This document shows, piece after piece, positions 1-64,000 of a DNA stretch of 64,000 nt (position 1 is the stretch's first letter; each line of letters begins with the position of its first letter). Source of the DNA: Motilimonas eburnea (lineage in GTDB: Bacteria > Pseudomonadota > Gammaproteobacteria > Enterobacterales > CBDFNC01); the NCBI RefSeq assembly GCF_021295345.1, contig NZ_JAIMJB010000007.1:124001-188000 (forward strand), in the 5' to 3' direction. Below the pieces are notes generated by a model, which saw only the letters and a list, made by a program, of their open reading frames with translations, made no database searches and was not told the DNA's origin. The position numbers and the translations under genes are program-made.

Positions 1-178
1 GCGCGCTATCTGAACACTAGCTGAATCAACCTGCTACTTTGATAAGTTTTTAGCTGGTTTGGATTATAACTTGATATCTAAAACAGGCAACTTTTCAGCG
101 CGAATTATGTTTGACAGTTTGAGTTAGCTCGAACTTTTGCTTACTTATCACTCTATTTCACGGCTATAAAGGAACCCA

Positions 179-1006
179 ATGCGCCCTATTATTCTGATTA
201 CCGGCTGCTCAACCGGTATTGGCTTATATTGTGCCAAGCAGCTCGCTCAAGCAGGTTATCAGGTTTTCGCAACAGCGAGAAAACCCGACGACCTAAACCA
301 ATTAGCTCAGTTAGGCTGCCACCCTGTCTATATGGATATGACAAAAGAAGACTCTATTACACAAGGGCTAGAGCAAGTACTCGCAGCGACCCATGGCCGT
401 ATTGATATCTTGTTTAATAATGCGGCCTACGGCCAGCCTGGTGCGGTGGAAGACTTACCCACGTCAGCATTGCGTCAGCAATTTGAGACGAACTTATTTG
501 GTTGGCACACCCTAACTCGCGCCGTCATTCATGTGATGCGCCAGCAAGGGCAAGGGAAAATCATCCAAAACAGCTCAGTGCTTGGATTGGTCGCCATGCC
601 ATATCGCGGCGCATATATTGCGAGTAAATTTGCACTGGAAGGGCTCACCGATACCCTACGTCTAGAGCTTCGAGGCTCAAATATTAGCATTAGTCTGATT
701 GAACCCGGCCCCATCACAAGTCAGTTTCGTGCCACTGCCCTCGCGGCATTTAAACAACATATTGACATAGAAAAGAGTGTGCATGCCCCTACATACCAAC
801 AGACCTTGCAACGCCTCGGCGCCAGCAAGGGCGAAAACCGCTTTACACTTGGCCCCGACGCTGTTTACAAAGCATTAATCAGCATCATCAACAGCAAACA
901 ACCCAAAGCCCGTTATTATGTCACCACCCCTACTTCGGTATTTGCTATCTTTAAACGCATTTTACCTCATTCATGGCTTGATTTTTTGCTCAGTAAGAGC
1001 GCTTAA
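179..1006 (+). CDS. SDR-family short-chain oxidoreductase
   Basis: This 275-residue protein is a classical short-chain dehydrogenase/reductase. The N-terminal Rossmann nucleotide motif TGCSTGIG sits at about residues 8-15, NNAAYG follows near 80, the catalytic Ser lies in QNSSVLG, and the Tyr/Lys pair is in the YIASK motif near 145. The length is normal for the family, and the start ATG follows AAAGGAACCC, a good ribosome site. The SDR fold predicts NAD(P)H-dependent reduction or oxidation of a small alcohol or carbonyl in the cytosol. The substrate cannot be read from sequence. The gene stands alone, followed by a non-coding stretch of about 320 bases. The family call is secure and the substrate unknown. 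Confidence 0.9.
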   Translation: MRPIILITGCSTGIGLYCAKQLAQAGYQVFATARKPDDLNQLAQLGCHPVYMDMTKEDSITQGLEQVLAATHGRIDILFNNAAYGQPGAVEDLPTSALRQQFETNLFGWHTLTRAVIHVMRQQGQGKIIQNSSVLGLVAMPYRGAYIASKFALEGLTDTLRLELRGSNISISLIEPGPITSQFRATALAAFKQHIDIEKSVHAPTYQQTLQRLGASKGENRFTLGPDAVYKALISIINSKQPKARYYVTTPTSVFAIFKRILPHSWLDFLLSKSA

Positions 1007-1327
1007 TTTGGGCCTATTGACCTTTGGTGGTTAATTTTTGTTAGAGTGGGAGGCACCCTGTCTAAAAGCGTTTTGGGCAAGGCGAGCAGTGTGTAGCTTA
1101 GCATTAAGTAAATACTGCTCAACGATGAACAAAACGCTTTTAGCCGAATCCGTAGGACAGCGTTTGTTGGTCATTTCTACTGCGTTAGTGCCTTTTTGCA
1201 TAGTTGACTATGCTACAAAGATGCTGCCCACAACGATTGTTTTGTATAAATACCCAACAAATCGCTGCAAAAACAAGCTCCAAAGATAAACAGGCCCTCG
1301 TGTTAACGAAAACTTAAGGATCACATT
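1007..1327. repeat. Non-coding stretch with nested inverted repeats
   Basis: I see no convincing gene in these 321 bases. A perfect 14-bp inverted repeat (CTAAAAGCGTTTTG at 1062-1075 and its complement at 1130-1143) encloses a second 7-bp inverted repeat (GAGCAGT 1084-1090, ACTGCTC 1114-1120). Together they could form a two-tier hairpin. The tail from about 1170 to 1240 resembles degenerate intergenic filler seen in many gammaproteobacteria. An 83-codon open frame runs through it, but its composition does not look like a protein. It could be a remnant of a small mobile element or a structured RNA; neither can be proven here. Confidence 0.45.
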
Positions 1328-2224
1328 TTGAATTTAAAACACGCCTTCATATCCATCTTCACATTAAGCATCAGCTTTTTTAGCGCCGTTAGCCTTGCTC
1401 AATCTCAACCGGCATTTTGGACGCTCACTAAGGAAGGCCATGCGCCACTCACCATACTTGGCTCAATCCATGTGGGTACCGATGCCCTCTATCCGATGCC
1501 CCCTGTGTTAACAAAAGCCTTCTTAAATGCCACCACCTTAGTGGTTGAAGTTGACACGCTTAACATGCCTGCCAACGAAATCAAAGCCACCACCCAACTG
1601 ATTAATCTACCCAATCAGCAAAAACTCGCCGACGTGATGCCCATTGAGCAATACCGAGCGCTAAAAGCCACCTTAAAAGAATTAAATCTCAATGTCCCTA
1701 GGGTTAAATCCATGCAGCCTTGGTTTGTGATCATGACGGCCATGCAACTCAAACTCAATAAAATGGGCTATCAGGCCGACTTAGGTATCGATGTGCACTA
1801 CCTTAAGCTTGCTCAACAACAAGCTAAACCCGTGATGCAACTTGAAAACGTTCAAAAGCAACTTTGGTACCTGTCACAAATTGGCCAACACCAGCCCAAG
1901 GCCATCGAAACAGGCCTGAAGGAGTTAAGTGAGCTAGGTCAATGGGCACCCAAGATGTTATCCCATTGGGCAAAGGGTGAACTCGTCGCACTGCATACCT
2001 TACTCACCCCCACAGAGCAACCGGATCCTGAACAGGATATCTTTAGCCAAATCATGCAAGAGCGAAATCAAGATTGGCAACAGCAATTACTTAAGTTACC
2101 CGCAGAGCAAAGTGCTTTTGTTGTGGTGGGCGCTTTGCACCTTACCGGCAGCCATAACTTGATTGAGTTACTTGAACAACAAGGCTATCAAGCTCAGCGC
2201 CACTCATACGCAGCACAGCCATAA
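1328..2224 (+). CDS. TraB/GumN family secreted protein
   Basis: This 298-residue protein begins at a TTG codon preceded at the right distance by AAGGA (1316-1320). A signal peptide with a hydrophobic core (residues about 7-24, ending near SLAQS) suggests export to the periplasm or membrane. The mature part carries the TraB/GumN hallmarks: the N-terminal GSIHVG motif near residue 45 and the C-terminal GALHLTG motif near 272, which are thought to contribute metal- or substrate-binding histidines in this family. Members are often called TraB/GumN proteins, and their biochemical role is poorly defined. The gene is monocistronic. A 9-bp inverted repeat (2241-2249 and 2271-2279) lies just downstream but lacks a T run. 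Confidence 0.85.
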   Translation: MNLKHAFISIFTLSISFFSAVSLAQSQPAFWTLTKEGHAPLTILGSIHVGTDALYPMPPVLTKAFLNATTLVVEVDTLNMPANEIKATTQLINLPNQQKLADVMPIEQYRALKATLKELNLNVPRVKSMQPWFVIMTAMQLKLNKMGYQADLGIDVHYLKLAQQQAKPVMQLENVQKQLWYLSQIGQHQPKAIETGLKELSELGQWAPKMLSHWAKGELVALHTLLTPTEQPDPEQDIFSQIMQERNQDWQQQLLKLPAEQSAFVVVGALHLTGSHNLIELLEQQGYQAQRHSYAAQP

Positions 2225-2348
2225 GCCTGAATCTCTTGCCTCTAGCCCAATGCATTACACTCGCAATCGATGGGCTAGATAAATGATGTGATGCACTAAA
2301 CAATCTTTGTCTACACCATTGCGACAGCAAGGAAACAGGCGTCCTTGT

Positions 2349-2397
2349 TTGATCAGGATCATCACATCAGGACACAAAGCTTTTTACACTTTGTTTA
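2349..2397 (+). promoter_or_regulatory. FNR-type site and class II promoter before DUF3149 gene
   Basis: TTGATCAGGATCAT at 2349-2362 matches the FNR/Anr consensus TTGAT-N4-ATCAA at nine of ten defined positions. A -10-like TACACT at 2385-2390 predicts a transcription start near 2397. That puts the centre of the FNR site (2355.5) at exactly -41.5, the standard class II activator position. The geometry was read by hand from the sequence. A CRP site is the main alternative because the two consensus sequences are related. Confidence 0.55.
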
Positions 2398-2425
2398 CTT
2401 TGTTCAATCACAGCAGGTAATACAA

Positions 2426-2575
2426 ATGGAACTTTGGATGGATTTACTATTTGGCAATCCCATTGGTTTAGCGTCAATGGCCGTTATTGGCACAACAATC
2501 GGACTATGTACCTTCTATGCTATCTATTTTATTGTAAAAGTCCGTAACGCTAAACCACCGGTTGAAGGCCATTAA
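2426..2575 (+). CDS. DUF3149 small membrane protein (49 aa)
   Basis: I chose the internal ATG at 2426, which gives MELWMDLLFGNPIGLASM at the N-terminus. This is the conserved opening of the DUF3149 family (recognised from memory), whose members are about 45-60 residues. One transmembrane helix spans about residues 12-36, followed by a basic, proline-containing tail. An upstream in-frame extension to 2345 would run through the FNR-like site and is unlikely to be translated. The function of the family is unknown. The FNR-type promoter suggests expression under oxygen limitation, which would suit an accessory subunit of a respiratory membrane complex, but that is inference. Confidence 0.75.
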   Translation: MELWMDLLFGNPIGLASMAVIGTTIGLCTFYAIYFIVKVRNAKPPVEGH

Positions 2576-2622
2576 GATGGCCAATAAGTGTTGAAGTTGA
2601 GCTCGCCCATGGCCGGCTCAAC

Positions 2623-3237
2623 TTAATCATCTATCAGCTGAACTGAATTAAGGTGATTAACCCGGTTTAAATAACACAGCTGTTGATAATCACCGTCTAT
2701 CACGAGTTTGGTTATTGAACCATATTCCAGTTTAATTTTTACACTCTGCTCAATGGGGCAAGCCAATAAATGAGCCACAATTGAGCGGATCACACCCGCA
2801 TGGGTGACCAGCGCTATGCGTTGATTAAGCCTGTGCGCCACTAATTGCTGCCAAGCTTTCACAACACGTAAATCAAATTGCGCTAAACTTTCCCCATTGG
2901 GCATTGAAAAATGCAACAAGTCTCGTTGCCATGCTTCTACCTGCTCTTGACCAATCTGTTGCCAACTTTTACCTTCCCAATCACCAAAGTTAAACTCTAA
3001 CCAAGCGGGATCTGGCGAAAATGTAAGCTCACCTTGAGCCGCAATCTGCTGCGCCAAACGAAAGCAGCGCTTGGCAGGACTGGTGATGATCTGTTGACAG
3101 TTTTGCTGTTGCAGATATGTCGCAATGGCATCTGATGCTTGAACAAATCCTTCACCGACATCCAGATCCAGTCGGCCATAACAGATGCCACTGGCAACTT
3201 CGGGTTTGGTATGGCGTACTAAATAGCATTCCAACAT
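2623..3237 (-). CDS. cobC: Alpha-ribazole phosphatase-type histidine phosphatase
   Basis: A 204-residue histidine-phosphatase-superfamily protein. The LVRHTKPE motif at residues 6-13 carries the phosphorylated His, ICYGRLD follows, and VTHAGVIR near residue 145 supplies the second catalytic His. It starts inside the 3' end of cobS (19-base overlap) and is the last gene of a cobT-cobS-cobC unit. In that setting CobC removes the phosphate from alpha-ribazole-5'-phosphate (or from adenosylcobalamin phosphate) in the final steps of cobalamin nucleotide-loop assembly. The superfamily assignment is certain; the specific role rests on operon context. Confidence 0.88.
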   Translation of the reverse strand: MLECYLVRHTKPEVASGICYGRLDLDVGEGFVQASDAIATYLQQQNCQQIITSPAKRCFRLAQQIAAQGELTFSPDPAWLEFNFGDWEGKSWQQIGQEQVEAWQRDLLHFSMPNGESLAQFDLRVVKAWQQLVAHRLNQRIALVTHAGVIRSIVAHLLACPIEQSVKIKLEYGSITKLVIDGDYQQLCYLNRVNHLNSVQLIDD

Positions 3238-4007
3238 GTCGCCCCCAGAACCACATAGACGATAGCTTCACTGATTTGCTGACTTGCGCCTAAACAATCG
3301 CCAGTGATCCCGCCCAATACGCTTTTAAACCAACGATAAAGGCCATAGGTCAGAACGGCCATCACCACGACTAAAACAAGCACTTGCTCTGGTTCAATCA
3401 GTAACAAGGGCACGGCAGCAAATAAGGCTGCTATCACTAATTCGGTTCGGGTTAATTTAAGCTCAGCCGCCCCCACTTTACTGTCAGCTTGTTCGCGGAC
3501 ATAAGGCAACCCGGTCATTAACAGCAAAGGAACAAAGCGGCTTAAACTATGACCAAGCCACAAACCAAGCAATAACTGGGGTAATAATAATAAAGATTGG
3601 TACTTTAATAGCAGCAGTAAACATAACCCGACGCTGGCATAGGTGCCAACGCGAGAATCTTTCATGATCGTTAAGATGGCCTGTTGGCCATAGCCACCAC
3701 CAAAGCCATCACAGGTATCGGCAAAACCATCTTCATGAAAGGCCCCCGTCAACCAAATAGTGGCTATCATAGATAACAATATGGCGATGGATGGGTCAAA
3801 AAATGGCAAGGTCACCACACAAACCAATGCAGCAAAGCCCGCCACAAGCCAACCAATTAAAGGAAAAAAAACATTTCCCCTAATTAAATCATGACTATCA
3901 AAGGCCATGTTACTAGGCCAAGGGATGCGGGTGTAGAAGGTAACGGCGTGGATCCAGCGTCGCCAAATTTGATTTCCTCGCCCCCCTACGCCTGTTGAGT
4001 TAGACAT
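3219..4007 (-). CDS. cobS: Adenosylcobinamide-GDP ribazoletransferase (cobalamin synthase)
   Basis: CobS joins adenosylcobinamide-GDP to alpha-ribazole (phosphate), making adenosylcobalamin at the inner membrane. The chosen ATG at 4007 gives 262 residues, the usual size, and overlaps the cobT stop by 8 bases; a longer frame to 4103 would intrude deeply into cobT. The motif FHEDGFADTCDGFGGG near residues 85-100 carries the acidic metal-binding residues of the family, and several hydrophobic segments predict a polytopic membrane protein. The tight overlaps on both sides (cobT upstream, cobC downstream) indicate translational coupling. No cobU/cobinamide kinase is present in the window, so it must lie elsewhere. 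Confidence 0.93.
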   Translation of the reverse strand: MSNSTGVGGRGNQIWRRWIHAVTFYTRIPWPSNMAFDSHDLIRGNVFFPLIGWLVAGFAALVCVVTLPFFDPSIAILLSMIATIWLTGAFHEDGFADTCDGFGGGYGQQAILTIMKDSRVGTYASVGLCLLLLLKYQSLLLLPQLLLGLWLGHSLSRFVPLLLMTGLPYVREQADSKVGAAELKLTRTELVIAALFAAVPLLLIEPEQVLVLVVVMAVLTYGLYRWFKSVLGGITGDCLGASQQISEAIVYVVLGATCWNAI

Positions 4008-5031
4008 TATCGACGCCAGCTGATTCAAACGAAGCCATTTCATTGATGAAGTTAATGGCTGAAACCAATAACGGATATGCCACTGCCACGCCCGACCCCT
4101 CACCTAAGCGCATATCGAGGTCCAATAGCGCATCAACCCCCATGGCCTTCAGCATTTTTTTGTGGCCTTGCTCTTTCGATTTATGGCAAAATACCGCGTA
4201 TTGCAAAAAGTAAGGTTCCATTTTACTGGCCACCAGCGCCGCACTGGACGCAATAAAACCATCAACCAACACCACCATTTTAAGCTCAGCCGCTTTAAGC
4301 ATCGCTCCACACATCATGGCAATTTCAAACCCGCCCAGCTCAGCTAACACTTGTTGTGGAGTCAGCTTAGTGCCTTTTAACCGTTTTAGGGATCGGTTGA
4401 TCACCTTGGTTTTTTGCTCAACACCGGCTTTGTTCAATCCAGTGCCTGCACCGCTACACTCTTCGGCCGGTAGTTTAAGTAACTTGGCCATGATGGCCGC
4501 CGCAGAGGTTGTGTTACCTATGCCCATCTCACCAAAGCCAATCACATTTGCCCCGCGTTGATGACGATCAGCCACCAATTCAGCCCCTTTTAATAGGGCT
4601 TGCTCACATTGTGCCAAGGTCATCGCTGGCTGCTTGGCAAAGTTGGCGGTTCCAGGGGCAATCGAGGCATTGATTAATGCATTATCTTCCGGTAGCACCC
4701 CATTGACGCCAGCATTGACCACACGAAATTCAATACCGTGCTGGCGACAGAAACAATTAATTGCCGCTCCGCCTGCAATAAAGTTAAGCACCATCTGCAC
4801 AGTGACATTTTGCGGAAATAAACTTACGCCCTCGGCCACCACACCATGATCAGCGGCAAAAACCAGCATTTGAGGCTTGTTTAATTCAGGGGTCAATGTT
4901 TGTTGGATACGACAGATCTGAAATGCCAGGGACTCTAACTTACCTAGGCTACCTTGAGGTTTGGTCTTGTTATCTAAACAAGATTGGATAACCTCATCCA
5001 ATTGAGATTCAAGTGCAGAAATAGTAAACAT
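4000..5031 (-). CDS. cobT: Nicotinate-nucleotide-dimethylbenzimidazole phosphoribosyltransferase
   Basis: CobT activates dimethylbenzimidazole by transferring phosphoribose from nicotinate mononucleotide, giving alpha-ribazole phosphate. The 343-residue length is typical. Visible motifs are KPQGSLGKLE near residue 24, the AADHGV segment near 60, GEMGIGNTTSAAA near 167, and RLGEGSGVA near 308, which holds the catalytic Glu of the family. It is the first gene of the cobT-cobS-cobC operon. The 138-base gap upstream holds its promoter; I saw no recognisable cobalamin riboswitch (no obvious B12-box) there. Confidence in family and function is high. Confidence 0.95.
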   Translation of the reverse strand: MFTISALESQLDEVIQSCLDNKTKPQGSLGKLESLAFQICRIQQTLTPELNKPQMLVFAADHGVVAEGVSLFPQNVTVQMVLNFIAGGAAINCFCRQHGIEFRVVNAGVNGVLPEDNALINASIAPGTANFAKQPAMTLAQCEQALLKGAELVADRHQRGANVIGFGEMGIGNTTSAAAIMAKLLKLPAEECSGAGTGLNKAGVEQKTKVINRSLKRLKGTKLTPQQVLAELGGFEIAMMCGAMLKAAELKMVVLVDGFIASSAALVASKMEPYFLQYAVFCHKSKEQGHKKMLKAMGVDALLDLDMRLGEGSGVAVAYPLLVSAINFINEMASFESAGVDNV

Positions 5032-5169
5032 AGCAATAAGGGTTCAAAAAAGAGGCCACTATATCCCACCCCACATTAAAAAACAGGGGTAATGGCGCTA
5101 AAATAGTGCGAAATCAAGTAAATTACTGCCAGCCCCCTCCCTTACTCGCCATGTTCAACACGGCCAGAG

Positions 5170-6651
5170 CTAAAGGATAGGACTAAATAAATAAAACACG
5201 TTTTCGAGAAAGCGATTAATTGTCGGTCGTTGACGCCACTGTTGTAAGTTTAGTTTTTGCGACGCTAGCATATACTGCAATTGAAGGTTTAATACCTTAC
5301 CTGCAAATTCGGCATCATCGACCAGCATAGTGACCTCAAAATTCAGCCAAAAGCTACGTCTGTCTAGATTCACCGTTCCTACCAGCGCCACGCACTCGTC
5401 GACCACGATGCTTTTAGTGTGCAATAGGCCGTGTTGAAACTTGTAGATTTCAACCCCCGCACTGAGCAGTTCATCATAAAAAGCACTGGCCGCGTATTTC
5501 ACCATCAAGGAATCATTTTGCGCTGGCAATACAATTTTTACCTTAACACCACGGTGCGCGGCAGCTTGTAATGCTTTATGCAAACTGTCATCGGGCACAA
5601 AATACGGTGTAGTAAGCACCAAACTGTGTTTCGCTTGGTAGACCGAGGTTAACAATAATTGATGGATACAATCGCCACCAGGGAAGGGCCCTGATGGGAT
5701 CATTTGGACTCGATCACCACAGCCACCGTGATGGGTGTCCTCGGCTTTATACTCAGTAAGCAAGCGCTCACCTGTTTCTAACTCCCAATCCCAGCACAAT
5801 AACGAGTTAATCAAGGCAACGGCCGGCCCTTCAATGCGAACCATGACGTCAATCCACTCCCCCACCCCCGCATCTTGCTTAAAAAAGCGTGGGTCGACCA
5901 CATTCATGCTACCGGTATAGGCCACCTTTTCATCAATGCACACTAATTTTCGATGCATGCGTAAGTCTTGGCGTTGGAAGAACATACGCAGTGGGCCGCT
6001 TTTCAATACTTCGACCAGTTCCACCCCGGCCGCGCGTAATTCATCGGGCATTTCAGAGTCGAAAAAGCCTTTGCTCCCAACCGAGTCGAGTAACACCTTA
6101 CATTCAACCCCTCGCCGCGCTGCCGCGCACAGCGCATCTGCCAGCTGATCGGCCAAACCGCCTAGGTGCCAGATATAAAATTCCAAAATACAGGAATGCT
6201 CAGCCTTGTTCACCTTGTCAATCAACTCAAGTAGGATGGAGTCTGTGTTATCTAACAAGGTTAAGTGATTACCCGACACACTGGGCATCCCCAGTAAACC
6301 CTCGATTAAATCATGCATCGGCTGCGCGGTGTCACTGACCACTAAGGCACTGGCGGATTGTTTGTCGGAAAAACGCTCAATGGCTTGTTTAAATGGGCGA
6401 TACATAGCGCCTGCACGTAGGGCTCGCTGTTTACCGAGGTTTAACTCACCAAACAGAAAGTAACAAGCCACCCCGGCAAAAGGCAGGGCATAAATAATGG
6501 CCAGCCAAGAAAGGGATATCCCTATCTCACGGCGCTTCATCACCACGCGCAGTGAAACAGAAATAATAATAAAACCATGTAGCAGCACGGCGCCCCAGGC
6601 AAGAATATCTCGCCAAGAAGCGCCTAGCCAATGAGCGGCAGTCTCTAACAC
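5170..6651 (-). CDS. clsA: Cardiolipin synthase A
   Basis: A 493-residue phospholipase-D-superfamily enzyme that condenses two phosphatidylglycerols to cardiolipin. Two N-terminal hydrophobic segments (about residues 10-30 and 45-68) anchor it in the inner membrane. Two HKD motifs are intact: HRKLVCIDEKVAYTGSMN near 233 and HTKSIVVDECVALVGTVN near 407. Length and layout (PLDc_N, PLDc, PLDc) match ClsA rather than ClsB or ClsC. It is transcribed alone, between a c-di-GMP gene and the cobalamin operon, with no terminator hairpin evident in the short downstream gap. Confidence 0.92.
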   Translation of the reverse strand: MLETAAHWLGASWRDILAWGAVLLHGFIIISVSLRVVMKRREIGISLSWLAIIYALPFAGVACYFLFGELNLGKQRALRAGAMYRPFKQAIERFSDKQSASALVVSDTAQPMHDLIEGLLGMPSVSGNHLTLLDNTDSILLELIDKVNKAEHSCILEFYIWHLGGLADQLADALCAAARRGVECKVLLDSVGSKGFFDSEMPDELRAAGVELVEVLKSGPLRMFFQRQDLRMHRKLVCIDEKVAYTGSMNVVDPRFFKQDAGVGEWIDVMVRIEGPAVALINSLLCWDWELETGERLLTEYKAEDTHHGGCGDRVQMIPSGPFPGGDCIHQLLLTSVYQAKHSLVLTTPYFVPDDSLHKALQAAAHRGVKVKIVLPAQNDSLMVKYAASAFYDELLSAGVEIYKFQHGLLHTKSIVVDECVALVGTVNLDRRSFWLNFEVTMLVDDAEFAGKVLNLQLQYMLASQKLNLQQWRQRPTINRFLENVFYLFSPIL

Positions 6652-6720
6652 CTCATTTCCCTATTCCATTATGACAACTCAGTGTTAATCATACTATTTA
6701 GGGTAAATTAGGTTAACTCT

Positions 6721-9054
6721 TTAACGATTACAACGAAGAAAAAATGTCGCCTTGGCTTTACGCATAGGCTCTGAGATATCATAGCCTTGAGCCAAGTGAC
6801 AGCCTAAGTCGGATACATACTCCACCTGTAACTGGGTTTCTGTCCCTTCGGCAACCACTTCAATACCTAAATTGTCACCTAACGACACAATCGACTTAAT
6901 GATGGCTTTTTCTATTGGATCAACATGGGCTTGACGAATAAAGTCCTGAGCTATCTTTATTTTATCAACCCGCACCTTCTTCATGTTATTGAGGGATGAC
7001 CGCCCCGTCCCAAAATCATCAATGGCTAGCGCAATGCCCAACTTACTTAAGTTGATTAAGTTAGACCTAACCTGCGCAGACTCATCTGAGAGCACGTCCT
7101 CTTGAACTTCGATTTCCAACAACGAAGCTGAGCAGCCGGTCTGTTGTAGGAATGTCATCACCTGACTCACCAGATCCGGTTGCATCAACACACAAAGAGA
7201 CAAGTTAACCGCTACGCGGCCGAATCGGAGCTGTTGCTCTTGCCATTCGGCAGCCTGCAAGCAGGCTTGTTGCAACACCCATAGATCGATGTTGGCCATG
7301 AGCTCACATTCTTTGGCTACCGATAAGAATGAAAGAGGCAAGATCACACCTTGGTTTGGATGGTTCCAGCGTAATAAGGCTTCTACCGCCACCACTTGAT
7401 TGCTTTTCAGGCAAACTTGAGGTTGATAGTAAAGCTCAAACTGATCACGACGCAAGGCAAACCTTAATTCCGTTTCAAGTGAAAATTGGCGCTGTGCGGC
7501 CAAGGTCAACTCTTCGGTATAAAATTCGTAATAATTACTGCGATCTTGTTTCACCCTAAGTAAAGCAGCCTCAGCGTTCGATAATAAAGAATCAGCGGTT
7601 TCACCATCATCGGGGTATAGGCTGATTCCAATATTCACATTTAGATAGACAACTTCAGCGTCAACAACCAGGCCACAAGATAGCTCTCTGGCCAAGCGTT
7701 TGGCCGCCGCTGCAGCATCTTGCTCATGAATCATTTCATCGATCATAATGGCGTATTCATCACTACCAAAACGCGCGATAACGTCTTTATCAGAAAAGAT
7801 TTGACGCAAGCGACTCGCCACTTCTCGCAAAACACGATCACCAAAGCTGTGGCCTAAGTGCTTATTAATGCGACTAAACCTGTCGAGATCGATATGCATC
7901 ACGGCAAAACCATGGCCATTGCGTCGAGCACGTTGCACGCTGTCCTCTAAACGATGCACAAAAAACAGGCGATTCCCTAAGCCTGTTAAGCTGTCGTGAT
8001 ATTTAATGTATTGCAGCTTCTCTTCTGATTCTTTTAGTTGGCTCAAATCAGAGAAGGTCGCCACATAGTTGGTCACCACATTATCTTTATCTTTTATCGA
8101 GCTGATATTGAGCCATTGATGATAATGCTCACCGTTTTTTCGACAATTAATGATTTCACCATGCCAATTGCCGACGGAATCCAGTTGATGCCAAAACGAT
8201 TGATAGAAAGCATCATCATGCTTACCCGATTTTAACAAGGCTGGCGTGCTCCCTAAGGCTTCTTCTTCACTGTACCCCGTGATTTGACTAAATGCGGGAT
8301 TAACCGAGAGGATAATGCCTTTTTTATCGGTAATTAAGATGCCTTCTTGGGTATTCTCAAACACGATGGCGGCGCGCTTAAGGCGCTTTTCCGCTTTTCG
8401 CTTCTCGGTAATATCACGGCCGACCCCAATGAGGCCCAGTACCTGATCATTTTCATCAAAAAATGGCACCTTAAACATATCAATAAGGTGTTTTTCACCA
8501 TTGTGATACGTCAGGATTTCTTCCGACGTGAGCATGTTTCCTGACTCAACCACATACCTGTCTTGCTCTTGGCACATTAAAGCCTGATTAGGCTCAAAAA
8601 AATCATCATCCGTGTGCCCCAAAATAGCCGATTCAGGTTGCCCAGCAAACACTTCAAACGCTTGGTTACAGCCTTTGAAACGACTTTGCGGATCTTTAAA
8701 GAAAATTAAATCCGGAATGGTATTGACGGTTGCTTTGAGCAAGGATTTCAACTCGACCAATTGCAGCTCTAACTCACGAGGATGGCCCAGATGTGGATCA
8801 AAAGCCTTGCCAGCTTGCACGCTTAAGTCAATCACATTGACGTCGGCAGCCCGCTGCCTTAGCAGCTGGGTTTGTTGCTCCGTCATGGCCTGTTGCAAAA
8901 TAATTAAATCCCAGTCTTGTAGCAGTACTTCTGCAAATCCATTCGCATCATCAACGCAAGAAACGCTGATTTGCTCTGCTGCAAACAGTTCGCCAGCGAG
9001 AGCATGGGCGACGGAAGGTTGCTCACCAACATAAAGAACTTTTTGTAACCTCAA
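6721..9054 (-). CDS. PAS-PAS-degenerate GGDEF-EAL c-di-GMP phosphodiesterase
   Basis: A 777-residue multidomain signalling protein. Residues 1-75 look like a receiver fold, but the phosphoacceptor aspartate is replaced (LIILQQAM) and the acidic pocket is missing, so it is probably not phosphorylated. Two PAS domains follow (about 105-220 and 228-345). The GGDEF domain (about 355-510) has GSDEY in place of GGDEF and lacks the RxxD inhibitory site, so cyclase activity is doubtful. The EAL domain (about 525-770) keeps VEALLRW, the DDFGTG loop and AEGTET, so it is probably an active c-di-GMP phosphodiesterase with the GGDEF as a regulatory GTP sensor. No membrane segment is seen; the protein should be cytosolic. 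The gene is monocistronic. Confidence 0.85.
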   Translation of the reverse strand: MRLQKVLYVGEQPSVAHALAGELFAAEQISVSCVDDANGFAEVLLQDWDLIILQQAMTEQQTQLLRQRAADVNVIDLSVQAGKAFDPHLGHPRELELQLVELKSLLKATVNTIPDLIFFKDPQSRFKGCNQAFEVFAGQPESAILGHTDDDFFEPNQALMCQEQDRYVVESGNMLTSEEILTYHNGEKHLIDMFKVPFFDENDQVLGLIGVGRDITEKRKAEKRLKRAAIVFENTQEGILITDKKGIILSVNPAFSQITGYSEEEALGSTPALLKSGKHDDAFYQSFWHQLDSVGNWHGEIINCRKNGEHYHQWLNISSIKDKDNVVTNYVATFSDLSQLKESEEKLQYIKYHDSLTGLGNRLFFVHRLEDSVQRARRNGHGFAVMHIDLDRFSRINKHLGHSFGDRVLREVASRLRQIFSDKDVIARFGSDEYAIMIDEMIHEQDAAAAAKRLARELSCGLVVDAEVVYLNVNIGISLYPDDGETADSLLSNAEAALLRVKQDRSNYYEFYTEELTLAAQRQFSLETELRFALRRDQFELYYQPQVCLKSNQVVAVEALLRWNHPNQGVILPLSFLSVAKECELMANIDLWVLQQACLQAAEWQEQQLRFGRVAVNLSLCVLMQPDLVSQVMTFLQQTGCSASLLEIEVQEDVLSDESAQVRSNLINLSKLGIALAIDDFGTGRSSLNNMKKVRVDKIKIAQDFIRQAHVDPIEKAIIKSIVSLGDNLGIEVVAEGTETQLQVEYVSDLGCHLAQGYDISEPMRKAKATFFLRCNR

Positions 9055-9341
9055 GTAAAAACCCCTGTTCCTGTTGCAAAAATTGCAAAAACGAAGCCAT
9101 CAAAACGGAAAATATAGATGCTCAACCACGTTGACGTTAGGATAATGCAAGTCACCCTGACACCACCCACTATTATTTTATCTATTAGTAGCTGATACTA
9201 TTTACAACACAAATACAGCCTTGAAACTGTAGGTATATAGCCAATAGATTATGAAAGATAAGGCAGACTATCGGTCTCAAATAAACATCTAGTTTAAAAA
9301 AAATGAGACCAAGTTCAACTTATGACCTATCCATCGCAGCT
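9055..9341. other. Intergenic region with a short inverted repeat
   Basis: No gene is visible between the EAL-protein start and the purL terminator. It should contain the leftward promoter of the EAL gene. A 7-bp inverted repeat, GGTCTCA (9273-9279) and TGAGACC (9304-9310), could be an operator or incidental. Nothing else is supported. Confidence 0.4.
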
Positions 9342-9376
9342 AAAAAAAAAGCCGAAGTTCATGACTTCGGCTTTTT
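9342..9376 (-). terminator. Rho-independent terminator of purL
   Basis: The stem GCCGAAGT (9351-9358) pairs with ACTTCGGC (9364-9371) around a 5-base loop. On the minus strand it is followed by a run of T residues (the A run at 9342-9350). It lies 20 bases beyond the purL stop. The T5 on the plus strand would make it weakly bidirectional. Confidence 0.9.
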
Positions 9377-9395
9377 GAGTGTGTGCGCTAGGCGA

Positions 9396-12300
9396 TTAAC
9401 CTAAATTGGCACGCGCGTTTCTAAACATGCGCATCCAAGGGCTATCTTCGCTCCAGTCATCTGGATGCCAAGAGTTCGCCACCGCTCTAAACACACGCTC
9501 TGGATGTGGCATCATGATAGTCACACGACCATCTTGCGTGGTTAAACCGGTGATCCCGTTTGGCGAGCCATTCGGGTTAGCTGGGTATTGCTGCGTTGCT
9601 TGACCGTAGTTGTCAACAAAACGCAGTGCTACCGTACCTGATTGCTCAATGGCGGTTAACGCATCGGCGCTAGCCACTTCAACGCGACCTTCACCGTGAG
9701 AAACGGCGATAGGCATACGTGAGCCAGCCATGCCTTGCATAAAGATAGAAGCAGATTCTTGTACTTCCACTAAGCTAAAGCGCGCTTCAAAACGCTCTGA
9801 ATTGTTGCGTACAAAACGTGGCCATAGCTCTGAGCCTGGGATCAGCTCTTTTAGGTTTGACAGCATTTGACAACCGTTACACACACCTAGGGCAAAGCTA
9901 TCATTACGGTTAAAGAAGGTTTGGAATTGCTCACGAGCACGCTCGTTAAACAGGATAGACTTAGCCCAGCCCTCACCCGCACCTAATACGTCACCGTATG
10001 AGAAACCGCCACACGCCACTAAACCTGCAAACTTATCTAGGCTCACATCACCCGATAAAATGTCGCTCATGTGTACGTCAATCGCCGAGAAGCCAGCGCG
10101 ATCAAATGCCGCGGCCATTTCAAGGTGAGAGTTAACGCCCTGCTCACGCAAAATGGCCATTTTCGGCGCTGCGCCTTTCGCAATGTAAGGTGCGGCAATA
10201 TCTTCATTAATATCAAAGCTTAGGTTGGCAGATAAACCGGGATCCGCTACATCGACTTTGGCGTCAAATTCTTGTTTAGCACACTCAGGGTTATCGCGCA
10301 TCGCTTGCATTTGATACGTTGTTTCAGCCCAAATAGCACGCAGCTCGTTACGAGATTCAGCTAATACCGCTTCACCGTTACGCGTAAAGCGCACCACATC
10401 GTCGCTGTTTAGGGTACCAATCACATGGCTGTTCGCCGCTAGGCCGTGGCCCGCTAACGTGTTCAGCACGGCTTCTTTATCCGCACTACGCACTTGTATC
10501 ACTGCGCCTAGCTCTTCACTGTAAAGTACGGCTAAGTCGTCATTGCCTAGAGCATCGATAGCAACATCCACACCGACATGACCGGCAAATGCCATTTCCG
10601 CAACCGTGGTGAATAGACCACCGTCACTGCGATCATGATAAGCCAATAGTTTCTTATCAACCACGAGGGCTTGAATGGCATCAAAGAAGCCTTTTAGTAG
10701 CGCTGGGCTATCAACGTCAGGTACGTCTTCACCTAGCTGCTTATAAACTTGCGCCAGAGATGAAGCGCCCAGACGGTTTTTACCCGCACCTAGGTCGATT
10801 AAAATCAGTTCGCTATCACCTAGATCGGTGCGCAGCTGTGGCGTCACTGTATCGCGAATATCTTCAACGCGAGCAAAGGCAGTGATAACCAAGGACAATG
10901 GCGAAGTGACTTCTTTGGCTTCACCGTCTTGTTGCCATTTGGTCTTCATCGACATCGAGTCTTTACCCACAGGGATAGTAATATCCAGCTCTGGACACAG
11001 CTCTTCACCTACCGCTTTCACCGCTTCGTAAAGACCGGCATCTTCACCAGGGTGACCGGCTGCAGCCATCCAGTTAGCAGATAATTTCAAACGGTTCAGT
11101 TCACCGATATTCGTTGCCGCGATGTTGGTAATAGATTCAGCCACTGCTAAACGGGCAGATGCACCAAAGTTAAGCAGTGCGACTGGGGTGCGCTCACCAA
11201 TTGACATGGCTTCACCTGCGTAGGTGTCAAAACTACTTGCCGTTACCGCACAGTTAGCCACCGGAATTTGCCATGGCCCCACCATTTGGTCGCGCGCCAC
11301 TAAACCGGTTACGGTGCGGTCGCCAATGGTAATCAGGAAGGTTTTTTCAGCAATGGCAGGTAAACGGAGTAAACGATGCGCCGCATCTTTTAGAGTGATA
11401 CCTGAAACATCAATGGCTTCGCCTTGGGCTTTTAACGAGCTGACATCACGGTGCATTTTGGGTGGCTTACCCAGTAACACATCCATCGGCAAATCGATGG
11501 GCTTGTTGTCAAAGTGTGAGTCAGTTAGGTTTAAGTGACGCGCTTCGGTCGCTTCACCTAATACAGCAAACGGAGCGCGCTCACGTTTACAAATGGCTTC
11601 AAATACCGCCATGTTTTCTGGTTTGATCGCTAACACGTAACGCTCTTGCGACTCGTTACACCAAATAGCGTGAGGCGCCATGCCCGGCTCATCGTTTGGA
11701 ATAGCGCGCAGCTCAAAGTTACCACCGCGGCCGCCGTCATTCACTAGCTCTGGCATCGCGTTTGATAGACCGCCCGCGCCCACATCGTGAATAAACTGAA
11801 TTGGGTTGTTGTCACCCATTTGCCAACAGCGGTCGATCACTTCCTGACAACGACGCTCCATTTCTGGGTTTTCACGTTGTACCGAAGCAAAATCCAAGTC
11901 TTCAGCTGATTGGCCAGAGTCCATGGAAGATGCTGCGCCGCCGCCGAGACCGATATTCATCGCAGGGCCACCCAATACCACTAGCTTAGCGCCAACCGGG
12001 ATGTCTTTTTTCTCAACGTGCTCTTCACGAATGTTACCTAAACCACCTGCTAGCATGATTGGCTTGTGGTAACCGCGAATTTCAAGGCCGTTGTGGCTGT
12101 TTACTTGCTCTTCATAGGTACGGAAGTAACCTAGGATATTTGGACGACCAAATTCGTTGTTAAACGCCGCGCCGCCCAATGGGCCTTCAAGCATGATGTC
12201 TAAGGCAGACACAATGCGACCCGGCTTACCAAAGTCGGTTTCCCAAGGCTGTTCAAAGCCAGGAATTCTTAGGTTAGAAACACTAAAACCAACCAAACCT

Positions 12301-13286
12301 GCTTTTGGCTTAGAGCCAATACCGGTTGCGCCCTCATCACGAATTTCGCCGCCGCTACCGGTTGCTGCGCCCGGCCAAGGTGAAATCGCGGTTGGGTGGT
12401 TGTGGGTTTCAACCTTCATTAAAATGTGAATATTTTCTTGATGGTAGTTGTATTCACGGTTGTCGATATCTGGGAAGAAACGACCCGCTTTTGAACCCAC
12501 CATCACCGCAGCGTTGTCTTTATAGGCTGACAGCACGTTATCGCTGTGATTTTCAAAAGTGTTTTTGATCATCTTGAACAAAGATTTTGGCTGTTCAATG
12601 CCATCGATTGTCCAATCTGCGTTAAAGATTTTATGACGACAGTGCTCTGAGTTCGCTTGAGCAAACATCATCAGCTCGATGTCGTTAGGATTACGTTGTA
12701 ACTTAGTGAAGTTGTCCACTAAGTAATCAATTTCGTCTTCTGCTAAAGCCAAGCCTAACTCAACGTTGGCTTTTTCTAGCGCTTGGTGACCACCCGCTAA
12801 AATGTCAACGCTGGACATTTTACCTGGCTCAGCATGCGCAAATAGTTTGTCCGCTTGAGCCAGCTCGGAAAACACCGTTTCCATCATACGGTCATGCAGT
12901 AAGTCAGCGACTTGCTTAAGCTGCTGCGCCGACAAATCACCTTCAACATAGTAAGCCACACCACGCTCTAAACGCTTAACTTTGGCTAAGCCACAGTTAT
13001 TTGCGATGTCCGTTGCTTTTGACGACCAAGGAGAAATCGTTCCCGGGCGCGGGGTGATCAAAATCAATTGCCCCTTTGGCTCGTGCTCAGGAATACTCGG
13101 TCCATAAGTTAATAATTTTGCTAAAACCGACAACTCAGCTTCAGTTAATGATGCCGACACATCGGCAAAGTGCATGAATTCAGCGTAAATATCGGTCACA
13201 GGCAGTTGTGAATCACGGCAGTTTTTCAACAACTGGTTCACTCTGAAATCAGACAGTGCGGGGGCACCTCGCAAAATTTCCATCAA
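9396..13286 (-). CDS. purL: Phosphoribosylformylglycinamidine synthase
   Basis: PurL (1296 residues, the normal size of the large proteobacterial enzyme) converts FGAR, glutamine and ATP to FGAM in de novo purine synthesis. The start [15 protein letters not shown] aligns with E. coli PurL. The order is an N-terminal PurS-like domain, two AIRS-type synthase halves (the first with the [10 protein letters not shown] segment near 293), and a C-terminal glutamine amidotransferase. The latter has nucleophile Cys1136 in [10 protein letters not shown] and His/Glu in MMPHPERVF near 1260. A TATAAT -10 lies at 13330-13335 (minus strand) with only a weak -35; I found no clear PurR box. It diverges from mltF, the same arrangement as in E. 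coli relatives. Confidence 0.98.
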
Positions 13287-13469
13287 CAGCTCTCACTCTT
13301 AATTTGTGGGTGGGGTTTGAATCGCGCGTATTATAGAGAAAAGGTGCCGCCAAGGCTATAAGGCAAATAAGATTAGGCTAGCTTCAAAGCTTTATTTTGA
13401 TTCTGATGACTCACCAAAGCAATGCTGGTATAAAGACAAAGATTTTTAAACCTAAGGCAGTATGTAAGT

Positions 13470-15020
13470 TTGAAGCATCCATTTATCTACCCCCTATTGA
13501 TCGTTGTATTTGGTTTAATGCTAAGTGCCTGTGAACCATTGCAAGACTTTAGTCAACTGCAACAAATTCAGCAGCGCGGCGTGCTCCGAGTGGGAACCTT
13601 AAACACCCCCGTTAGCTACGCCTATGACGGTGATACTCTTTCTGGAATGGATTATGAATTAGCCAGCGATCTTGCAACTTACTTAGGTGTGCGTTTAGAT
13701 ATGTCTCCGGCCTACTCATTAACAGAACTGTTTAAAGAACTGGATCAAGGCAATATCGACTTTATCGCAGCGGGTTTAACCTTAACCCCCGAGCGAGCAC
13801 AAAAATATCGCAGTGCCCCCCCTTTATATAATGTGGCTCGCACCTTGGTTTATCGTAAAGGTAATACCCAACCTAAGGATTTCTCCGAAATCAACGATCC
13901 AATTGTGGTGCTCAAGGATTCCGGTCCTGAAGAATTACTCAGACGTAAACAAATTCAATACCCCACCCTAGAATGGGTTGCCATTGATGATGAAGACCCT
14001 GTCGAAATCTTGCGTATGGTGGCAAACGAAGAGGCCATCTATGCCATGGTTGATGATAAAGTGCTGGCCAGAGCGCAGCGCTATTACCCCACATTAACCG
14101 AAGGCTTTACCCTAGAAAATGATCTTCCCGTGGCGTGGATGCTAAAAAAGAGCATTGATGACAGCCTTTATTCGGTATTGATTGAATTTATCGGCCAACA
14201 CCAACAAAGCGGCCACATTACTAAATTGGTTGAACGCTACTTCGGCCACATCGAAAAGTTCGACTTTGTCGACACTCGCAGTTTTTTAAAGCGTGCAGAA
14301 ACGACCTTGCCGCAATATCAGCCGCTCTTTGAAAAATACCAGACAGACCAATTTGATTGGGTGATGCTCGCTGCTATCAGCTACCAAGAAAGCCATTGGC
14401 AACCGGATGCCCGCAGCCCAACCGGCGTACGCGGCATGATGATGCTCACCAATGACACGGCTAAATTTATTGGCGTGGATAACCGACTCGACCCGGAGCA
14501 AAGTATTCGCGGCGGGGCACAGTATTTAACCTATCTATTAGGCTTAATTCCAGACAGTGTGCATCAGGACGAAAAAATATGGTTTGCGCTAGCCGCCTAT
14601 AACCTTGGTTTTGGCCATTTAATGGATGCCAGACGCTTGACTCGCTCTATAGGTAAAGATCAAGACAGCTGGAAAGATGTGAAAGATGTACTGCCGCTAC
14701 TCCAGCGTAAACAATGGCATCAACGTACACGTTACGGCTATGCTCGGGGCGGCGAAGCGCGTCATTACGTCCACAATATTCGCCAATATCAAGAAAGCCT
14801 TGCTTGGTTAGTTCGCGAGCAAGCTAAACAAGCACTCCTTGACATCGAAGCCCAAGCTAATGACGCCGTATCAGGCGCAATGGCAACCGAGAACAATGCA
14901 GATGAAATGCCTGCCTCAAGTGAGCCCATTGAGACCACTGACGAGACTGTTGAAGTCACCCCTGATGCGCCGCTTGAAAGCCCGCAAAATGCCGAGCTTG
15001 ATAAAGATGAAAATGAATAA
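13470..15020 (+). CDS. mltF: Membrane-bound lytic murein transglycosylase F
   Basis: MltF cleaves peptidoglycan glycan strands, leaving 1,6-anhydromuramic acid ends. The 516-residue product begins at a TTG codon, giving MKHPFIYPLL, followed by a lipoprotein signal with lipobox LSAC (lipidated Cys near residue 21). Residues about 35-270 form a periplasmic amino-acid-binding-like (SBP_bac_3) regulatory domain. Residues about 290-450 are the SLT domain, with catalytic Glu in SYQESHW near 311 and the AAYNLGFGH motif near 374. The last 60 residues are unusually acidic and low in complexity. Neighbours purL and tadA match the gene order of relatives. The start codon is less certain than the family, because the upstream AAGG is rather far away. 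Confidence 0.93.
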   Translation: MKHPFIYPLLIVVFGLMLSACEPLQDFSQLQQIQQRGVLRVGTLNTPVSYAYDGDTLSGMDYELASDLATYLGVRLDMSPAYSLTELFKELDQGNIDFIAAGLTLTPERAQKYRSAPPLYNVARTLVYRKGNTQPKDFSEINDPIVVLKDSGPEELLRRKQIQYPTLEWVAIDDEDPVEILRMVANEEAIYAMVDDKVLARAQRYYPTLTEGFTLENDLPVAWMLKKSIDDSLYSVLIEFIGQHQQSGHITKLVERYFGHIEKFDFVDTRSFLKRAETTLPQYQPLFEKYQTDQFDWVMLAAISYQESHWQPDARSPTGVRGMMMLTNDTAKFIGVDNRLDPEQSIRGGAQYLTYLLGLIPDSVHQDEKIWFALAAYNLGFGHLMDARRLTRSIGKDQDSWKDVKDVLPLLQRKQWHQRTRYGYARGGEARHYVHNIRQYQESLAWLVREQAKQALLDIEAQANDAVSGAMATENNADEMPASSEPIETTDETVEVTPDAPLESPQNAELDKDENE

Positions 15021-15046
15021 CCAACGCGCTTAGAACTCAATTTAGT

Positions 15047-15559
15047 TTATTGCTTTTGCTCTGTTATAGCCGCTTGTTTTAAAGCCTGTTTCAAGGCTTT
15101 TTTCTCGGCTCTACGGTGGCGAAAAAATGCACTGATTTTTTCGCTGCACTCATCAGCCAAGACATCGCTGGTGACAATTAAACTGTGGTTCAATTGTGGA
15201 TTTGCCACCAAGTTAAATACACTACAGGCGGCCCCCGTTTTGGCATCAGACGCACCATAAACCAAACGTCCAACGCGGGCATGGACCATGGCACCCGCAC
15301 ACATGGGGCATGGCTCTAAAGTTACATATAAAGTGGTGTCCAATAAACGATAGTTGGTTAACTTTTTACCCGCTTCGCGCAGCGCAATAATTTCAGCGTG
15401 GCCGCATGGATCATGTTCACTGATTGACTGATTCCAACCTTCTCCAAGAATTTCATCACCTTGCACTAGCACGGCGCCAACGGGCACCTCGCCGATGGCT
15501 TGCGCTTTATCTGCTAATGCCAACGCATACCGCATCCATTTTTCATCATTCTCAATCAT
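15047..15559 (-). CDS. tadA: tRNA-adenosine(34) deaminase
   Basis: TadA deaminates A34 to inosine in tRNA-Arg(ACG), enabling decoding of CGU/CGC/CGA. The 170-residue protein carries the zinc-binding signature HAE near residue 57 ([12 protein letters not shown]), with Glu as proton shuttle, and PCPMCAGAM near 87 for the two zinc cysteines. Length and start ([16 protein letters not shown]) agree with E. coli TadA. It converges on mltF with a gap of only 26 bases and diverges from the chemoreceptor gene. No distinct terminator is visible between mltF and tadA. Confidence 0.95.
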
Positions 15560-15731
15560 ACACTCTCCTCTGGGGGCAGATTATGGCGCAAGCCTTGAGG
15601 CCATACAAGCACGGCACCGCCCCACTCAGGCCATCTATAAAGGCATTAAAGCAAGGTACACAAGCGAAAATAACATAGAGTTGATAACGACTGGGCTGGA
15701 ATTGCTAAACTCGAATAAGGGCGGCTTAAAA

Positions 15732-17672
15732 ATGGGATGGGCTATGTTTGTAAAAATCCAACAATCTTTATTACTGCAAGTCATGCTTGCGGTGTTACTC
15801 GTTGTCGCGCTACAAACCTTAATCACGGTCAATGCGACCAAAGGCAGCATTCATAACCTCGTCGAAAACCTCAACCTTGAATTTACCAAAGGCGATTCAG
15901 CCACCAAAGACACCTTGGCCAAAGCGCAACAACTGATCGCCAATGCCATGGCACAAAGCACACAGGTAAGCCAACAAACCGTGACAAAAAGCCTCGCCCA
16001 TGGTTTTGACCAAGCCCAACAAGAAACCGAACAACGCATTGCCGCCAATGAAATTCAAAGCGCTAAAGCCCAAGCGCAACTGTTAGTCGCCTTTGCGCCG
16101 CCATTAATATGGGACAAAGACGTTCCCCGCCTCACCGAGCTTATCATTGCCGCCCACCAAAACCCGAAAGTGTTATTTGCCGTGTTTTATGGTGCCGATG
16201 GCAAATACCTTACAAGGCATATCGATCGCAGCTCCACCAAGGTAAAAAGCTTAATTGCTCAGGGCAAGGGTAAGCGAAAAATGGACAAGCTGATCAATGC
16301 CGCCACACAAGATAAACAAATACATATCGTTACCATGGATATCAACCCTAAAGGCTCAGTGATAGGTAAACTGGTGATGGGGGTTGACACCTCTGAACTG
16401 TCAAATTTAAAGCAAACACTCACCAACCAATTTGACCAGCTCACCCAAGTAAGCAGTCAGAAAGTGAGTCAAGCCATCGATAACCAAGCCGCACAAAGTA
16501 AGCAAGCGCTAGCCCAATCGTTAGACTTAATCGCCCAAGGCAATAAAACAACGGCAAACAATATCCAGCAAGCCGTGTTTGCCAACAGCCAAGGTTTGGT
16601 GAGTGATTTATGGCTAATTCTGCTGATATCTTCTTTGGTATTACTGATTGCACTAGGCTTGATCCTTGGCAATCGAATACTCAAGAAAATCAACCTACTC
16701 ACCCAATCCTTAGTTCATCTAGCCAGCGCGGGCGGCGATCTAACCCAAAGCATTCCGGTGCAATCACAAGATGAAATTGGCAAAATGGCCGACAGCATCA
16801 ATGCGTTTTTAAATAAAACACGCAATTTAATAAAAGAAGCAAACCGCGCCGCCGACCAAACGTCCGCCCAAAGCCAAGCCATGGAGGCCAAGTCTGAGCA
16901 AGCCCTTAACGCTCTCACTCACCAGCGCCAAGAGGTCGATAACGTAACCCATGCCATGACCCAAGTGGTTGACACCATAGCGCAAGAAAATAGCCAAGTA
17001 GAAGCGGTGATGCAAAGCATCGACCAAGTTAAAATGGACAGTGAACAAAACAGTGCCACCGCGCAGCAAGTGAAAGCGTTAATTGAACAACTGGTCGAGC
17101 GCGTCAACGCGTCGAATCAAAATGTTGGCCAATTTGAACAGCTAAGTAACCAGATAGGGAATGTGATCGATGTCATTCAAGGCATCGCCGAACAAACCAA
17201 TTTATTGGCACTGAACGCCGCCATTGAAGCGGCTAGAGCCGGTGAGAGTGGCCGAGGATTTGCGGTGGTCGCCGACGAAGTACGCACCCTTGCCAGTCGC
17301 ACCCAAAGCTCAACCCTTGAAATACAGCAAAATATCGATTCGCTACAACAGCAAGTGCGTAGCTTAGTAGATGAAATGCAATCGACTACCCAGTGCGCCC
17401 ACGAAGGCATAACCAAACTGAATAAAGCCGATGAACTCCAAGCCGGCATATTTACCTCAATTGCCAGCTTATATGCGATGATCGAGCATATCGTGACACT
17501 GTCACAACAACAAACTCGCGTTACTCAAGACGTACAACAAAGTACCCAGCGCATGCAAACCGCCTGCGTAGACTCGGTCGATACGGTAAGCCAGGCACAG
17601 CAAATGAGCGTGCAATTAGCCAGCCTATCCAGTGCGCTAAAACAAACCATGTCGCAGTTTAAGGTGGAGTAA
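15732..17672 (+). CDS. Methyl-accepting chemotaxis protein
   Basis: A transmembrane chemoreceptor of 646 residues from the ATG at 15732; a second ATG at 15744 is equally plausible, while any longer frame would overlap tadA. The order is: TM1 at about 12-34; a periplasmic sensor at about 35-290 that is Gln- and Ala-rich with coiled-coil character; TM2 at 293-314; HAMP at about 315-367; and a long cytoplasmic signalling helix bundle. The hairpin tip is intact ([20 protein letters not shown] near 484-504), so coupling to CheA/CheW is expected. No C-terminal CheR/CheB tether pentapeptide is seen. The ligand is unknown. AGGG at about 15718 could serve as ribosome site. Confidence 0.9.
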
Positions 17673-17841
17673 TACTATATCGGATTAGAAGGCGCAGAGT
17701 CATGGTGCGATTGAGGTGTAATGAACTTAACGGATAAACCCGTTTATTAGACTTGTTCAATTTGTAAAGCTGTTCATTAACTTTGAACAACAAAAATAAT
17801 TGAACAACCCAGTTGGAGCTGATTTTAATCTGTGAATAAAT

Positions 17842-17886
17842 GCGCTTTCAGCGCGCGGCTTCTCGCAAGAATTGCGCTCCTACGCC
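17842..17886. repeat. REP-like paired stem-loops
   Basis: Two short palindromes lie side by side: GCGC-TTTCA-GCGC (17842-17854) and CGCAA-GAA-TTGCG (17864-17876), followed by CTCCTACG. The wording resembles REP/BIME-type extragenic elements common in gammaproteobacteria. It sits just outside the left end of the genomic island. Only one copy was noticed in the window. Confidence 0.45.
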
Positions 17887-17914
17887 AAGGCTTAGCACAC
17901 CATAAACATTTAGC

Positions 17915-18160
17915 TCAGATAAAAAAGTCCGCGGTTACGCACTCATACTCAAACTGTTCGTATTCTACTTCGCTTAACCACGTTTGCAGCTGGCGGTTTT
18001 GCACGTTTTCTCTACGCTTGAGTTTGTCGGCTATACCTTCTAACTTTTTAAGACGCTTGCTTTCATCAGCAGTAAGCTCGCGACTCGGATTGGCATTTTG
18101 AATTCGCTCCTGCAGCAACTTACGAAAGTTGCTGCTTTGTTTCTTTGATTGACTAGCCAC
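17915..18160 (-). CDS. Small charged hypothetical protein of the island
   Basis: An 81-codon frame begins with GTG directly after the TGA of the aminopeptidase-like gene (TGAGTG). The product is highly charged and mostly helical (residues about 10-60 rich in Lys/Arg/Glu), with no signal peptide or membrane segment. I do not recognise the family. Its last codons run through the left attachment repeat, so the C-terminus (about ten residues ending TADFFI) was probably created by insertion into the chromosome. An alternative ATG two bases upstream in another frame gives an unlikely product. It is probably co-transcribed with the three genes upstream. Confidence 0.5.
   Translation of the reverse strand: MASQSKKQSSNFRKLLQERIQNANPSRELTADESKRLKKLEGIADKLKRRENVQNRQLQTWLSEVEYEQFEYECVTADFFI
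17921..17940 (+). repeat. Left attachment-site repeat of the island
   Basis: AAAAAAGTCCGCGGTTACGC differs at one base from 22524-22543 inside the guaA terminator, in the same orientation. Here only the first arm of the terminator hairpin is present; the second arm (GCGGACTT) is absent. This is what insertion into the hairpin loop region would leave. The probability of such a match by chance in this window is very small. Confidence 0.7.
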
Positions 18161-19441
18161 TCACTCATTTTCTTGGAGTAGTTTGTGCTCAACAAGCTTA
18201 TCAACTATCTCGTAAAGCTCCCAAATGGGAGTGCTCAAAGTTTCTGCTATTTGCAAAAGAGTGTTTTCTCCATCACATAGACTTATGACATCCATCATCA
18301 ATCTAACTTGCTCGCCAGATTTTTTCGTTGATAGCGTTGGATAAAGTCCACGCTTACCCATTTGAGGCTCACCAAGTACCGTAACGCGGTATTGTTTATT
18401 TCTTTCAATAGCCTCAATAGCTTTACGAATTGACCAATAACCACCATCTAAGCCATTAGGTGTAACTACGTTATCTAAGTCATCAAGTGATGTATGGTAT
18501 TCGGGATATTGCCCATACTTTGTACGCATGATCGATGCTATAGGAAGATCGATTCCAGGTGCACAATACTGGCGTTCATCACTGCCTCTATCTAGCCAGG
18601 TATATGATTTAAAGCCTGGATCAATATGTTTTAGAACGTGTTTAGCAACATCATCACTTAATGTATTCCCATCACGCGATGGAAGATATGAGTATGCTCT
18701 ATCATCTCCGACACAGGATACATTAAAGCCAGATATTACCTTCTGCTTCATTTCATTATGATTTAAGCTAAGGTAGGTTATGGATCCTATAGTTTCAGGA
18801 ATGAAAACAATTCTATATGTGTAATTGCGCTCATTAAGATCAGACAGCCACTTCGCTAAGAATGTCACGACTGTTGGGCCAGAAAGTTCGTTATTCGCCA
18901 TTGAAGGATGACAAATATAAGTGCTAATGAATACTTCCTCTTGACTTTTACCAGGTATAATCAACTCACCATAGTTAAGTACGCCATCAAAGTGTTTAGC
19001 TTCTATTTTGACGTAATAGTCACCACCTTCTAACTGATCAAATTGATCTTGAGAAAGGCAGAAGCCCCAGCGTTCTTTGTAGTAACTTGTAATGTATGGG
19101 ATAGCGTCTGGCTGTTCGGGTAAGGTATATAAATGGTCCTTTAAATCTTCTAATTTAATGTTACCATCGAAGGAAGTGCTATAACCCAGTAAATGAAGAT
19201 TGTTAACTTTAAAGTCACATATTTTATCACCATTAGGGGTTATAATATAAGCTTCTGTAGGGTGCCATTCTTTCGGCACAACCCAATCAAATACTTCTGT
19301 TCCAGAAGGCACGGACTTGATTTTTAAGTCTGGTAAATGCTGCTTTACTTGATTAAGTGTAGCTCTTACACCCTCACCAGTAATGCTTCTATTTATCGGC
19401 CATAATTGTTTAGCAAAATCATGTATGCTCTTACCGATCAT
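18161..19441 (-). CDS. DUF4910/M28-like aminopeptidase-family protein with winged helix
   Basis: A 426-residue protein of the aminopeptidase-like family (DUF4910 with an inserted DUF2172-type domain). The zinc-peptidase-like core shows YICHPSMANNELSGP near residues 175-190, DERQYCAPG near 288, and a C-terminal PEYHTSLDDLD near 318. These segments match metal-ligand blocks of the M28 fold. The last 70 residues look like a winged helix (LLQIAETLSTPIWELYEIVD). Relatives are common in surface-polysaccharide and nonulosonate gene clusters, where their substrate is unknown. Here the gene overlaps the AAC(3)-like gene by 4 bases (ATGA), so the pair is translationally coupled. The family is fairly sure; the activity is not established. 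Confidence 0.8.
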   Translation of the reverse strand: MIGKSIHDFAKQLWPINRSITGEGVRATLNQVKQHLPDLKIKSVPSGTEVFDWVVPKEWHPTEAYIITPNGDKICDFKVNNLHLLGYSTSFDGNIKLEDLKDHLYTLPEQPDAIPYITSYYKERWGFCLSQDQFDQLEGGDYYVKIEAKHFDGVLNYGELIIPGKSQEEVFISTYICHPSMANNELSGPTVVTFLAKWLSDLNERNYTYRIVFIPETIGSITYLSLNHNEMKQKVISGFNVSCVGDDRAYSYLPSRDGNTLSDDVAKHVLKHIDPGFKSYTWLDRGSDERQYCAPGIDLPIASIMRTKYGQYPEYHTSLDDLDNVVTPNGLDGGYWSIRKAIEAIERNKQYRVTVLGEPQMGKRGLYPTLSTKKSGEQVRLMMDVISLCDGENTLLQIAETLSTPIWELYEIVDKLVEHKLLQENE

Positions 19442-20235
19442 TCATCTTCTCCATAAATAAAGAGATTACCTTCTGCTCTGCCTTCTTTGATAAGGTTAGC
19501 TACAAATCCAAACATGCTCGATGCTTCAATAGTCCTTAGACCTGAACTTTCTTTTGGCCGATCACCGCGATACAGACCAGCCCTCCATAACATTTCACCA
19601 GCTGGGTTAACATGAGTGCGTACGTTTCTTTCGATATCTCTTACGAATAACTTAAATTCTCGTTCTGATTCATATCCATGTGAATCAACGTATGCGCCAG
19701 AAAACGTCTTAAAATAACGATAATCAACCAACATTGACTCTTCAACATAATGATAAAACGTCATACTATTTTGATCTTCAAGATCAAGTGAAGCAATTTT
19801 ACCATCAAGCTTATGCAGTAAGCCAAATGGGCTATTGTCACCATATCCACTTTCGTTAACTAATCCGTCAAACTTATCTTTTTCTTTCCCTATAACCGCA
19901 AAAGAGTAAATAGGATGACCAGTTCGAACAGCGTCAGATCGTTTTCTTGCAACTTCCGTAAGAGCACCCATTTGCGAAGGTGTATTTCGAACATCAAAGT
20001 GCTTTGTAGTTGGGAAATCAAAGTTGAAGAGTGGAAGTATTAATGTGCCTGAGCTACCCAAACAATCGAGAAAACTGTTAAGAATATCATCTGGTGTTAA
20101 TTGAATACCTTTACGCCTAGCATTTACTAATGTCCTTTTTATGTTGCTGTGAACAAGCAAAGTATCGCCACTATTAACTCCACATTTAGCCCAGCTTTCA
20201 GAAAGATGCTTGGTGTAGTCAGCATTCTTAACCAT
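19438..20235 (-). CDS. AAC(3)-fold N-acetyltransferase, non-resistance type
   Basis: A 265-residue acetyl-CoA-dependent acetyltransferase of the aminoglycoside 3-N-acetyltransferase superfamily. Family blocks seen are LLVHSNIK near residue 27, GTLILPLFNF near 73, the QMGALTEVARKR / RTGHPIYSFAVIG block near 92-113, and the Tyr/Asp-rich FYHYVEESMLVDYRY segment near 165. True resistance enzymes carry an HHAEYLA-like segment there instead. The different segment, together with the aminopeptidase-like partner, points to modification of a sugar or peptide amine rather than drug resistance. It overlaps both neighbours (8 bases with the H-NS-like gene, 4 with the peptidase-like gene). Resistance should not be assumed from the family name. 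Confidence 0.82.
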   Translation of the reverse strand: MVKNADYTKHLSESWAKCGVNSGDTLLVHSNIKRTLVNARRKGIQLTPDDILNSFLDCLGSSGTLILPLFNFDFPTTKHFDVRNTPSQMGALTEVARKRSDAVRTGHPIYSFAVIGKEKDKFDGLVNESGYGDNSPFGLLHKLDGKIASLDLEDQNSMTFYHYVEESMLVDYRYFKTFSGAYVDSHGYESEREFKLFVRDIERNVRTHVNPAGEMLWRAGLYRGDRPKESSGLRTIEASSMFGFVANLIKEGRAEGNLFIYGEDE

Positions 20236-20410
20236 TAGATTTTATTCCCCCTTTAGCAAGTGAACCTTTCAACATCCTAGCTGTAAAGCCAAACTCTTTG
20301 CAAAGGCGCTTTACTTCCTTAAGTGCGTTAGCACGTTCGTTCTTCTTAGCTTCAACCATCTGCTGCTGAATCGCTTCCATTTCAGCTTTCAACTCGTCAT
20401 AAGATTTCAT
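20228..20410 (-). CDS. Short H-NS-family-like protein
   Basis: A 60-residue protein, MKSYDELKAEMEAIQQQMVE followed by a Lys/Arg-rich helix. It resembles the N-terminal coiled-coil region of the H-NS-like histone family often carried on mobile elements (residues 1-45, including the EFGFT segment). It lacks the C-terminal DNA-binding loop (a TWSGRG-type motif) of full-length members. It may therefore act by forming heteromers with chromosomal H-NS, or it may simply be a truncated family member. It is the first gene of the island operon, and its stop overlaps the start of the AAC(3)-like gene. The assignment is from memory of family sequences. Confidence 0.55.
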   Translation of the reverse strand: MKSYDELKAEMEAIQQQMVEAKKNERANALKEVKRLCKEFGFTARMLKGSLAKGGIKSNG

Positions 20411-20606
20411 CTCACACTTTCGCTGGTTATGTGTCAGTCTTATATTATAGATTTGTTAAAAGGATGAACAGCATGTTTTTTTCTACGCTTGCGGTAACGC
20501 GAGGATTGTATGAGGAAAGTATTTGCATAGCACCTCACTATGCCAATCAGTCGTAGTTTCAAAGACACAGACAAACAGCTACAAATCGTGCACTTTTTGC
20601 TAGTTT

Positions 20607-20927
20607 TCAGCGTTTATCTCTGTCGTCTTTTTGATTAGATAACGGTGGTTGTGGACGAATAGGTGTGAAATCTGTTCGTTCTGTGTCTTTTGGTATCGTC
20701 TGCTGCTGTGGTTCTTGCTTCACTATCTTTGTCTTTGGAACAGCTACTGTGCGTATGACAGTCTTTGTTTCTGGTTTTGCCATCTTCTTTGCAAGTCCAA
20801 CTGCACTACTGCCTGTGCCTAGTATCAACTCAAATGCTGCCCACTTTGTCTCGTCGTCCACACGTTTAATCTCGCTACGTATATTGTTTAGCGCTTGCTG
20901 TATATCTTGTAATGCACTCTTGTTCAT
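20607..20927 (-). CDS. Hypothetical island protein with proline/lysine-rich tail
   Basis: The ATG at 20927 gives 106 residues beginning MNKSALQDIQQALNNIR. The N-terminal 35 residues are predicted helical. A short hydrophobic, Gly/Ser-rich stretch follows (FELILGTGSSAVGLAKK, residues about 38-55), and then a low-complexity tail rich in Lys, Pro and Gln. I do not recognise it. It is separated by about 200 bases from the H-NS-like gene downstream, so it may have its own promoter. No good ribosome site is visible, which lowers confidence that it is expressed. Confidence 0.45.
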   Translation of the reverse strand: MNKSALQDIQQALNNIRSEIKRVDDETKWAAFELILGTGSSAVGLAKKMAKPETKTVIRTVAVPKTKIVKQEPQQQTIPKDTERTDFTPIRPQPPLSNQKDDRDKR

Positions 20928-21080
20928 ACAGTTATTTAGCAACTAGCAGAATGGGGTGATGCAAAATCACCACCTCACTTCTGTAAGTACTCCACCGCAG
21001 AAAACCGCAGCACGAAAATTTACTGCTTAAACCCAAATTCGGATGACGAGGTTGTTGGATTGAAGCTACAGTGTTATTTA

Positions 21081-21395
21081 TCAAACTCTTATCTCTTCTT
21101 TCCACCACCCCACAGCATCACTATTAATATGCTTGTAACACTGTTCGCTGAGTTCAATAAAACGCTTACCAAGCTGCGTATGTTGTTCTGTCGCCGTCAT
21201 ACAGCGTCCGTAGTGCTGTAATTTGCTTGCATATATAGCCAATATCCCCACGCTTCGTTTAACACGCTTAAAACGCAGCGTACGCATGTAACACTCGCTT
21301 CTGCATAACCAATCTTTGCTGAATTCGCTTTCGCTGCTTACAGCACCAATCTGCTGCAATAACTCAAATACTTCGTTTAGAACCGTTTTCTGCAT
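21081..21395 (-). CDS. Hypothetical protein, DUF6626-like
   Basis: A 104-residue soluble protein. The segment EFSKDWLCRSECYMRTLRF near residues 25-43, followed by SVGILAIYASKLQHYG, resembles a conserved hypothetical family (DUF6626, from memory) found on mobile elements and in alphaproteobacteria. No membrane segment or signal peptide is seen. The start ATG at 21395 is preceded by GAGGAAAATTTC, a good ribosome site, which supports expression. It lies between the truncated integrase and the other cargo genes and is transcribed leftward like all island genes. Its function is unknown. Confidence 0.6.
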   Translation of the reverse strand: MQKTVLNEVFELLQQIGAVSSESEFSKDWLCRSECYMRTLRFKRVKRSVGILAIYASKLQHYGRCMTATEQHTQLGKRFIELSEQCYKHINSDAVGWWKEEIRV

Positions 21396-21585
21396 GAAAT
21401 TTTCCTCAGTTGATAAATAACAATGTGCACAGCTTGTAAGTGTTGCTGTGTATTTAGCTCGTATTGTTAGTTACAAATGAGATTAAGGTTGGTACGCCGA
21501 TTGAAATAGTACTGCTGATGCCTTCTGATGTGAGAGGACAAGCAAATGGGACTGATCATTGTCTGCTTCTAAGCACTACCCAACG

Positions 21586-22263
21586 TTATGCGTTGGATGC
21601 CTTAAACTGTCCTACCCGCTCAAGGTAGCGATACATTAAGCTGATTTCTTGCGGGGTTAAAGTGCGATCCCTTGGCTCAAATTTAGCGATACTGGCAGGG
21701 CGCACGCGATCAGCGGGGTTTTCAACTTTTTGGCCACGCTCGATGGCCCAGCGAAACACCTGTAACACAATTTCACGAGCATGAACGGCGGTGGCCGGTG
21801 CGCCGCGCTCGACTATGGTATCGGTGAGTGCCCGTAAGTCTTCATGGGTGATTTCAATCAGCTTTTGATTACCAAACTTAGGTTTTAGCTCTCGCTCATA
21901 CACAGATCGGCGCATATCGCGCGTTGAGTCGGCCATTTGATAACCCCTAAGCCATTTGTCAGCCCAGGCTGCAAACGTCTCGGTATCCTTTATCCGCGAT
22001 TTGCTGCGGGCTTTTTCCTTAGCTGGCGGCTTGCCCAGTGCAATCACCTTCTTGGCCTCGATTAATCGCTCTCTGGCCTCTGCTAGCGTGACTGTGGGGT
22101 ATCGACCAAAGGTGATGGTTTCTTGTCTGCCGCTGATAGAATAGTTGTAACGAAATGAGGCTGTTCCCGCCTTGGTCACGGCCACATAAAGGCCGTCACG
22201 GTCGTTAACTTTGTAAAGTTTATCGCGTGGTTTGAGGTTGCGTAGTTTGGTATCGGTGAGCAT
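21586..22263 (-). pseudogene. Truncated P4-type tyrosine integrase
   Basis: Only the N-terminal half of a phage-P4-type integrase remains (225 residues from the ATG at 22263). Residues about 1-85 are the DUF4102 arm-site-binding domain (LTDTKLRNLKPRDKLYKV, then TFGRYPTVTLAEAR). Residues about 100-185 are the core-binding helical domain. The frame keeps family sequence as far as LTPQEISLMYRYLERVG, then switches to FKASNA and stops. The whole catalytic domain with its Arg-His-Arg-Tyr residues is therefore absent. The break coincides with a small inverted repeat (CAACG-TTATG-CGTTG near 21582-21596). Orientation and closeness to the right attachment repeat are as expected for an island integrase. 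It cannot catalyse recombination. Confidence 0.88.
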
Positions 22264-22311
22264 GGGCGCGTTCCATTGGCGTAAGCCATTGTCATGTTTT
22301 AGTTCGGATTT

Positions 22312-22466
22312 AATACCATGCTGAAAACTGACCATGATTCAATATGAATCTCATTTAAATACAATCACTTAATCATTTTCGATACCATGTTAGTTAAACG
22401 GCTTATTACATGGTATCAGGTATTTTTTAATGGTATTGGGTTTGATAATACCCCGCGAAATACCCC
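22312..22466. promoter_or_regulatory. Integrase arm-type site array
   Basis: Seven half-sites of the form GGTATY or its complement RATACC are clustered: 22312-22317, 22381-22386, 22412-22417, 22419-22424, 22432-22437, 22447-22452 and 22459-22464. Two form a perfect 10-bp inverted repeat, GATACCATGT (22381-22390) and ACATGGTATC (22408-22417). Two others form a 12-base-spaced direct repeat, AATACCCC. The position between the integrase start and the attachment site is where arm sites of P4-type integrases lie. The promoter of the integrase must also be here. Confidence 0.6.
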
Positions 22467-22520
22467 TGTCAAACCGTGCTTGGTGTTGCTAGGTAGTGCT
22501 AGATTTACCTAGCTTAAAAA

Positions 22521-22550
22521 CAAAAAAAGTCCGCAGTTACGCGGACTTAA
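22521..22550 (-). terminator. guaA terminator carrying the right attachment repeat
   Basis: AAGTCCGC (22527-22534) pairs with GCGGACTT (22541-22548) around a 6-base loop, followed on the minus strand by T7. It is the terminator of the guaB-guaA transcript, 46 bases past the guaA stop. Bases 22524-22543 are the right copy of the island's direct repeat. Confidence 0.88.
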
Positions 22551-22595
22551 GTGTAGTTTATTGCCTGTTAGTGCCAGTACTTGCTAGACGGTGGA

Positions 22596-24176
22596 TTATT
22601 CCCACTCGATGGTCGCTGGCGGCTTACCTGAGATGTCGTAAACCACGCGAGAGATGCCATCAATTTCGTTGATGATACGGTTTGAAACATGGCCCAATAG
22701 CTCGTATGGCAGGTGTGACCAACGCGCGGTCATAAAGTCGATGGTTTCAACGCAGCGTAGCGATACAACCCAATCGTATTTACGACAGTCGCCCATAACA
22801 CCAACCGAACGTACTGGTAAGAATACGGTAAAGGCTTGGCTCACTTTATGATAAAGGTCGGCTTTGTGTAGCTCTTCAATGAAGATAGCGTCAGCGCGGC
22901 GCAGTAAGTCACAGTATTCTTTTTGGATTTCGCCTAGTACACGCACACCTAAACCTGGCCCAGGGAATGGGTGACGGTATAGCATGTCATAAGGTAAACC
23001 TAGCTCAAGACCAATTTTACGCACTTCGTCTTTGAACAATTCACGTAATGGCTCAACTAGGCCCATTTCCATGTCATCTGGTAGGCCGCCTACATTATGG
23101 TGTGATTTGATCACATGGGCTTTACCGGTTTTAGACGCAGCTGACTCGATAACGTCTGGGTAAATAGTGCCTTGGGCTAACCATTTCGCATTTTTCAATT
23201 TCTTCGATTCTTCATCGAATACATCAACAAATACGTGACCGATGGTTTTACGCTTTTGTTCAGGATCGGATTGGCCTTTAAGCGCATTTAGGAAACGCTC
23301 TTCTGCTTGCACGTGAACAATGTTTAGGCCGAAGTGGTTACCAAACATGTCCATGACTTGTTGGCCTTCGTTTAAACGCAATAAGCCGTTATCAACGAAT
23401 ACACACGTGAGTTTATCGCCAATGGCACGTTGGATCAGCATAGCCACAACAGATGAGTCAACACCGCCGCTTAAGCCAAGGATAACTTCGTCGTCACCCA
23501 CTTGCTCTTTAATGCGGGCTACCGCGTCTTCAATAATGGTCGCCGGTGTCCATAAACAATCACACTGGCAGATGTCTTTCACAAAGTGCTCAAGCATACG
23601 TGCGCCTTGGCGCGTGTGAGTCACTTCTGGGTGAAATTGTACGCCGTAGAATTTCTTCTCTTCGTTGGCCATTGCAGCAAACTGACAGGTTGCTGTTTTA
23701 GCTACTTGACTAAAGCCAGCAGGAATAGCCGATACTTTGTCGCCGTGGCTCATCCACACATCTAATAGCGCATTACCGTTTGCCGCAACCGCATCTTCAA
23801 TGGCTTTAAACAAGCTACAGGTTTCAAGTACTTCTACTTGAGCATAACCAAATTCGCCCTCGCCTTCGCCCTTAATAACTTTACCGCCAAGCTGCTCAGA
23901 CATAGTTTGCATGCCGTAACAAATGCCCAGTACAGGTACGCCAGCGTTAAAGACGTATTCAGGTGCGCGAGGTGAGTTTTCAGCGGTCACGCTTTCAGGG
24001 CCGCCTGCTAACACGATACCGTTTGGCGCAAAGTCCTTGATATCTTGCTCTTCTACGTCCCAGCTCCATAGCTCACAGTAAACACCAATTTCACGAATAC
24101 GACGTGCAATCAGTTGCGTGTATTGAGAGCCAAAATCTAAAATTAGTATGCGATGTTCGTGAATGTTATTGCTCAT
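22596..24176 (-). CDS. guaA: GMP synthase (glutamine-hydrolysing)
   Basis: GuaA aminates XMP to GMP using glutamine and ATP. The start at 24176 ([20 protein letters not shown]) gives 526 residues, almost the E. coli length; a longer frame to 24206 adds ten non-conserved residues. The class I amidotransferase domain has Cys86 in LGICYGMQ and a later FHPEV His/Glu. The ATP-pyrophosphatase P-loop SGGVDSS is near residue 236, and the dimerisation domain ends in the conserved IEWE. It follows guaB with a 70-base gap, forming the usual guaBA operon. Its terminator is the insertion site of the genomic island, but the coding sequence is intact. Confidence 0.98.
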
Positions 24177-24246
24177 AATTGGCAATTGCTCCAGCAAAAA
24201 TAACAAAGACGGCTAGATAGCCGCCTTAAAACTATGGGGTAATGAC

Positions 24247-25710
24247 TTATCCTAAACGGTAGTTAGGCGCTTCTTTACTGATAGTCACATCATGTACATG
24301 GCTTTCACCCATGCCCGCACTCGTGATTTTCACAAACTGCGGTTTTGTGCGCATTTCATCAATGGTCGCAGAGCCAGTTAGGCCCATGGCCGAGCGTAAA
24401 CCGCCCATTTGTTGATGAATAATTTCTTTTAGGCGACCTTTGTAAGGTACGCGGCCTTCGATGCCTTCTGGTACTAATTTGTCTGCTGCATTATCAGACT
24501 GGAAGTAACGGTCAGAAGAGCCTTTAGACATAGCACCCAAAGAGCCCATACCACGGTATGACTTAAATGAGCGGCCTTGGAAAAGAATGACTTCACCTGG
24601 CGCTTCTTCGGTACCGGCAAACATGCTGCCCATCATGACACAACTTGCACCTGCCACGATGGCTTTAGCGATATCGCCAGAGAAACGAATACCACCGTCA
24701 GCAATCACTGGCACGTCAGTACCCGCTAGTGCTTCAACGGCGTCAGAGATAGCGGTAATTTGTGGAACACCACAACCGGTTACAATACGGGTAGTACAGA
24801 TAGAGCCTGGGCCAATACCCACTTTTACTGCGTCAACACCAGCTGCTACCAGCGCCTTAGCACCTTCTGCAGTGGCTACGTTACCGCCGATAATTTGCAA
24901 CTTAGGGTATAGCGCACGGGTTGCCTTGATGCGCTCAAGCACACCTTGAGAATGGCCATGAGAAGAATCAATCAGCAGCACATCAACGCCCGCTTCAACA
25001 AGGGCTTTAATACGCTCTTCGTTACCTTCACCGGCGCCCACTGCCGCGCCCACGCGCAAACGGCCTAGCTCGTCTTTACAGGCATTAGGCTTACGCTCTG
25101 CCTTTTTAAAGTCTTTTACCGTGATCAAGCCTTTAAGCTTAAACTTGTCATCCACAACCACCACTTTTTCGATACGGTTTTCGTGCATAACACGAATAAC
25201 TTGCTCGCGAGTTGCATCTGGGCTTACCGTCACTAGGCGCTCTTTGGGTGTCATTACGGCTGAAACAGGCTTAGCTAAATCTTCTTCAAACACCACGTCA
25301 CGGCCAGTTACAATACCTACCACTTCATCGCCATTTTCTACCACAGGGTAGCCGGCAAAACCATGCAGCTCAGTAAGGGATTTAATTTCGCGCAATGTCA
25401 TTTGCGGTGTAACAGTCACAGGGGCTGATACCACACCACTTTCGTAAATCTTAACTAAGCGAACTTGTTCAGCTTGCGCTTCGATCGACATATTTTTATG
25501 GATGAAACCAATGCCGCCTTCTTGCGCTAACGAAATAGCAAGACGAGCTTCGGTTACGGTGTCCATCGCAGCCGATACAACTGGAATATTTAGGGAAATA
25601 TTACGCGTTAGACGGGTTTTTAAGCTCGCCGTATTGGGTAAAACAGAGGAATGACCTGGTACAAGGAGTACGTCATCAAAGGTTAAAGCTTCTTTTGCGA
25701 TTCTTAGCAT
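24247..25710 (-). CDS. guaB: IMP dehydrogenase
   Basis: GuaB oxidises IMP to XMP with NAD, the committed step to guanine nucleotides. The 487-residue length and start [16 protein letters not shown] match E. coli. Two CBS domains lie at about residues 95-205 inside the TIM barrel. The catalytic loop [13 protein letters not shown] near 300 holds the nucleophilic Cys, and the flap contains [10 protein letters not shown] near 410. It is the first gene of the guaBA operon and diverges from xseA, exactly as in E. coli. A sigma70-type promoter is present upstream with a GC-rich discriminator, typical of stringently controlled guaB. Confidence 0.98.
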
Positions 25711-25753
25711 TGCAATATCTCAACAGCGGTTGGGAGTAGAATATTGCGACGGG

Positions 25754-25782
25754 ATTATATGGCTTTGTCACACTTTTAACAA
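25754..25782 (-). promoter_or_regulatory. guaBA promoter
   Basis: On the minus strand TTGTTA (25782-25777) and TATAAT (25759-25754) are separated by exactly 17 bases. The bases after the -10 are GC-rich (CCCGTC), a discriminator of the kind associated with ppGpp repression. It lies 44 bases upstream of the guaB start. Confidence 0.65.
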
Positions 25783-25892
25783 ATACAATTTTCATAATTT
25801 TCCATATTTTTGTAAGCCTTTGGCGTCTGTTACGAATTTATGGTTACAATAGCGTGAAACTTCACTTGCTTAGTCAATAATTGGTAATCAAA

Positions 25893-27209
25893 GTGCAATC
25901 TATTTATAGCGTTAGTCGACTTAATACAGAAGCGAAAAAACTACTCGAAACGGGCCTTGGCACGATTTGGCTCAGTGGTGAAATATCGAATTTAACCATG
26001 GCAGCTTCTGGGCATTGGTACTTAACCTTAAAAGACGACCGCGCTCAAGTCCGTTGTGCCATGTTTCGCGGCGCCAATAGTAAAGTCAGCTTACGCCCCA
26101 AAAATGGCTTGCAAGTGTTAGTGCGGGCTAAATTAAGCTTGTACGAGCCAAGAGGGGATTATCAACTGATCCTTGAGTCAATGGCGCCAGAAGGCGATGG
26201 ATTACTGCAACAAGCATTTGACGCATTAAAGTTTAAGCTCGCGGCCCAAGGCTTATTTGCCAACCAACACAAGCAAGCGTTGCCGCCGCACCCAACTAAG
26301 GTGGGGTTGATAACGTCTGCTACGGGCGCCGCGGTGCACGATATTTTATCGGTGTTAAAACGCCGAAACCCTAGCCTGCAAATTATTATCTACCCGAGCC
26401 AAGTTCAAGGTAAGGCGGCCACACCACAACTGGTCAATGCCATCCAGTTAGCCAATTTACGCAATGAGGTCGATTTATTAGTGTTAGGCCGCGGCGGTGG
26501 CTCGATGGAAGATTTATGGTGCTTTAATGAAGAGGCCGTAGCGCGCGCGGTGTTTGATTCAAACCTGCCTATTATTAGCGCTGTTGGCCATGAAGTAGAC
26601 GTGACCATTTGTGACTTTGTGGCCGATGTGCGTGCGGCCACGCCTTCCGCTGCTGCTGAACTTTTGAGCCAAGATGCACAGTATTGGGCTAACCGAATTA
26701 GCGAGCAGCAACATCGCCTTAAACAAGCCATGCAGGCTTTACTTGGGCAACAAACCCATCACCTAGAGCAACTGCAGTTAAAACTCACCCACCATGAGCC
26801 CAGAGCCAAATTACAGCTGCAAGCGCAGCGGCTAGATGAACTAGAGTTAAGATTACATCGCAGCCTAAACCATATGCTGACACTGCGCCAAACTAAATTG
26901 AGCAATTTACAAACTCGATTAAGCCAAACTCAGCCACTACAGCGAATCTCACGCCTGCAACTGCATCACGAGCAACTTTGCCAACGGTTAAATCGTGGCA
27001 TGGGCTCATTTCTTAAACAAAACCAACAGCAACACCATGCCCTATTGCAGCAGCTACAAACGGTCAGTCCTTTAGCAACCTTAGCCCGCGGCTACTCCAT
27101 TACCACCGATAGTCAAGGTAAGGTTATTGACGACAGTAAACAATTAAGCGAGGGCGATTTAATTTCCACCCGTTTTGCTCAAGGCGAAATACGCGCCAAG
27201 GTGCAATAG
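25893..27209 (+). CDS. xseA: Exodeoxyribonuclease VII large subunit
   Basis: XseA, with XseB, degrades single-stranded DNA to oligonucleotides. I chose the GTG at 25893 (MQSIYSVSRLNTEAKKLL), giving 438 residues. A TTG at 25881 adds four residues and has no better ribosome site. An OB-fold nucleic-acid-binding domain is at about residues 5-100 (TVSRLN-like start, GEISNL, GHWYLTLKD). The catalytic region at about 120-300 includes GRGGGSMEDLWCFNEE near 195 and the GHEVDVTICDFVAD segment near 235. The C-terminal third is a long coiled coil, and a short conserved LARGYSI segment closes the protein. It diverges from guaB as in E. coli; xseB is not in this window. Confidence 0.96.
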   Translation: MQSIYSVSRLNTEAKKLLETGLGTIWLSGEISNLTMAASGHWYLTLKDDRAQVRCAMFRGANSKVSLRPKNGLQVLVRAKLSLYEPRGDYQLILESMAPEGDGLLQQAFDALKFKLAAQGLFANQHKQALPPHPTKVGLITSATGAAVHDILSVLKRRNPSLQIIIYPSQVQGKAATPQLVNAIQLANLRNEVDLLVLGRGGGSMEDLWCFNEEAVARAVFDSNLPIISAVGHEVDVTICDFVADVRAATPSAAAELLSQDAQYWANRISEQQHRLKQAMQALLGQQTHHLEQLQLKLTHHEPRAKLQLQAQRLDELELRLHRSLNHMLTLRQTKLSNLQTRLSQTQPLQRISRLQLHHEQLCQRLNRGMGSFLKQNQQQHHALLQQLQTVSPLATLARGYSITTDSQGKVIDDSKQLSEGDLISTRFAQGEIRAKVQ

Positions 27210-27654
27210 AATTAAGTATTCACCAGCAAAGGCTCTTATATAGCAGATTTATTCGCTTCGTCCATTAGCAACTTTAATACCAATAACTTAGTTCGCGTTG
27301 CGAAGCTTGACCAACGACAATAATAAGTCTTATTTGATTAATTATCTTGGTTACTTTTCATTCACTATGCCTTGCAAACACTACTATATAAGTAGGGAGC
27401 GGGTTATTCCTTAGTGCTGTTAAATGGGTTGTTAAGCTAGTTACGATGTACGTTTTCGCATCAGTAAAAACATAGGTTAGGCAGTCGAAAGTTGTGATAT
27501 AGGATCAGCAGTTTATCCTTTCCAAATCAGTACCAAAGTAACTCTCTCACAAGGCGATCAACTGATCTCTAGGCTTGATCCGGATGTTACAAATATGGCT
27601 ACTTTGATAGTTAAGTAACATTCAATGGGATTTAATAAACTGAGGAGGCACATC
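27210..27654. other. Long intergenic leader, no gene seen
   Basis: I see no convincing gene or known RNA in these 445 bases between xseA and the small ORF at 27655. No clear terminator follows xseA. The region must hold the promoter of the small gene and, given its length, may encode an RNA or long untranslated leader. Short frames present have no ribosome site. Confidence 0.4.
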
Positions 27655-27831
27655 ATGGATATCACTCGCGCTCATAGCCCATATCTAACCGAGGAAGAAA
27701 AGGTCGAGCACAAAATTCATCTTGCGCAGGATCATCTTCATCAAGCTGAGCACATGATGGAAGAAGCGAAAGTTGAGTTAGCAAACGCGCTACATGAGCA
27801 AGAAATAATCGATTTGGAAAGGGACTTGTAA
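27655..27831 (+). CDS. Small helical hypothetical protein (58 aa)
   Basis: The ATG at 27655 has one of the strongest ribosome sites in the window (GAGGAGG at 27642-27648). The protein, beginning MDITRAHSPYLTEEEKVEHK, is acidic and almost wholly helical. It has heptad-like spacing and many His and Glu residues (residues 12-55), suggesting a short coiled coil. There is no signal peptide or membrane helix. I do not recognise the family. A strong terminator follows at 27879-27916, so it is a monocistronic small gene with an unusually long upstream region. That arrangement is typical of a condition-induced small protein, but the condition cannot be read. Confidence 0.65.
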   Translation: MDITRAHSPYLTEEEKVEHKIHLAQDHLHQAEHMMEEAKVELANALHEQEIIDLERDL

Positions 27832-27847
27832 GTCACAACAATAACTG

Positions 27848-27868
27848 CCTACTAAGTAGGTGGTTTAG
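27848..27868. repeat. Short palindromic repeat, copy 1
   Basis: CCTACTAAGTAGGTGGTTTAG contains the palindrome CCTACT/AGTAGG. Nearly the same wording recurs at 61176-61197 (one base inserted in the loop). This suggests an interspersed palindromic family in this genome. Confidence 0.5.
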
Positions 27869-27878
27869 AAATAAAACT

Positions 27879-27916
27879 TAAGCAGGAACCCGCTCCAATG
27901 AGTCGGTTCCTGCTTA
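27879..27916. terminator. Bidirectional terminator between small ORF and yfgJ
   Basis: AAGCAGGAACC pairs with GGTTCCTGCTT across a 14-base loop (an 11-bp stem), followed by AGTATTTTT on the plus strand and AAGTTTTATTT on the minus strand. It serves the rightward small gene and the leftward yfgJ end of the der operon. Confidence 0.85.
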
Positions 27917-27936
27917 GTATTTTTGACTTGGAAGAA

Positions 27937-28170
27937 TTACTGAGAAAGCTCGGTTAAACGGTAGTCGGCACTCGACTTAGATTTCATTTCATTGCAGCTA
28001 TTGCAAAAGAAATCAACCGCGCCACAGGCTTTTAGCAGCTCTAATCGCTCGCCACACTGATTACAATGCACTTGCGCCTGATAAGTTTTATCACAGGGTT
28101 CACAGTGATAAGTAAACTTACCTAAATAGTTCATTTGCTCATTACAGCTAGGACAAGCCAAGGCTTTCAT
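27937..28170 (-). CDS. yfgJ: YfgJ-like zinc-ribbon protein
   Basis: A 77-residue protein with four CxxC pairs (CPSC, CEPC, CNQC, CNSC), so it should hold two zinc ribbons. The segment LELLKACGAVDFFC near residue 42 matches E. coli YfgJ closely, and yfgJ is also next to der in E. coli. Its role is unknown; adjacency to the ribosome-assembly GTPase Der is suggestive but not proof. The gene is 12 bases downstream of der and is the last in the leftward block, ending before a strong bidirectional terminator. AGGTAAGC upstream of the ATG provides the ribosome site. Confidence 0.88.
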   Translation of the reverse strand: MKALACPSCNEQMNYLGKFTYHCEPCDKTYQAQVHCNQCGERLELLKACGAVDFFCNSCNEMKSKSSADYRLTELSQ

Positions 28171-28182
28171 GCTTACCTCCGA

Positions 28183-29679
28183 TTATTTTTTATGAAACTT
28201 CATCATCCGCTTGCGTTTACGCTCTTGCGAAGCAGTGAGTTTATTTACCTTGCCCGCAAATGGGTTTTCACCCTCTTTAAATTCAACGCGAATGGGTGTG
28301 CCCATCAGATTTAGCGACTTTCTGAAGTAGTTGATCAAGTAACGCTTATAAGCATCTGGTAATGCTGATACCTGATTTCCATGTACGATGATACGCGGCG
28401 GATTGTAGCCACCCGCATGAGCATAGCGCAATTTAACACGGCGTCCTTTTACCAAAGGTGGCTGATGATCTTCTGCCGCCATTTGCATAATGCGGGTTAA
28501 CATGGACGTTGACACGCGCTTGGTCGCCGAGGTGTAAGCTTCTTGTACCGACTCGAACAAGTGACCCACACCGGTACCGTGTAAAGCTGAAATAAAGTGT
28601 ACTCGAGCAAAATCGATAAAGCCTAGACGGCGATCCAGCTCGCTTTTTACACGATCTTTCACTTCTGAATCAATACCATCCCACTTGTTGATCACCACGA
28701 TTAATGAGCGACCCGCATTCAGGGTGTAACCTAATAAACTTAGATCTTGATCTGAAATATTTTCACGCGCATCGATCACTAACATCACCACGTTAGCGTC
28801 TTCAATGGCTTTGAGGGTTTTAATTACCGAAAACTTCTCCACCGTTTCATACACTTTTTTACGGCGGCGAACCCCTGCCGTATCAATCAAGATGTACTCA
28901 CGATCATCACGTTTCATCGGGATATAGATACTGTCACGCGTGGTGCCCGGCGCATCGTAAACAATCACGCGTTGCTCACCAAGAATACGGTTGGTCAGAG
29001 TTGATTTACCCACATTTGGGCGGCCAATAATGGCCAATTTGATTGGCATATCGGCAAACGCTTGCTCTTGCTCAGCAATTTGGGCTTGTTCTAGGGCATC
29101 AAGCTCAGCCATGTCGATGTCGGACATCCCATCATTTTGCTCAAACTCAAACTCAGACTCGACTTCTGGCTCTGCCTCTGGCGCAAATTCCTCAAAGTCT
29201 TCAAATGCTTTTTCAATCAGAGAGCGAACGCCTTTACCATGGGCCGCTGCAATCTGGTACACCTCACCCAATGCTAATTTGTAAAACTCGCCAACGGCAG
29301 AATCCGCATCAATACCGTCGGTTTTGTTCGCGACCAGAAAAACCTTCTTTTCTTGCTTGCGTAAATGCATGGCAATGGCTTCATCGGCTACGGTCAAGCC
29401 GGCACGGGCATCTACCAAGAAAAAGACGGCATCCGCTTCTTCAATGGCTTGTAAAGATTGCCCCGCCATTAAGGCATCAATGCCTTCCTCATCGCCAGTG
29501 ATACCACCGGTATCCACTACGATAAAAGAATAATCAGCAACATTAGCCTGGCCATATTTGCGATCACGGGTTAAGCCGGGAAAATCGGCAACTAATGCAT
29601 CCCGCGTGCGAGTTAGTCGGTTAAATAAGGTAGATTTGCCAACATTTGGGCGTCCCACCAGAGCAAGCACAGGTAACAT
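28183..29679 (-). CDS. der: Ribosome biogenesis GTPase Der
   Basis: Der (EngA) is an essential double-GTPase acting in 50S subunit assembly. The 498-residue protein shows two complete G domains. The first has [14 protein letters not shown] near residue 8, DTGG near 56 and NKTDG near 118. The second has [14 protein letters not shown] near 218, DTAG near 265 and NKWDG near 330. A KH-like domain (about 375-465) and a Lys/Arg-rich tail follow. The linker between the G domains (about 165-205) is strongly acidic, as usual. It lies between bamB and yfgJ in the conserved hisS-yfgM-bamB-der block. Confidence 0.98.
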
Positions 29680-29753
29680 CTTAATAATCCTATAAATAAC
29701 AAAGGCCCCTTAATCAATAAGGAGCCATTTAACAAAGAGTAACGAGCTGACGA

Positions 29754-30935
29754 TTATGGTCTCGCTAGCGCGATCACTTTTCCACTGCGAGTTTGCACGA
29801 TGATTTTATCACCATAAACAACAGGTGCCGTGTATAAACCATCACTGTCTAGCTCTTGTTGCGCAACAAATTTGCCGTCACGATCAAGCCAATGCAGGTA
29901 GCCTTCAGCATCACCCACAATGATGTAGTCACCCACCACGACAGGGGCAGTCAAGTTACGGTACTCCAGCTGAGTGTTACTCCAAACCTGCGCACCGGTT
30001 CGACGGTCAACAGCGTAGATATGGCTTTTCTCATCGGTTAAAAACAGATTAAAGCCACTGATGGCCATGGAGTTATAAGCCGAGTAATTGCGCTTCCATG
30101 TCGGCTCTGCCGCTTGTAAATCAAGAGAGACCAGGTCTCCGTTGTAAGCAATGACATAGGCCGTGGCACCGACAATAATAGGCTTGGCATCCACGTCTAC
30201 AATACGCTCTAACTCCGTTGCCCCTTTGGGTATCGCGATACGTCGCTCCCAAACAGGGATACCCGTTTCTGCAATCACAGCAACAAACTTACCGTCCGCG
30301 CGACCATAAAGAATGGCACCACCTGCTTCAACAGGCTCTGCCGAGCTGCGCAACGTTAGCGGGGGTTGATCGAAGTTAAGTTGCCATACTCGCTCGCCAC
30401 TGTATTCTTGAAAAGCGTGTAAATCACCTAAACTGTTATGCACTATGATACGGCCACCTTCTACTAGTGGCTTAGCAATCACCTCACCGCCAGTATTGGC
30501 TACCCAACGCACCTCACCCGTTTCAGCATCAATAGCAAACAACTGGGCATTTTCAGTGCCAACATAGATGGCATCGTAACTGGCCGTGATCGCACCCGAA
30601 ATTCTTGCGCTCTTATTCAAAGCATTCGATTCGTGGTTGCTAATATCTATGTTCCACAATTGCTTACCTGTGTTGACGTCTAACGCTTTGATCAAACCTT
30701 CACGGTCGGCAACAAACACTTGATTACCAATAAAGGCAGGCTGCAATTGGGAGTAATAATGTTCAACTCCATCACCGATTGACGAACGCCATTCGGTAAC
30801 AGGCTCATAAGACTGATTTATCACAGGCAATTCAGCCATGACAACGCTGTCTTCTTCTGAGTCGAACAAAGAGCACGCTTGTAGCATCAAACTTGATGTG
30901 CAAACTAGCGCGATCGTTTTCAACCATTTATCCAT
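29754..30935 (-). CDS. bamB: Outer-membrane assembly lipoprotein BamB
   Basis: BamB is the beta-propeller lipoprotein of the BAM complex, which inserts outer-membrane proteins. The 393-residue precursor has a lipoprotein signal with lipobox LQAC (Cys near 21). It is followed by repeated Trp-docking PQQ-like blades (for example DVNTGKQLW, DAETGEVRW, DRRTGAQVW), consistent with an eight-bladed propeller. It starts within the end of yfgM (8-base overlap) and precedes der, as in E. coli. Export to the periplasm and anchoring in the inner leaflet of the outer membrane are expected. Confidence 0.97.
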   Translation of the reverse strand: MDKWLKTIALVCTSSLMLQACSLFDSEEDSVVMAELPVINQSYEPVTEWRSSIGDGVEHYYSQLQPAFIGNQVFVADREGLIKALDVNTGKQLWNIDISNHESNALNKSARISGAITASYDAIYVGTENAQLFAIDAETGEVRWVANTGGEVIAKPLVEGGRIIVHNSLGDLHAFQEYSGERVWQLNFDQPPLTLRSSAEPVEAGGAILYGRADGKFVAVIAETGIPVWERRIAIPKGATELERIVDVDAKPIIVGATAYVIAYNGDLVSLDLQAAEPTWKRNYSAYNSMAISGFNLFLTDEKSHIYAVDRRTGAQVWSNTQLEYRNLTAPVVVGDYIIVGDAEGYLHWLDRDGKFVAQQELDSDGLYTAPVVYGDKIIVQTRSGKVIALARP

Positions 30936-31596
30936 TCACAACCTCATCCGCGGGAGTGCTTTCGATTGATGTTGCTGGTTGAGCTAAATCATCCAGCTTG
31001 ATTTTTAATGCTGGGTTGCCTGCTTCACCGCCAGCGGTCACCGCCGTTTGATAAGCGATTCTGGCTTGTTCGAGTTCGCCTTGTTGCAGGTAAATGTCAC
31101 CCTTAGCTTCCTCTACTTTGGCTTTAAAGGCTTCCTCTTTCACTTCAGCTAATGTCGCTAGTGCAGCATCAAATTGCTTCAACTCAGCCTGAACTCTGGC
31201 CAGTCTGAGATTAACAGTAGGGAGCAATATCTCACTTGCCTTGTTCTTTTTAAGCCAGTTCAGTTGATTTAATGCAAGCTCAAAGTCGCCTTTATCAACC
31301 GCAGACTTGGCTAACAACATTGCGGCCAATGCACCGTAGTTATTATCACTATTTTGATCGATGAAGGCTTGCGTTTTCGCCCAAGCGTCATCGCTGCCAC
31401 TTTCTAGCACTTCAATGGCTTGAGTATAGGCCACAGAGGCTTCTTCTTGAGCGACAATTTTTTGCTCATTATAGAAACGCCAACCCCATAATGCGCCTAA
31501 GCCAACGACGGTACCAAAAATCACTGCGGTACCGTTTTCTTTCCACCAATTCTTTATCGCATCAACCTGTTGTTCTTCGGTTTCGTAACCTACCAC
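30928..31596 (-). CDS. yfgM: YfgM, ancillary SecYEG/periplasmic chaperone protein
   Basis: YfgM is an inner-membrane protein that associates with SecYEG and PpiD to help periplasmic folding. I chose the GTG at 31596 (222 residues), because AAGGGG lies 6-7 bases upstream. A TTG at 31617 would overlap the hisS stop and has no ribosome site. One membrane helix (about residues 22-42, VIFGTVVGLGALWGW) follows the EEQQVDAIKNWWKENG opening typical of the family. The periplasmic remainder is made of TPR-like helices. The gene is sandwiched between hisS and bamB as in E. coli. Confidence 0.92.
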   Translation of the reverse strand: MVGYETEEQQVDAIKNWWKENGTAVIFGTVVGLGALWGWRFYNEQKIVAQEEASVAYTQAIEVLESGSDDAWAKTQAFIDQNSDNNYGALAAMLLAKSAVDKGDFELALNQLNWLKKNKASEILLPTVNLRLARVQAELKQFDAALATLAEVKEEAFKAKVEEAKGDIYLQQGELEQARIAYQTAVTAGGEAGNPALKIKLDDLAQPATSIESTPADEVVNG

Positions 31597-31606
31597 GTTA
31601 TACCCC

Positions 31607-32887
31607 TTACTTCTCAAGCATCATTGCGACGACATCAGCCATGGCTGTTTGTGCAACGGTTTGTTGTTCATTCTTCCCTGTTAGATCTTTGATGGTCACT
31701 TGCTGCTGGGCCATTTCTGACTCACCTAAGATCAACGCGATACGAGCGCCTGATTTATCAGCCCGCTTCATTTGTTTCTTAAAATTGCCACCACCGCAAT
31801 GGTTCATCACTTTAATACTTGGCAGCGCTTGGCGCAATTGCTGCGTAAGTAACATGCCTTGAATATCTGTGCCCTCGCCCACTAATACGGAATAAACATC
31901 GACAGCAGGCGTAATATCTTGGTTTAGATCTAAGGTTTCGAGCATTAAGACTAAACGCTCTAGGCCCATCGCAAAGCCAACCGCTGGGGTGGCTTTACCG
32001 CCGATTTGTTCAACTAAGCCGTCGTAACGACCACCCGCACACACGGTGCCTTGCGAGCCTAAACTTTGGGTAACCCACTCAAACACAGTGCGGTTGTAGT
32101 AGTCTAGACCACGCACTATCTTTTCATTAACGACATAGTTAACGCCTGCCGCGTCTAAAATTTGACAAAGCTTGGCAAAATGCTGTTTTGACTCTTCATC
32201 CAAGTAGTCAGATAACTTAGGCGCATCCACTAAAATGGCTTGTACTTGTTCATTTTTTGAGTCCAGTACACGGAGTGGATTAGTATGCATACGACGCTTG
32301 CAGTCTTCATCAAGGGCAGACTCGTGCTCCGTTAAAAAAGCCACCAGCGCATCACGATAAACAGCGCGGGCTTCGTTGGAGCCTAATGAGTTTAATTGCA
32401 GTTCAACGTGCTCGCTGATCCCCAATTTTTGCCAAAACTGCGCCGTCATTAAAATCACTTCAGCGTCAATATCTGCACTGGCCATACCAAACACTTCGAC
32501 ACCAAACTGATGAAACTGACGGTAACGGCCTTTTTGTGGTCGCTCATGACGAAACATAGGGCCGATATACCACAGGCGACGCTCTTGATTGTAAAGCAAG
32601 CCGTGCTCATTTCCCGCTCGTACGCAAGATGCCGTGCCCTCAGGACGCAGTGTTAAGCTGTCGCCATTACGGTCATCAAAGGTGTACATTTCTTTTTCAA
32701 CGATATCTGTCACTTCACCGATAGATCGCTTGAATAAATGGGTACTTTCAACGATCGGCATTCTTATTTCAGAATAGCCATAACTGCTGACAACTTGCTT
32801 TAAGGTATTTTCTACTTTTTGCCACACTGGCGTTTGTTCGGGTAAACAATCGTTCATCCCGCGAATAGCTTGGATCGATTTGGCCAC
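31607..32887 (-). CDS. hisS: Histidyl-tRNA synthetase
   Basis: HisS charges tRNA-His. The 426-residue class II synthetase has the expected blocks: the [11 protein letters not shown] start, motif 2 ([18 protein letters not shown] near residue 110), the histidine-specific [13 protein letters not shown] near 260, and motif 3 ([11 protein letters not shown] near 305). A C-terminal anticodon-binding domain covers about 330-426. Length agrees with E. coli (424). It is probably the first gene of hisS-yfgM-bamB-der, with its own promoter in the gap after ispG, although read-through from the upstream block is possible. Two tRNA-His genes lie near 55.6 and 56.2 kb. Confidence 0.98.
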
Positions 32888-32932
32888 TTGAAATTCCGTT
32901 CTATTTAAGATGATGGCTGGAAATTAGCAGGC

Positions 32933-32971
32933 ATTATAGGGATTTTTACTAGCCAGGTAAAACCTGGCTAG
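32933..32971 (-). promoter_or_regulatory. hisS promoter with overlapping hairpin
   Basis: On the minus strand TTTACC (32961-32956) and a perfect TATAAT (32938-32933) are 17 bases apart, upstream of hisS. The -35 lies in a strong inverted repeat, CTAGCCAGG (32949-32957) and CCTGGCTAG (32963-32971). There is no T run after that hairpin, so it is not a classical terminator. It may act as an operator or as an RNA processing stem in read-through transcripts from ispG. Confidence 0.55.
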
Positions 32972-32986
32972 GAATGAATGCAGTAA

Positions 32987-34102
32987 TTACTGGTTTTGTA
33001 TTTCTATTTTTTTACTTGGATCAAGGGTCGACACACGTGCGCGGATTTTCGCTTCTAATAACTCAACCAATTTGTCGTTATCAAAACGCTCTTTTTGCCT
33101 AACACCGTCTTCATAATAGCCACTTTTATTATTGCTGCCCGTGATCCCCAAATCAGAAATCAGCGCTTCGCCTGGGCCATTAACCACACAACCTATGATG
33201 GAGACATCAAGGGGAGTGGAGATGTCCTCAAGGCGTTGCTCAAGAGCATTGACCGTGTTTATCACATCAAATTCTTGACGTGAGCAACTTGGACAAGCAA
33301 TAAAATTAATGCCTCGGCTCCGAATTCGCAGTGATTTTAATATATCAAAAGCGACTTTCACTTCTTCTACCGGATCGGCTGCCAACGACACGCGTAAAGT
33401 ATCACCGATACCTTCGGCCAATAACATGCCTAAGCCTACGGCGGATTTTACCGAGCCACTGCGAAACCCGCCCGCTTCGGTAATGCCTAAATGAAGGGGC
33501 TGCACGATTTGTTTAGCAAGCAGGCGATATGCGCCGACGGCTAAAAACACATCGGACGCTTTCACGCTAACTTTAAACTGATCGAAATTCAACCTATCTA
33601 AAATATCGACATGGCGCATCGCTGATTCTAGTAACGCTTCGGCCGTAGGCTCACCGTATTTCTCTTGAATATCGCGCTCTAACGAACCGCCATTCACGCC
33701 GATACGAATAGGAATATTTTTGTCTCTGGCACAATCCACCACAGCACGAATACGATCTTCTCGGCCGATATTGCCCGGGTTAATACGTAAACAATCGACA
33801 CCATATTCGGCCACTTTAAGGGCGATGCGATAGTCAAAATGAATATCTGCGACTAAAGGAACAGAAACTTGCTGCTTAATGAGCTTAAATGCTTCGGCTG
33901 CATCCATGGTAGGCACAGACACGCGAACGATATCGGCGCCCACGTCCTCTAATGATTTGATTTGCTTAACCGTTGCCTCGACGTCCGTGGTGCGGGTATT
34001 GGTCATGGATTGCACCGCGATAGGCGCATCGCCGCCAACCGGTACATTACCCACCATAATTTGGGTGCTTTGACGTCGTTTAATCGGGGATGTTTGATGC
34101 AT
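32987..34102 (-). CDS. ispG: 4-hydroxy-3-methylbut-2-enyl-diphosphate synthase
   Basis: IspG (GcpE) carries out the penultimate step of the MEP isoprenoid pathway, reducing MEcPP to HMBPP with a 4Fe-4S cluster. The 371-residue protein has the TIM-barrel part with KVSVKASD and the cluster cysteines in [12 protein letters not shown] near 270 and [10 protein letters not shown] near 305. Length is one residue shorter than in E. coli. It is 6 bases after rodZ, as in other gammaproteobacteria, so it is almost certainly co-transcribed with the rlmN-pilF-rodZ block. Confidence 0.98.
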
Positions 34103-34108
34103 AACTCG

Positions 34109-35077
34109 TTATTCTTTTACTGGTAATTCAAAGCGTGCAATTTTACCCGCTTTATACTGAGACATATCATAGGCTTTGCCGTTATAGGAGATGGCCACCG
34201 CCTTAGGTGCACCTATGGTGAATTTAAACGGCGCTTTACCTGATAATGTCAAGCTGGTGCCCTTTTCTTTCACGCCAATGGCCAAGGTTTCACCCTCCAC
34301 ATCGGTTACCTTGATCCAACAATCGTTAGAGAAAGTGAAATCGACCGTTAACACAGAGTCATCAACCTCTGGCGATACGGTGGGCTCTGCCGCTTGCACA
34401 TCTGACTCATCGGCAATAGCTTGCTCTGGTGCTTCACTTTCATCTGTGGTGTTTTCTTCAACTTGCGCTGCAGGCTCATTCTCAGCGGCATCGCTTGGCT
34501 GTTCAATGTTTACTTCAACAGGAATGGCTTGAGGTAACACAGACTCGGCTTGCTCGCTTATCGCTTGCTGAACCGGCAAATCTTTTGTTGCATGCTCAGG
34601 TTCAATGGACGCGATGATGCTCTCATTCACTAACTGCTCAGAAGTAGCCGGCTCTAAACTGGCCTTTTGCAACCACCACCAAACCAGCATACCCACTAAG
34701 GCAACGCCGATAGCCCAGCTTACCCAGGTTAGACGGTTGTTGTGAGCTTCTTGTTGAGTGCGCTGTGAGAAACTTTGCATCGGGGTCTGACTCGGCTCTT
34801 TAATGCCTAAGCTGTAATAAGCATTTAAGATATCTTCTTCACTGATGCCTAAGATCCTAGCGTAAGCTTTTAAATAGCCTTTAATGAAGGTAGCCGACAC
34901 TTTTGGATCAAAGGTTTCGTTTTCTATGTCGTTAATATTGTGCGCCCGTAAGTTTAAGCGAGCGGCAATATCGGTGACCGTCAAGCCCTGTTTTTCACGC
35001 TCTGCACGTAACATGGGGCCTGGGCCGCTTGGGCCCATGTCTTGAATTTCTTCTGGGGCGTTATTTTCAGTATTCAT
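34109..35077 (-). CDS. rodZ: Cytoskeletal protein RodZ
   Basis: RodZ links MreB filaments to the cell-wall elongation machinery. The 322-residue protein has a cytoplasmic helix-turn-helix domain at about residues 22-90 (LRAEREKQGLTVTDIAARLN). One transmembrane helix follows at about 117-135. Then comes an acidic low-complexity periplasmic linker rich in Glu, Ala and Val (about 150-240). The C-terminal DUF4115 beta domain (about 243-320) carries FTFSNDCWIKVTD. It overlaps pilF by 11 bases upstream and abuts ispG, the conserved order. Confidence 0.96.
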   Translation of the reverse strand: MNTENNAPEEIQDMGPSGPGPMLRAEREKQGLTVTDIAARLNLRAHNINDIENETFDPKVSATFIKGYLKAYARILGISEEDILNAYYSLGIKEPSQTPMQSFSQRTQQEAHNNRLTWVSWAIGVALVGMLVWWWLQKASLEPATSEQLVNESIIASIEPEHATKDLPVQQAISEQAESVLPQAIPVEVNIEQPSDAAENEPAAQVEENTTDESEAPEQAIADESDVQAAEPTVSPEVDDSVLTVDFTFSNDCWIKVTDVEGETLAIGVKEKGTSLTLSGKAPFKFTIGAPKAVAISYNGKAYDMSQYKAGKIARFELPVKE

Positions 35078-35831
35078 TATTTAAATATCGTTGTGACTCA
35101 ATCGATTGAGGAAATTTATTGACTAAACGTCTGCCAAAGGATCTGACTGCCGTTTCACGATTTTGAGCTGATTCTAGACGGATCCAAGTCCACAGGCTTT
35201 GTGGAGAATCTTTCGCCACTTTTTGATACTGCAATAGTACGGTTCGCGCGTCTTCAAATTTTTCTTGAGTGACATAGATAGAGGCAATCTCAATCAAAGA
35301 GACGGCCCTTCTCGGACTGTGTGACAGCGCATTGTTAAAATAGGTTAAGGCTTTATCAAGATCACCGGACTTTTTAGCGCATAAGCCGGCATTTTCGTAG
35401 GTATCTCCTACCCGAACATAGCTACTGATACTCACGGCTCTTAAGAATTGCTCTTCCGCCGCTTTATATTTTTGCTCTCGGCACAAGAAGGTACCGTAGT
35501 TATTCATGGTATCCGCATCATTGCGACCGAGCGACAAGGCTTGACGATAGGATTTCTCCGCTAACCTAGGCTCATTAACCACCTCATAATAATAGGCCAA
35601 TGCGCGATGTATTTCAGGATCGCGAGTATTGTAAGACAAGGCTTTTTCTAAATTAAACTTGGCTTGCTCAGTGTTTCCTTGTTGTAAGTATTGAATACCT
35701 AATTGCATCCTTGCTTTAGCCGCGCCATCGTAATCAACGGTTTGGCTAACACTTTTTCCTGCCACTGTAGTTTCACTGACACAACCCAGTAGACTCAATA
35801 AAACGCCTGCACCTAGGATAAGTTTTTTCAT
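35067..35831 (-). CDS. pilF: Type IV pilus biogenesis/stability lipoprotein PilF (PilW)
   Basis: PilF is the pilotin needed for outer-membrane assembly of the type IV pilus secretin. From the ATG at 35831 (a TTG three codons upstream is less likely) the 254-residue precursor has a signal with lipobox LLGC (Cys near 17). Six or so TPR repeats follow: ARMQLGIQYLQQGNTEQAKF, then units near 70, 105, 140, 175. It lies between rlmN and rodZ, the standard neighbourhood. The presence of pilF implies a type IV pilus system elsewhere in the genome. Confidence 0.93.
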   Translation of the reverse strand: MKKLILGAGVLLSLLGCVSETTVAGKSVSQTVDYDGAAKARMQLGIQYLQQGNTEQAKFNLEKALSYNTRDPEIHRALAYYYEVVNEPRLAEKSYRQALSLGRNDADTMNNYGTFLCREQKYKAAEEQFLRAVSISSYVRVGDTYENAGLCAKKSGDLDKALTYFNNALSHSPRRAVSLIEIASIYVTQEKFEDARTVLLQYQKVAKDSPQSLWTWIRLESAQNRETAVRSFGRRLVNKFPQSIESQRYLNNEY

Positions 35832-35852
35832 ATACCACAAGTATCTAACAAA

Positions 35853-36980
35853 TCATTGTGTCATTGTGACGGAAATTGTCTCGCCTTGCATCCGTTTTTT
35901 AGCAGTTCTTTTTGTTCTATCAATCACATCGCCCACTAATTGACCACAAGCGGCATCAATATCGTCACCCCGCGTCTTACGAACCGTCACGGTGTAACCA
36001 TACTCTTGTAATACTTTGTTAAATCGATCTACACGGCTGTTGCTCGGTTTAGCATAATCCGACTCAGGGAAAGGGTTAAATGGGATCAGGTTGATCTTAC
36101 AAGGCAAGTCTTTAACCAAATGCGCCAACTCATGGGCCAAGTCGGTCGAGTCATTATAATGATCCAGTAACACATATTCGATGGTCACTTTACCGCGGTT
36201 AGCTTTCGATTTAGCGATATAACGTCTAACGCCATCTAAAAAGTCTTGAATATTGTACTTATCGTTGATCGGCATCATCTCCGAGCGAAGCTGGTCGTTA
36301 GGCGCATGTAATGAAATAGCCAATGCCACGTCTATTTTATCACCTAAAATATCCAATGCTGGCACCACACCTGAGGTTGAAACCGTCACGCGGCGCTTTG
36401 ATAAGGCAAAACCCAGATCATCAAGCATCAGCTCTAATGCCGGTACAAGGTTTTTCATATTCAGTAGTGGCTCACCCATGCCCATCATAACCACATTAGT
36501 GATAGGGCGCTGGCCAGTACCATTGGCTTTCACAGGACCAATTATTTTAGCCGCACGCCACACTTGACCAATGATTTCAGATACAGACAAGTTGCGGTTA
36601 AAACCTTGTTGCGCCGTCGAACAAAATTTACATTCAAGGGCACAACCCACTTGAGAAGAAACACATAAAGTGGCCCTATCCCCTTCTGGTATATAAACGG
36701 TTTCAACGTCTTGGTTGCCTACTTTCATCGCCCATTTGATGGTGCCATCGGCACTGCGCTGCTCAAATGAGACTTCCGGTGCTTTGATCTCCGCTCGCTG
36801 TTTCAGTTTTTCGCGCATTTGCTTATTGATGTTGGTCATTTCATCAAAGTCATCAACACCAAAATGGTAAATCCACTTCATCACTTGGTCGGCGCGAAAC
36901 GGCTTTTCACCCATATCGGCGAAAAACTGGCGTAAGCCGGCACGGTTTAAATCAAGTAGGTTTATTTTTTGATCAGACAT
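35853..36980 (-). CDS. rlmN: Dual-specificity 23S rRNA/tRNA methyltransferase RlmN
   Basis: RlmN is a radical-SAM enzyme that methylates C2 of A2503 in 23S rRNA and A37 in some tRNAs. The 375-residue protein holds the CxxxCxxC cluster motif (CALECKFCS near 115-123) and GMGEPLLN near 170. The two catalytic cysteines are visible as the first Cys of the SSQVGCA region's partner and the C-terminal ACGQL Cys near 345. The N-terminal helix-rich domain ([12 protein letters not shown] near 22) is intact. It precedes pilF and follows ndk, as in E. coli and Shewanella. Confidence 0.97.
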
Positions 36981-37061
36981 AAGCTCTCACAGCGGTGGAT
37001 TACAGCTAAAAATTGGTCGCGAATTGTACAAAGTTTATAACGAGGATACTAGAGCAGATTA

Positions 37062-37090
37062 GACAAAAAGCATTGGCACTGCCAATGCCT
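37062..37090 (-). terminator. ndk terminator
   Basis: GCATTGGC (37070-37077) pairs with GCCAATGC (37081-37088). On the minus strand TTTTTG follows. It lies 12 bases past the ndk stop and should separate ndk from rlmN. Confidence 0.8.
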
Positions 37091-37099
37091 CTTGTTTAG

Positions 37100-37531
37100 T
37101 TATGATTTTGCAGAAAAAATTTCGTCATCAGTAAAGAAGTAAGCGATTTCACGCTGCGCTGATTCTGGGCTATCAGAGCCGTGAACGCAGTTTTCACGAA
37201 CCGAAGAGGCAAAATCTGCACGTATGGTGCCTGGCGCAGCTTCTTCAAAGTTGGTCTTACCCATGATTTCTCTGTTTCTGGCAATCGCATCTTCGCCTTC
37301 AAGTACTTGCACCATAATAGGCCCTGACGTCATAAAGCCAATGAGTGGCTCATAAAAGGGACGGCCAAGGTGCTCGGCATAAAAACCAGCAGCTTGTTCT
37401 TGATCTAATTGCAGCATTTTTGCCGCAACAATTTTCAATCCAGCTTGTTCAAATCGCTGATAGATGGTGCCAATTAAATTACGTTTAACTGCATCCGGCT
37501 TAATAATCGAGAAGGTTGTTTCTACAGCCAT
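37100..37531 (-). CDS. ndk: Nucleoside diphosphate kinase
   Basis: Ndk exchanges the terminal phosphate among nucleoside triphosphates through a phosphohistidine. I chose the ATG at 37531 ([18 protein letters not shown]) because it gives exactly the E. coli length, 143 residues, with AGGA 8 bases upstream. A longer frame adds six non-conserved residues. The active-site motif [12 protein letters not shown] near residue 114 contains the catalytic His, and NxIG-type and [14 protein letters not shown] segments are intact. It has its own terminator and is divergent from the HD-GYP response-regulator gene. Confidence 0.98.
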
Positions 37532-37704
37532 GTACATCATCCTATTCATTTCTTACATTTTTTAGAGCCACGATTATAGGCATAGCCTATGTTAAAGCCA
37601 AGTTAAGACGTGATGACAACCAAACTCTTCTTGTCGAATATTTGAAAACTCAAAGAGATAGTCTATTTCTTAAATATACCGATTTTACTTTGATCAGGCA
37701 GCCC

Positions 37705-39207
37705 ATGGATGACGATATTCTAATTATCGATGATGACGAACAGGTGTCGGACAGTGCGATGCAGCATTGGACTGTGCTCATTGTTGATGATGAATCTGAA
37801 GTACATCGTATTACCAAAGTGACCTTAAGTCAGTTTCGTTTTGATGATAAAAGCATTCATTTTTTACACGCCTACTCCGCCAGCGAAGCAAGAGAAATTT
37901 TGCGCACCGAATCCGACATTGCCTTAGTGCTACTGGATGTGGTCATGGAGACAGACGATGCGGGTTTACAGGTTGTTAAATATATTCGTGATGAACTCGA
38001 TAATCACAGTATTCGGATCGTGTTACGCACAGGTCAACCCGGTCAAGCCCCCGAAGATGATGTCGTTGAAAGCTATGACATTAACGATTACAAAGATAAG
38101 ACAGAACTCACCTCACAAAAGCTACGCACCTTGATCCGGGCCAGTCTGCGCTCCTATCGCGATATCTGCAGCCTACAACGAAACAAACGCGGTTTAGAAA
38201 AAGTGATTCAGGCCTCCAAAGGCATTTTTGAAAAAACTGCTCTAGAAAGCTTTGTTGAAGGGGCGCTCGAGCAATTAACGGCCCTGCTTGAGTTAGAAGA
38301 CACCACCATCTACAACATTAAGCACGCCTATGAACTGAAAAATACCGCACTAGAAATGTTGCACTCCACTGCTGATGATAAAAGTAGCGAAGGTGACTTA
38401 CAAAACCACTCCATTTTGCAACAAGCCATTCAAGAAAAAGCCAATATATATCAAGAAAATGAAGTTGTAATTTACTGTAAAAACCCACGCCATAACCTGA
38501 TTTTTCATATTGAAGGTACCAGAGAGTTAGGTGATGTCGATATTCACCTGCTGAATTTATTCACTGAAAACATTGTCGTAGCTCTTGAAAATATTCGTTT
38601 GAACGAGGTCATCGAAGATAACCAAAAAGAGATCATGTACCGTTTAGGTGAGGTCGTTGAAAGCCGCTCAAAAGAATCGGGTAGCCATGTTAAGCGCGTT
38701 GCTAATTACACGGCATTATTAGCTAAACTATCTGGGCTCGAGGCTGAGCAAGTAGAAACCTTAAAACAAGCTTCTCCCTTACACGATATCGGTAAAGTAG
38801 GCATTCCCGATGCCGTACTAAACAAGCCCGCTAAGCTCGATCCTGCTGAATGGGAAATCATGAAGACCCATGCCAAACTGGGCTACGATATGCTGTATGA
38901 CTCGGATATTCCTATTTTGCGCACCGGTGCAGCCATTGCTATGTACCACCACGAAAAGTGGGATGGTAGCGGTTACCCCAATGGCCTCAAAGAAGAAGAC
39001 ATTCCCATTGAAGGCAGATTAACCGCATTAGCCGATGTGTTTGATGCCCTAGGTTCAAAACGCTGTTATAAAGAGCCATGGGGGATTGACGAGATCATGG
39101 ATTTAATCAACAGTGAATCAGGCAAACACTTTGATCCTAAATTGGTCAAAATACTGAATGAGAATTTAGATTTATTCTTGGAGATAAAGGGGAAATATCA
39201 AGATTAG
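37705..39207 (+). CDS. DUF3369-containing HD-GYP response regulator
   Basis: A 500-residue two-component output protein that should degrade c-di-GMP. I chose the ATG at 37705 (MDDDILIIDDDEQVSDSAM); longer frames run into the ndk start on the other strand. Residues about 25-145 are a receiver domain with the acidic pair in VDDES and phosphoacceptor Asp in LVLLDVVM. A DUF3369 GAF-like domain follows (about 165-320). The HD-GYP domain (about 330-495) has HDIGK near 374 and the intact HHEKWDGSGYP near 425, so it is likely an active phosphodiesterase. No sensor kinase is adjacent. The gene ends just before the tRNA-Asp array. Confidence 0.92.
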   Translation: MDDDILIIDDDEQVSDSAMQHWTVLIVDDESEVHRITKVTLSQFRFDDKSIHFLHAYSASEAREILRTESDIALVLLDVVMETDDAGLQVVKYIRDELDNHSIRIVLRTGQPGQAPEDDVVESYDINDYKDKTELTSQKLRTLIRASLRSYRDICSLQRNKRGLEKVIQASKGIFEKTALESFVEGALEQLTALLELEDTTIYNIKHAYELKNTALEMLHSTADDKSSEGDLQNHSILQQAIQEKANIYQENEVVIYCKNPRHNLIFHIEGTRELGDVDIHLLNLFTENIVVALENIRLNEVIEDNQKEIMYRLGEVVESRSKESGSHVKRVANYTALLAKLSGLEAEQVETLKQASPLHDIGKVGIPDAVLNKPAKLDPAEWEIMKTHAKLGYDMLYDSDIPILRTGAAIAMYHHEKWDGSGYPNGLKEEDIPIEGRLTALADVFDALGSKRCYKEPWGIDEIMDLINSESGKHFDPKLVKILNENLDLFLEIKGKYQD

Positions 39208-39240
39208 GAGAGAATCTGTTTTGCTCCGTTGATACGATAT

Positions 39241-39317
39241 TGGCGGAGCGGACGGGACTCGAACCCGCGACCCCCGGCGTGACAGGCCGGTATTCTAACC
39301 AACTGAACTACCGCTCC
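39241..39317 (-). tRNA. tRNA-Asp(GUC), copy 1
   Basis: A 77-base gene including encoded CCA. The cloverleaf, anticodon GTC in CCTGTCACG, and the T-loop GGTTCGAGTCC match E. coli tRNA-Asp. It is the last gene of the leftward six-gene array. Flanks GATACGATAT (39231-39240) and ATATGTATC (39321-39329) are nearly complementary. Confidence 0.97.
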
Positions 39318-39353
39318 GCTATATGTATCATTTTTACGCATCAACTCAGAAAG

Positions 39354-39430
39354 TGGCGGAGCGGACGGGACTCGAACCCGCGACCCCCGGCGTGACAGGC
39401 CGGTATTCTAACCAACTGAACTACCGCTCC
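39354..39430 (-). tRNA. tRNA-Asp(GUC), copy 2
   Basis: The 77-base sequence is identical to copy 1 by inspection, with CCA encoded. It is separated by 36 bases from copy 1. Its flanking sequences are only weakly complementary (a CTGA core). Confidence 0.97.
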
Positions 39431-39459
39431 GGTATCTGAATCAACTTGTATACTATTTC

Positions 39460-39536
39460 TGGCGGAGCGGACGGGACTCGAACCCGCGACCCCCGGCGTG
39501 ACAGGCCGGTATTCTAACCAACTGAACTACCGCTCC
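39460..39536 (-). tRNA. tRNA-Asp(GUC), copy 3
   Basis: A 77-base copy with CCA encoded and the same body as its neighbours. The flanks TATTTC (39454-39459) and GAAATA (39540-39545) form a 6-bp inverted repeat around the gene. Confidence 0.97.
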
Positions 39537-39560
39537 GAAGAAATAATATTGCATGTTTGT

Positions 39561-39637
39561 TGGCGGAGCGGACGGGACTCGAACCCGCGACCCCCGGCGT
39601 GACAGGCCGGTATTCTAACCAACTGAACTACCGCTCC
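39561..39637 (-). tRNA. tRNA-Asp(GUC), copy 4
   Basis: A 77-base copy with CCA encoded. The flanks TGTTTGT (39554-39560) and ACAAACA (39641-39647) are perfectly complementary over 7 bp. Confidence 0.97.
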
Positions 39638-39659
39638 ATAACAAACATTTTAAGATAAT

Positions 39660-39736
39660 TGGCGGAGCGGACGGGACTCGAACCCGCGACCCCCGGCGTG
39701 ACAGGCCGGTATTCTAACCAACTGAACTACCGCTCC
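39660..39736 (-). tRNA. tRNA-Asp(GUC), copy 5
   Basis: A 77-base copy with CCA encoded. The flanks AAGATAAT (39652-39659) and ATTATCTT (39739-39746) are perfectly complementary over 8 bp and would extend the acceptor stem of the precursor. Confidence 0.97.
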
Positions 39737-39794
39737 AAATTATCTTGCTTCAACTTTGATTTACATCTAGCAGTTGACACTAGCACAGAGTAAG

Positions 39795-39871
39795 TGGCGG
39801 AGCGGACGGGACTCGAACCCGCGACCCCCGGCGTGACAGGCCGGTATTCTAACCAACTGAACTACCGCTCC
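39795..39871 (-). tRNA. tRNA-Asp(GUC), copy 6 (promoter-proximal)
   Basis: A 77-base copy with CCA encoded, first in the leftward transcript. It lies about 47 bases after the predicted transcription start. Its flanks do not form an obvious stem. Confidence 0.97.
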
Positions 39872-39924
39872 ACTACCATAACGAGTTGCCAATTTTCGTT
39901 AGCGCTTCGTTGTGTGCGGCGCAG

Positions 39925-39953
39925 ATAATACGTACATGCCCCTATCGAGTCAA
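39925..39953 (-). promoter_or_regulatory. Promoter of the tRNA-Asp array
   Basis: On the minus strand TTGACT (39953-39948) and TATTAT (39930-39925) are exactly 17 bases apart. The next bases (CTGCGCCGC) form a GC-rich discriminator, the hallmark of growth-rate- and ppGpp-controlled stable-RNA promoters. The predicted start is near 39918. Confidence 0.8.
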
Positions 39954-40129
39954 CAACGAATGTGTAAAAAAATCGGAAAAATGACTGTTTGATTTCATAA
40001 CGAACAATCTTTGTTGAAATTACATACAAGCTGGTGCTTATTACACCAGCTTGGCGACAGTTTGCCATCTCTCCTAAAGCCCCACACCCCAAATTTGTTA
40101 AGGATGCGGGGCAATCAATATCAATTTGG

Positions 40130-41401
40130 CTACTTTTTGCTCTCTTTTTCTAAATCTAATTCTTCCACTGCGGGTTGAGCGGGTTCACCTTGCGGTTGAC
40201 CTTGTTCAGCCAATTTAGCGGCAATGCGCTGCACACTTCTTCGTTTCCACCAAATAATGCCCACCAGCACTAAGGAAATAAGCAATAAAAGCGCTCCGGC
40301 CAACATCAAGTAAAATGATAATTGACTTGGCTCGGGCTCAGGCGCTAACTCTGGCGTTGGCTCCGGTGTGGGGGCAGGCGTAGCAGGCGGCGGGACTACC
40401 CTAAACACCTGCTCCTCTAACTCCAGCACAATTTCGCGGCCTGTTCTCGTCGTCGCATAAGCCATGGTAGACACAGTATATTTACCCGCCTCTTCTGGAC
40501 GAGGTAAGGTTACCGTTAGCACCTCTTGATTCACTTCTCCCTGACCAACAAAAGGCAAAGGCTGTTCGAGTACCCCCTCATAGCTTCCTTTTATCACGAG
40601 TGATTCAGGTAAGATTTCGTCTAAATCAATGTTGTAATGCAACATGGGCCCGGGTTGATCAAATGACTCGGTCACTTCTAACGTGACTGGGACGGGATAA
40701 ACTAATAAATCTTGACGAAAAGCACGGGTAAAAACCTCATTACGGGTGGACACTTCAACGCGATACTTTCCCGCCGGCATATTGATGCTCGGGTGAGTGG
40801 TCAATTTCCCATCTCGAGGGTATTCATCGTATCCTTTTCCATCATCAAGAAATTGAAATGTCACCTTGTGGCCATAACCAAAATTATCATCGTTTTCATC
40901 ATTAAGGCTGGTGAACGTCATATTGATGATCAAATCTTGAATATAATCTTCGGCAACAGGCTGACCACTTTGATTCAATAATGCCGTGGTGAGCTTGACT
41001 TGTTCATTGGCGTACAAGGTCGTGGGTAACTTATCCATGTAGAGCTGTAAATCCGTCACCATGCGGATCGCATTGTCAGGACTTAACCGACCAACGGCTT
41101 GCCATGGCCCCGGCATGGGTTTGTCTATGGTGATCATGTCAAACTCTAATCCTTCGTGCCACTTAACATTATCTGGGTGGCGACTCGAATAAAGCTTACT
41201 GCCATCGGGTTGAACTAAAATGGTCGCTGCGGCGCCAGGTTGACGCTTGATAACAAACGTCACCTTTTCTGCCATCGGGTCGATTCGAAAACGGTTATCG
41301 AGCAAGCTGATGTCGTTTTTCTCGAAAAACTTAACCGCCCCAGCTGAGGCGCTGGTCAGCAAGCCCATCACAAAGAGAAATCGAAAGATATATCGAACCA
41401 T
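40130..41401 (-). CDS. TIGR03503 family membrane-anchored protein
   Basis: A 423-residue protein of the TIGR03503 family, which I associate with Alteromonadales and Vibrionales. The ATG at 41401 overlaps the dnaQ stop (TAATG), so the two are translationally coupled; three additional N-terminal residue options upstream are less likely. A signal peptide spans about residues 1-25. A large periplasmic part with beta-sandwich character follows (about 25-350), then a Pro/Glu-rich spacer (PAPTPEPTPELAPEPEP near 355). The transmembrane helix at about 376-398 ends in a basic stop (WWKRR). The C-terminus is charged. Function is unknown. The layout suggests a protein projecting into the periplasm from the inner membrane. 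Confidence 0.8.
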   Translation of the reverse strand: MVRYIFRFLFVMGLLTSASAGAVKFFEKNDISLLDNRFRIDPMAEKVTFVIKRQPGAAATILVQPDGSKLYSSRHPDNVKWHEGLEFDMITIDKPMPGPWQAVGRLSPDNAIRMVTDLQLYMDKLPTTLYANEQVKLTTALLNQSGQPVAEDYIQDLIINMTFTSLNDENDDNFGYGHKVTFQFLDDGKGYDEYPRDGKLTTHPSINMPAGKYRVEVSTRNEVFTRAFRQDLLVYPVPVTLEVTESFDQPGPMLHYNIDLDEILPESLVIKGSYEGVLEQPLPFVGQGEVNQEVLTVTLPRPEEAGKYTVSTMAYATTRTGREIVLELEEQVFRVVPPPATPAPTPEPTPELAPEPEPSQLSFYLMLAGALLLLISLVLVGIIWWKRRSVQRIAAKLAEQGQPQGEPAQPAVEELDLEKESKK

Positions 41402-42135
41402 TAGTCTAACCATATACACGGCCCCTTTTTCGCAATTATCTGCAACCTATCTTGGTGAGCCTGGCACTCCTCATCACTGGCGCCCACGACTTTTAGCGCC
41501 CTTCGCTCTGCGCTTAAACGAATGATACCTTGTTGATTTTGACTGTCTTGGTTGTCAGATTCTTGATTGAGATTTAACGCGGTCTGCCCGCCAGTCATCA
41601 ACAGATAAACGTCGGCTAAGATCTCGGCATCGAGTAATGCTCCGTGTAAGGTACGATGCGAATTATCTATGCCATACCTATCACACAACACATCAAGGTT
41701 ATTTCGCTTTCCTGGAAACAACTCTTTAGCCATTTGTAAGGTATCAGTGACCTGGCAAAAGTCTTCGGTTTTGCCTATTCCGGTTTTGAGTTTGTCAAAC
41801 TCATAATCCATAAAACCAATATCGAACGGCGCATTGTGAGCAATCACTTCTGCGCCTTTGATGAATTCGATAAACTCGGGAGCAATCTCTGCAAAACTGG
41901 GCTTATCAGTCAAAAAAGCATCGGTAATACCATGAACGCCAATGGCCTCGGCATCTATCAGCCTATCGGGTTTAATATAAACATGGTAATGACGGCCCGT
42001 TAATCGGCGATTGATTAACTCAACACAGCCTATTTCTATAATATTGTGGTTTAGATAATGAGGACCACTCTCAAAGTTCATACCTGTGGTCTCAGTATCA
42101 AGAACCACTTGTCTCACGGTCTGCTCTGTGTTCAT
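41401..42135 (-). CDS. dnaQ: DNA polymerase III epsilon subunit (proofreading exonuclease)
   Basis: DnaQ is the 3'-5' proofreading exonuclease of the replicative polymerase. The 244-residue length is one more than in E. coli. Exo I (VLDTETTGM, with Asp13 and Glu15), Exo II ([14 protein letters not shown] near 98) and the Exo III-epsilon motif ([19 protein letters not shown] near 165) are all intact. The C-terminal region that contacts the alpha subunit is present but diverged. It is divergent from rnhA with a 41-base gap, the same head-to-head pair as in E. coli. Confidence 0.97.
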
Positions 42136-42176
42136 ATCTGTTCCATGTTATCGTTATTATTACTAGTCTAACAAAA

Positions 42177-42644
42177 ATGAATAAACAGGTTGAACTATAT
42201 ACGGATGGATCTTGCCTAGGCAATCCAGGTCCAGGTGGTTATGGTGTGGTGATGAAATACCTTGGCCACCAAAAAGAGTTGTCACAAGGCTATGAACTCA
42301 CCACCAATAACAGAATGGAGCTACTGGCTTGCATTAAAGGCCTAAACGCCCTGACCCGCCCTTGCAAAGTGGTGTTAACGACCGATAGCCAATATGTTAG
42401 GCAAGGTATTACCAGCTGGATCCACGGTTGGAAAAAGCGTAACTGGCAAACAGCGAGCAAAGCACCGGTAAAAAATGTTGATCTATGGCAACAACTTGAT
42501 GCGGCAAGCCAACAACATGACATAGACTGGCGATGGGTGAAGGGACATTCAGGACACCCTGAAAATGAACGTTGTGATGAGTTGGCACGTTCAGCAGCAG
42601 AATCAGACAATCTAGAGGTTGACCAAGGATACATACCCAATTAA
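42177..42644 (+). CDS. rnhA: Ribonuclease HI
   Basis: RnhA cuts the RNA strand of RNA-DNA hybrids. At 155 residues it equals the E. coli enzyme. The acidic active site is complete: Asp10 (YTDGSC), Glu48 (NNRMELLA), Asp70 (TTDSQYV) and Asp134 (ERCDELA). The last four codons and the stop lie inside a 25-bp-stem hairpin (42633-42687). The extreme C-terminus (GYIPN) therefore seems to derive from an inserted repeat and differs from relatives. It is divergent from dnaQ and convergent with the yafS-like gene. Confidence 0.97.
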
Positions 42645-42687
42645 CTTGAAGATGCCTATTTCAGGCATCTCCAGGTTGATTGGGTAT
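42633..42687. repeat. Long hairpin element at the end of rnhA
   Basis: Bases 42633-42657 pair with 42663-42687 over 25 positions, with 22 Watson-Crick pairs, two G-T pairs and one mismatch. The loop is ATTTC. The outer ends read ATACCCAAT and ATTGGGTAT. There is no T run on either side, so it is not a typical terminator. The wording resembles palindromic repeats beginning TATACCCAA seen in other gammaproteobacteria (from memory). It overlaps the rnhA stop codon. Confidence 0.75.
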
Positions 42688-42725
42688 AACCGCTTCCCGT
42701 AAACGCATGATGGCAATTTGGCGAA

Positions 42726-43481
42726 CTACCACTTCTCTTTTTTTGCATTGGGCTCAGAGCCGTGACAATTGGCAAAAGGAGTGGCCGTTAATATCGGCCT
42801 TTTTAAACGCCACTTCTCTTTGATTGGCGTGATTGGCCGAGTCGATTTCCGGGCGACAATAAAGTAGTTATCACACAAAACGGGGAAAAAACGTTGTCCG
42901 GTTTTTTCATACCAATCAAGCTTTTCATTACGCGCCACGGAAAATCCAAAGCCAAACTTTTCATCGGCTAAGATCTCAAATCCCAACAGATGTAGCCAAT
43001 CGCGAATTCGCGCAGGGGTAAACATACGGCTGTGATTAACCCAAGGATTGCGGCTAAAGGGGATATATTGGCTTAAGCCATGCCAGCTCACCGGGTTAAA
43101 GCCACTGAGTAAAAGAAAGCCATCAGCCGTCAACACTCGCTCTATTTCCCGCAGCATTTGGTGAGGATCTTGTACAAAATTGATACCATGAGCCAGCAAA
43201 CAGACATCAATGCAGGATTCCTGCAAAGGTAAAGCATGGCTTAAAGCGATTAATCCTGCTGATGAGTGTTCACGAGAAATATTGACTTGGTGGCGGATGG
43301 TGCAACTGCAAGTATTGAGCTGGGCACTCAACTGCCCCAGTTTGATGAGATGATAACCAAACAGCTGCGGGCACCACTTATCTAATCTTTGTTGCAATTG
43401 CAATTGCAACCATTCGCCGGCAGGTAAATCAGACCATATTTGGGGATCATACACTTTTCGGCTGGTTTTAGCTGGACGCAT
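42726..43481 (-). CDS. yafS: SAM-dependent methyltransferase, YafS-like
   Basis: A 251-residue class I methyltransferase of the methyltransf_11 type. The nucleotide-binding glycine motif is weak, but VCLLAHGINFVQDPHQMLREIERVLTADG near residues 90-118 is the typical post-II/III region (written here as motif positions: LLAHG, LREIERVL, LLLSGFNP). A conserved aromatic stretch SRNPWVNHSRMF follows near 143. E. coli has yafS in the same place between rnhA and gloB, divergent from gloB, which supports the name. The substrate is unknown. An alternative reading as a demethylmenaquinone-type methyltransferase has no support. Confidence 0.8.
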   Translation of the reverse strand: MRPAKTSRKVYDPQIWSDLPAGEWLQLQLQQRLDKWCPQLFGYHLIKLGQLSAQLNTCSCTIRHQVNISREHSSAGLIALSHALPLQESCIDVCLLAHGINFVQDPHQMLREIERVLTADGFLLLSGFNPVSWHGLSQYIPFSRNPWVNHSRMFTPARIRDWLHLLGFEILADEKFGFGFSVARNEKLDWYEKTGQRFFPVLCDNYFIVARKSTRPITPIKEKWRLKRPILTATPFANCHGSEPNAKKEKW

Positions 43482-43607
43482 GAAGTTCTCGTATGGTTAG
43501 AATACGTTAAGGTTATCATATCGCTTCAAGGCTGCAATAAAGCGGCATCAAAATCCTTGGTGCGAAACATAATGATGTGAGCCATTAAAACTAACGGAGC
43601 GACTGTG

Positions 43608-44417
43608 ATGATACAAGTATTACCGATTCCAGCTTTTAACGACAATTACATTTGGCTGATAAAAAGTGGCCCACAAGCCGCTATCTTGGTTGACCCCGGT
43701 GATGGCCAGAGTGCATTGGCTTTCTTAAAGCAGCATAACTTCACCCTGAATGCTATTTTACTGACCCATTATCATCTTGATCACGGGGGCGGTGTCGCGT
43801 ATTTACAGCAACACCTTGATCACCCCATCGCTGTCTATGGTCCCAAATGGCAACCTACCCCGGTGGGCAAAAAAGCCCCACAAAAACGCTGCCCAGACAC
43901 GTTTATCGAAGTGGGCGATGGCGATAGTATTGTTATCAACCAGCTGACCTTTAATATCAACGCCGTCCCTGGCCATACCCTAGAGCACATCAATTATGTG
44001 TTACAAGATGAAGTCACGCACGTGTTCTGTGGTGACAGTTTATTCTCCGGCGGCTGTGGTCGCGTATTTGAAGGCACCATGGGGCAGATGTATCACTCGG
44101 TTAGCGCATATGGAAACTTTCCAGACGACACCCAGCTTTACCCCGCTCATGAATATACGTTAAGCAATCTCGCCTTCGCTCATCAGGTTGAGCCGGATAA
44201 CCAGCATATTACCGATGCCATCAAACAGGTCGCCAAACTTCGCCAGCAAGGCATCCCCACATTACCCGTCACCGTGGCGCATGAAAAGCGCATTAACCCC
44301 TTTATGCGCTGCGAGCAAGCCTCTGTTTTACAAGCCGTTCAAGTGCATTTCGCTGAAGTGACGCCATCACCAGAAATGGTTTTTTCACAACTAAGAAAGT
44401 GGAAAGATGAGAGTTAG
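43608..44417 (+). CDS. gloB: Hydroxyacylglutathione hydrolase (glyoxalase II)
   Basis: GloB hydrolyses S-lactoylglutathione to lactate and glutathione, finishing methylglyoxal detoxification. The metallo-beta-lactamase fold is shown by THYHLDHGGG near residue 53 (the two-metal site), further His and Asp ligands in PGHTLEH near 121 and FCGDSLFSGGCGR near 140, and the HAGH C-terminal domain from about 178 (HEYTLSNLAFA). ATG at 43608 and GTG at 43605 are adjacent; GGAG at 43595-43598 could serve either. The gene is divergent from the yafS-like gene and 57 bases before mltD. Confidence 0.95.
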   Translation: MIQVLPIPAFNDNYIWLIKSGPQAAILVDPGDGQSALAFLKQHNFTLNAILLTHYHLDHGGGVAYLQQHLDHPIAVYGPKWQPTPVGKKAPQKRCPDTFIEVGDGDSIVINQLTFNINAVPGHTLEHINYVLQDEVTHVFCGDSLFSGGCGRVFEGTMGQMYHSVSAYGNFPDDTQLYPAHEYTLSNLAFAHQVEPDNQHITDAIKQVAKLRQQGIPTLPVTVAHEKRINPFMRCEQASVLQAVQVHFAEVTPSPEMVFSQLRKWKDES

Positions 44418-44474
44418 TTCCTTGATTCCCATCACCACCTTCTCTAACATGTGGCGATTTTTTTTGAAAAAGTG

Positions 44475-46052
44475 ATGAAAATGAAACTACCTCTGGCCCT
44501 AACATTGACGATTTTTTTGGTTGGTTGTCAAACCACAGATACTCCAACCGCCCCCCAAGAAGTCTCAACGACACCTAAGCCCAAGGTAGCAAAACCAGAA
44601 CAAACAACCGCTCCAATTAAACCCAAGCGCATTGTTAAATTGTCACCCGAGCCCGTTGAACCCGATTTATGGCAGGTCATTATTGAAGGCTTTGAGCTGC
44701 CTGAGACTCAGAATGAGCGCATTGCTTACTACGTTGATTGGTATTTAAAACATCCCGATTACATGCGTCGCATTTCGAAACGTGCGGAGCCGTTTCTTTA
44801 TCTCATCGTTGAAGAGATCAAAAAGCGCGATATGCCACTTGAGCTTGCCTTACTACCGGTAGTCGAAAGTGCGTTTGACCCATTTGCCTACTCCCACGGC
44901 CATGCGTCGGGTATGTGGCAATTCTTATCATCAACGGGTAAGCGCTTCGGCTTGCAGCAAGATTGGTGGTACGACGGCAGACGCGATGTCATCGCATCCA
45001 CCAATGCGGCATTGGATTACTTAACGTATCTTAACGAAATGATGGATGGCAACTGGTTACATGCCATCGCTTCATACAATGCTGGCGAAGGCCGAGTGCT
45101 GCGAGCGATTAAGAAAAATCGCAAGGCAGGCAAACCAACGGACTATTGGAATTTAGATCTCCCCAAAGAGACCAATGCTTATATCCCTAAGCTGCTCGCA
45201 TTGGCTGAGCTGATTCGTAATAATGATGAATACCACATGCCCTTACCTGAATTCAAAAACGCCCCCGTGTTGCGAACCGTCAACACAGGGGCGCAAATTG
45301 ATCTTGCATTCGCGGCCAAATTAGCGGGCATGGATACAGAGCAATTATTACAGTTAAATCCCGGCTTCAACCATTGGGCCACCTCACCTCTTGGCCCCCA
45401 TGAGCTTTTACTACCTTTAGATAATGCAGAGCAATTTGAAATAGCCCTCTCAAGTGTCCCTAAATCCGAACGCGTGAAATGGCAACGATATAAGATTCAA
45501 AGGGGCGACTCCTTAGGTTTGATTGCGCAAAAATTTAACACCCAAGCCGATGTATTACGTAAAGCAAATGGCATTAAAGGAAATAACATCCGCGCCGGAA
45601 AGTTTTTACTGATCCCATCATCTGGGCCAATATCAGAAGCACAGACCGCACAACGTAATAAAGTAGCGAAGGTACAAAAAACAACGGAAGCTAAACGTGG
45701 CAAGGCAACAATTCATACTGTAAAACAAGGTGATACCTTGTGGGATATAGCCAAAAAGTACAAGGTCAACCATCAAGACATCGCCAAATGGAATGGCCTA
45801 ACCAAACGCAGTACCTTACGTTTAGGTCAGCAACTAAAAGTCTACAATCAGCCACCGATCAAAGTCACCACGGTCAATGCGCAACTCGCTAACCCCATGG
45901 TGTACATAGTTAAAAGCGGCGATTCATTGGGCGCCATTGCACAAGATCATAACGTCACAGTGGAAGAGCTAAAGCAATGGAACAAGATCACTAATCCACG
46001 CAGTATTAAACCCGGCCAACCGCTCACCATCAACGTCGCCGAGGTACGTTAA
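44475..46052 (+). CDS. mltD: Membrane-bound lytic murein transglycosylase D
   Basis: MltD cleaves peptidoglycan glycan strands at the outer membrane. From the ATG at 44475 (another ATG two codons on is equally good) the 525-residue precursor has a lipoprotein signal ending in LVGC (Cys near 19). The SLT domain at about residues 105-240 has the catalytic Glu in VVESAFDP near 134 and GMWQF following. Three LysM peptidoglycan-binding repeats close the protein (about 340-390, 410-455, 470-520), one more than in E. coli MltD. It follows gloB as in E. coli and converges on the yafD-like gene with a 4-base overlap of stops. Confidence 0.94.
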   Translation: MKMKLPLALTLTIFLVGCQTTDTPTAPQEVSTTPKPKVAKPEQTTAPIKPKRIVKLSPEPVEPDLWQVIIEGFELPETQNERIAYYVDWYLKHPDYMRRISKRAEPFLYLIVEEIKKRDMPLELALLPVVESAFDPFAYSHGHASGMWQFLSSTGKRFGLQQDWWYDGRRDVIASTNAALDYLTYLNEMMDGNWLHAIASYNAGEGRVLRAIKKNRKAGKPTDYWNLDLPKETNAYIPKLLALAELIRNNDEYHMPLPEFKNAPVLRTVNTGAQIDLAFAAKLAGMDTEQLLQLNPGFNHWATSPLGPHELLLPLDNAEQFEIALSSVPKSERVKWQRYKIQRGDSLGLIAQKFNTQADVLRKANGIKGNNIRAGKFLLIPSSGPISEAQTAQRNKVAKVQKTTEAKRGKATIHTVKQGDTLWDIAKKYKVNHQDIAKWNGLTKRSTLRLGQQLKVYNQPPIKVTTVNAQLANPMVYIVKSGDSLGAIAQDHNVTVEELKQWNKITNPRSIKPGQPLTINVAEVR

Positions 46053-46966
46053 TCCTGAAGGTTAAAGCGCACTTCCATTGGAAAGTGGTCCGAGCCCGGT
46101 AACGCCAGCGCCTGCGCACTGACTACTTCAAGGCCCTTGTAATAGACATGATCTAGGGCCTCTCCCATCACAACTAACCGGTGATCCGGTGAAAAAGTCA
46201 CCTCGTTCAGCCCGACATTGGCCACTAATTGGCTTAGGGAAAGCTGGCGTGAGGCACTCCAAGTGTTAAAATCGCCCGCTAAAATAACAGGGCCATGATG
46301 GCGCTCAACTAAATCAAATAATGACAATAGCTGTCCCTCCCACTCTGCAGTGCCTAAGGTAAAGTTTATGCCATGGACATTGATCACCAAAAGTCCCGAG
46401 TCGCGATTAGCCAAGGGGTAAAGGGTGGTTAAAGTCGATTTAGGGATTTGGATCCAAGGCTCAGGTGTTAGCTCAACACAAACCAGTTGAGCTGTGACTT
46501 TTGCTAGGTTTTGCACGCCAAACCAATGACCATCTTGAGAAAATGCACTACTGCCATAACCTTGCCAACCACGCTGCAACCAAAATTGACTAAATGTGGC
46601 GTCGCTCCTTGCTTCTTGTAGCACCGCGATATCATGTGAATCGAGCAAATCCATGAGCGTTTGTGGCCACTCGGGATCTTGATATTTATACACATTCCAA
46701 ACCAGTAAACTGAACTCATTTGCCAGTAAATCTGCTCTCTTGGTAGTGACACGCTGATTTGATTCAACCCGCTCACAACGCGGCCCTTGATAAGGTATCC
46801 CTGTTGTTAAGTCATAAACTTGGGTGGTGACCGTGAGTGATTGCAAATAATCACGGCCGACAAGGCCGGCCAGTACCACAACCAACACCACAGCCAATAG
46901 CCCCCCCGCTTTCCTCAACGTGGAGATGTTAAAAATTGCTGCATATATATTTAACATTTTCTTCAC
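46049..46966 (-). CDS. yafD: Endonuclease/exonuclease/phosphatase family protein, YafD-like
   Basis: A 305-residue protein with an N-terminal membrane helix (about residues 18-36) and an EEP-fold domain. Typical EEP blocks are present: LVWNVYKYQDPEW near 88 (Asn), VLQEARSD near 113 (Glu), VNVHGINF near 196, ILAGDFNTWS near 236 and GSDHFPMEVRF at the C-terminus (catalytic Asp-His). E. coli YafD has the same layout and sits close to mltD and gloB. The substrate is unknown; a metal-dependent phosphodiesterase acting at the periplasmic face is inferred. The stop overlaps that of mltD. Confidence 0.85.
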   Translation of the reverse strand: MKKMLNIYAAIFNISTLRKAGGLLAVVLVVVLAGLVGRDYLQSLTVTTQVYDLTTGIPYQGPRCERVESNQRVTTKRADLLANEFSLLVWNVYKYQDPEWPQTLMDLLDSHDIAVLQEARSDATFSQFWLQRGWQGYGSSAFSQDGHWFGVQNLAKVTAQLVCVELTPEPWIQIPKSTLTTLYPLANRDSGLLVINVHGINFTLGTAEWEGQLLSLFDLVERHHGPVILAGDFNTWSASRQLSLSQLVANVGLNEVTFSPDHRLVVMGEALDHVYYKGLEVVSAQALALPGSDHFPMEVRFNLQD

Positions 46967-47011
46967 ATTATTCCTATAATGTTACTTCTAACTAGTAGAG
47001 AGGGAAGCGCA

Positions 47012-47239
47012 ATGAACAATAAACGCTACCGAGTGACCTATTTCGATCAAGATGGTTGTAAAGAGCACATGACCATAGAGACGCCTTACTATATCTGTCG
47101 AGATCATGATACCGCGCTATGTTTGTTTGATGAACAAGGGTGTGTCGGCGATGAGGCACTGCTCGAATCCATGCTGAATCAAAACTTAAACGGGCAACGT
47201 GCTTGCTGCATTGTGAATGCAGAGCCCCTGCTGATCTAA
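47012..47239 (+). CDS. Small conserved-looking hypothetical protein (75 aa)
   Basis: The ATG at 47012 is preceded by AGAGAGGG, a good ribosome site. The 75-residue acidic protein begins MNNKRYRVTYFDQDGCKEHM and has five cysteines spread along the chain (for example YICRD, ALCLF, QGCVG, ACCIV). It has no membrane segment and no CxxC pairs, so zinc binding is not obvious. The predicted pattern is beta-rich at the N-terminus and helical in the middle. I do not recognise it. It is divergent from the yafD-like gene and followed by a 100-base gap before argA, with which it converges. Confidence 0.6.
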   Translation: MNNKRYRVTYFDQDGCKEHMTIETPYYICRDHDTALCLFDEQGCVGDEALLESMLNQNLNGQRACCIVNAEPLLI

Positions 47240-47343
47240 CAAGTATTCACGAAAAGGTTGCACAGGGAAGCGACAAATAGCGAGCCAAGGGCATAGCATG
47301 CTATTGCTGCCAGCACTGACTCGCTGTTGAATCTGAAGAACGA

Positions 47344-48666
47344 TTAAAGGGTTTTAATTAATATCTTAGAATTACGCTGAAAGTTATACATCGACTTTTT
47401 CTGTGTGGGCAGATCATTCACATCCGCCGGCACAAAACCACGTTCACGAAACCAATGAATACTCTGCGTAGTTAACACAAACACCTTATTTAACCCCATT
47501 TTAATCGCTTGGGCTTCAATATGCCTGACTAAACTATCACCACGGCTGCTACGGCGGTATTTAGGGTGACTCACCACACAAGCCAACTCAGCCATGCCGT
47601 CTTCGACAAAGGGATACAAGGCGGCGCAACCAATTACCATGCCATCACGCTCCACAATGGTAAAGCGCTCAATTTCTGACTCCAGTAGCTCACGGGAACG
47701 TTTTACTAAAATACCACGTTCTTCAAGTGGTTGAATAAGTTCTAAAATACCGCCAATATCATCAATGTTTGCATCACGGATCTTTTCATAACTTTCGGTG
47801 ACAATCTGCGTCCCCACTCCATCTCGGGTAAATAGCTCTTTAAGTAACGCACCACTTTCTTGATAGCTCACCAAATGGCTACGCTTTACGCCGCCATAAC
47901 AAGAGGCAACCGCAGCACGCAAATAACGCACCGTGCCCGTGTCGGTTTCGCTGCCTGCTAACGTGCGTAATTTAGCCTCAGCTTCAGAAGGTAGCATCTC
48001 ATTAATAACGCGATCTTTGTCATCCAGCACCCCCTGATTAGAACAAAAGCCGATGATTTTGTCAGCTTGTAGCCCAATTGCAACCTGAGTAGCGACTTCT
48101 TCAGCCGAAAGGTTAAACGCTTCCCCTGTCACGGAATAACCAATAGGAGGGACCACCACTATCGCACCTTGGCCCAATTGCCAACGTATGCTATCGGTAT
48201 CAATTCGCCGGATGTTTCCGGTATGACAAAAATCAATACCGTCACGCACACCTATGGGCTGTGCGACCACAAAATTACCTGACATCACATTAATACGAGC
48301 GCCTTGCATTGGGGAGTTAACCACGCCCATGGAAAATGTTGCTTGAATATCGATGAGTAACTTACCTACCACCTGCTTGACAGCATTAAGCGCAACGTCA
48401 TCGGTCACCCTAAGATTATCAACAAACTGGCTTTGCACATGTTGCATCTCTAACGCAGCATCGATTTGTGGTCTAAAGCCAAACACCAAGACCAACTTAA
48501 CACCGAGACTGTTAAGCAGTGCAATATCACTGACTATTTCTGGAAAATTTTCATGCTCTAAGGCTTCCCCGCCCACCATTAACACAAATGTCTTATTGCG
48601 ATGAGCGTTAATATAAGGGGCAGATTGCCTAAAACTGCTTACAATCACGTCGGTATCTTGTGCCAA
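47344..48666 (-). CDS. argA: N-acetylglutamate synthase
   Basis: ArgA acetylates glutamate, the first step of arginine synthesis. At 440 residues it is close to E. coli ArgA (443). An amino-acid-kinase-like regulatory domain occupies about residues 25-290 ([14 protein letters not shown] start), and a GNAT acetyltransferase domain about 295-435, with the acetyl-CoA loop in [17 protein letters not shown] near 386. The start is a TTG preceded by AGGGAG nine bases upstream. Two ARG boxes at the exact ArgR spacing lie upstream, so repression by arginine-ArgR is expected. Confidence 0.96.
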
Positions 48667-48738
48667 TGCAAATTACTCCCTAACAATACGGCTGATCATG
48701 ATTGTATCTCAACTGACATCAGACTGCAGCGACAAAAT

Positions 48739-48773
48739 CGAATTTTTATTCACTTTTTTAGAATTTATATTGA
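48739..48773 (-). promoter_or_regulatory. Tandem ARG boxes (ArgR operator) of argA
   Basis: On the minus strand TGAATAAAAATTCG (48752-48739) and TCAATATAAATTCT (48773-48760) match the ARG-box core TGAAT-N4-ATTCA at 9 and 8 of 10 positions. Their centres are 21 bases apart, exactly the spacing of ArgR hexamer operator pairs. A TACAAT -10-like hexamer follows nearer the gene. The upstream box overlaps the last codons of the neighbouring GGDEF-EAL gene. Confidence 0.8.
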
Positions 48774-51677
48774 GTTGAAAAAGCTCATTTTCAGTAACTT
48801 GTCGGCTTCGTTCGCCGCAACCGGGGCCGAAAAATAATAACCTTGTAATTGATCGCATTGACGTCCTTTTAGGAAGTCCATTTGCTCTTTGGTCTCGACC
48901 CCTTCAGCAACCACTTGTAGGCCTAAGGTATGGGCCATGGTGATGATGGTGGAGACAATTTTGGCATCATCATTGTCATGGGACAATTGCGCGACAAAGC
49001 TGCGATCAATTTTTAGGGTATGGATTGGAAAGCGTTTGAGATAACTGAGCGAGGAATACCCTGTACCAAAGTCATCAAGGGAAATATTGATGCCTTGATG
49101 ACTAAATTGTTGCATGACGTTAATGGCCGATTCGACATCTTCCATTAACATACTTTCTGTGATTTCCAGCTCTAAGTTGGCCGGCTTAACCCCAGCACGG
49201 ACGATACTGTCTTGGATAATCTGAGCCAATCGCGCTGACACAAACTGCTTGGGCGACAAATTGATGGCCACCTTGATCTGCTCGTAGCCCATTGCAACCC
49301 ACTTGGCCGCTTGATTGGCGGCCTCAAAAATAATCCATTCACCAAGGGGGTCAATTAACCCCGTTTCTTCTGCCAAAGGAATAAAGTCGGCGGGAGGAAT
49401 AAAGCCTAGCTCATCATGTTGCCAACGGATCAAGGCTTCAAATCCCGTGACTTCCCCCGTATTAGGCAGAACCTTAGGTTGGTAATACAATTGCAGCTGA
49501 TTTTCGGCAATCGCAACATTGAGGGCTTTAGTGAGCTTTTTCTTGTGCTCAATCGCCAAATTCATGTCTTTATGAAAATAGCTAAAGTCTTTGCCTTGAA
49601 ATTTAGCCTGCTGTAAAGCAAATTGAGCGGCGTTAAGTAACCGCTCTACATTGTCAGCATCATCAGGAAACACGGCAACGCCAAAAGTAGCACCGATACG
49701 AATAGACTCCTGTTGGGCCTGAAACGGCTCTGAAAACACCGTTTTTAGCTCAGCGAGCTTTTGTGCTAAGGCAACTTGGCCAACATGAGGGGCTAACAAA
49801 GCAAACTCATCTCCGCCTAAACGGGCCAAGGTATCTTGGGCTGATAAGCTGGCGGTTAATCCACTGACCACTTGTTTCAGCAGGGTATCCCCCACCTCCA
49901 AACCAAACTGACTGTTAATCTCTTTAAAACGATTTAAATCAATAATAATCAGTGCCACACTCTGATCTGATTTAGCGGCACTGAGTAACCGGTTTTTTAG
50001 CCTTTTTTGAAACAAGCCGCGATTGGGGACCCCCGTTAAGGGATCGCGCATCGACAGAAACTTCACTTTTTGCTCAACTTCTTTTTGCTCAGATATGTCA
50101 AAGAAAGTAATCACATGGTGACTAATTTCAGCCTGATGTTTGATCACACTGACTTTCACCCACGCAGGAAAAAGTTCGCCATTTTCTCGTTTCGACCAAA
50201 TTTCCCCTTGCCAGCTTCCTTCGCTGTATAAATGATGCCATAGGGTTTTATAAAACAAAGGGGTATGATGCGATGTAAAAATACAATCAGGCTCTTTTCC
50301 TAACACTTCATCCGACGTTAACCCCGTGATCAGGGTAAAAGCAGGGTTCACCTTGATGCAACGATTGCGCTTATCTGTCACCATAATGGCTTCCGACAAG
50401 GTATCAAACACCTGACCTGTCAGCTTTAGCTCCTGCTCCAAATTGAATTTACTACTGTAATCACGAAAGACCACGACCACACCGGCGAAGTCGCCATCTT
50501 GAAGTAACTCCGTGGCCTCATACTCGATATATAACACCATACCCGTCGGCGTATCTAATTTGGCCACGGTGCGCGGCGAAGCATCACAATGGCGGTAAAT
50601 AATATCGTCAATCTGTTGATTTGCTTTGCTTGCTTTATCATCAAGATCAATAAACGACAACACTTGGTTGTAAGGCTTATGTAGCAACTGAGCTGGACTC
50701 ACTCTGAGTAAGGTTAACGCCGCTTTGTTGATAAAACTGATTTGCCCCTGCGTGTCGAGGCCAAACATTGCATCGGCCATGCCGTTAAGTATGGTTTGAT
50801 TAAAGTCCGATAAGCGTTTGCTGGTCAACTCAGATTGCTTACGCTGCTCGATTTCAAGGGTCATTTGCTGCTGTTTAGCGGCTATCTCCTGTGCTAAGAA
50901 TGTTAAGGCTTCACTTAACTGATCAAATTCCTGACTCGGGTAACGGGCTGGTTTGGCTGCAAAGTTAAAGTTAGAAAGAGCCATGGCATAATCATTTAAC
51001 TGTGCAATGGGCTTGGCCAAACGTTGGCTCGTCCTAAAAGACAGCACTAGGGTATAAATAATCAATAAGGAAAGGGCAATTAAAAATGCCTGCTGCGCAT
51101 TAGCCAGTTTGCCTTGAAAGTCTTCACTGCTAAGACGGATAGCCTGAGTCGCCTGTTCAACCCGTTGCTGTAACGTATTTTGCAATGCTCTGGATTGGGT
51201 TAACCAAACTTGATAGGCCGCCGTAAAAGCGTCTTGCTCTTGCTCAAGGATGGACGCTTCTTGCTGCATTAAGGTAAGCAAGCGAAAAGTACCGTCGATA
51301 AATTGCCAAATGGGTTGTTGTAAGCTCGACTCGCCCTCTTCTTGTAAAGTGTGTTGGCTTAACGCAAGTTCATGTTGCCAATTTTGTTGCTGAAAGTGTA
51401 GTCGAGATAAAGCGTAGCGGACTTCGTCAGCGGCGTATTTCTTAGCTTTAAAGTCACGGCGCAGATGCTGTAACCGTGCCTCACGGGTATTTGATTTGGC
51501 TCGCTGCAACAACATATTAATGGCATGAGAGTGATTAATTTCAACAAGGTGATAATTAACCAAGCGGTCGGCATTGGCCTTTAAATCTAAAAAATAGTAA
51601 AAGCCCACCAAAAAAATCAATGATGCGAACACCACCACTGACAAGTAGGAAAGCATTAATCGATTTCTAAATTTCAT
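48765..51677 (-). CDS. Membrane sensor GGDEF-EAL c-di-GMP protein
   Basis: A 970-residue inner-membrane protein that can both make and degrade c-di-GMP. TM1 lies at about residues 8-30. A helical periplasmic sensor follows (about 31-190, rich in Gln and Leu), then TM2 at about 191-212, a HAMP-like linker (about 215-268) and two PAS domains (about 290-400 and 415-525). The GGDEF domain (about 537-700) has an intact RLGGDEFALL active site but SAQD instead of the RxxD inhibitory site. The EAL domain (about 715-960) has an intact FEALIRW, ELEITESML and DDFGTGYSS. Which activity dominates cannot be read. The gene is monocistronic, and its 3' end overlaps one argA ARG box. Confidence 0.93.
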   Translation of the reverse strand: MKFRNRLMLSYLSVVVFASLIFLVGFYYFLDLKANADRLVNYHLVEINHSHAINMLLQRAKSNTREARLQHLRRDFKAKKYAADEVRYALSRLHFQQQNWQHELALSQHTLQEEGESSLQQPIWQFIDGTFRLLTLMQQEASILEQEQDAFTAAYQVWLTQSRALQNTLQQRVEQATQAIRLSSEDFQGKLANAQQAFLIALSLLIIYTLVLSFRTSQRLAKPIAQLNDYAMALSNFNFAAKPARYPSQEFDQLSEALTFLAQEIAAKQQQMTLEIEQRKQSELTSKRLSDFNQTILNGMADAMFGLDTQGQISFINKAALTLLRVSPAQLLHKPYNQVLSFIDLDDKASKANQQIDDIIYRHCDASPRTVAKLDTPTGMVLYIEYEATELLQDGDFAGVVVVFRDYSSKFNLEQELKLTGQVFDTLSEAIMVTDKRNRCIKVNPAFTLITGLTSDEVLGKEPDCIFTSHHTPLFYKTLWHHLYSEGSWQGEIWSKRENGELFPAWVKVSVIKHQAEISHHVITFFDISEQKEVEQKVKFLSMRDPLTGVPNRGLFQKRLKNRLLSAAKSDQSVALIIIDLNRFKEINSQFGLEVGDTLLKQVVSGLTASLSAQDTLARLGGDEFALLAPHVGQVALAQKLAELKTVFSEPFQAQQESIRIGATFGVAVFPDDADNVERLLNAAQFALQQAKFQGKDFSYFHKDMNLAIEHKKKLTKALNVAIAENQLQLYYQPKVLPNTGEVTGFEALIRWQHDELGFIPPADFIPLAEETGLIDPLGEWIIFEAANQAAKWVAMGYEQIKVAINLSPKQFVSARLAQIIQDSIVRAGVKPANLELEITESMLMEDVESAINVMQQFSHQGINISLDDFGTGYSSLSYLKRFPIHTLKIDRSFVAQLSHDNDDAKIVSTIITMAHTLGLQVVAEGVETKEQMDFLKGRQCDQLQGYYFSAPVAANEADKLLKMSFFNSI

Positions 51678-51706
51678 GAAACCCTCACAACCAATACCGC
51701 CCTTGG

Positions 51707-53764
51707 CTAGCTAATCAAGATCACTACACTACGGGGCTCGGCAATATACTTTTCCTTTACCGTTCGCTTGCTGCTACTTAGGGACGAGATGTCATGGGGA
51801 GAGGGTAAAGAAGTATCGATAAAACGCGTCCAAAAACCGCGTTTAGGGATGGGCAATTCAAACTCAAGGGGCTCCCAATAGGCATTAAAAATAGCGTACA
51901 TCCCATAATCTTGACCAAACGGGGTGGTTTCAATGGCGATACTGCGTGACGCAGGCCCCCAGTCAGGTTGATTAAGCCGAGTGCCGTGCCAACGAATGTC
52001 AGAACGATGCAACACCTCATTTAGTGGCAATCGATTGGCATTCGTAAAGTCCGTCCTCGCTTGTGCAACTCGTAAATTAATCAGGGCTTTTGAAAATTCA
52101 AATAACGCTTTATTGGTTTCAAGTAGCCCCCAATCAAACCAAAAATCCTCATTGTCTTGGCAATACCCGTTATTGTTTCCCTTTTGCGTACGCCCCACTT
52201 CGTCTCCCATTTGTAGCATAGGGGTGCCCAGCGATAACAAGGTAGTGGTTAATAAGTTCTTAATCTGTCTTAACCTTAGGCTGTTAATCTCCTCATTGTC
52301 CGTTTCACCTTCTTCACCGTGGTTCCACGAGTAATTATCATTGCTTCCGTCTCGATTTTCTTCACCATTCGCCCAGTTTTGTTTTTCGTTGTAACTGACA
52401 AGATCAAGTAAGGTAAAGCCATCATGACAAGTCACAAAGTTAATGGTTTTTTCCGGCTCCAGCAGGTGATGGCCATAAATATCAGGGCTGCCAATCAAAC
52501 GGTTAGCAAACTTGTTGACCATGCCTTCATCGCCCCGAATAAAACGGCGAACGTCATCTCTAAACTGACCGTTCCATTCCCGCCAGCGTTGCCCAGCTAG
52601 GTTACCTACCTGATATAGGCCACCGGCATCCCAAGCTTCTGCTATCAACTTAGTCGACGATAGGGCCGGATCCGTGTCTATGCTGTAAAGGGTGGGAGGG
52701 CTAACCATGGGCATGCCTTCTTCATCACGAGACAAAATCGATGCAAGATCAAAACGAAAACCGTCAACATGCATCTCTTCAACCCAAAAATGTAAACTGT
52801 CGATAATCAAACGCCGACAAACGGAATGCGTCCCGTTAAAGGTATTACCACAACCACTAAAGTTCATATAATCTTGCTTGTTATTCGACAAGATATAATA
52901 GTTTTCATTATCAAAACCACGAAAACACAAAGTAGGCCCGCCTACGCCCCCTTCTGCGGTATGGTTATAAACCACATCCAAAATAACTTCGATATCAGCC
53001 TTGTGCATGGCCTTAACCATGTCGCGAAATTCATTAAGTGGACCTAACAACGACTGATCAGAGCTATATCCGCGATGCGGTGCGAAAAAGGAGATAGGGC
53101 TATAACCCCAATAGTTGGATAAGCCTGCATGATGTTCGTTCTCATCAAATTGATAAACCGGCAACAGTTCTACCGCCGTCACACCAAGCTCTTTGAGGTA
53201 AGGTATTTTTTCAATTAACCCAGCATACGTGCCCTTTTTATCCTCACTCACTCCCGAGCTAGGGTGACGAGTAAAGCCCGCCACATGCATCTCATAGATA
53301 ACGGTTTTACTAAAACTATGGCGAGGGTGTTGATCGCCTTCCCAATCATAATCTTTGATATCGGCCACCACACTTTTCAAACAGTGTGCTTCATTACAAC
53401 CAGGCTTTGCCGCTAAATGACGATCATAATTGGCTCCTTTAGCAACCAAAATACCATAAGGATCCAGCAGTATTTTCTCTTTATCAAAGGCCGTGCCTTC
53501 ATAAGGACGATATGGCCCATGAACACGAAAACCATATAATTGGCCTGGTTTTACACCTTCAATAAAAATATGCCAATAATAAGCTGTCCTATTGTCCTCA
53601 CTCGATAAGCGAAATACATGAGACGCTTCGGTGTCCTCTTCGTGATCAAAGAACAATAGCTCCACTTCGTAAGCTAAACGTGCATAAACACAAAAATTTG
53701 CACCGTTAGAGGTTAAAGTAACGCCAAGTTTTTCTGACCAACCAGCCTCAGTTCGAAAAAGCAT
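51707..53764 (-). CDS. glgX: Glycogen debranching enzyme GlgX
   Basis: GlgX hydrolyses alpha-1,6 branches of limit dextrins. The 685-residue GH13 protein has an N-terminal CBM48 domain (about residues 8-110). The four GH13 blocks follow: DVVYNHTAEG near 265, DGFRFDLAS near 337 (nucleophile Asp), IAEAWDAGG near 374 (acid Glu) and FVTCHDGFTLLDLVSYN near 440. Length is slightly above E. coli GlgX (657). No other glycogen gene (glgB, glgC, glgA, glgP) is nearby, so it is isolated from its pathway. A TreX-type isoamylase is the alternative name. Confidence 0.9.
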   Translation of the reverse strand: MLFRTEAGWSEKLGVTLTSNGANFCVYARLAYEVELLFFDHEEDTEASHVFRLSSEDNRTAYYWHIFIEGVKPGQLYGFRVHGPYRPYEGTAFDKEKILLDPYGILVAKGANYDRHLAAKPGCNEAHCLKSVVADIKDYDWEGDQHPRHSFSKTVIYEMHVAGFTRHPSSGVSEDKKGTYAGLIEKIPYLKELGVTAVELLPVYQFDENEHHAGLSNYWGYSPISFFAPHRGYSSDQSLLGPLNEFRDMVKAMHKADIEVILDVVYNHTAEGGVGGPTLCFRGFDNENYYILSNNKQDYMNFSGCGNTFNGTHSVCRRLIIDSLHFWVEEMHVDGFRFDLASILSRDEEGMPMVSPPTLYSIDTDPALSSTKLIAEAWDAGGLYQVGNLAGQRWREWNGQFRDDVRRFIRGDEGMVNKFANRLIGSPDIYGHHLLEPEKTINFVTCHDGFTLLDLVSYNEKQNWANGEENRDGSNDNYSWNHGEEGETDNEEINSLRLRQIKNLLTTTLLSLGTPMLQMGDEVGRTQKGNNNGYCQDNEDFWFDWGLLETNKALFEFSKALINLRVAQARTDFTNANRLPLNEVLHRSDIRWHGTRLNQPDWGPASRSIAIETTPFGQDYGMYAIFNAYWEPLEFELPIPKRGFWTRFIDTSLPSPHDISSLSSSKRTVKEKYIAEPRSVVILIS

Positions 53765-54028
53765 GATATCTATCCCTTTTTAATGATCCCTTACCTACCC
53801 TAAGAACACCAATCAATCACTTACCATTGACTTTTTTAAGTATAAATAAATACAGGAAAAAAACAGTACTTCATCACGCATTTTCTGGCCCTTGCCAACC
53901 GCTTGATTCTGCAGGAAACGTTATACCGCTGAGAAACACCAAGGTTGAATTAATCAAGTATTCGTGCCAAGTTGAACACTTTAACGGATGGCAACGGGTG
54001 ATCAAGCCCCCTAACCTGTGAGCACAAG

Positions 54029-54685
54029 ATGGCGAACGCTTTATATGTCTTCGACTTAGATGACACCTTAATCAATGGTGACTGCGCCACGATCTGGAAT
54101 GAGTTTCTGGTGGCAAAAGGGATCGTCATAGCACCAAATTTTCTTGAAGAAGACAAACGTTTAATGCACCTATATGCCATCGGCAAAATGGAGATGGACG
54201 ACTACCTTAGCGTTAGCTTAGCGCCGCTGGCTAATATGCCCATTGAAACTGTAAATGGCTTAGTGACCGAGTGTGTCACTCACCGCATTCTGCCTAAACA
54301 ATTCAGCCAAGCTAGTGCATTAATTGAGCAACTGCACCGCGATGATATGGACATGCTCATTATTTCCGCTAGCCCTGCTTTTTTGGTTAAACAAGTGGGC
54401 CAAGCCTTGGGCATCCCCCATGCGTTAGGTATCGACTTGGTTGAACAAAATGGCTGCTATACACCTAATATACGTGGCGTAGTCAGTTATCGCGCAGGTA
54501 AGGTAACCCGCTTAGCGCAATGGCTAGCTAGCCAAGATAAGTCCTACGCTACCATTCATTTTTACAGCGACTCCATAAACGACCTCCCCTTGTGTCAATA
54601 TGCAGATTACACCTATTTGGTGAATCCATGCCCGCAACTGGCTAAACACGCCAATCAGCCTAATTGGACGGTGCTACAGTGGTGA
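54029..54685 (+). CDS. HAD-IB family phosphatase, SerB-like
   Basis: A 218-residue haloacid-dehalogenase-superfamily hydrolase. Motif I is FDLDDTLINGD (residues 8-18, nucleophile and general-acid Asp), motif II is IISAS near 112, and motif III/IV is the Lys in GKVT near 154 with YSDSINDLPL near 177. The helical cap (about 20-90) is of the C1 type seen in subclass IB phosphoserine-phosphatase-like enzymes. The substrate is unknown. The start ATG at 54029 is preceded by only a weak ribosome site (GAGCACAAG). It is not in an operon and converges with the tRNA array. Confidence 0.88.
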   Translation: MANALYVFDLDDTLINGDCATIWNEFLVAKGIVIAPNFLEEDKRLMHLYAIGKMEMDDYLSVSLAPLANMPIETVNGLVTECVTHRILPKQFSQASALIEQLHRDDMDMLIISASPAFLVKQVGQALGIPHALGIDLVEQNGCYTPNIRGVVSYRAGKVTRLAQWLASQDKSYATIHFYSDSINDLPLCQYADYTYLVNPCPQLAKHANQPNWTVLQW

Positions 54686-54882
54686 TACACGGATAGCGAG
54701 AAACGCCGGACACAGCCCCTGCTCGCTACAGAAAACGTAAAGGATATTTTAAACTTGGCCTCAGCTACACTCGTCATTATTTTAAATAGATAGTGCAAGC
54801 TGACTACGTATAGATAAATGCGAATTGAGCTTACTGATATAAGAAGAGGGCTTTAAAACCGAGGTGCCTAATATAGCAGACA
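54686..54882. other. Intergenic region, no gene seen
   Basis: Between the HAD gene and the tRNA terminator I see no gene. A 7-bp inverted repeat, TAGCGAG near 54695 and CTCGCTA near 54731, resembles the degenerate filler near 47.2 kb. The remainder is AT-rich with no recognisable signal. Confidence 0.4.
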
Positions 54883-54910
54883 CAAAAAAACCGCTCATTG
54901 AGCGGCTTTT
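54883..54910 (-). terminator. Terminator of the tRNA operon
   Basis: CCGCTC (54891-54896) pairs with GAGCGG (54900-54905), followed on the minus strand by T7. It ends the leftward Arg-His-Leu-Pro-His-Pro transcript. T5 on the plus strand would also stop the HAD transcript. Confidence 0.85.
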
Positions 54911-54919
54911 TCGTTTAAT

Positions 54920-54960
54920 TGGTCTGTGATGAGCGCACTTTGAATTAGTGAACTACCGAC
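54920..54960 (-). pseudogene. tRNA-Pro 3'-half-like remnant A
   Basis: On the minus strand the segment reads GTCGGTAGTTC, then an unrelated stretch, then GCTCATCACAGACCA. It resembles the T-arm and 3' acceptor strand of tRNA-Pro with the T-loop disrupted. The same remnant recurs at 55747-55786. It lies downstream of a complete tRNA-Pro gene. Confidence 0.5.
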
Positions 54961-54994
54961 CTCGAGCTTTGCATGTAAGCTAAACTTGGATAGG

Positions 54995-55071
<77 letters not shown>

Positions 55072-55566
55072 AACTAAAACCTTCGCTGGTATATTGTAGA
55101 GGGTCTAACCCTCTGGTCCCACTCTTTATGAGCTTCGCGACGATGCGCTACCAGGCTGCGCTAATCACCGAACTAAAACTTTCGCTGGTATATTGTAGAG
55201 GGTCGAACCCTCTGCTCCCACTCTTATGAGCTTCGCGACGATGCGCTACCAGGCTGCGCTAATCACCGAACTAAAATATTGCGCTGGTATATTGTTGAGG
55301 GTCGAACCCTCTGGTCCCACTCTTGTGAGCTTCGCGACGATGCGCTACCAGGCTGCGCTAATCACCGAACTAAAATATTGCGCTGGTATATTGTTGAGGG
55401 TCGAACCCTCTGGTCCCACTCTTTATGAGCTTCGCGACGATGCGCTACCAGGCTGCGCTAATCACCGAACTAAAATCTTGCGCTGGTATATTGTTGAGGG
55501 TCGAACCCTCTGGTCCCACTCTTATGAGCTTCGCGACGATGCGCTACCAGGCTGCGCTAATCACCG
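55072..55566 (-). repeat. Tandem array of five tRNA-Pro-derived ~99-bp units
   Basis: Five head-to-tail units occupy 55072-55170, 55171-55268, 55269-55367, 55368-55467 and 55468-55566 (98-100 bases). Read on the minus strand, each starts with the first 29 bases of tRNA-Pro (5' acceptor strand, D-arm and start of the anticodon stem). About 21 unrelated bases (GTCGCGAAGCTC and following) replace the anticodon loop. Then GGGACCAGAGGGT of tRNA-Pro resumes, followed by a TTCGA-looped mini T-arm and an AT-rich spacer ending TTTTAGTT. No 3' acceptor strand or CCA is present, so the units cannot be functional tRNAs. Open frames across the array (products starting MSFATMRYQAALITEL) are artefacts of the repeat. 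Confidence 0.9.
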
Positions 55567-55617
55567 TTGTCTTTAATAACGAATTATCTGTGAGGATGGA
55601 TCATTATCTAGGAAAGA

Positions 55618-55694
55618 TGGGGCGAATGACGGGGATTGAACCCGCGACAACCGGAATCACAATCCGGGGCTCTACCAACTGAGCTACATCCGCC
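55618..55694 (-). tRNA. tRNA-His(GUG), distal copy
   Basis: A 77-base gene including the extra 5' G (position -1, complement of 55694) that pairs with C73, the identity mark of tRNA-His, plus encoded CCA. The anticodon is GTG in ATTGTGAT. The sequence is the same as the proximal copy at 56174-56250. Confidence 0.95.
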
Positions 55695-55746
55695 ACTGGT
55701 TTCTTTATACTGTCGAGTATAAAAGGATTAATAACCCTTTAAAATT

Positions 55747-55786
55747 TGTCGGTGATTTGTGCACTTTGAATTAGTGAACTCCCGAC
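55747..55786 (-). pseudogene. tRNA-Pro 3'-half-like remnant B
   Basis: On the minus strand GTCGGGAGTTC is followed by an unrelated stretch and AATCACCGAC, resembling the T-arm and 3' acceptor strand of tRNA-Pro. It lies just downstream of the proximal tRNA-Pro and duplicates the remnant at 54920-54960. Confidence 0.5.
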
Positions 55787-55820
55787 ACCAAGCTTCGCTT
55801 GAAAGCCAAACTTGAATAAG

Positions 55821-55897
<77 letters not shown>

Positions 55898-55998
55898 AAC
55901 TAAAACTTTGCACTGGTATATTGTAAAGGGTCGTAACCCTCTGGTCCCACTCTTTATGAGCTTCGCGACGATGCGCTACCAGGCTGCGCTAATCACCG
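55898..55998 (-). repeat. Sixth tRNA-Pro-derived unit
   Basis: A 101-base unit of the same structure as the five-unit array, located just upstream of the proximal tRNA-Pro. Its mini T-arm has one extra base (GGGTTACGACCC on the minus strand). It shows that a pseudo-unit immediately precedes each complete tRNA-Pro. Confidence 0.85.
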
Positions 55999-56066
55999 AA
56001 CTAAATAATTGCTTGGAGGCTTGCTTATGGAGCAAGTTAACGCCTGTCCAACTCATTGACGTTAAA

Positions 56067-56151
56067 TGGTGCGGAAGGAGAGACTTGAACTCTCACACCT
56101 TGCGGCACTAGAACCTAAATCTAGCGTGTCTACCAATTTCACCACTTCCGC
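56067..56151 (-). tRNA. tRNA-Leu(UAG)
   Basis: An 85-base class II tRNA with a long variable arm (TGCCGCAAGGTGT region) and encoded CCA. The anticodon loop TTTAGGT gives TAG. It matches the E. coli leuW type in length and sequence pattern. It is third in the operon. Confidence 0.95.
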
Positions 56152-56173
56152 ATTGTATCTTCTTTAAAGAAGA

Positions 56174-56250
56174 TGGGGCGAATGACGGGGATTGAACCCG
56201 CGACAACCGGAATCACAATCCGGGGCTCTACCAACTGAGCTACATCCGCC
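56174..56250 (-). tRNA. tRNA-His(GUG), proximal copy
   Basis: A 77-base gene with the extra 5' G, C73 and encoded CCA; anticodon GTG. It is second in the operon, after tRNA-Arg, the classical argX-hisR-leuT-proM order of gammaproteobacteria. Confidence 0.95.
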
Positions 56251-56298
56251 GCTATATCTTTACACTCACCATTTAAAAAGAATTTCATTCAAATTAAA

Positions 56299-56375
56299 TG
56301 GCGCACCCTGAAGGATTCGAACCTTCGACCTACGGCTTAGAAGGCCGTTGCTCTATCCAGCTGAGCTAAGGGCGC
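56299..56375 (-). tRNA. tRNA-Arg(UCU)
   Basis: A 77-base gene with encoded CCA. The anticodon loop CTTCTAA gives TCT, decoding AGA/AGG. It is the promoter-proximal gene of the leftward operon. The acceptor GCGCCCT pairs with AGGGTGC. Confidence 0.94.
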
Positions 56376-56427
56376 ACATTGTAAGCGCTAGGCTTTGCAA
56401 CCGCTTAGTGCCTGACAACGGGGCGGG

Positions 56428-56456
56428 ATATTACTGAGTTGAATCGAGTTGGTCAA
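56428..56456 (-). promoter_or_regulatory. Promoter of the Arg-His-Leu-Pro tRNA operon
   Basis: On the minus strand TTGACC (56456-56451) and TAATAT (56433-56428) are separated by exactly 17 bases. A GC-rich discriminator (CCCGCCCCG) follows, as expected for a stringently controlled stable-RNA promoter. The predicted start near 56421 is about 46 bases before tRNA-Arg. Confidence 0.8.
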
Positions 56457-56593
56457 ACACTTTCTGTAAAAAATTTGCTGTTCGCTCAAATGTTGTTCGC
56501 CCTGCACAAGCCTTGTACTAATTGGCTGACAAGCTTTCTTTGTTCTGCCACAATATAAGCAGTTTTAATGACAATAAAAGAGTAGCAAAATCA

Positions 56594-57445
56594 ATGTCTG
56601 CGCAAATAATTGACGGAACCGCCATCGCTAAACAAATAAGAACAAATGTTGCTGAAAAAGTACAACAGCGTTTAGCGCAAGGAAAAAGAGCCCCAGGATT
56701 AGCCGTTGTACTAGTTGGAATGGATCCAGCTTCTCAGGTGTATGTTGGCAGTAAACGCCGAGCCTGTGATGAGGTAGGGTTTGTCTCTAAATCATATGAT
56801 CTTCCGGCCAGCACATCACAACAAGAGCTATTGTCATTAATTGATAGCTTGAATGACGATGCCGAAGTTGACGGTATCTTAGTCCAGCTACCTTTGCCTC
56901 AAGGACTTGATTCAACACAAATCATTGAACGCATCCGCCCTGATAAAGACGTTGATGGTTTCCATCCTTATAATGTAGGTCGCCTTGCTCAGCGCATTCC
57001 GCAATTACGTCCTTGCACACCAAAAGGCATCATGACGTTACTTGAAACCACCAAACAGGATCCACATGGCATGCATGCGGTCATTGTAGGCGCCTCTAAC
57101 ATCGTTGGTCGCCCTATGATGCTTGAGTTATTATTGGCTGGCTGTACCGTTACTTGTTGTCATCGATTCACTAAAGACTTAGAAAGTCATGTTCGCCAAG
57201 CTGATTTACTGGTTGTAGGTGTAGGCAAGCCGAACTTTATCCCTGGCGAATGGGTTAAGCAAGGCGCCACGGTGATCGATGTGGGTATAAACCGCCTTGA
57301 AAATGGCAAGCTGGTGGGTGATGTTGAATTTGAAGTGGCCAAACAACATGCTGACTTTATTACACCAGTACCGGGTGGCGTTGGTCCGATGACGGTTGCA
57401 ACTTTGATTGAAAACACCTTAGAAGCCTGTGAGTCGTTTGACTAA
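56594..57445 (+). CDS. folD: Methylenetetrahydrofolate dehydrogenase/cyclohydrolase
   Basis: FolD interconverts 5,10-methylene-THF and 10-formyl-THF, supplying formyl groups for purine synthesis. I chose the ATG at 56594 ([16 protein letters not shown]), giving 283 residues (E. coli 288); the longer frame to 56522 has no family match. Signatures seen are the [14 protein letters not shown] block with catalytic Lys near 54, [10 protein letters not shown] near 96, the NADP-binding loop [10 protein letters not shown] near 165, and [10 protein letters not shown] near 260. It is divergent from the tRNA operon. The ribosome site is weak (AGAGTAG). Confidence 0.96.
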
Positions 57446-57478
57446 TATCAGTCTAACCAACCCAGACGAGTAACAAAA

Positions 57479-57504
57479 ACGGAGGCCTAAGCCTCCGTTT
57501 TTTA
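57479..57504. terminator. Bidirectional terminator between folD and cysS
   Basis: ACGGAGGC (57479-57486) pairs with GCCTCCGT (57491-57498) around CTAA. T6 follows on the plus strand and T5 on the minus strand. It serves both convergent genes. Confidence 0.9.
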
Positions 57505-57522
57505 TTTAAAAGATGAATTATC

Positions 57523-58899
57523 TTACGCTTTACGCCAAGTGGTACCCGCCGCACTATCTTCTAACACGATATTCATCGCATTAAGCTTGTCACGTGCATC
57601 ATCGGCACTAGCCCAATCTTTGGCCGCGCGGGCATCGTTACGCTGCTTGATCAAGGCTTCTATCATAGCCACTTCATCATTCGATTCACCGCCTTGCAAG
57701 AACTGCTCGGGATCTTGATAAAGTAAACCTAACACCTCTGCATACTTAACCAGCTCAGCAGCAAGGGCTTGTGCTTTATCGCTATCATTTTCTTTGGCTT
57801 TATTAATTTCTTTTGCCAATTCAAACAACACAGGCAAAGCTTCCGGCGTATTAAAGTCATCGTCCATGGCCTGTTTAAACTGCAATGCATACTCGCTGTC
57901 CACTGGCGCTTGTGATGGCGTCACACCGCGCAGCGCTGTGTATAAACGCTCAAGGGATGCCCTCGCCTGCTTTAAGTTATCTTCACTGTAATTTAACTGG
58001 CTACGATAGTGGCCAGACAGTAAGAAATAGCGCACCGACTCAGCGTCATATTCAGCAAGCACATCGCGAATGGTGAAGAAGTTATTCAGCGACTTGGACA
58101 TCTTCACCTTGTCCACTTGTACCATGCCTGAGTGCATCCAAGTATTCACATACTGACCATTATGGGCACAGCAGGATTGGGCAATTTCATTTTCATGATG
58201 CGGAAAGGCTAAATCTGAACCACCGCCATGAATGTCAAACACTTCGCCTAATATTTTGTTGTTCATGGCGCTACATTCTATGTGCCAACCTGGGCGACCA
58301 GCGCCCCAAGGCGACGTCCAGCTTGGCTCACCTGGCTTAGACATCTTCCAAAGCACAAAATCAAGTGGGTTGTGTTTGCTTTGCTCGACTTCTACTCGCG
58401 CCCCCGCTTGTAACATGTCTAGGTTTTGCTGGCTTAACTTACCGTAATCGGCAAACGAGCCCACCGAGAATAAAACGTCTCCCGTTTCAGATACATAAGC
58501 ATGCTCCTTGGCAATCAGCTTTTCGATCATCTCAATCACGTCATCCATATGATTGGTCACGCGCGGCTCAAAATCAGGGCGGCTAATGTTAAGGGCATCA
58601 AAATCATCGTGCATGGCTTGAGTAAAACGTGCGGTTAAGTCATCACAGCTTTCACCATTTTCATTAGCTCGCTTGATGATTTTATCGTCTACATCAGTAA
58701 TGTTGCGCACGAAGGTTAAGTCATAACCGGCGTAGCGTAGGTAACGCGCCACTAAATCAAAGGCAACAAAAGTGCGACCATGGCCGATATGACAGTAATC
58801 ATAAATGGTAACCCCACACACATACATGCCAACTTTGCCGGCGGTTAAAGGTTTAAATTCCTCTTTTTGACGTGTCAATGTGTTGTATATCTTGAGCAT
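57523..58899 (-). CDS. cysS: Cysteinyl-tRNA synthetase
   Basis: CysS charges tRNA-Cys. The ATG at 58899 ([18 protein letters not shown]) has GAGGAACAG as ribosome site and gives 458 residues (E. coli 461); a longer frame adds 23 non-conserved residues. The class I signatures are HIGH (CHIGHGRT near 37) and KMSKS near 266. Zinc ligands are Cys in YVCGVT near 28, Cys in WHIECSAM near 209 and the His-Glu pair in [11 protein letters not shown] near 234. It is convergent with folD and divergent from ppiB, as in E. coli. Confidence 0.97.
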
Positions 58900-59079
58900 C
58901 TGTTCCTCGATACTTAATTGTGGGGGGATAAAAAGGGGCATTCTACCCCTTGCCACTGGGAAATTCACCTGTTACTGCTTAATTTACTGTCATTGCCAAT
59001 CGCCGACGGTTTTCCCATCGCGTTGCTTAGGTTAGAATAGCCGCCACATTCAACTTGAAGCTAATTCCAAGGTAATATA

Positions 59080-59574
59080 ATGATCACGTTAACAACCAAC
59101 CACGGCGACATCAAAATTGAACTTGATTACGAAAATGCACCGGTGACAGCCGAAAACTTTGCGCAATACGTAAAAGAAGGCCACTACGATGGCACGATTT
59201 TTCACCGTGTAATTGATGGCTTTATGATCCAAGGCGGTGGCTTTGCATCAGGCATGGATGAAAAACAAACCCGCGCACCCATTAAAAATGAAGCAAACAA
59301 CGGTTTATCAAACCAAACCGGTACCTTAGCCATGGCCCGCACGATGGATCCCCACTCTGCTTCTGCACAATTTTTTATTAATGTGAACAACAATACTTTC
59401 CTTGATTTCAAATCAGAAACCACGCAAGGCTGGGGTTACTGTGTGTTTGGTAAAGTCGTTGAAGGTATGGATGTCGTTGAGGCCATTAAAGGCGTATCTA
59501 CGGGTAACTATGGCATGCATCAAGATGTACCACTCGAAGAAGTAGTGATCACCAAAGCCACTATCGCCGAATAA
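59080..59574 (+). CDS. ppiB: Cytoplasmic peptidyl-prolyl cis-trans isomerase B
   Basis: A 164-residue cyclophilin, exactly the E. coli PpiB length. The catalytic core is visible as [15 protein letters not shown] near residues 46-60 (Arg, Phe, Gln) and [13 protein letters not shown] near 90-102. There is no signal peptide, so it should be cytosolic like PpiB rather than periplasmic PpiA. CAAGGTAATATA before the ATG is the ribosome site. It lies 15 bases before lpxH and is probably co-transcribed with it, matching the cysS/ppiB/lpxH arrangement of E. coli. Confidence 0.96.
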
Positions 59575-59589
59575 GCACATTACTCGATC

Positions 59590-60321
59590 ATGGTCACTTA
59601 TTTCATCGCTGATTTACATCTCACTGAAAACCGCCCTGACATTACGGCGCTGTTTTTGCGTTTTATTGCCAATGAGGCAAGAGAAGCAGATGCTTTGTAT
59701 ATCTTAGGTGACCTGTTTGAAATATGGTTAGGGGACGACATTCAGTCGCCCCTCACGCAATCCGTTGCAAAGGGGCTATCTGACCTCGTTGATTCAGGAG
59801 TGCCCTGTTTTTATATCCATGGTAACCGTGATTTCATGCTGGGTGAGCGCTATGCCCGACAATGTAAAATGCAAATATTACCTGAGTACAGCGTGATCCA
59901 GCTCTATGATGAGCCAGCTTTAATCTTACATGGTGATACCTTATGCACCCAAGATGAGGCTTATCAAAATTATCGAAAATGGGTTTATAAGCCTTGGCTG
60001 CGCTGGTTGTTTTTAGCCTTACCTAAGTTTGTTAGAGCGCGAATTGGCGAAAAAATACGCGCCAATAGCAAGGCGCAAAGTAAACTCAAGCAACAACACC
60101 GTAAGGAAATCATGGACGTTTGTCCTGAGCAGGTCATTGCCGACTGCCAAGAGCACAACGTAGCTTTGATGATCCATGGCCATACTCACCGCCCCGCCAT
60201 ACACCATTTTAATATTCAACAACAGAGCGCAACTCGCATTGTACTTGGTGACTGGTATGAGCAAGGCAGCATGCTGGTGGTCAACCCCGCCGGTAAACAG
60301 CTCATCACCCAAGATTTTTGA
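59590..60321 (+). CDS. lpxH: UDP-2,3-diacylglucosamine diphosphatase
   Basis: LpxH cleaves UDP-2,3-diacylglucosamine to lipid X in lipid A synthesis, acting peripherally at the inner membrane. At 243 residues it matches E. coli (240). The calcineurin-type metal motifs are complete: ADLHLTENRPD near residue 7 (Asp, His), GDLFEIWLGDD near 39, GNRDFMLG near 79, HGDTL near 114 and HGHTHRP near 196. It follows ppiB by 15 bases, so the two form an operon. Confidence 0.96.
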   Translation: MVTYFIADLHLTENRPDITALFLRFIANEAREADALYILGDLFEIWLGDDIQSPLTQSVAKGLSDLVDSGVPCFYIHGNRDFMLGERYARQCKMQILPEYSVIQLYDEPALILHGDTLCTQDEAYQNYRKWVYKPWLRWLFLALPKFVRARIGEKIRANSKAQSKLKQQHRKEIMDVCPEQVIADCQEHNVALMIHGHTHRPAIHHFNIQQQSATRIVLGDWYEQGSMLVVNPAGKQLITQDF

Positions 60322-60541
60322 GTTCGCCCCGATCATTACACCGGTTATTTTTTATACTAATTTGGCTCAAGCTGAGATCCTCGACTAAAGTTAGCTCTAT
60401 GTGAATGTTGCAAAAATGTAACTTTTACATTTGATCTACCTATATGGGTTATCACGTATTGCCTTGATGTTGACAAGCGCTTTACGGCGTTGAATTCAGT
60501 TATTGCAGTACGCACCGATTTACTTGCATGAGGGACGAATT

Positions 60542-61138
60542 ATGATACTGAACCACATTTGGGGCTTATACGCTCATCCTAAAACGGAATGGCACACCAT
60601 AGATCGCAACCATGAAAGCATCAGCGCGAGCTTAAGCCATATCTTACTGATCGCCTTTGTGCCCAGTGTCTGCATGTTTTACTCTACTGCATTTATTGGT
60701 TGGCGTATCGGTGTGGGTGATCCAATTTTCTTATCCACAAGCAGCGCTGCTTTGATGAGCATAGCCACTTACTTTGCATTAGTGATTGGGGTTTTTGCTT
60801 TGGCTTACTTAACTAATTGGATGAGCCGTACCTTTGGTGCTGAGCCCAACTTTATCCATGCCTTAGAATTAGCAGCCTATACCGCTACCCCCTTGTTCAT
60901 GGTTGGCTTCTCTGCACTCTACCCGTCGCCATGGTTTATGATGTTAGTGGGGTTTGCTGGGTTAGCTTGGTCTATTTATTTACTCTACACGGGCGTGCCC
61001 ATATTAATGCACATCCCTGAAGATCAAGGGTTTATTTTTGCCAGTTCGGTCGTTACCGTTGGCTTAGTGTTACTGGTTGGCATACTTGCCAGTACAGTGA
61101 TTTTATGGTCTGTCGGCTTTGGCCCAAGCTTTATTTAG
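60542..61138 (+). CDS. Yip1-family inner-membrane protein
   Basis: The ATG at 60542 (MILNHIWGLYAHPKTEWHTI) follows GAGGGACGAATT and gives 198 residues; an upstream in-frame start at 60503 is less likely. Five hydrophobic segments (about residues 37-58, 72-98, 116-138, 142-163 and 170-195) predict a polytopic membrane protein of the Yip1 domain family. The opening with Trp-Gly-Leu and HPKTEW is typical of the bacterial members. Function is unknown. A palindrome AAATGTAA/TTACATTT at 60414-60432 lies in the leader and could be an operator. The gene is followed by a palindromic repeat and the purF terminator. Confidence 0.82.
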   Translation: MILNHIWGLYAHPKTEWHTIDRNHESISASLSHILLIAFVPSVCMFYSTAFIGWRIGVGDPIFLSTSSAALMSIATYFALVIGVFALAYLTNWMSRTFGAEPNFIHALELAAYTATPLFMVGFSALYPSPWFMMLVGFAGLAWSIYLLYTGVPILMHIPEDQGFIFASSVVTVGLVLLVGILASTVILWSVGFGPSFI

Positions 61139-61170
61139 CCACGCTAACAACATCAGACAGCACCAATGAT

Positions 61171-61197
61171 AACCACCTACTGAAGTAGGTGGTTTAG
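61171..61197. repeat. Short palindromic repeat, copy 2
   Basis: AACCACCTACT (61171-61181) pairs with AGTAGGTGGTT (61184-61194) across 2 bases, followed by TAG. The core matches 27848-27868. It may also help terminate the Yip1 transcript, but there is no T run. Confidence 0.6.
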
Positions 61198-61204
61198 GCC
61201 TGAA

Positions 61205-61240
61205 AAGTAAAAGGGGTTGCTAATGCAACCCCTACTTATT
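61205..61240 (-). terminator. purF terminator
   Basis: AGGGGTTGC (61212-61220) pairs with GCAACCCCT (61225-61233) around TAAT. On the minus strand TTTTACTTTTC follows. It lies about 35 bases past the purF stop. Confidence 0.75.
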
Positions 61241-61268
61241 TAACCCATCGCTATGCAACTAAATGGCT

Positions 61269-62786
61269 TTACGCGCCTTCATTGTGCATTTCTAGATTGG
61301 CAATTTCTTCCTTTTGCTCACGTAACTCCTTCGCATCATCACTACGCAAGTTATTCAGGTAATCTAAGTAATTTTGATCAATATCTTTGGTGACGTATTC
61401 ACCGTTAAATACCGACGTTTCAAACTGTTTTATCTCAGGGTTTTGTACCGAGACCGCTTTTACCAAGTCTTTTAGATCTTGGAAAATCAGGCCATCGGCA
61501 CCGATACTTTGACAAATTTGGTCAACGTCACGGCCATGGGCAATTAACTCATTTGCCGTTGGCATATCGATACCGTAAACGTTCGGGAAACGAATTTCAG
61601 GGGCAGCAGAAGCAAAGTAAACCTTTTTCGCACCCGCTTCACGCGCCATTTCAACAATCTGTTCACTGGTGGTACCACGAACAATAGAGTCATCCACCAG
61701 CAGCACATTTTTACCTGCAAATTCGGCATCAATCGCGTTTAATTTACGACGTACAGATTTACGACGCTGGGTTTGACCAGGCATGATAAAGGTACGGCCA
61801 ATGTAACGGTTTTTCACAAATCCTTGGCGGTATGGCAGCTCTAACTGCAATGCGATTTGCAGCGCCACATCACATGATGTTTCTGGGATCGGAATCACTA
61901 CGTCGATGTCTAGATCTTCCCATTCACGTTTGATCTTATCGCCCAAGGTTTTACCCATTTCTAAGCGAGCACCGTAAACAGAAATATTGTCTATGGTTGA
62001 ATCTGGACGCGCAAAGTACACATATTCAAAAATACATGGGCAGTAGTTTGGAGCTTTGGCACATTGCTTGGTAAATAGTTCACCTTGCTCAGTCACAAAG
62101 ATGGCTTCACCCGGTTGCACATCGCGGATGAATTCAAAACCAATGGCATCAAGCGCAACACTTTCAGAGGCGACCATGTATTCCATTTGGCCATCTTCAG
62201 CTTCGCGCTTACCTAGAACCAAAGGACGAATACCATTAGGATCACGAAAGGCAATAAGGCCGTGGCCATTTAAAATAGATACCACAGCATAAGCACCACG
62301 CGCCTGCTGATGAACTTTAGCAACAGCGGTAAAAATATCTTCGGAATTAAGCTGGTCTTTGTCGACACGGGCTAGCTCATGAGCCAGTACATTCAACAAG
62401 GTCTCAGAATCTGATGTTGTATTGATATGACGACGAGAACGAGTTGAAATTTGGGCTAATTCTGGCGCGTTAGTCAGGTTGCCGTTATGGGCGAGAGCCA
62501 TGCCATAAGGAAAGTTAACGTAAAATGGCTGTGCTTCAGCGGCACTTGAGCTGCCAGCGGTAGGGTAACGCACATGACCGATACCGATATTACCTTTAAG
62601 GCGCTGCATATGTTTTGATTCAAACACATCTTTGACCAAACCATTGGCTTTACGTTGCTTAAAGTTACCTTCTGAAATAGTCACTATACCTGCTGCATCT
62701 TGGCCTCTGTGCTGTAGCACAGTAAGCGCATCATAGATACTTTGGTTAACAGGGGTAGATCCAACGATGCCGACAATACCACACAT
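61269..62786 (-). CDS. purF: Amidophosphoribosyltransferase
   Basis: PurF makes 5-phosphoribosylamine from PRPP and glutamine, the first step of purine synthesis. The 505-residue length is the same as in E. coli. The N-terminal Cys nucleophile is exposed after Met removal (MCGIVGIVG). The glutaminase domain carries HVRYPTAG near 71 and HNGNLTN near 99. The PRTase domain has the PRPP loop [14 protein letters not shown] near 361. It follows cvpA by 18 bases in a dedD-cvpA-purF block that matches E. coli. It lies far from purL, as usual. Confidence 0.98.
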
Positions 62787-62804
62787 GTCTCTTGTCCTTG
62801 TATT

Positions 62805-63293
62805 TTAGGGGCGGTTTAAAAAACTGGATGATGCTTTTACATAGTCAAAGAACCATTCAATGACGATGCCAAATTCCGGTATTAGGATTGACGTTTGCCA
62901 CCAAGGTGTCGATGGGAAGGCGGTAAACGAATCCATAAAAAACAATATCGCACTCACGATCAAGGCGCCACGAATGGCACCAAAACAAATACCCAACACA
63001 CGATCGGTTCCTGATAGGCCCGTTTTTGAGACCAGTTGGCTAATAATATAATTGATCAATGCGCCTAAAATCAGAGTCACAATAAATAAAATAGCGATAG
63101 CGGCGGCATTGCGGATCAGGGGATCATTGATGTTGGGCAGAAATGTAGCAAGGTCGGTATAAAATTGGCTGGCAACAAAGAAGGCGGCAAACCAGCTGGC
63201 GAGAGAAAAAGCTTCTTTAACAAACCCTCGCACTAAGCTAATAATCGCTGACAAGCTGATAATGCCAAGTATGACGTAATCTATCCAGACCAT
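62805..63293 (-). CDS. cvpA: CvpA family inner-membrane protein
   Basis: CvpA (named for colicin V production) is a four-helix inner-membrane protein of unclear function. I chose the ATG at 63293 ([20 protein letters not shown]) because it gives 162 residues, the E. coli length. Four hydrophobic segments lie at about residues 4-25, 30-50, 65-88 and 102-122. The charged motif [15 protein letters not shown] near 20-34 is conserved. It sits between dedD and purF and is co-transcribed with purF. Confidence 0.94.
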
Positions 63294-63417
63294 TAATTTA
63301 CCCAAACGTGGCTGCTCTGTTGCAGCAGCCTAGTTAAAAATCGCCGCGATTCTACCACTCTTGTTAACAAATTGCTTGCAAAAAATAGTATCAGATCACA
63401 CTTAGAGTGTTTGTATA

Positions 63418-64000
63418 TCACTGCGGATTGTAGGCCACTACTCGGCCATTTAGTTTGGTCAACTGTTTTAATGCAGGCAATTGCTTTTCTAACTTTTGCG
63501 CCGAGACATCAGGGCCCACATAGACTTTATTAATGCCCGTTTCGGTGACTACCGCTGGAATGGTGTAAACAGGATGACCAGCCTGACGTAGCTTTTTCAC
63601 TAGGGCTTTTACATTCGCCGCGTTTCTGAACGCGCCCAGTTGTATCGTCCACGCAGCATCTTTAAACGCCACCTTAGTCACCGGGGCAACTGGCTTAATC
63701 ACCCCAGCTTTAAGGGGCTCAGGGGTAGGTTTAGGGGCAGCCTTGGCCACATCAATCGGTTTAGGCGTTGGTTTAGGCGTCGCTTTAGGCTTATCGGCGA
63801 CCTTCACAACGGGCGCAGGGGTCGCTTTTATGACCTCAACAGGCTTAGCCGTCACGACTTTGATCGGCGCAGCACTCGGTTCAGACATTGGCTCTGGAGT
63901 CGCTGATGGGGCCTCCTTTGCCGCAACTTCGACGGGCATCTCTTGACTAGACTCAGCTTCAGTGCTTTGAGCAGCCGGATCCTTGGCACTGATTATCACC
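63418..64000 (-). CDS. dedD: DedD-like SPOR-domain protein, 5' end outside the window
   Basis: The frame is still open at the window edge, so the N-terminal membrane anchor is missing and only the last 194 residues are seen. They comprise a long low-complexity linker rich in Pro, Lys, Ala and Glu (about 110 residues with repeats of the type KPTPKP). The C-terminal SPOR domain follows (AAWTIQLGAFRNAANVKAL to the end). The end (GPDVSAQKLEKQLPALKQL) aligns well with E. coli DedD. SPOR domains bind denuded peptidoglycan glycans at the division septum. Gene order dedD-cvpA-purF supports the call. Confidence 0.92.
   Translation of the reverse strand, partial: VIISAKDPAAQSTEAESSQEMPVEVAAKEAPSATPEPMSEPSAAPIKVVTAKPVEVIKATPAPVVKVADKPKATPKPTPKPIDVAKAAPKPTPEPLKAGVIKPVAPVTKVAFKDAAWTIQLGAFRNAANVKALVKKLRQAGHPVYTIPAVVTETGINKVYVGPDVSAQKLEKQLPALKQLTKLNGRVVAYNPQ

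Follow-up and report, generated by a model that had tools for sequence, protein, structure and literature searches.

We report here that the 3' end of rnhA in the marine bacterium Motilimonas eburnea most probably (roughly 0.9) lies in a 53-bp IS630-type MITE, derived from a 266-bp parent by internal deletion, which inserted at a TA in the gene, was at first read through in frame, and later acquired the present stop codon by a C-to-T change. The window, the whole stretch of DNA analyzed, comprises 64,000 nucleotides (assembly GCF_021295345.1, contig NZ_JAIMJB010000007.1, positions 124,001 to 188,000), and all coordinates are those of the window. The case can be read base by base as a very small transposon rewriting the end of a protein, with target, insertion, frame, and later stop all inferable. 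The features at this locus are as follows.

42177..42644, forward strand: rnhA (RNase H1), 155 aa (open reading frame with RNase_H, PF00075, E 2.8e-55).
42632..42633, forward strand: left target-site copy, now CA where TA is expected (flank comparison and inference).
42634..42686, forward strand: 53-bp MITE (the hairpin), left end first, with 49 of 53 bases equal to the commonest short form (copy L144).
42642..42644, forward strand: present rnhA stop TAA, where the consensus element has CAA (C-to-T at 42642, from comparison with the consensus).
42687..42688, forward strand: right target-site copy, TA (flank comparison).
42700..42702, forward strand: inferred old rnhA stop TAA, in frame once the flanks are joined (156 aa, ...GYNRFP).

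The inverted repeat spans 42633-42687, with arms of 25 nt each (42633-42657 and 42663-42687), a 5-nt loop, and 88% complementarity. Folded as RNA, the segment 42610-42710 reached -38.9 kcal/mol, against a mean of -20.0 (standard deviation, 3.0) for shuffled sequences (z -6.2; 0 of 200 shuffles as low), and the long hairpin described in the initial annotation is therefore real. Its left arm holds ATA CCC AAT and TAA, that is, the last codons and stop of rnhA, as that annotation had stated. The mobile unit itself is 42634-42686 (53 bp), with CA immediately to its left and TA to its right; since it starts at 42634, the first base of codon ATA belongs to the target copy, and the element contains the last three sense codons (minus their first base) and the stop. 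The hairpin had also been judged not to be an ordinary terminator, and an intrinsic terminator (a GC-rich stem followed by a T run) was indeed rejected, as no T run follows the stem and a scan of 42400-42900 made no call at it. That scan called a single terminator-like site, in a short stem on both strands at 42783-42799; the downstream neighbor of rnhA is a convergent open reading frame with a methyltransferase domain. REP elements, tagged by GTAG or CGTC, were rejected by inspection, with neither word in the 53-bp consensus or its complement.

The hairpin belongs to a dispersed repeat family. A 63-base hairpin query gave 55 matches (E≤10) in the window's own genome (G000). Because a palindrome is hit on either strand and a long copy at each end, matches outnumber copies; by our own count the family occupies at least 35 distinct places there. 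At E≤0.001, matches numbered 33 in this genome and 45 and 44 in two sister species (G001 and G002), and one G002 copy was 93% identical to the window hairpin over 56 bases. The other 27 of the 30 genomes searched had no match at E≤0.001, including a fourth Motilimonas genome (G003), which had none at E≤0.01 either; judged by sequence matches, the family would have been gained or lost within the genus. All 21 named stretches with the exact 33-base end came from Motilimonas sp. E26 or M. cestriensis MKS20, in a search that may have excluded records from the window's own genome. The genome-wide search proposed in the initial annotation thus bears out an inserted palindromic repeat that now encodes the C terminus, in agreement with the departure of RnhA at the hairpin base and with empty sites for sister copies (both below); ordinary coding sequence conserved at rnhA in relatives and absent elsewhere, named there as the opposite outcome, is not what was found.

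Short copies were collected within the loci examined as pairs of ends with ≤2 substitutions lying 36 to 75 bp apart (27 rows, less the chance pair L164), a scan that missed at least one more degenerate copy (L006). Of these 26 copies, 15 are exactly 53 bp long, and their consensus (copy L144, chosen by eye) is TACCCAATCAACTTGAAGATGCATGTTTCAAGCATCTCCAGGTTGATTGGGTA, to which the window copy is identical at 49/53. Used as a query against the 394 genomes of the order, L144 found matches in 13 (E≤1e-6), including six outside Motilimonas over nearly its whole length. Matches to the arms often lie about 237 bases apart and delimit a 266-bp element, as at L013:1263-1528, full-length copies of which are common here; the 53-bp copies retain hardly anything of this parent beyond its two terminal inverted repeats. 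The family is short (53 and 266 bp) and dispersed, has terminal inverted repeats, and carries no transposase gene, as expected of a MITE. A transposase remnant in the 266-bp element was looked for and rejected (best tblastn E 0.43).

Movement is recorded in filled and empty sites. Copies were compared with 40 stretches representing part of the G002 genome, flanks were joined by eye, and three sites were read out. At one 265-bp copy in G001, the joined flanks equal G002 exactly at the junction; at two 53-bp copies in G001, they agree with G002 in length and differ from it by some substitutions. All three pairs fit a duplicated TA, with the element spanning TACCC to GGGTA; the target-site duplication is thus seen at three sites elsewhere, and the left copy at rnhA is CA. 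The flank match of L058/L117 with L128 is among those outside the three pairs read out. Two further sites (L061 and L064) are filled in both G001 and G002.

At rnhA, removal of the element and one target copy yields an RnhA of 156 aa ending GYNRFP, the length found in G001 and G002. The RnhA proteins of G001 and G002 (156 aa) end GYLDSL and that of G003 (161 aa) ends GYLSDNSPSAR, whereas the window protein ends GY/IPN (the slash marks the hairpin base). An alignment of RnhA C termini, also proposed in the initial annotation, accordingly has all three sister genomes departing from the window protein at the hairpin boundary, right after the shared GY. The residues before GY vary as well, and comparison of 24 loci showed that the tail generally differs, which means that the boundary by itself is no proof of insertion. 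That the hairpin replaces the end of rnhA holds insofar as the C terminus now lies in the hairpin; the former end seems instead to have been displaced, the in-frame stop for the joined flanks standing at 42700-42702.

The consensus element placed at the same site gives an RnhA of 170 aa with an 18-residue tail, IPNQLEDACFKHLQVDWV, whose stop is built from the element end and the duplicated TA. Because the consensus has CAA and the window TAA, the present stop is attributed to C-to-T mutation at 42642. The loci examined contain 113 distinct ends, of which 108 have C at this position, 4 have T, and 1 has A; the window copy has the only T among left-type ends. The other three T cases come from long copies, at their right-type ends, and two of these cases are at orthologous sites. 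The stem pair at the stop mutation is retained as G-U.

We infer the following course of events. A non-autonomous 53-bp IS630-type transposon, already in its short form and moved by an IS630 transposase acting in trans, would have inserted at, and duplicated, a TA that lay four sense codons ahead of the original rnhA stop. The left target copy would later have changed from T to C (one substitution is assumed), which would be synonymous (Tyr TAT to TAC). The frame would at first have read through the element into the tail predicted from the consensus, and the later change of CAA to TAA would have produced the present stop, leaving an RnhA of 155 aa against the ancestral 156. The new tail is most likely neutral, because the RnhA C terminus varies among relatives. 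Counting against this reading, the left target is CA, and the sister sequence past the rnhA stop is too diverged for base-by-base alignment and so supplies no clean empty allele at rnhA.

The affiliation with IS630 rests on the left end. In a search of 5,426 E. coli genomes with the 266-bp element, its first 32 to 34 bases matched an IS630-family element end in 22 genomes (all five rows examined were IS630); the match was weak (E about 0.3) and served as a lead. The insertion sequence (IS) of E. coli HH107 encodes an intact 343-aa transposase with DDE_3, and its end has 23 of the 24 bases of the MITE left end; of the 394 genomes of the order, 53 have a homologue of this transposase (E≤1e-10). 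A survey of IS ends covered 12 loci, with 300 random 280-bp sequences as a control (mean, 12.8; maximum, 17). In two IS630-family elements from other genera (L170 and L172), one end reproduces the MITE left end in full (24/24), and the opposite ends (15/24 and 17/24) are within chance; the better end of the 10 further loci scored 18 to 21 of 24 bases in five and 15 to 17 in five. For its left end, then, the element matches autonomous IS630-family elements, as an IS630-type MITE should. No IS630-type transposase was found in the four Motilimonas genomes (draft assemblies), either as DDE_3 (E≤0.001) or as an HH107-type homologue (E≤1e-10), and hence no autonomous IS630 partner in the same genome (0 of 4 drafts); such a partner need not persist. 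The 63-base hairpin query also matched, by one arm, eight plasmid records from Klebsiella and Salmonella (E 0.003 to 0.03), three of them annotated as IS630 transposase.

The 266-bp parent matches 43 of 394 genomes and 18 of 115 genera of the order (E≤1e-6; many matches are partial, and two were scored per genome as a rule). It occurs in six records of the plasmid collection (Pseudoalteromonas, Photobacterium, and Catenovulum); no phage record of the collection matched at E 1e-5. An alignment (A1) of 21 near-full-span copies from 14 genomes, two from Motilimonas and 19 from 12 other genomes, revealed a three-way junction common to all copies (88 pairs, 47 of which changed on both sides). Junction cells were paired in 96.8%; shuffles gave 82.5%, none of 500 reaching the observed value, and sliding gave 32 to 42%. 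The statistic is somewhat favored by drawing the junction from the same alignment and by finding the copies with a palindromic query. The consensus energy was -103.5 on the given strand versus -84.3 on the other, and 17 of the 21 copies likewise folded more stably on the given strand. With both folds taken together, G-U filled 81 cells and A-C 34; within the 67 pairs that the two strand folds share, G-U was present in 18 pairs (36 cells) and A-C in 16 (22 cells). The energies and the excess of G-U over A-C in the combined folds favor the given strand as that of any selected RNA; the near-even G-U and A-C in the shared pairs speak against it.

This conserved junction is the less expected part of the findings and deserves its own study, as it poses the question of selection on structure versus self-correction of a palindrome; conservation of the parent stems could possibly reflect either selection or template-switch correction. 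Selection of the three-way-junction fold itself, as RNA or extruded DNA, across many marine gammaproteobacterial genera, with the 53-bp hairpins as minimal passengers keeping only the ends, is a tentative proposal against which we would lean. As separate observations, the right half of the parent (query 125-266) matches alone at many places in G000 to G002 at about 70 to 72% identity, and a 51-base core (query 161-211) is 82 to 85% identical in six other genomes of the order; such lone matches may indicate modules exchanged between MITE types.

The 266-bp parent might have inserted at rnhA and then been reduced in place to the base of the cruciform by loss of its inner arms. Full-length parents are common here, and 11 of the 26 short copies have other lengths (42 to 56 bp, two of them 54 bp), some with another center, so deletions have probably occurred more than once; the window copy, nevertheless, has exactly the length of the dominant 53-bp subfamily (15/26), and we consider loss in place unlikely. 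A changed center was found in L002, L111, L112, L003, and L004, and the odd lengths and centers point to recurrent deletion or to template switching within the palindrome. Three copies of 53 bp have an altered center (L111:1475, L112:1504, and L002:1504); L111 has two arms of one type, an arrangement that template switching within a palindrome would produce.

As to what the hairpin does at rnhA, the initial annotation had suggested that it may protect the mRNA end. Retention for rnhA function, as a 3'-end stabilizer of the mRNA or a processing site, would fit a stable, nearly perfect stem at the transcript end, in which C pairs with G where the consensus has mismatched A and A, the mutated stop position still pairs as G-U, and the sense-strand stem is stronger than the consensus (-33.8 versus -31.5 kcal/mol). 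ERIC elements at gene 3' ends are reported to alter transcript levels in Yersinia (excerpts of PMC10969869 and PMC2229807), yet the effect described there is destabilization of upstream transcripts, the opposite of protection. The rnhA loci of G001, G002, and G003 lack the hairpin, moreover, and short copies do not favor gene 3' ends (3 convergent, 10 divergent, and 13 tandem; n=26), by a crude call of the longest open reading frames of ≥90 codons for 26 short copies with L006 in place of L088. Seven short copies overlap an open reading frame, two on its 3' side (rnhA and a 109-codon frame at L108) and five on its 5' side, where start codons are uncertain. On the antisense strand, the window stem is weaker than the consensus (-30.2 versus -32.0 kcal/mol), and the stem energy differences do not separate selection from chance or palindrome correction. 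Neither the context of the 26 short copies nor the stem energies gave evidence of a role at rnhA; functional retention is improbable.

A chance or locally grown palindrome, though template switching can make imperfect palindromes perfect, is virtually ruled out by the fold (z -6.2), the genome-wide copies, the 93% identity to a G002 copy, and the empty sister sites.

As an event, the insertion is ordinary: the element works like ERIC/RU-1, of which a similar kind of event is known, and is not ERIC by sequence. According to excerpts of PMC2759123, ERIC/RU-1 elements insert at TA, have open frames through the element, and are found fused to gene 3' ends; in ECA3499, as described there, an RU eliminated the normal stop, and a new stop arose by point mutation, a precedent for the stop of the window copy. 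ERIC, IRU, and RU-1 (MITEEc1 and MITEPlu5) thus resemble the element as short palindromic MITEs with a TA target, an open frame, and 3'-end fusion, and TATACYC ends are shared with ERIC; ERIC is 127 bp (MITEPlu5, 123 bp), against 53 and 266 bp here. The element ends agree with one ERIC copy at 14 to 16 of 24 bases, within chance, and membership in ERIC was rejected, since a 44-base ERIC query matches 5,373 of 5,426 E. coli genomes and no ERIC was among the five rows examined of the 22 E. coli records matched by the 266-bp query. The ERIC-like Photorhabdus MITE MITEPlu5 has been linked to CCC-type IS630 elements (excerpts of PMC6267812); in line with this published link, the ends of some IS630 elements (L176, L177, and L178) resemble the right ERIC end (E. 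coli copy L168) at 19 to 20 of 24 bases.

Other likenesses are more distant. RUP of pneumococcus is a MITE proposed to be moved at TA by the IS630-Spn1 transposase (excerpts of PMC2229807); likened here by description only, it differs in length (107 bp) and host group. Rickettsia palindromic elements are palindromic with open frames, and in-frame fusions are mentioned for them (excerpts of PMC10969869; table in PMC2229807), a resemblance to the palindromic repeat with an open frame that is likewise one of description. The Rfam family V_AS5 (RF02818, Vibrio) matched the whole hairpin weakly on the minus strand, with CCCAA and CAAC-UG-AG-UGC letters in common; membership was rejected at 23.1 bits against a gathering score of 96, as were all Rfam matches, each far below its gathering score. 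In the literature searched, which did not extend to ISfinder, the strings of the element ends did not occur, nor did a paper on IS630 with a MITE in Vibrio and Shewanella; no title or abstract start among the matches listed described the family. The main text of a Motilimonas genome paper (PMC13182010) contains neither MITE, transpos*, nor insertion sequence.

The short subfamily suggests that an IS630-type MITE reduced to little more than two inverted repeats can still spread, which bears on the minimum substrate for IS630-type elements. Two single loci may be added. At L201 (G000:C55:34988-35061), an element end stands back to back with a complete short copy, with TATA common to both. At L024:1502, a lone right-type end lies just past the stop of a 271-aa open reading frame with, by inspection, a C-terminal J-domain-like region.
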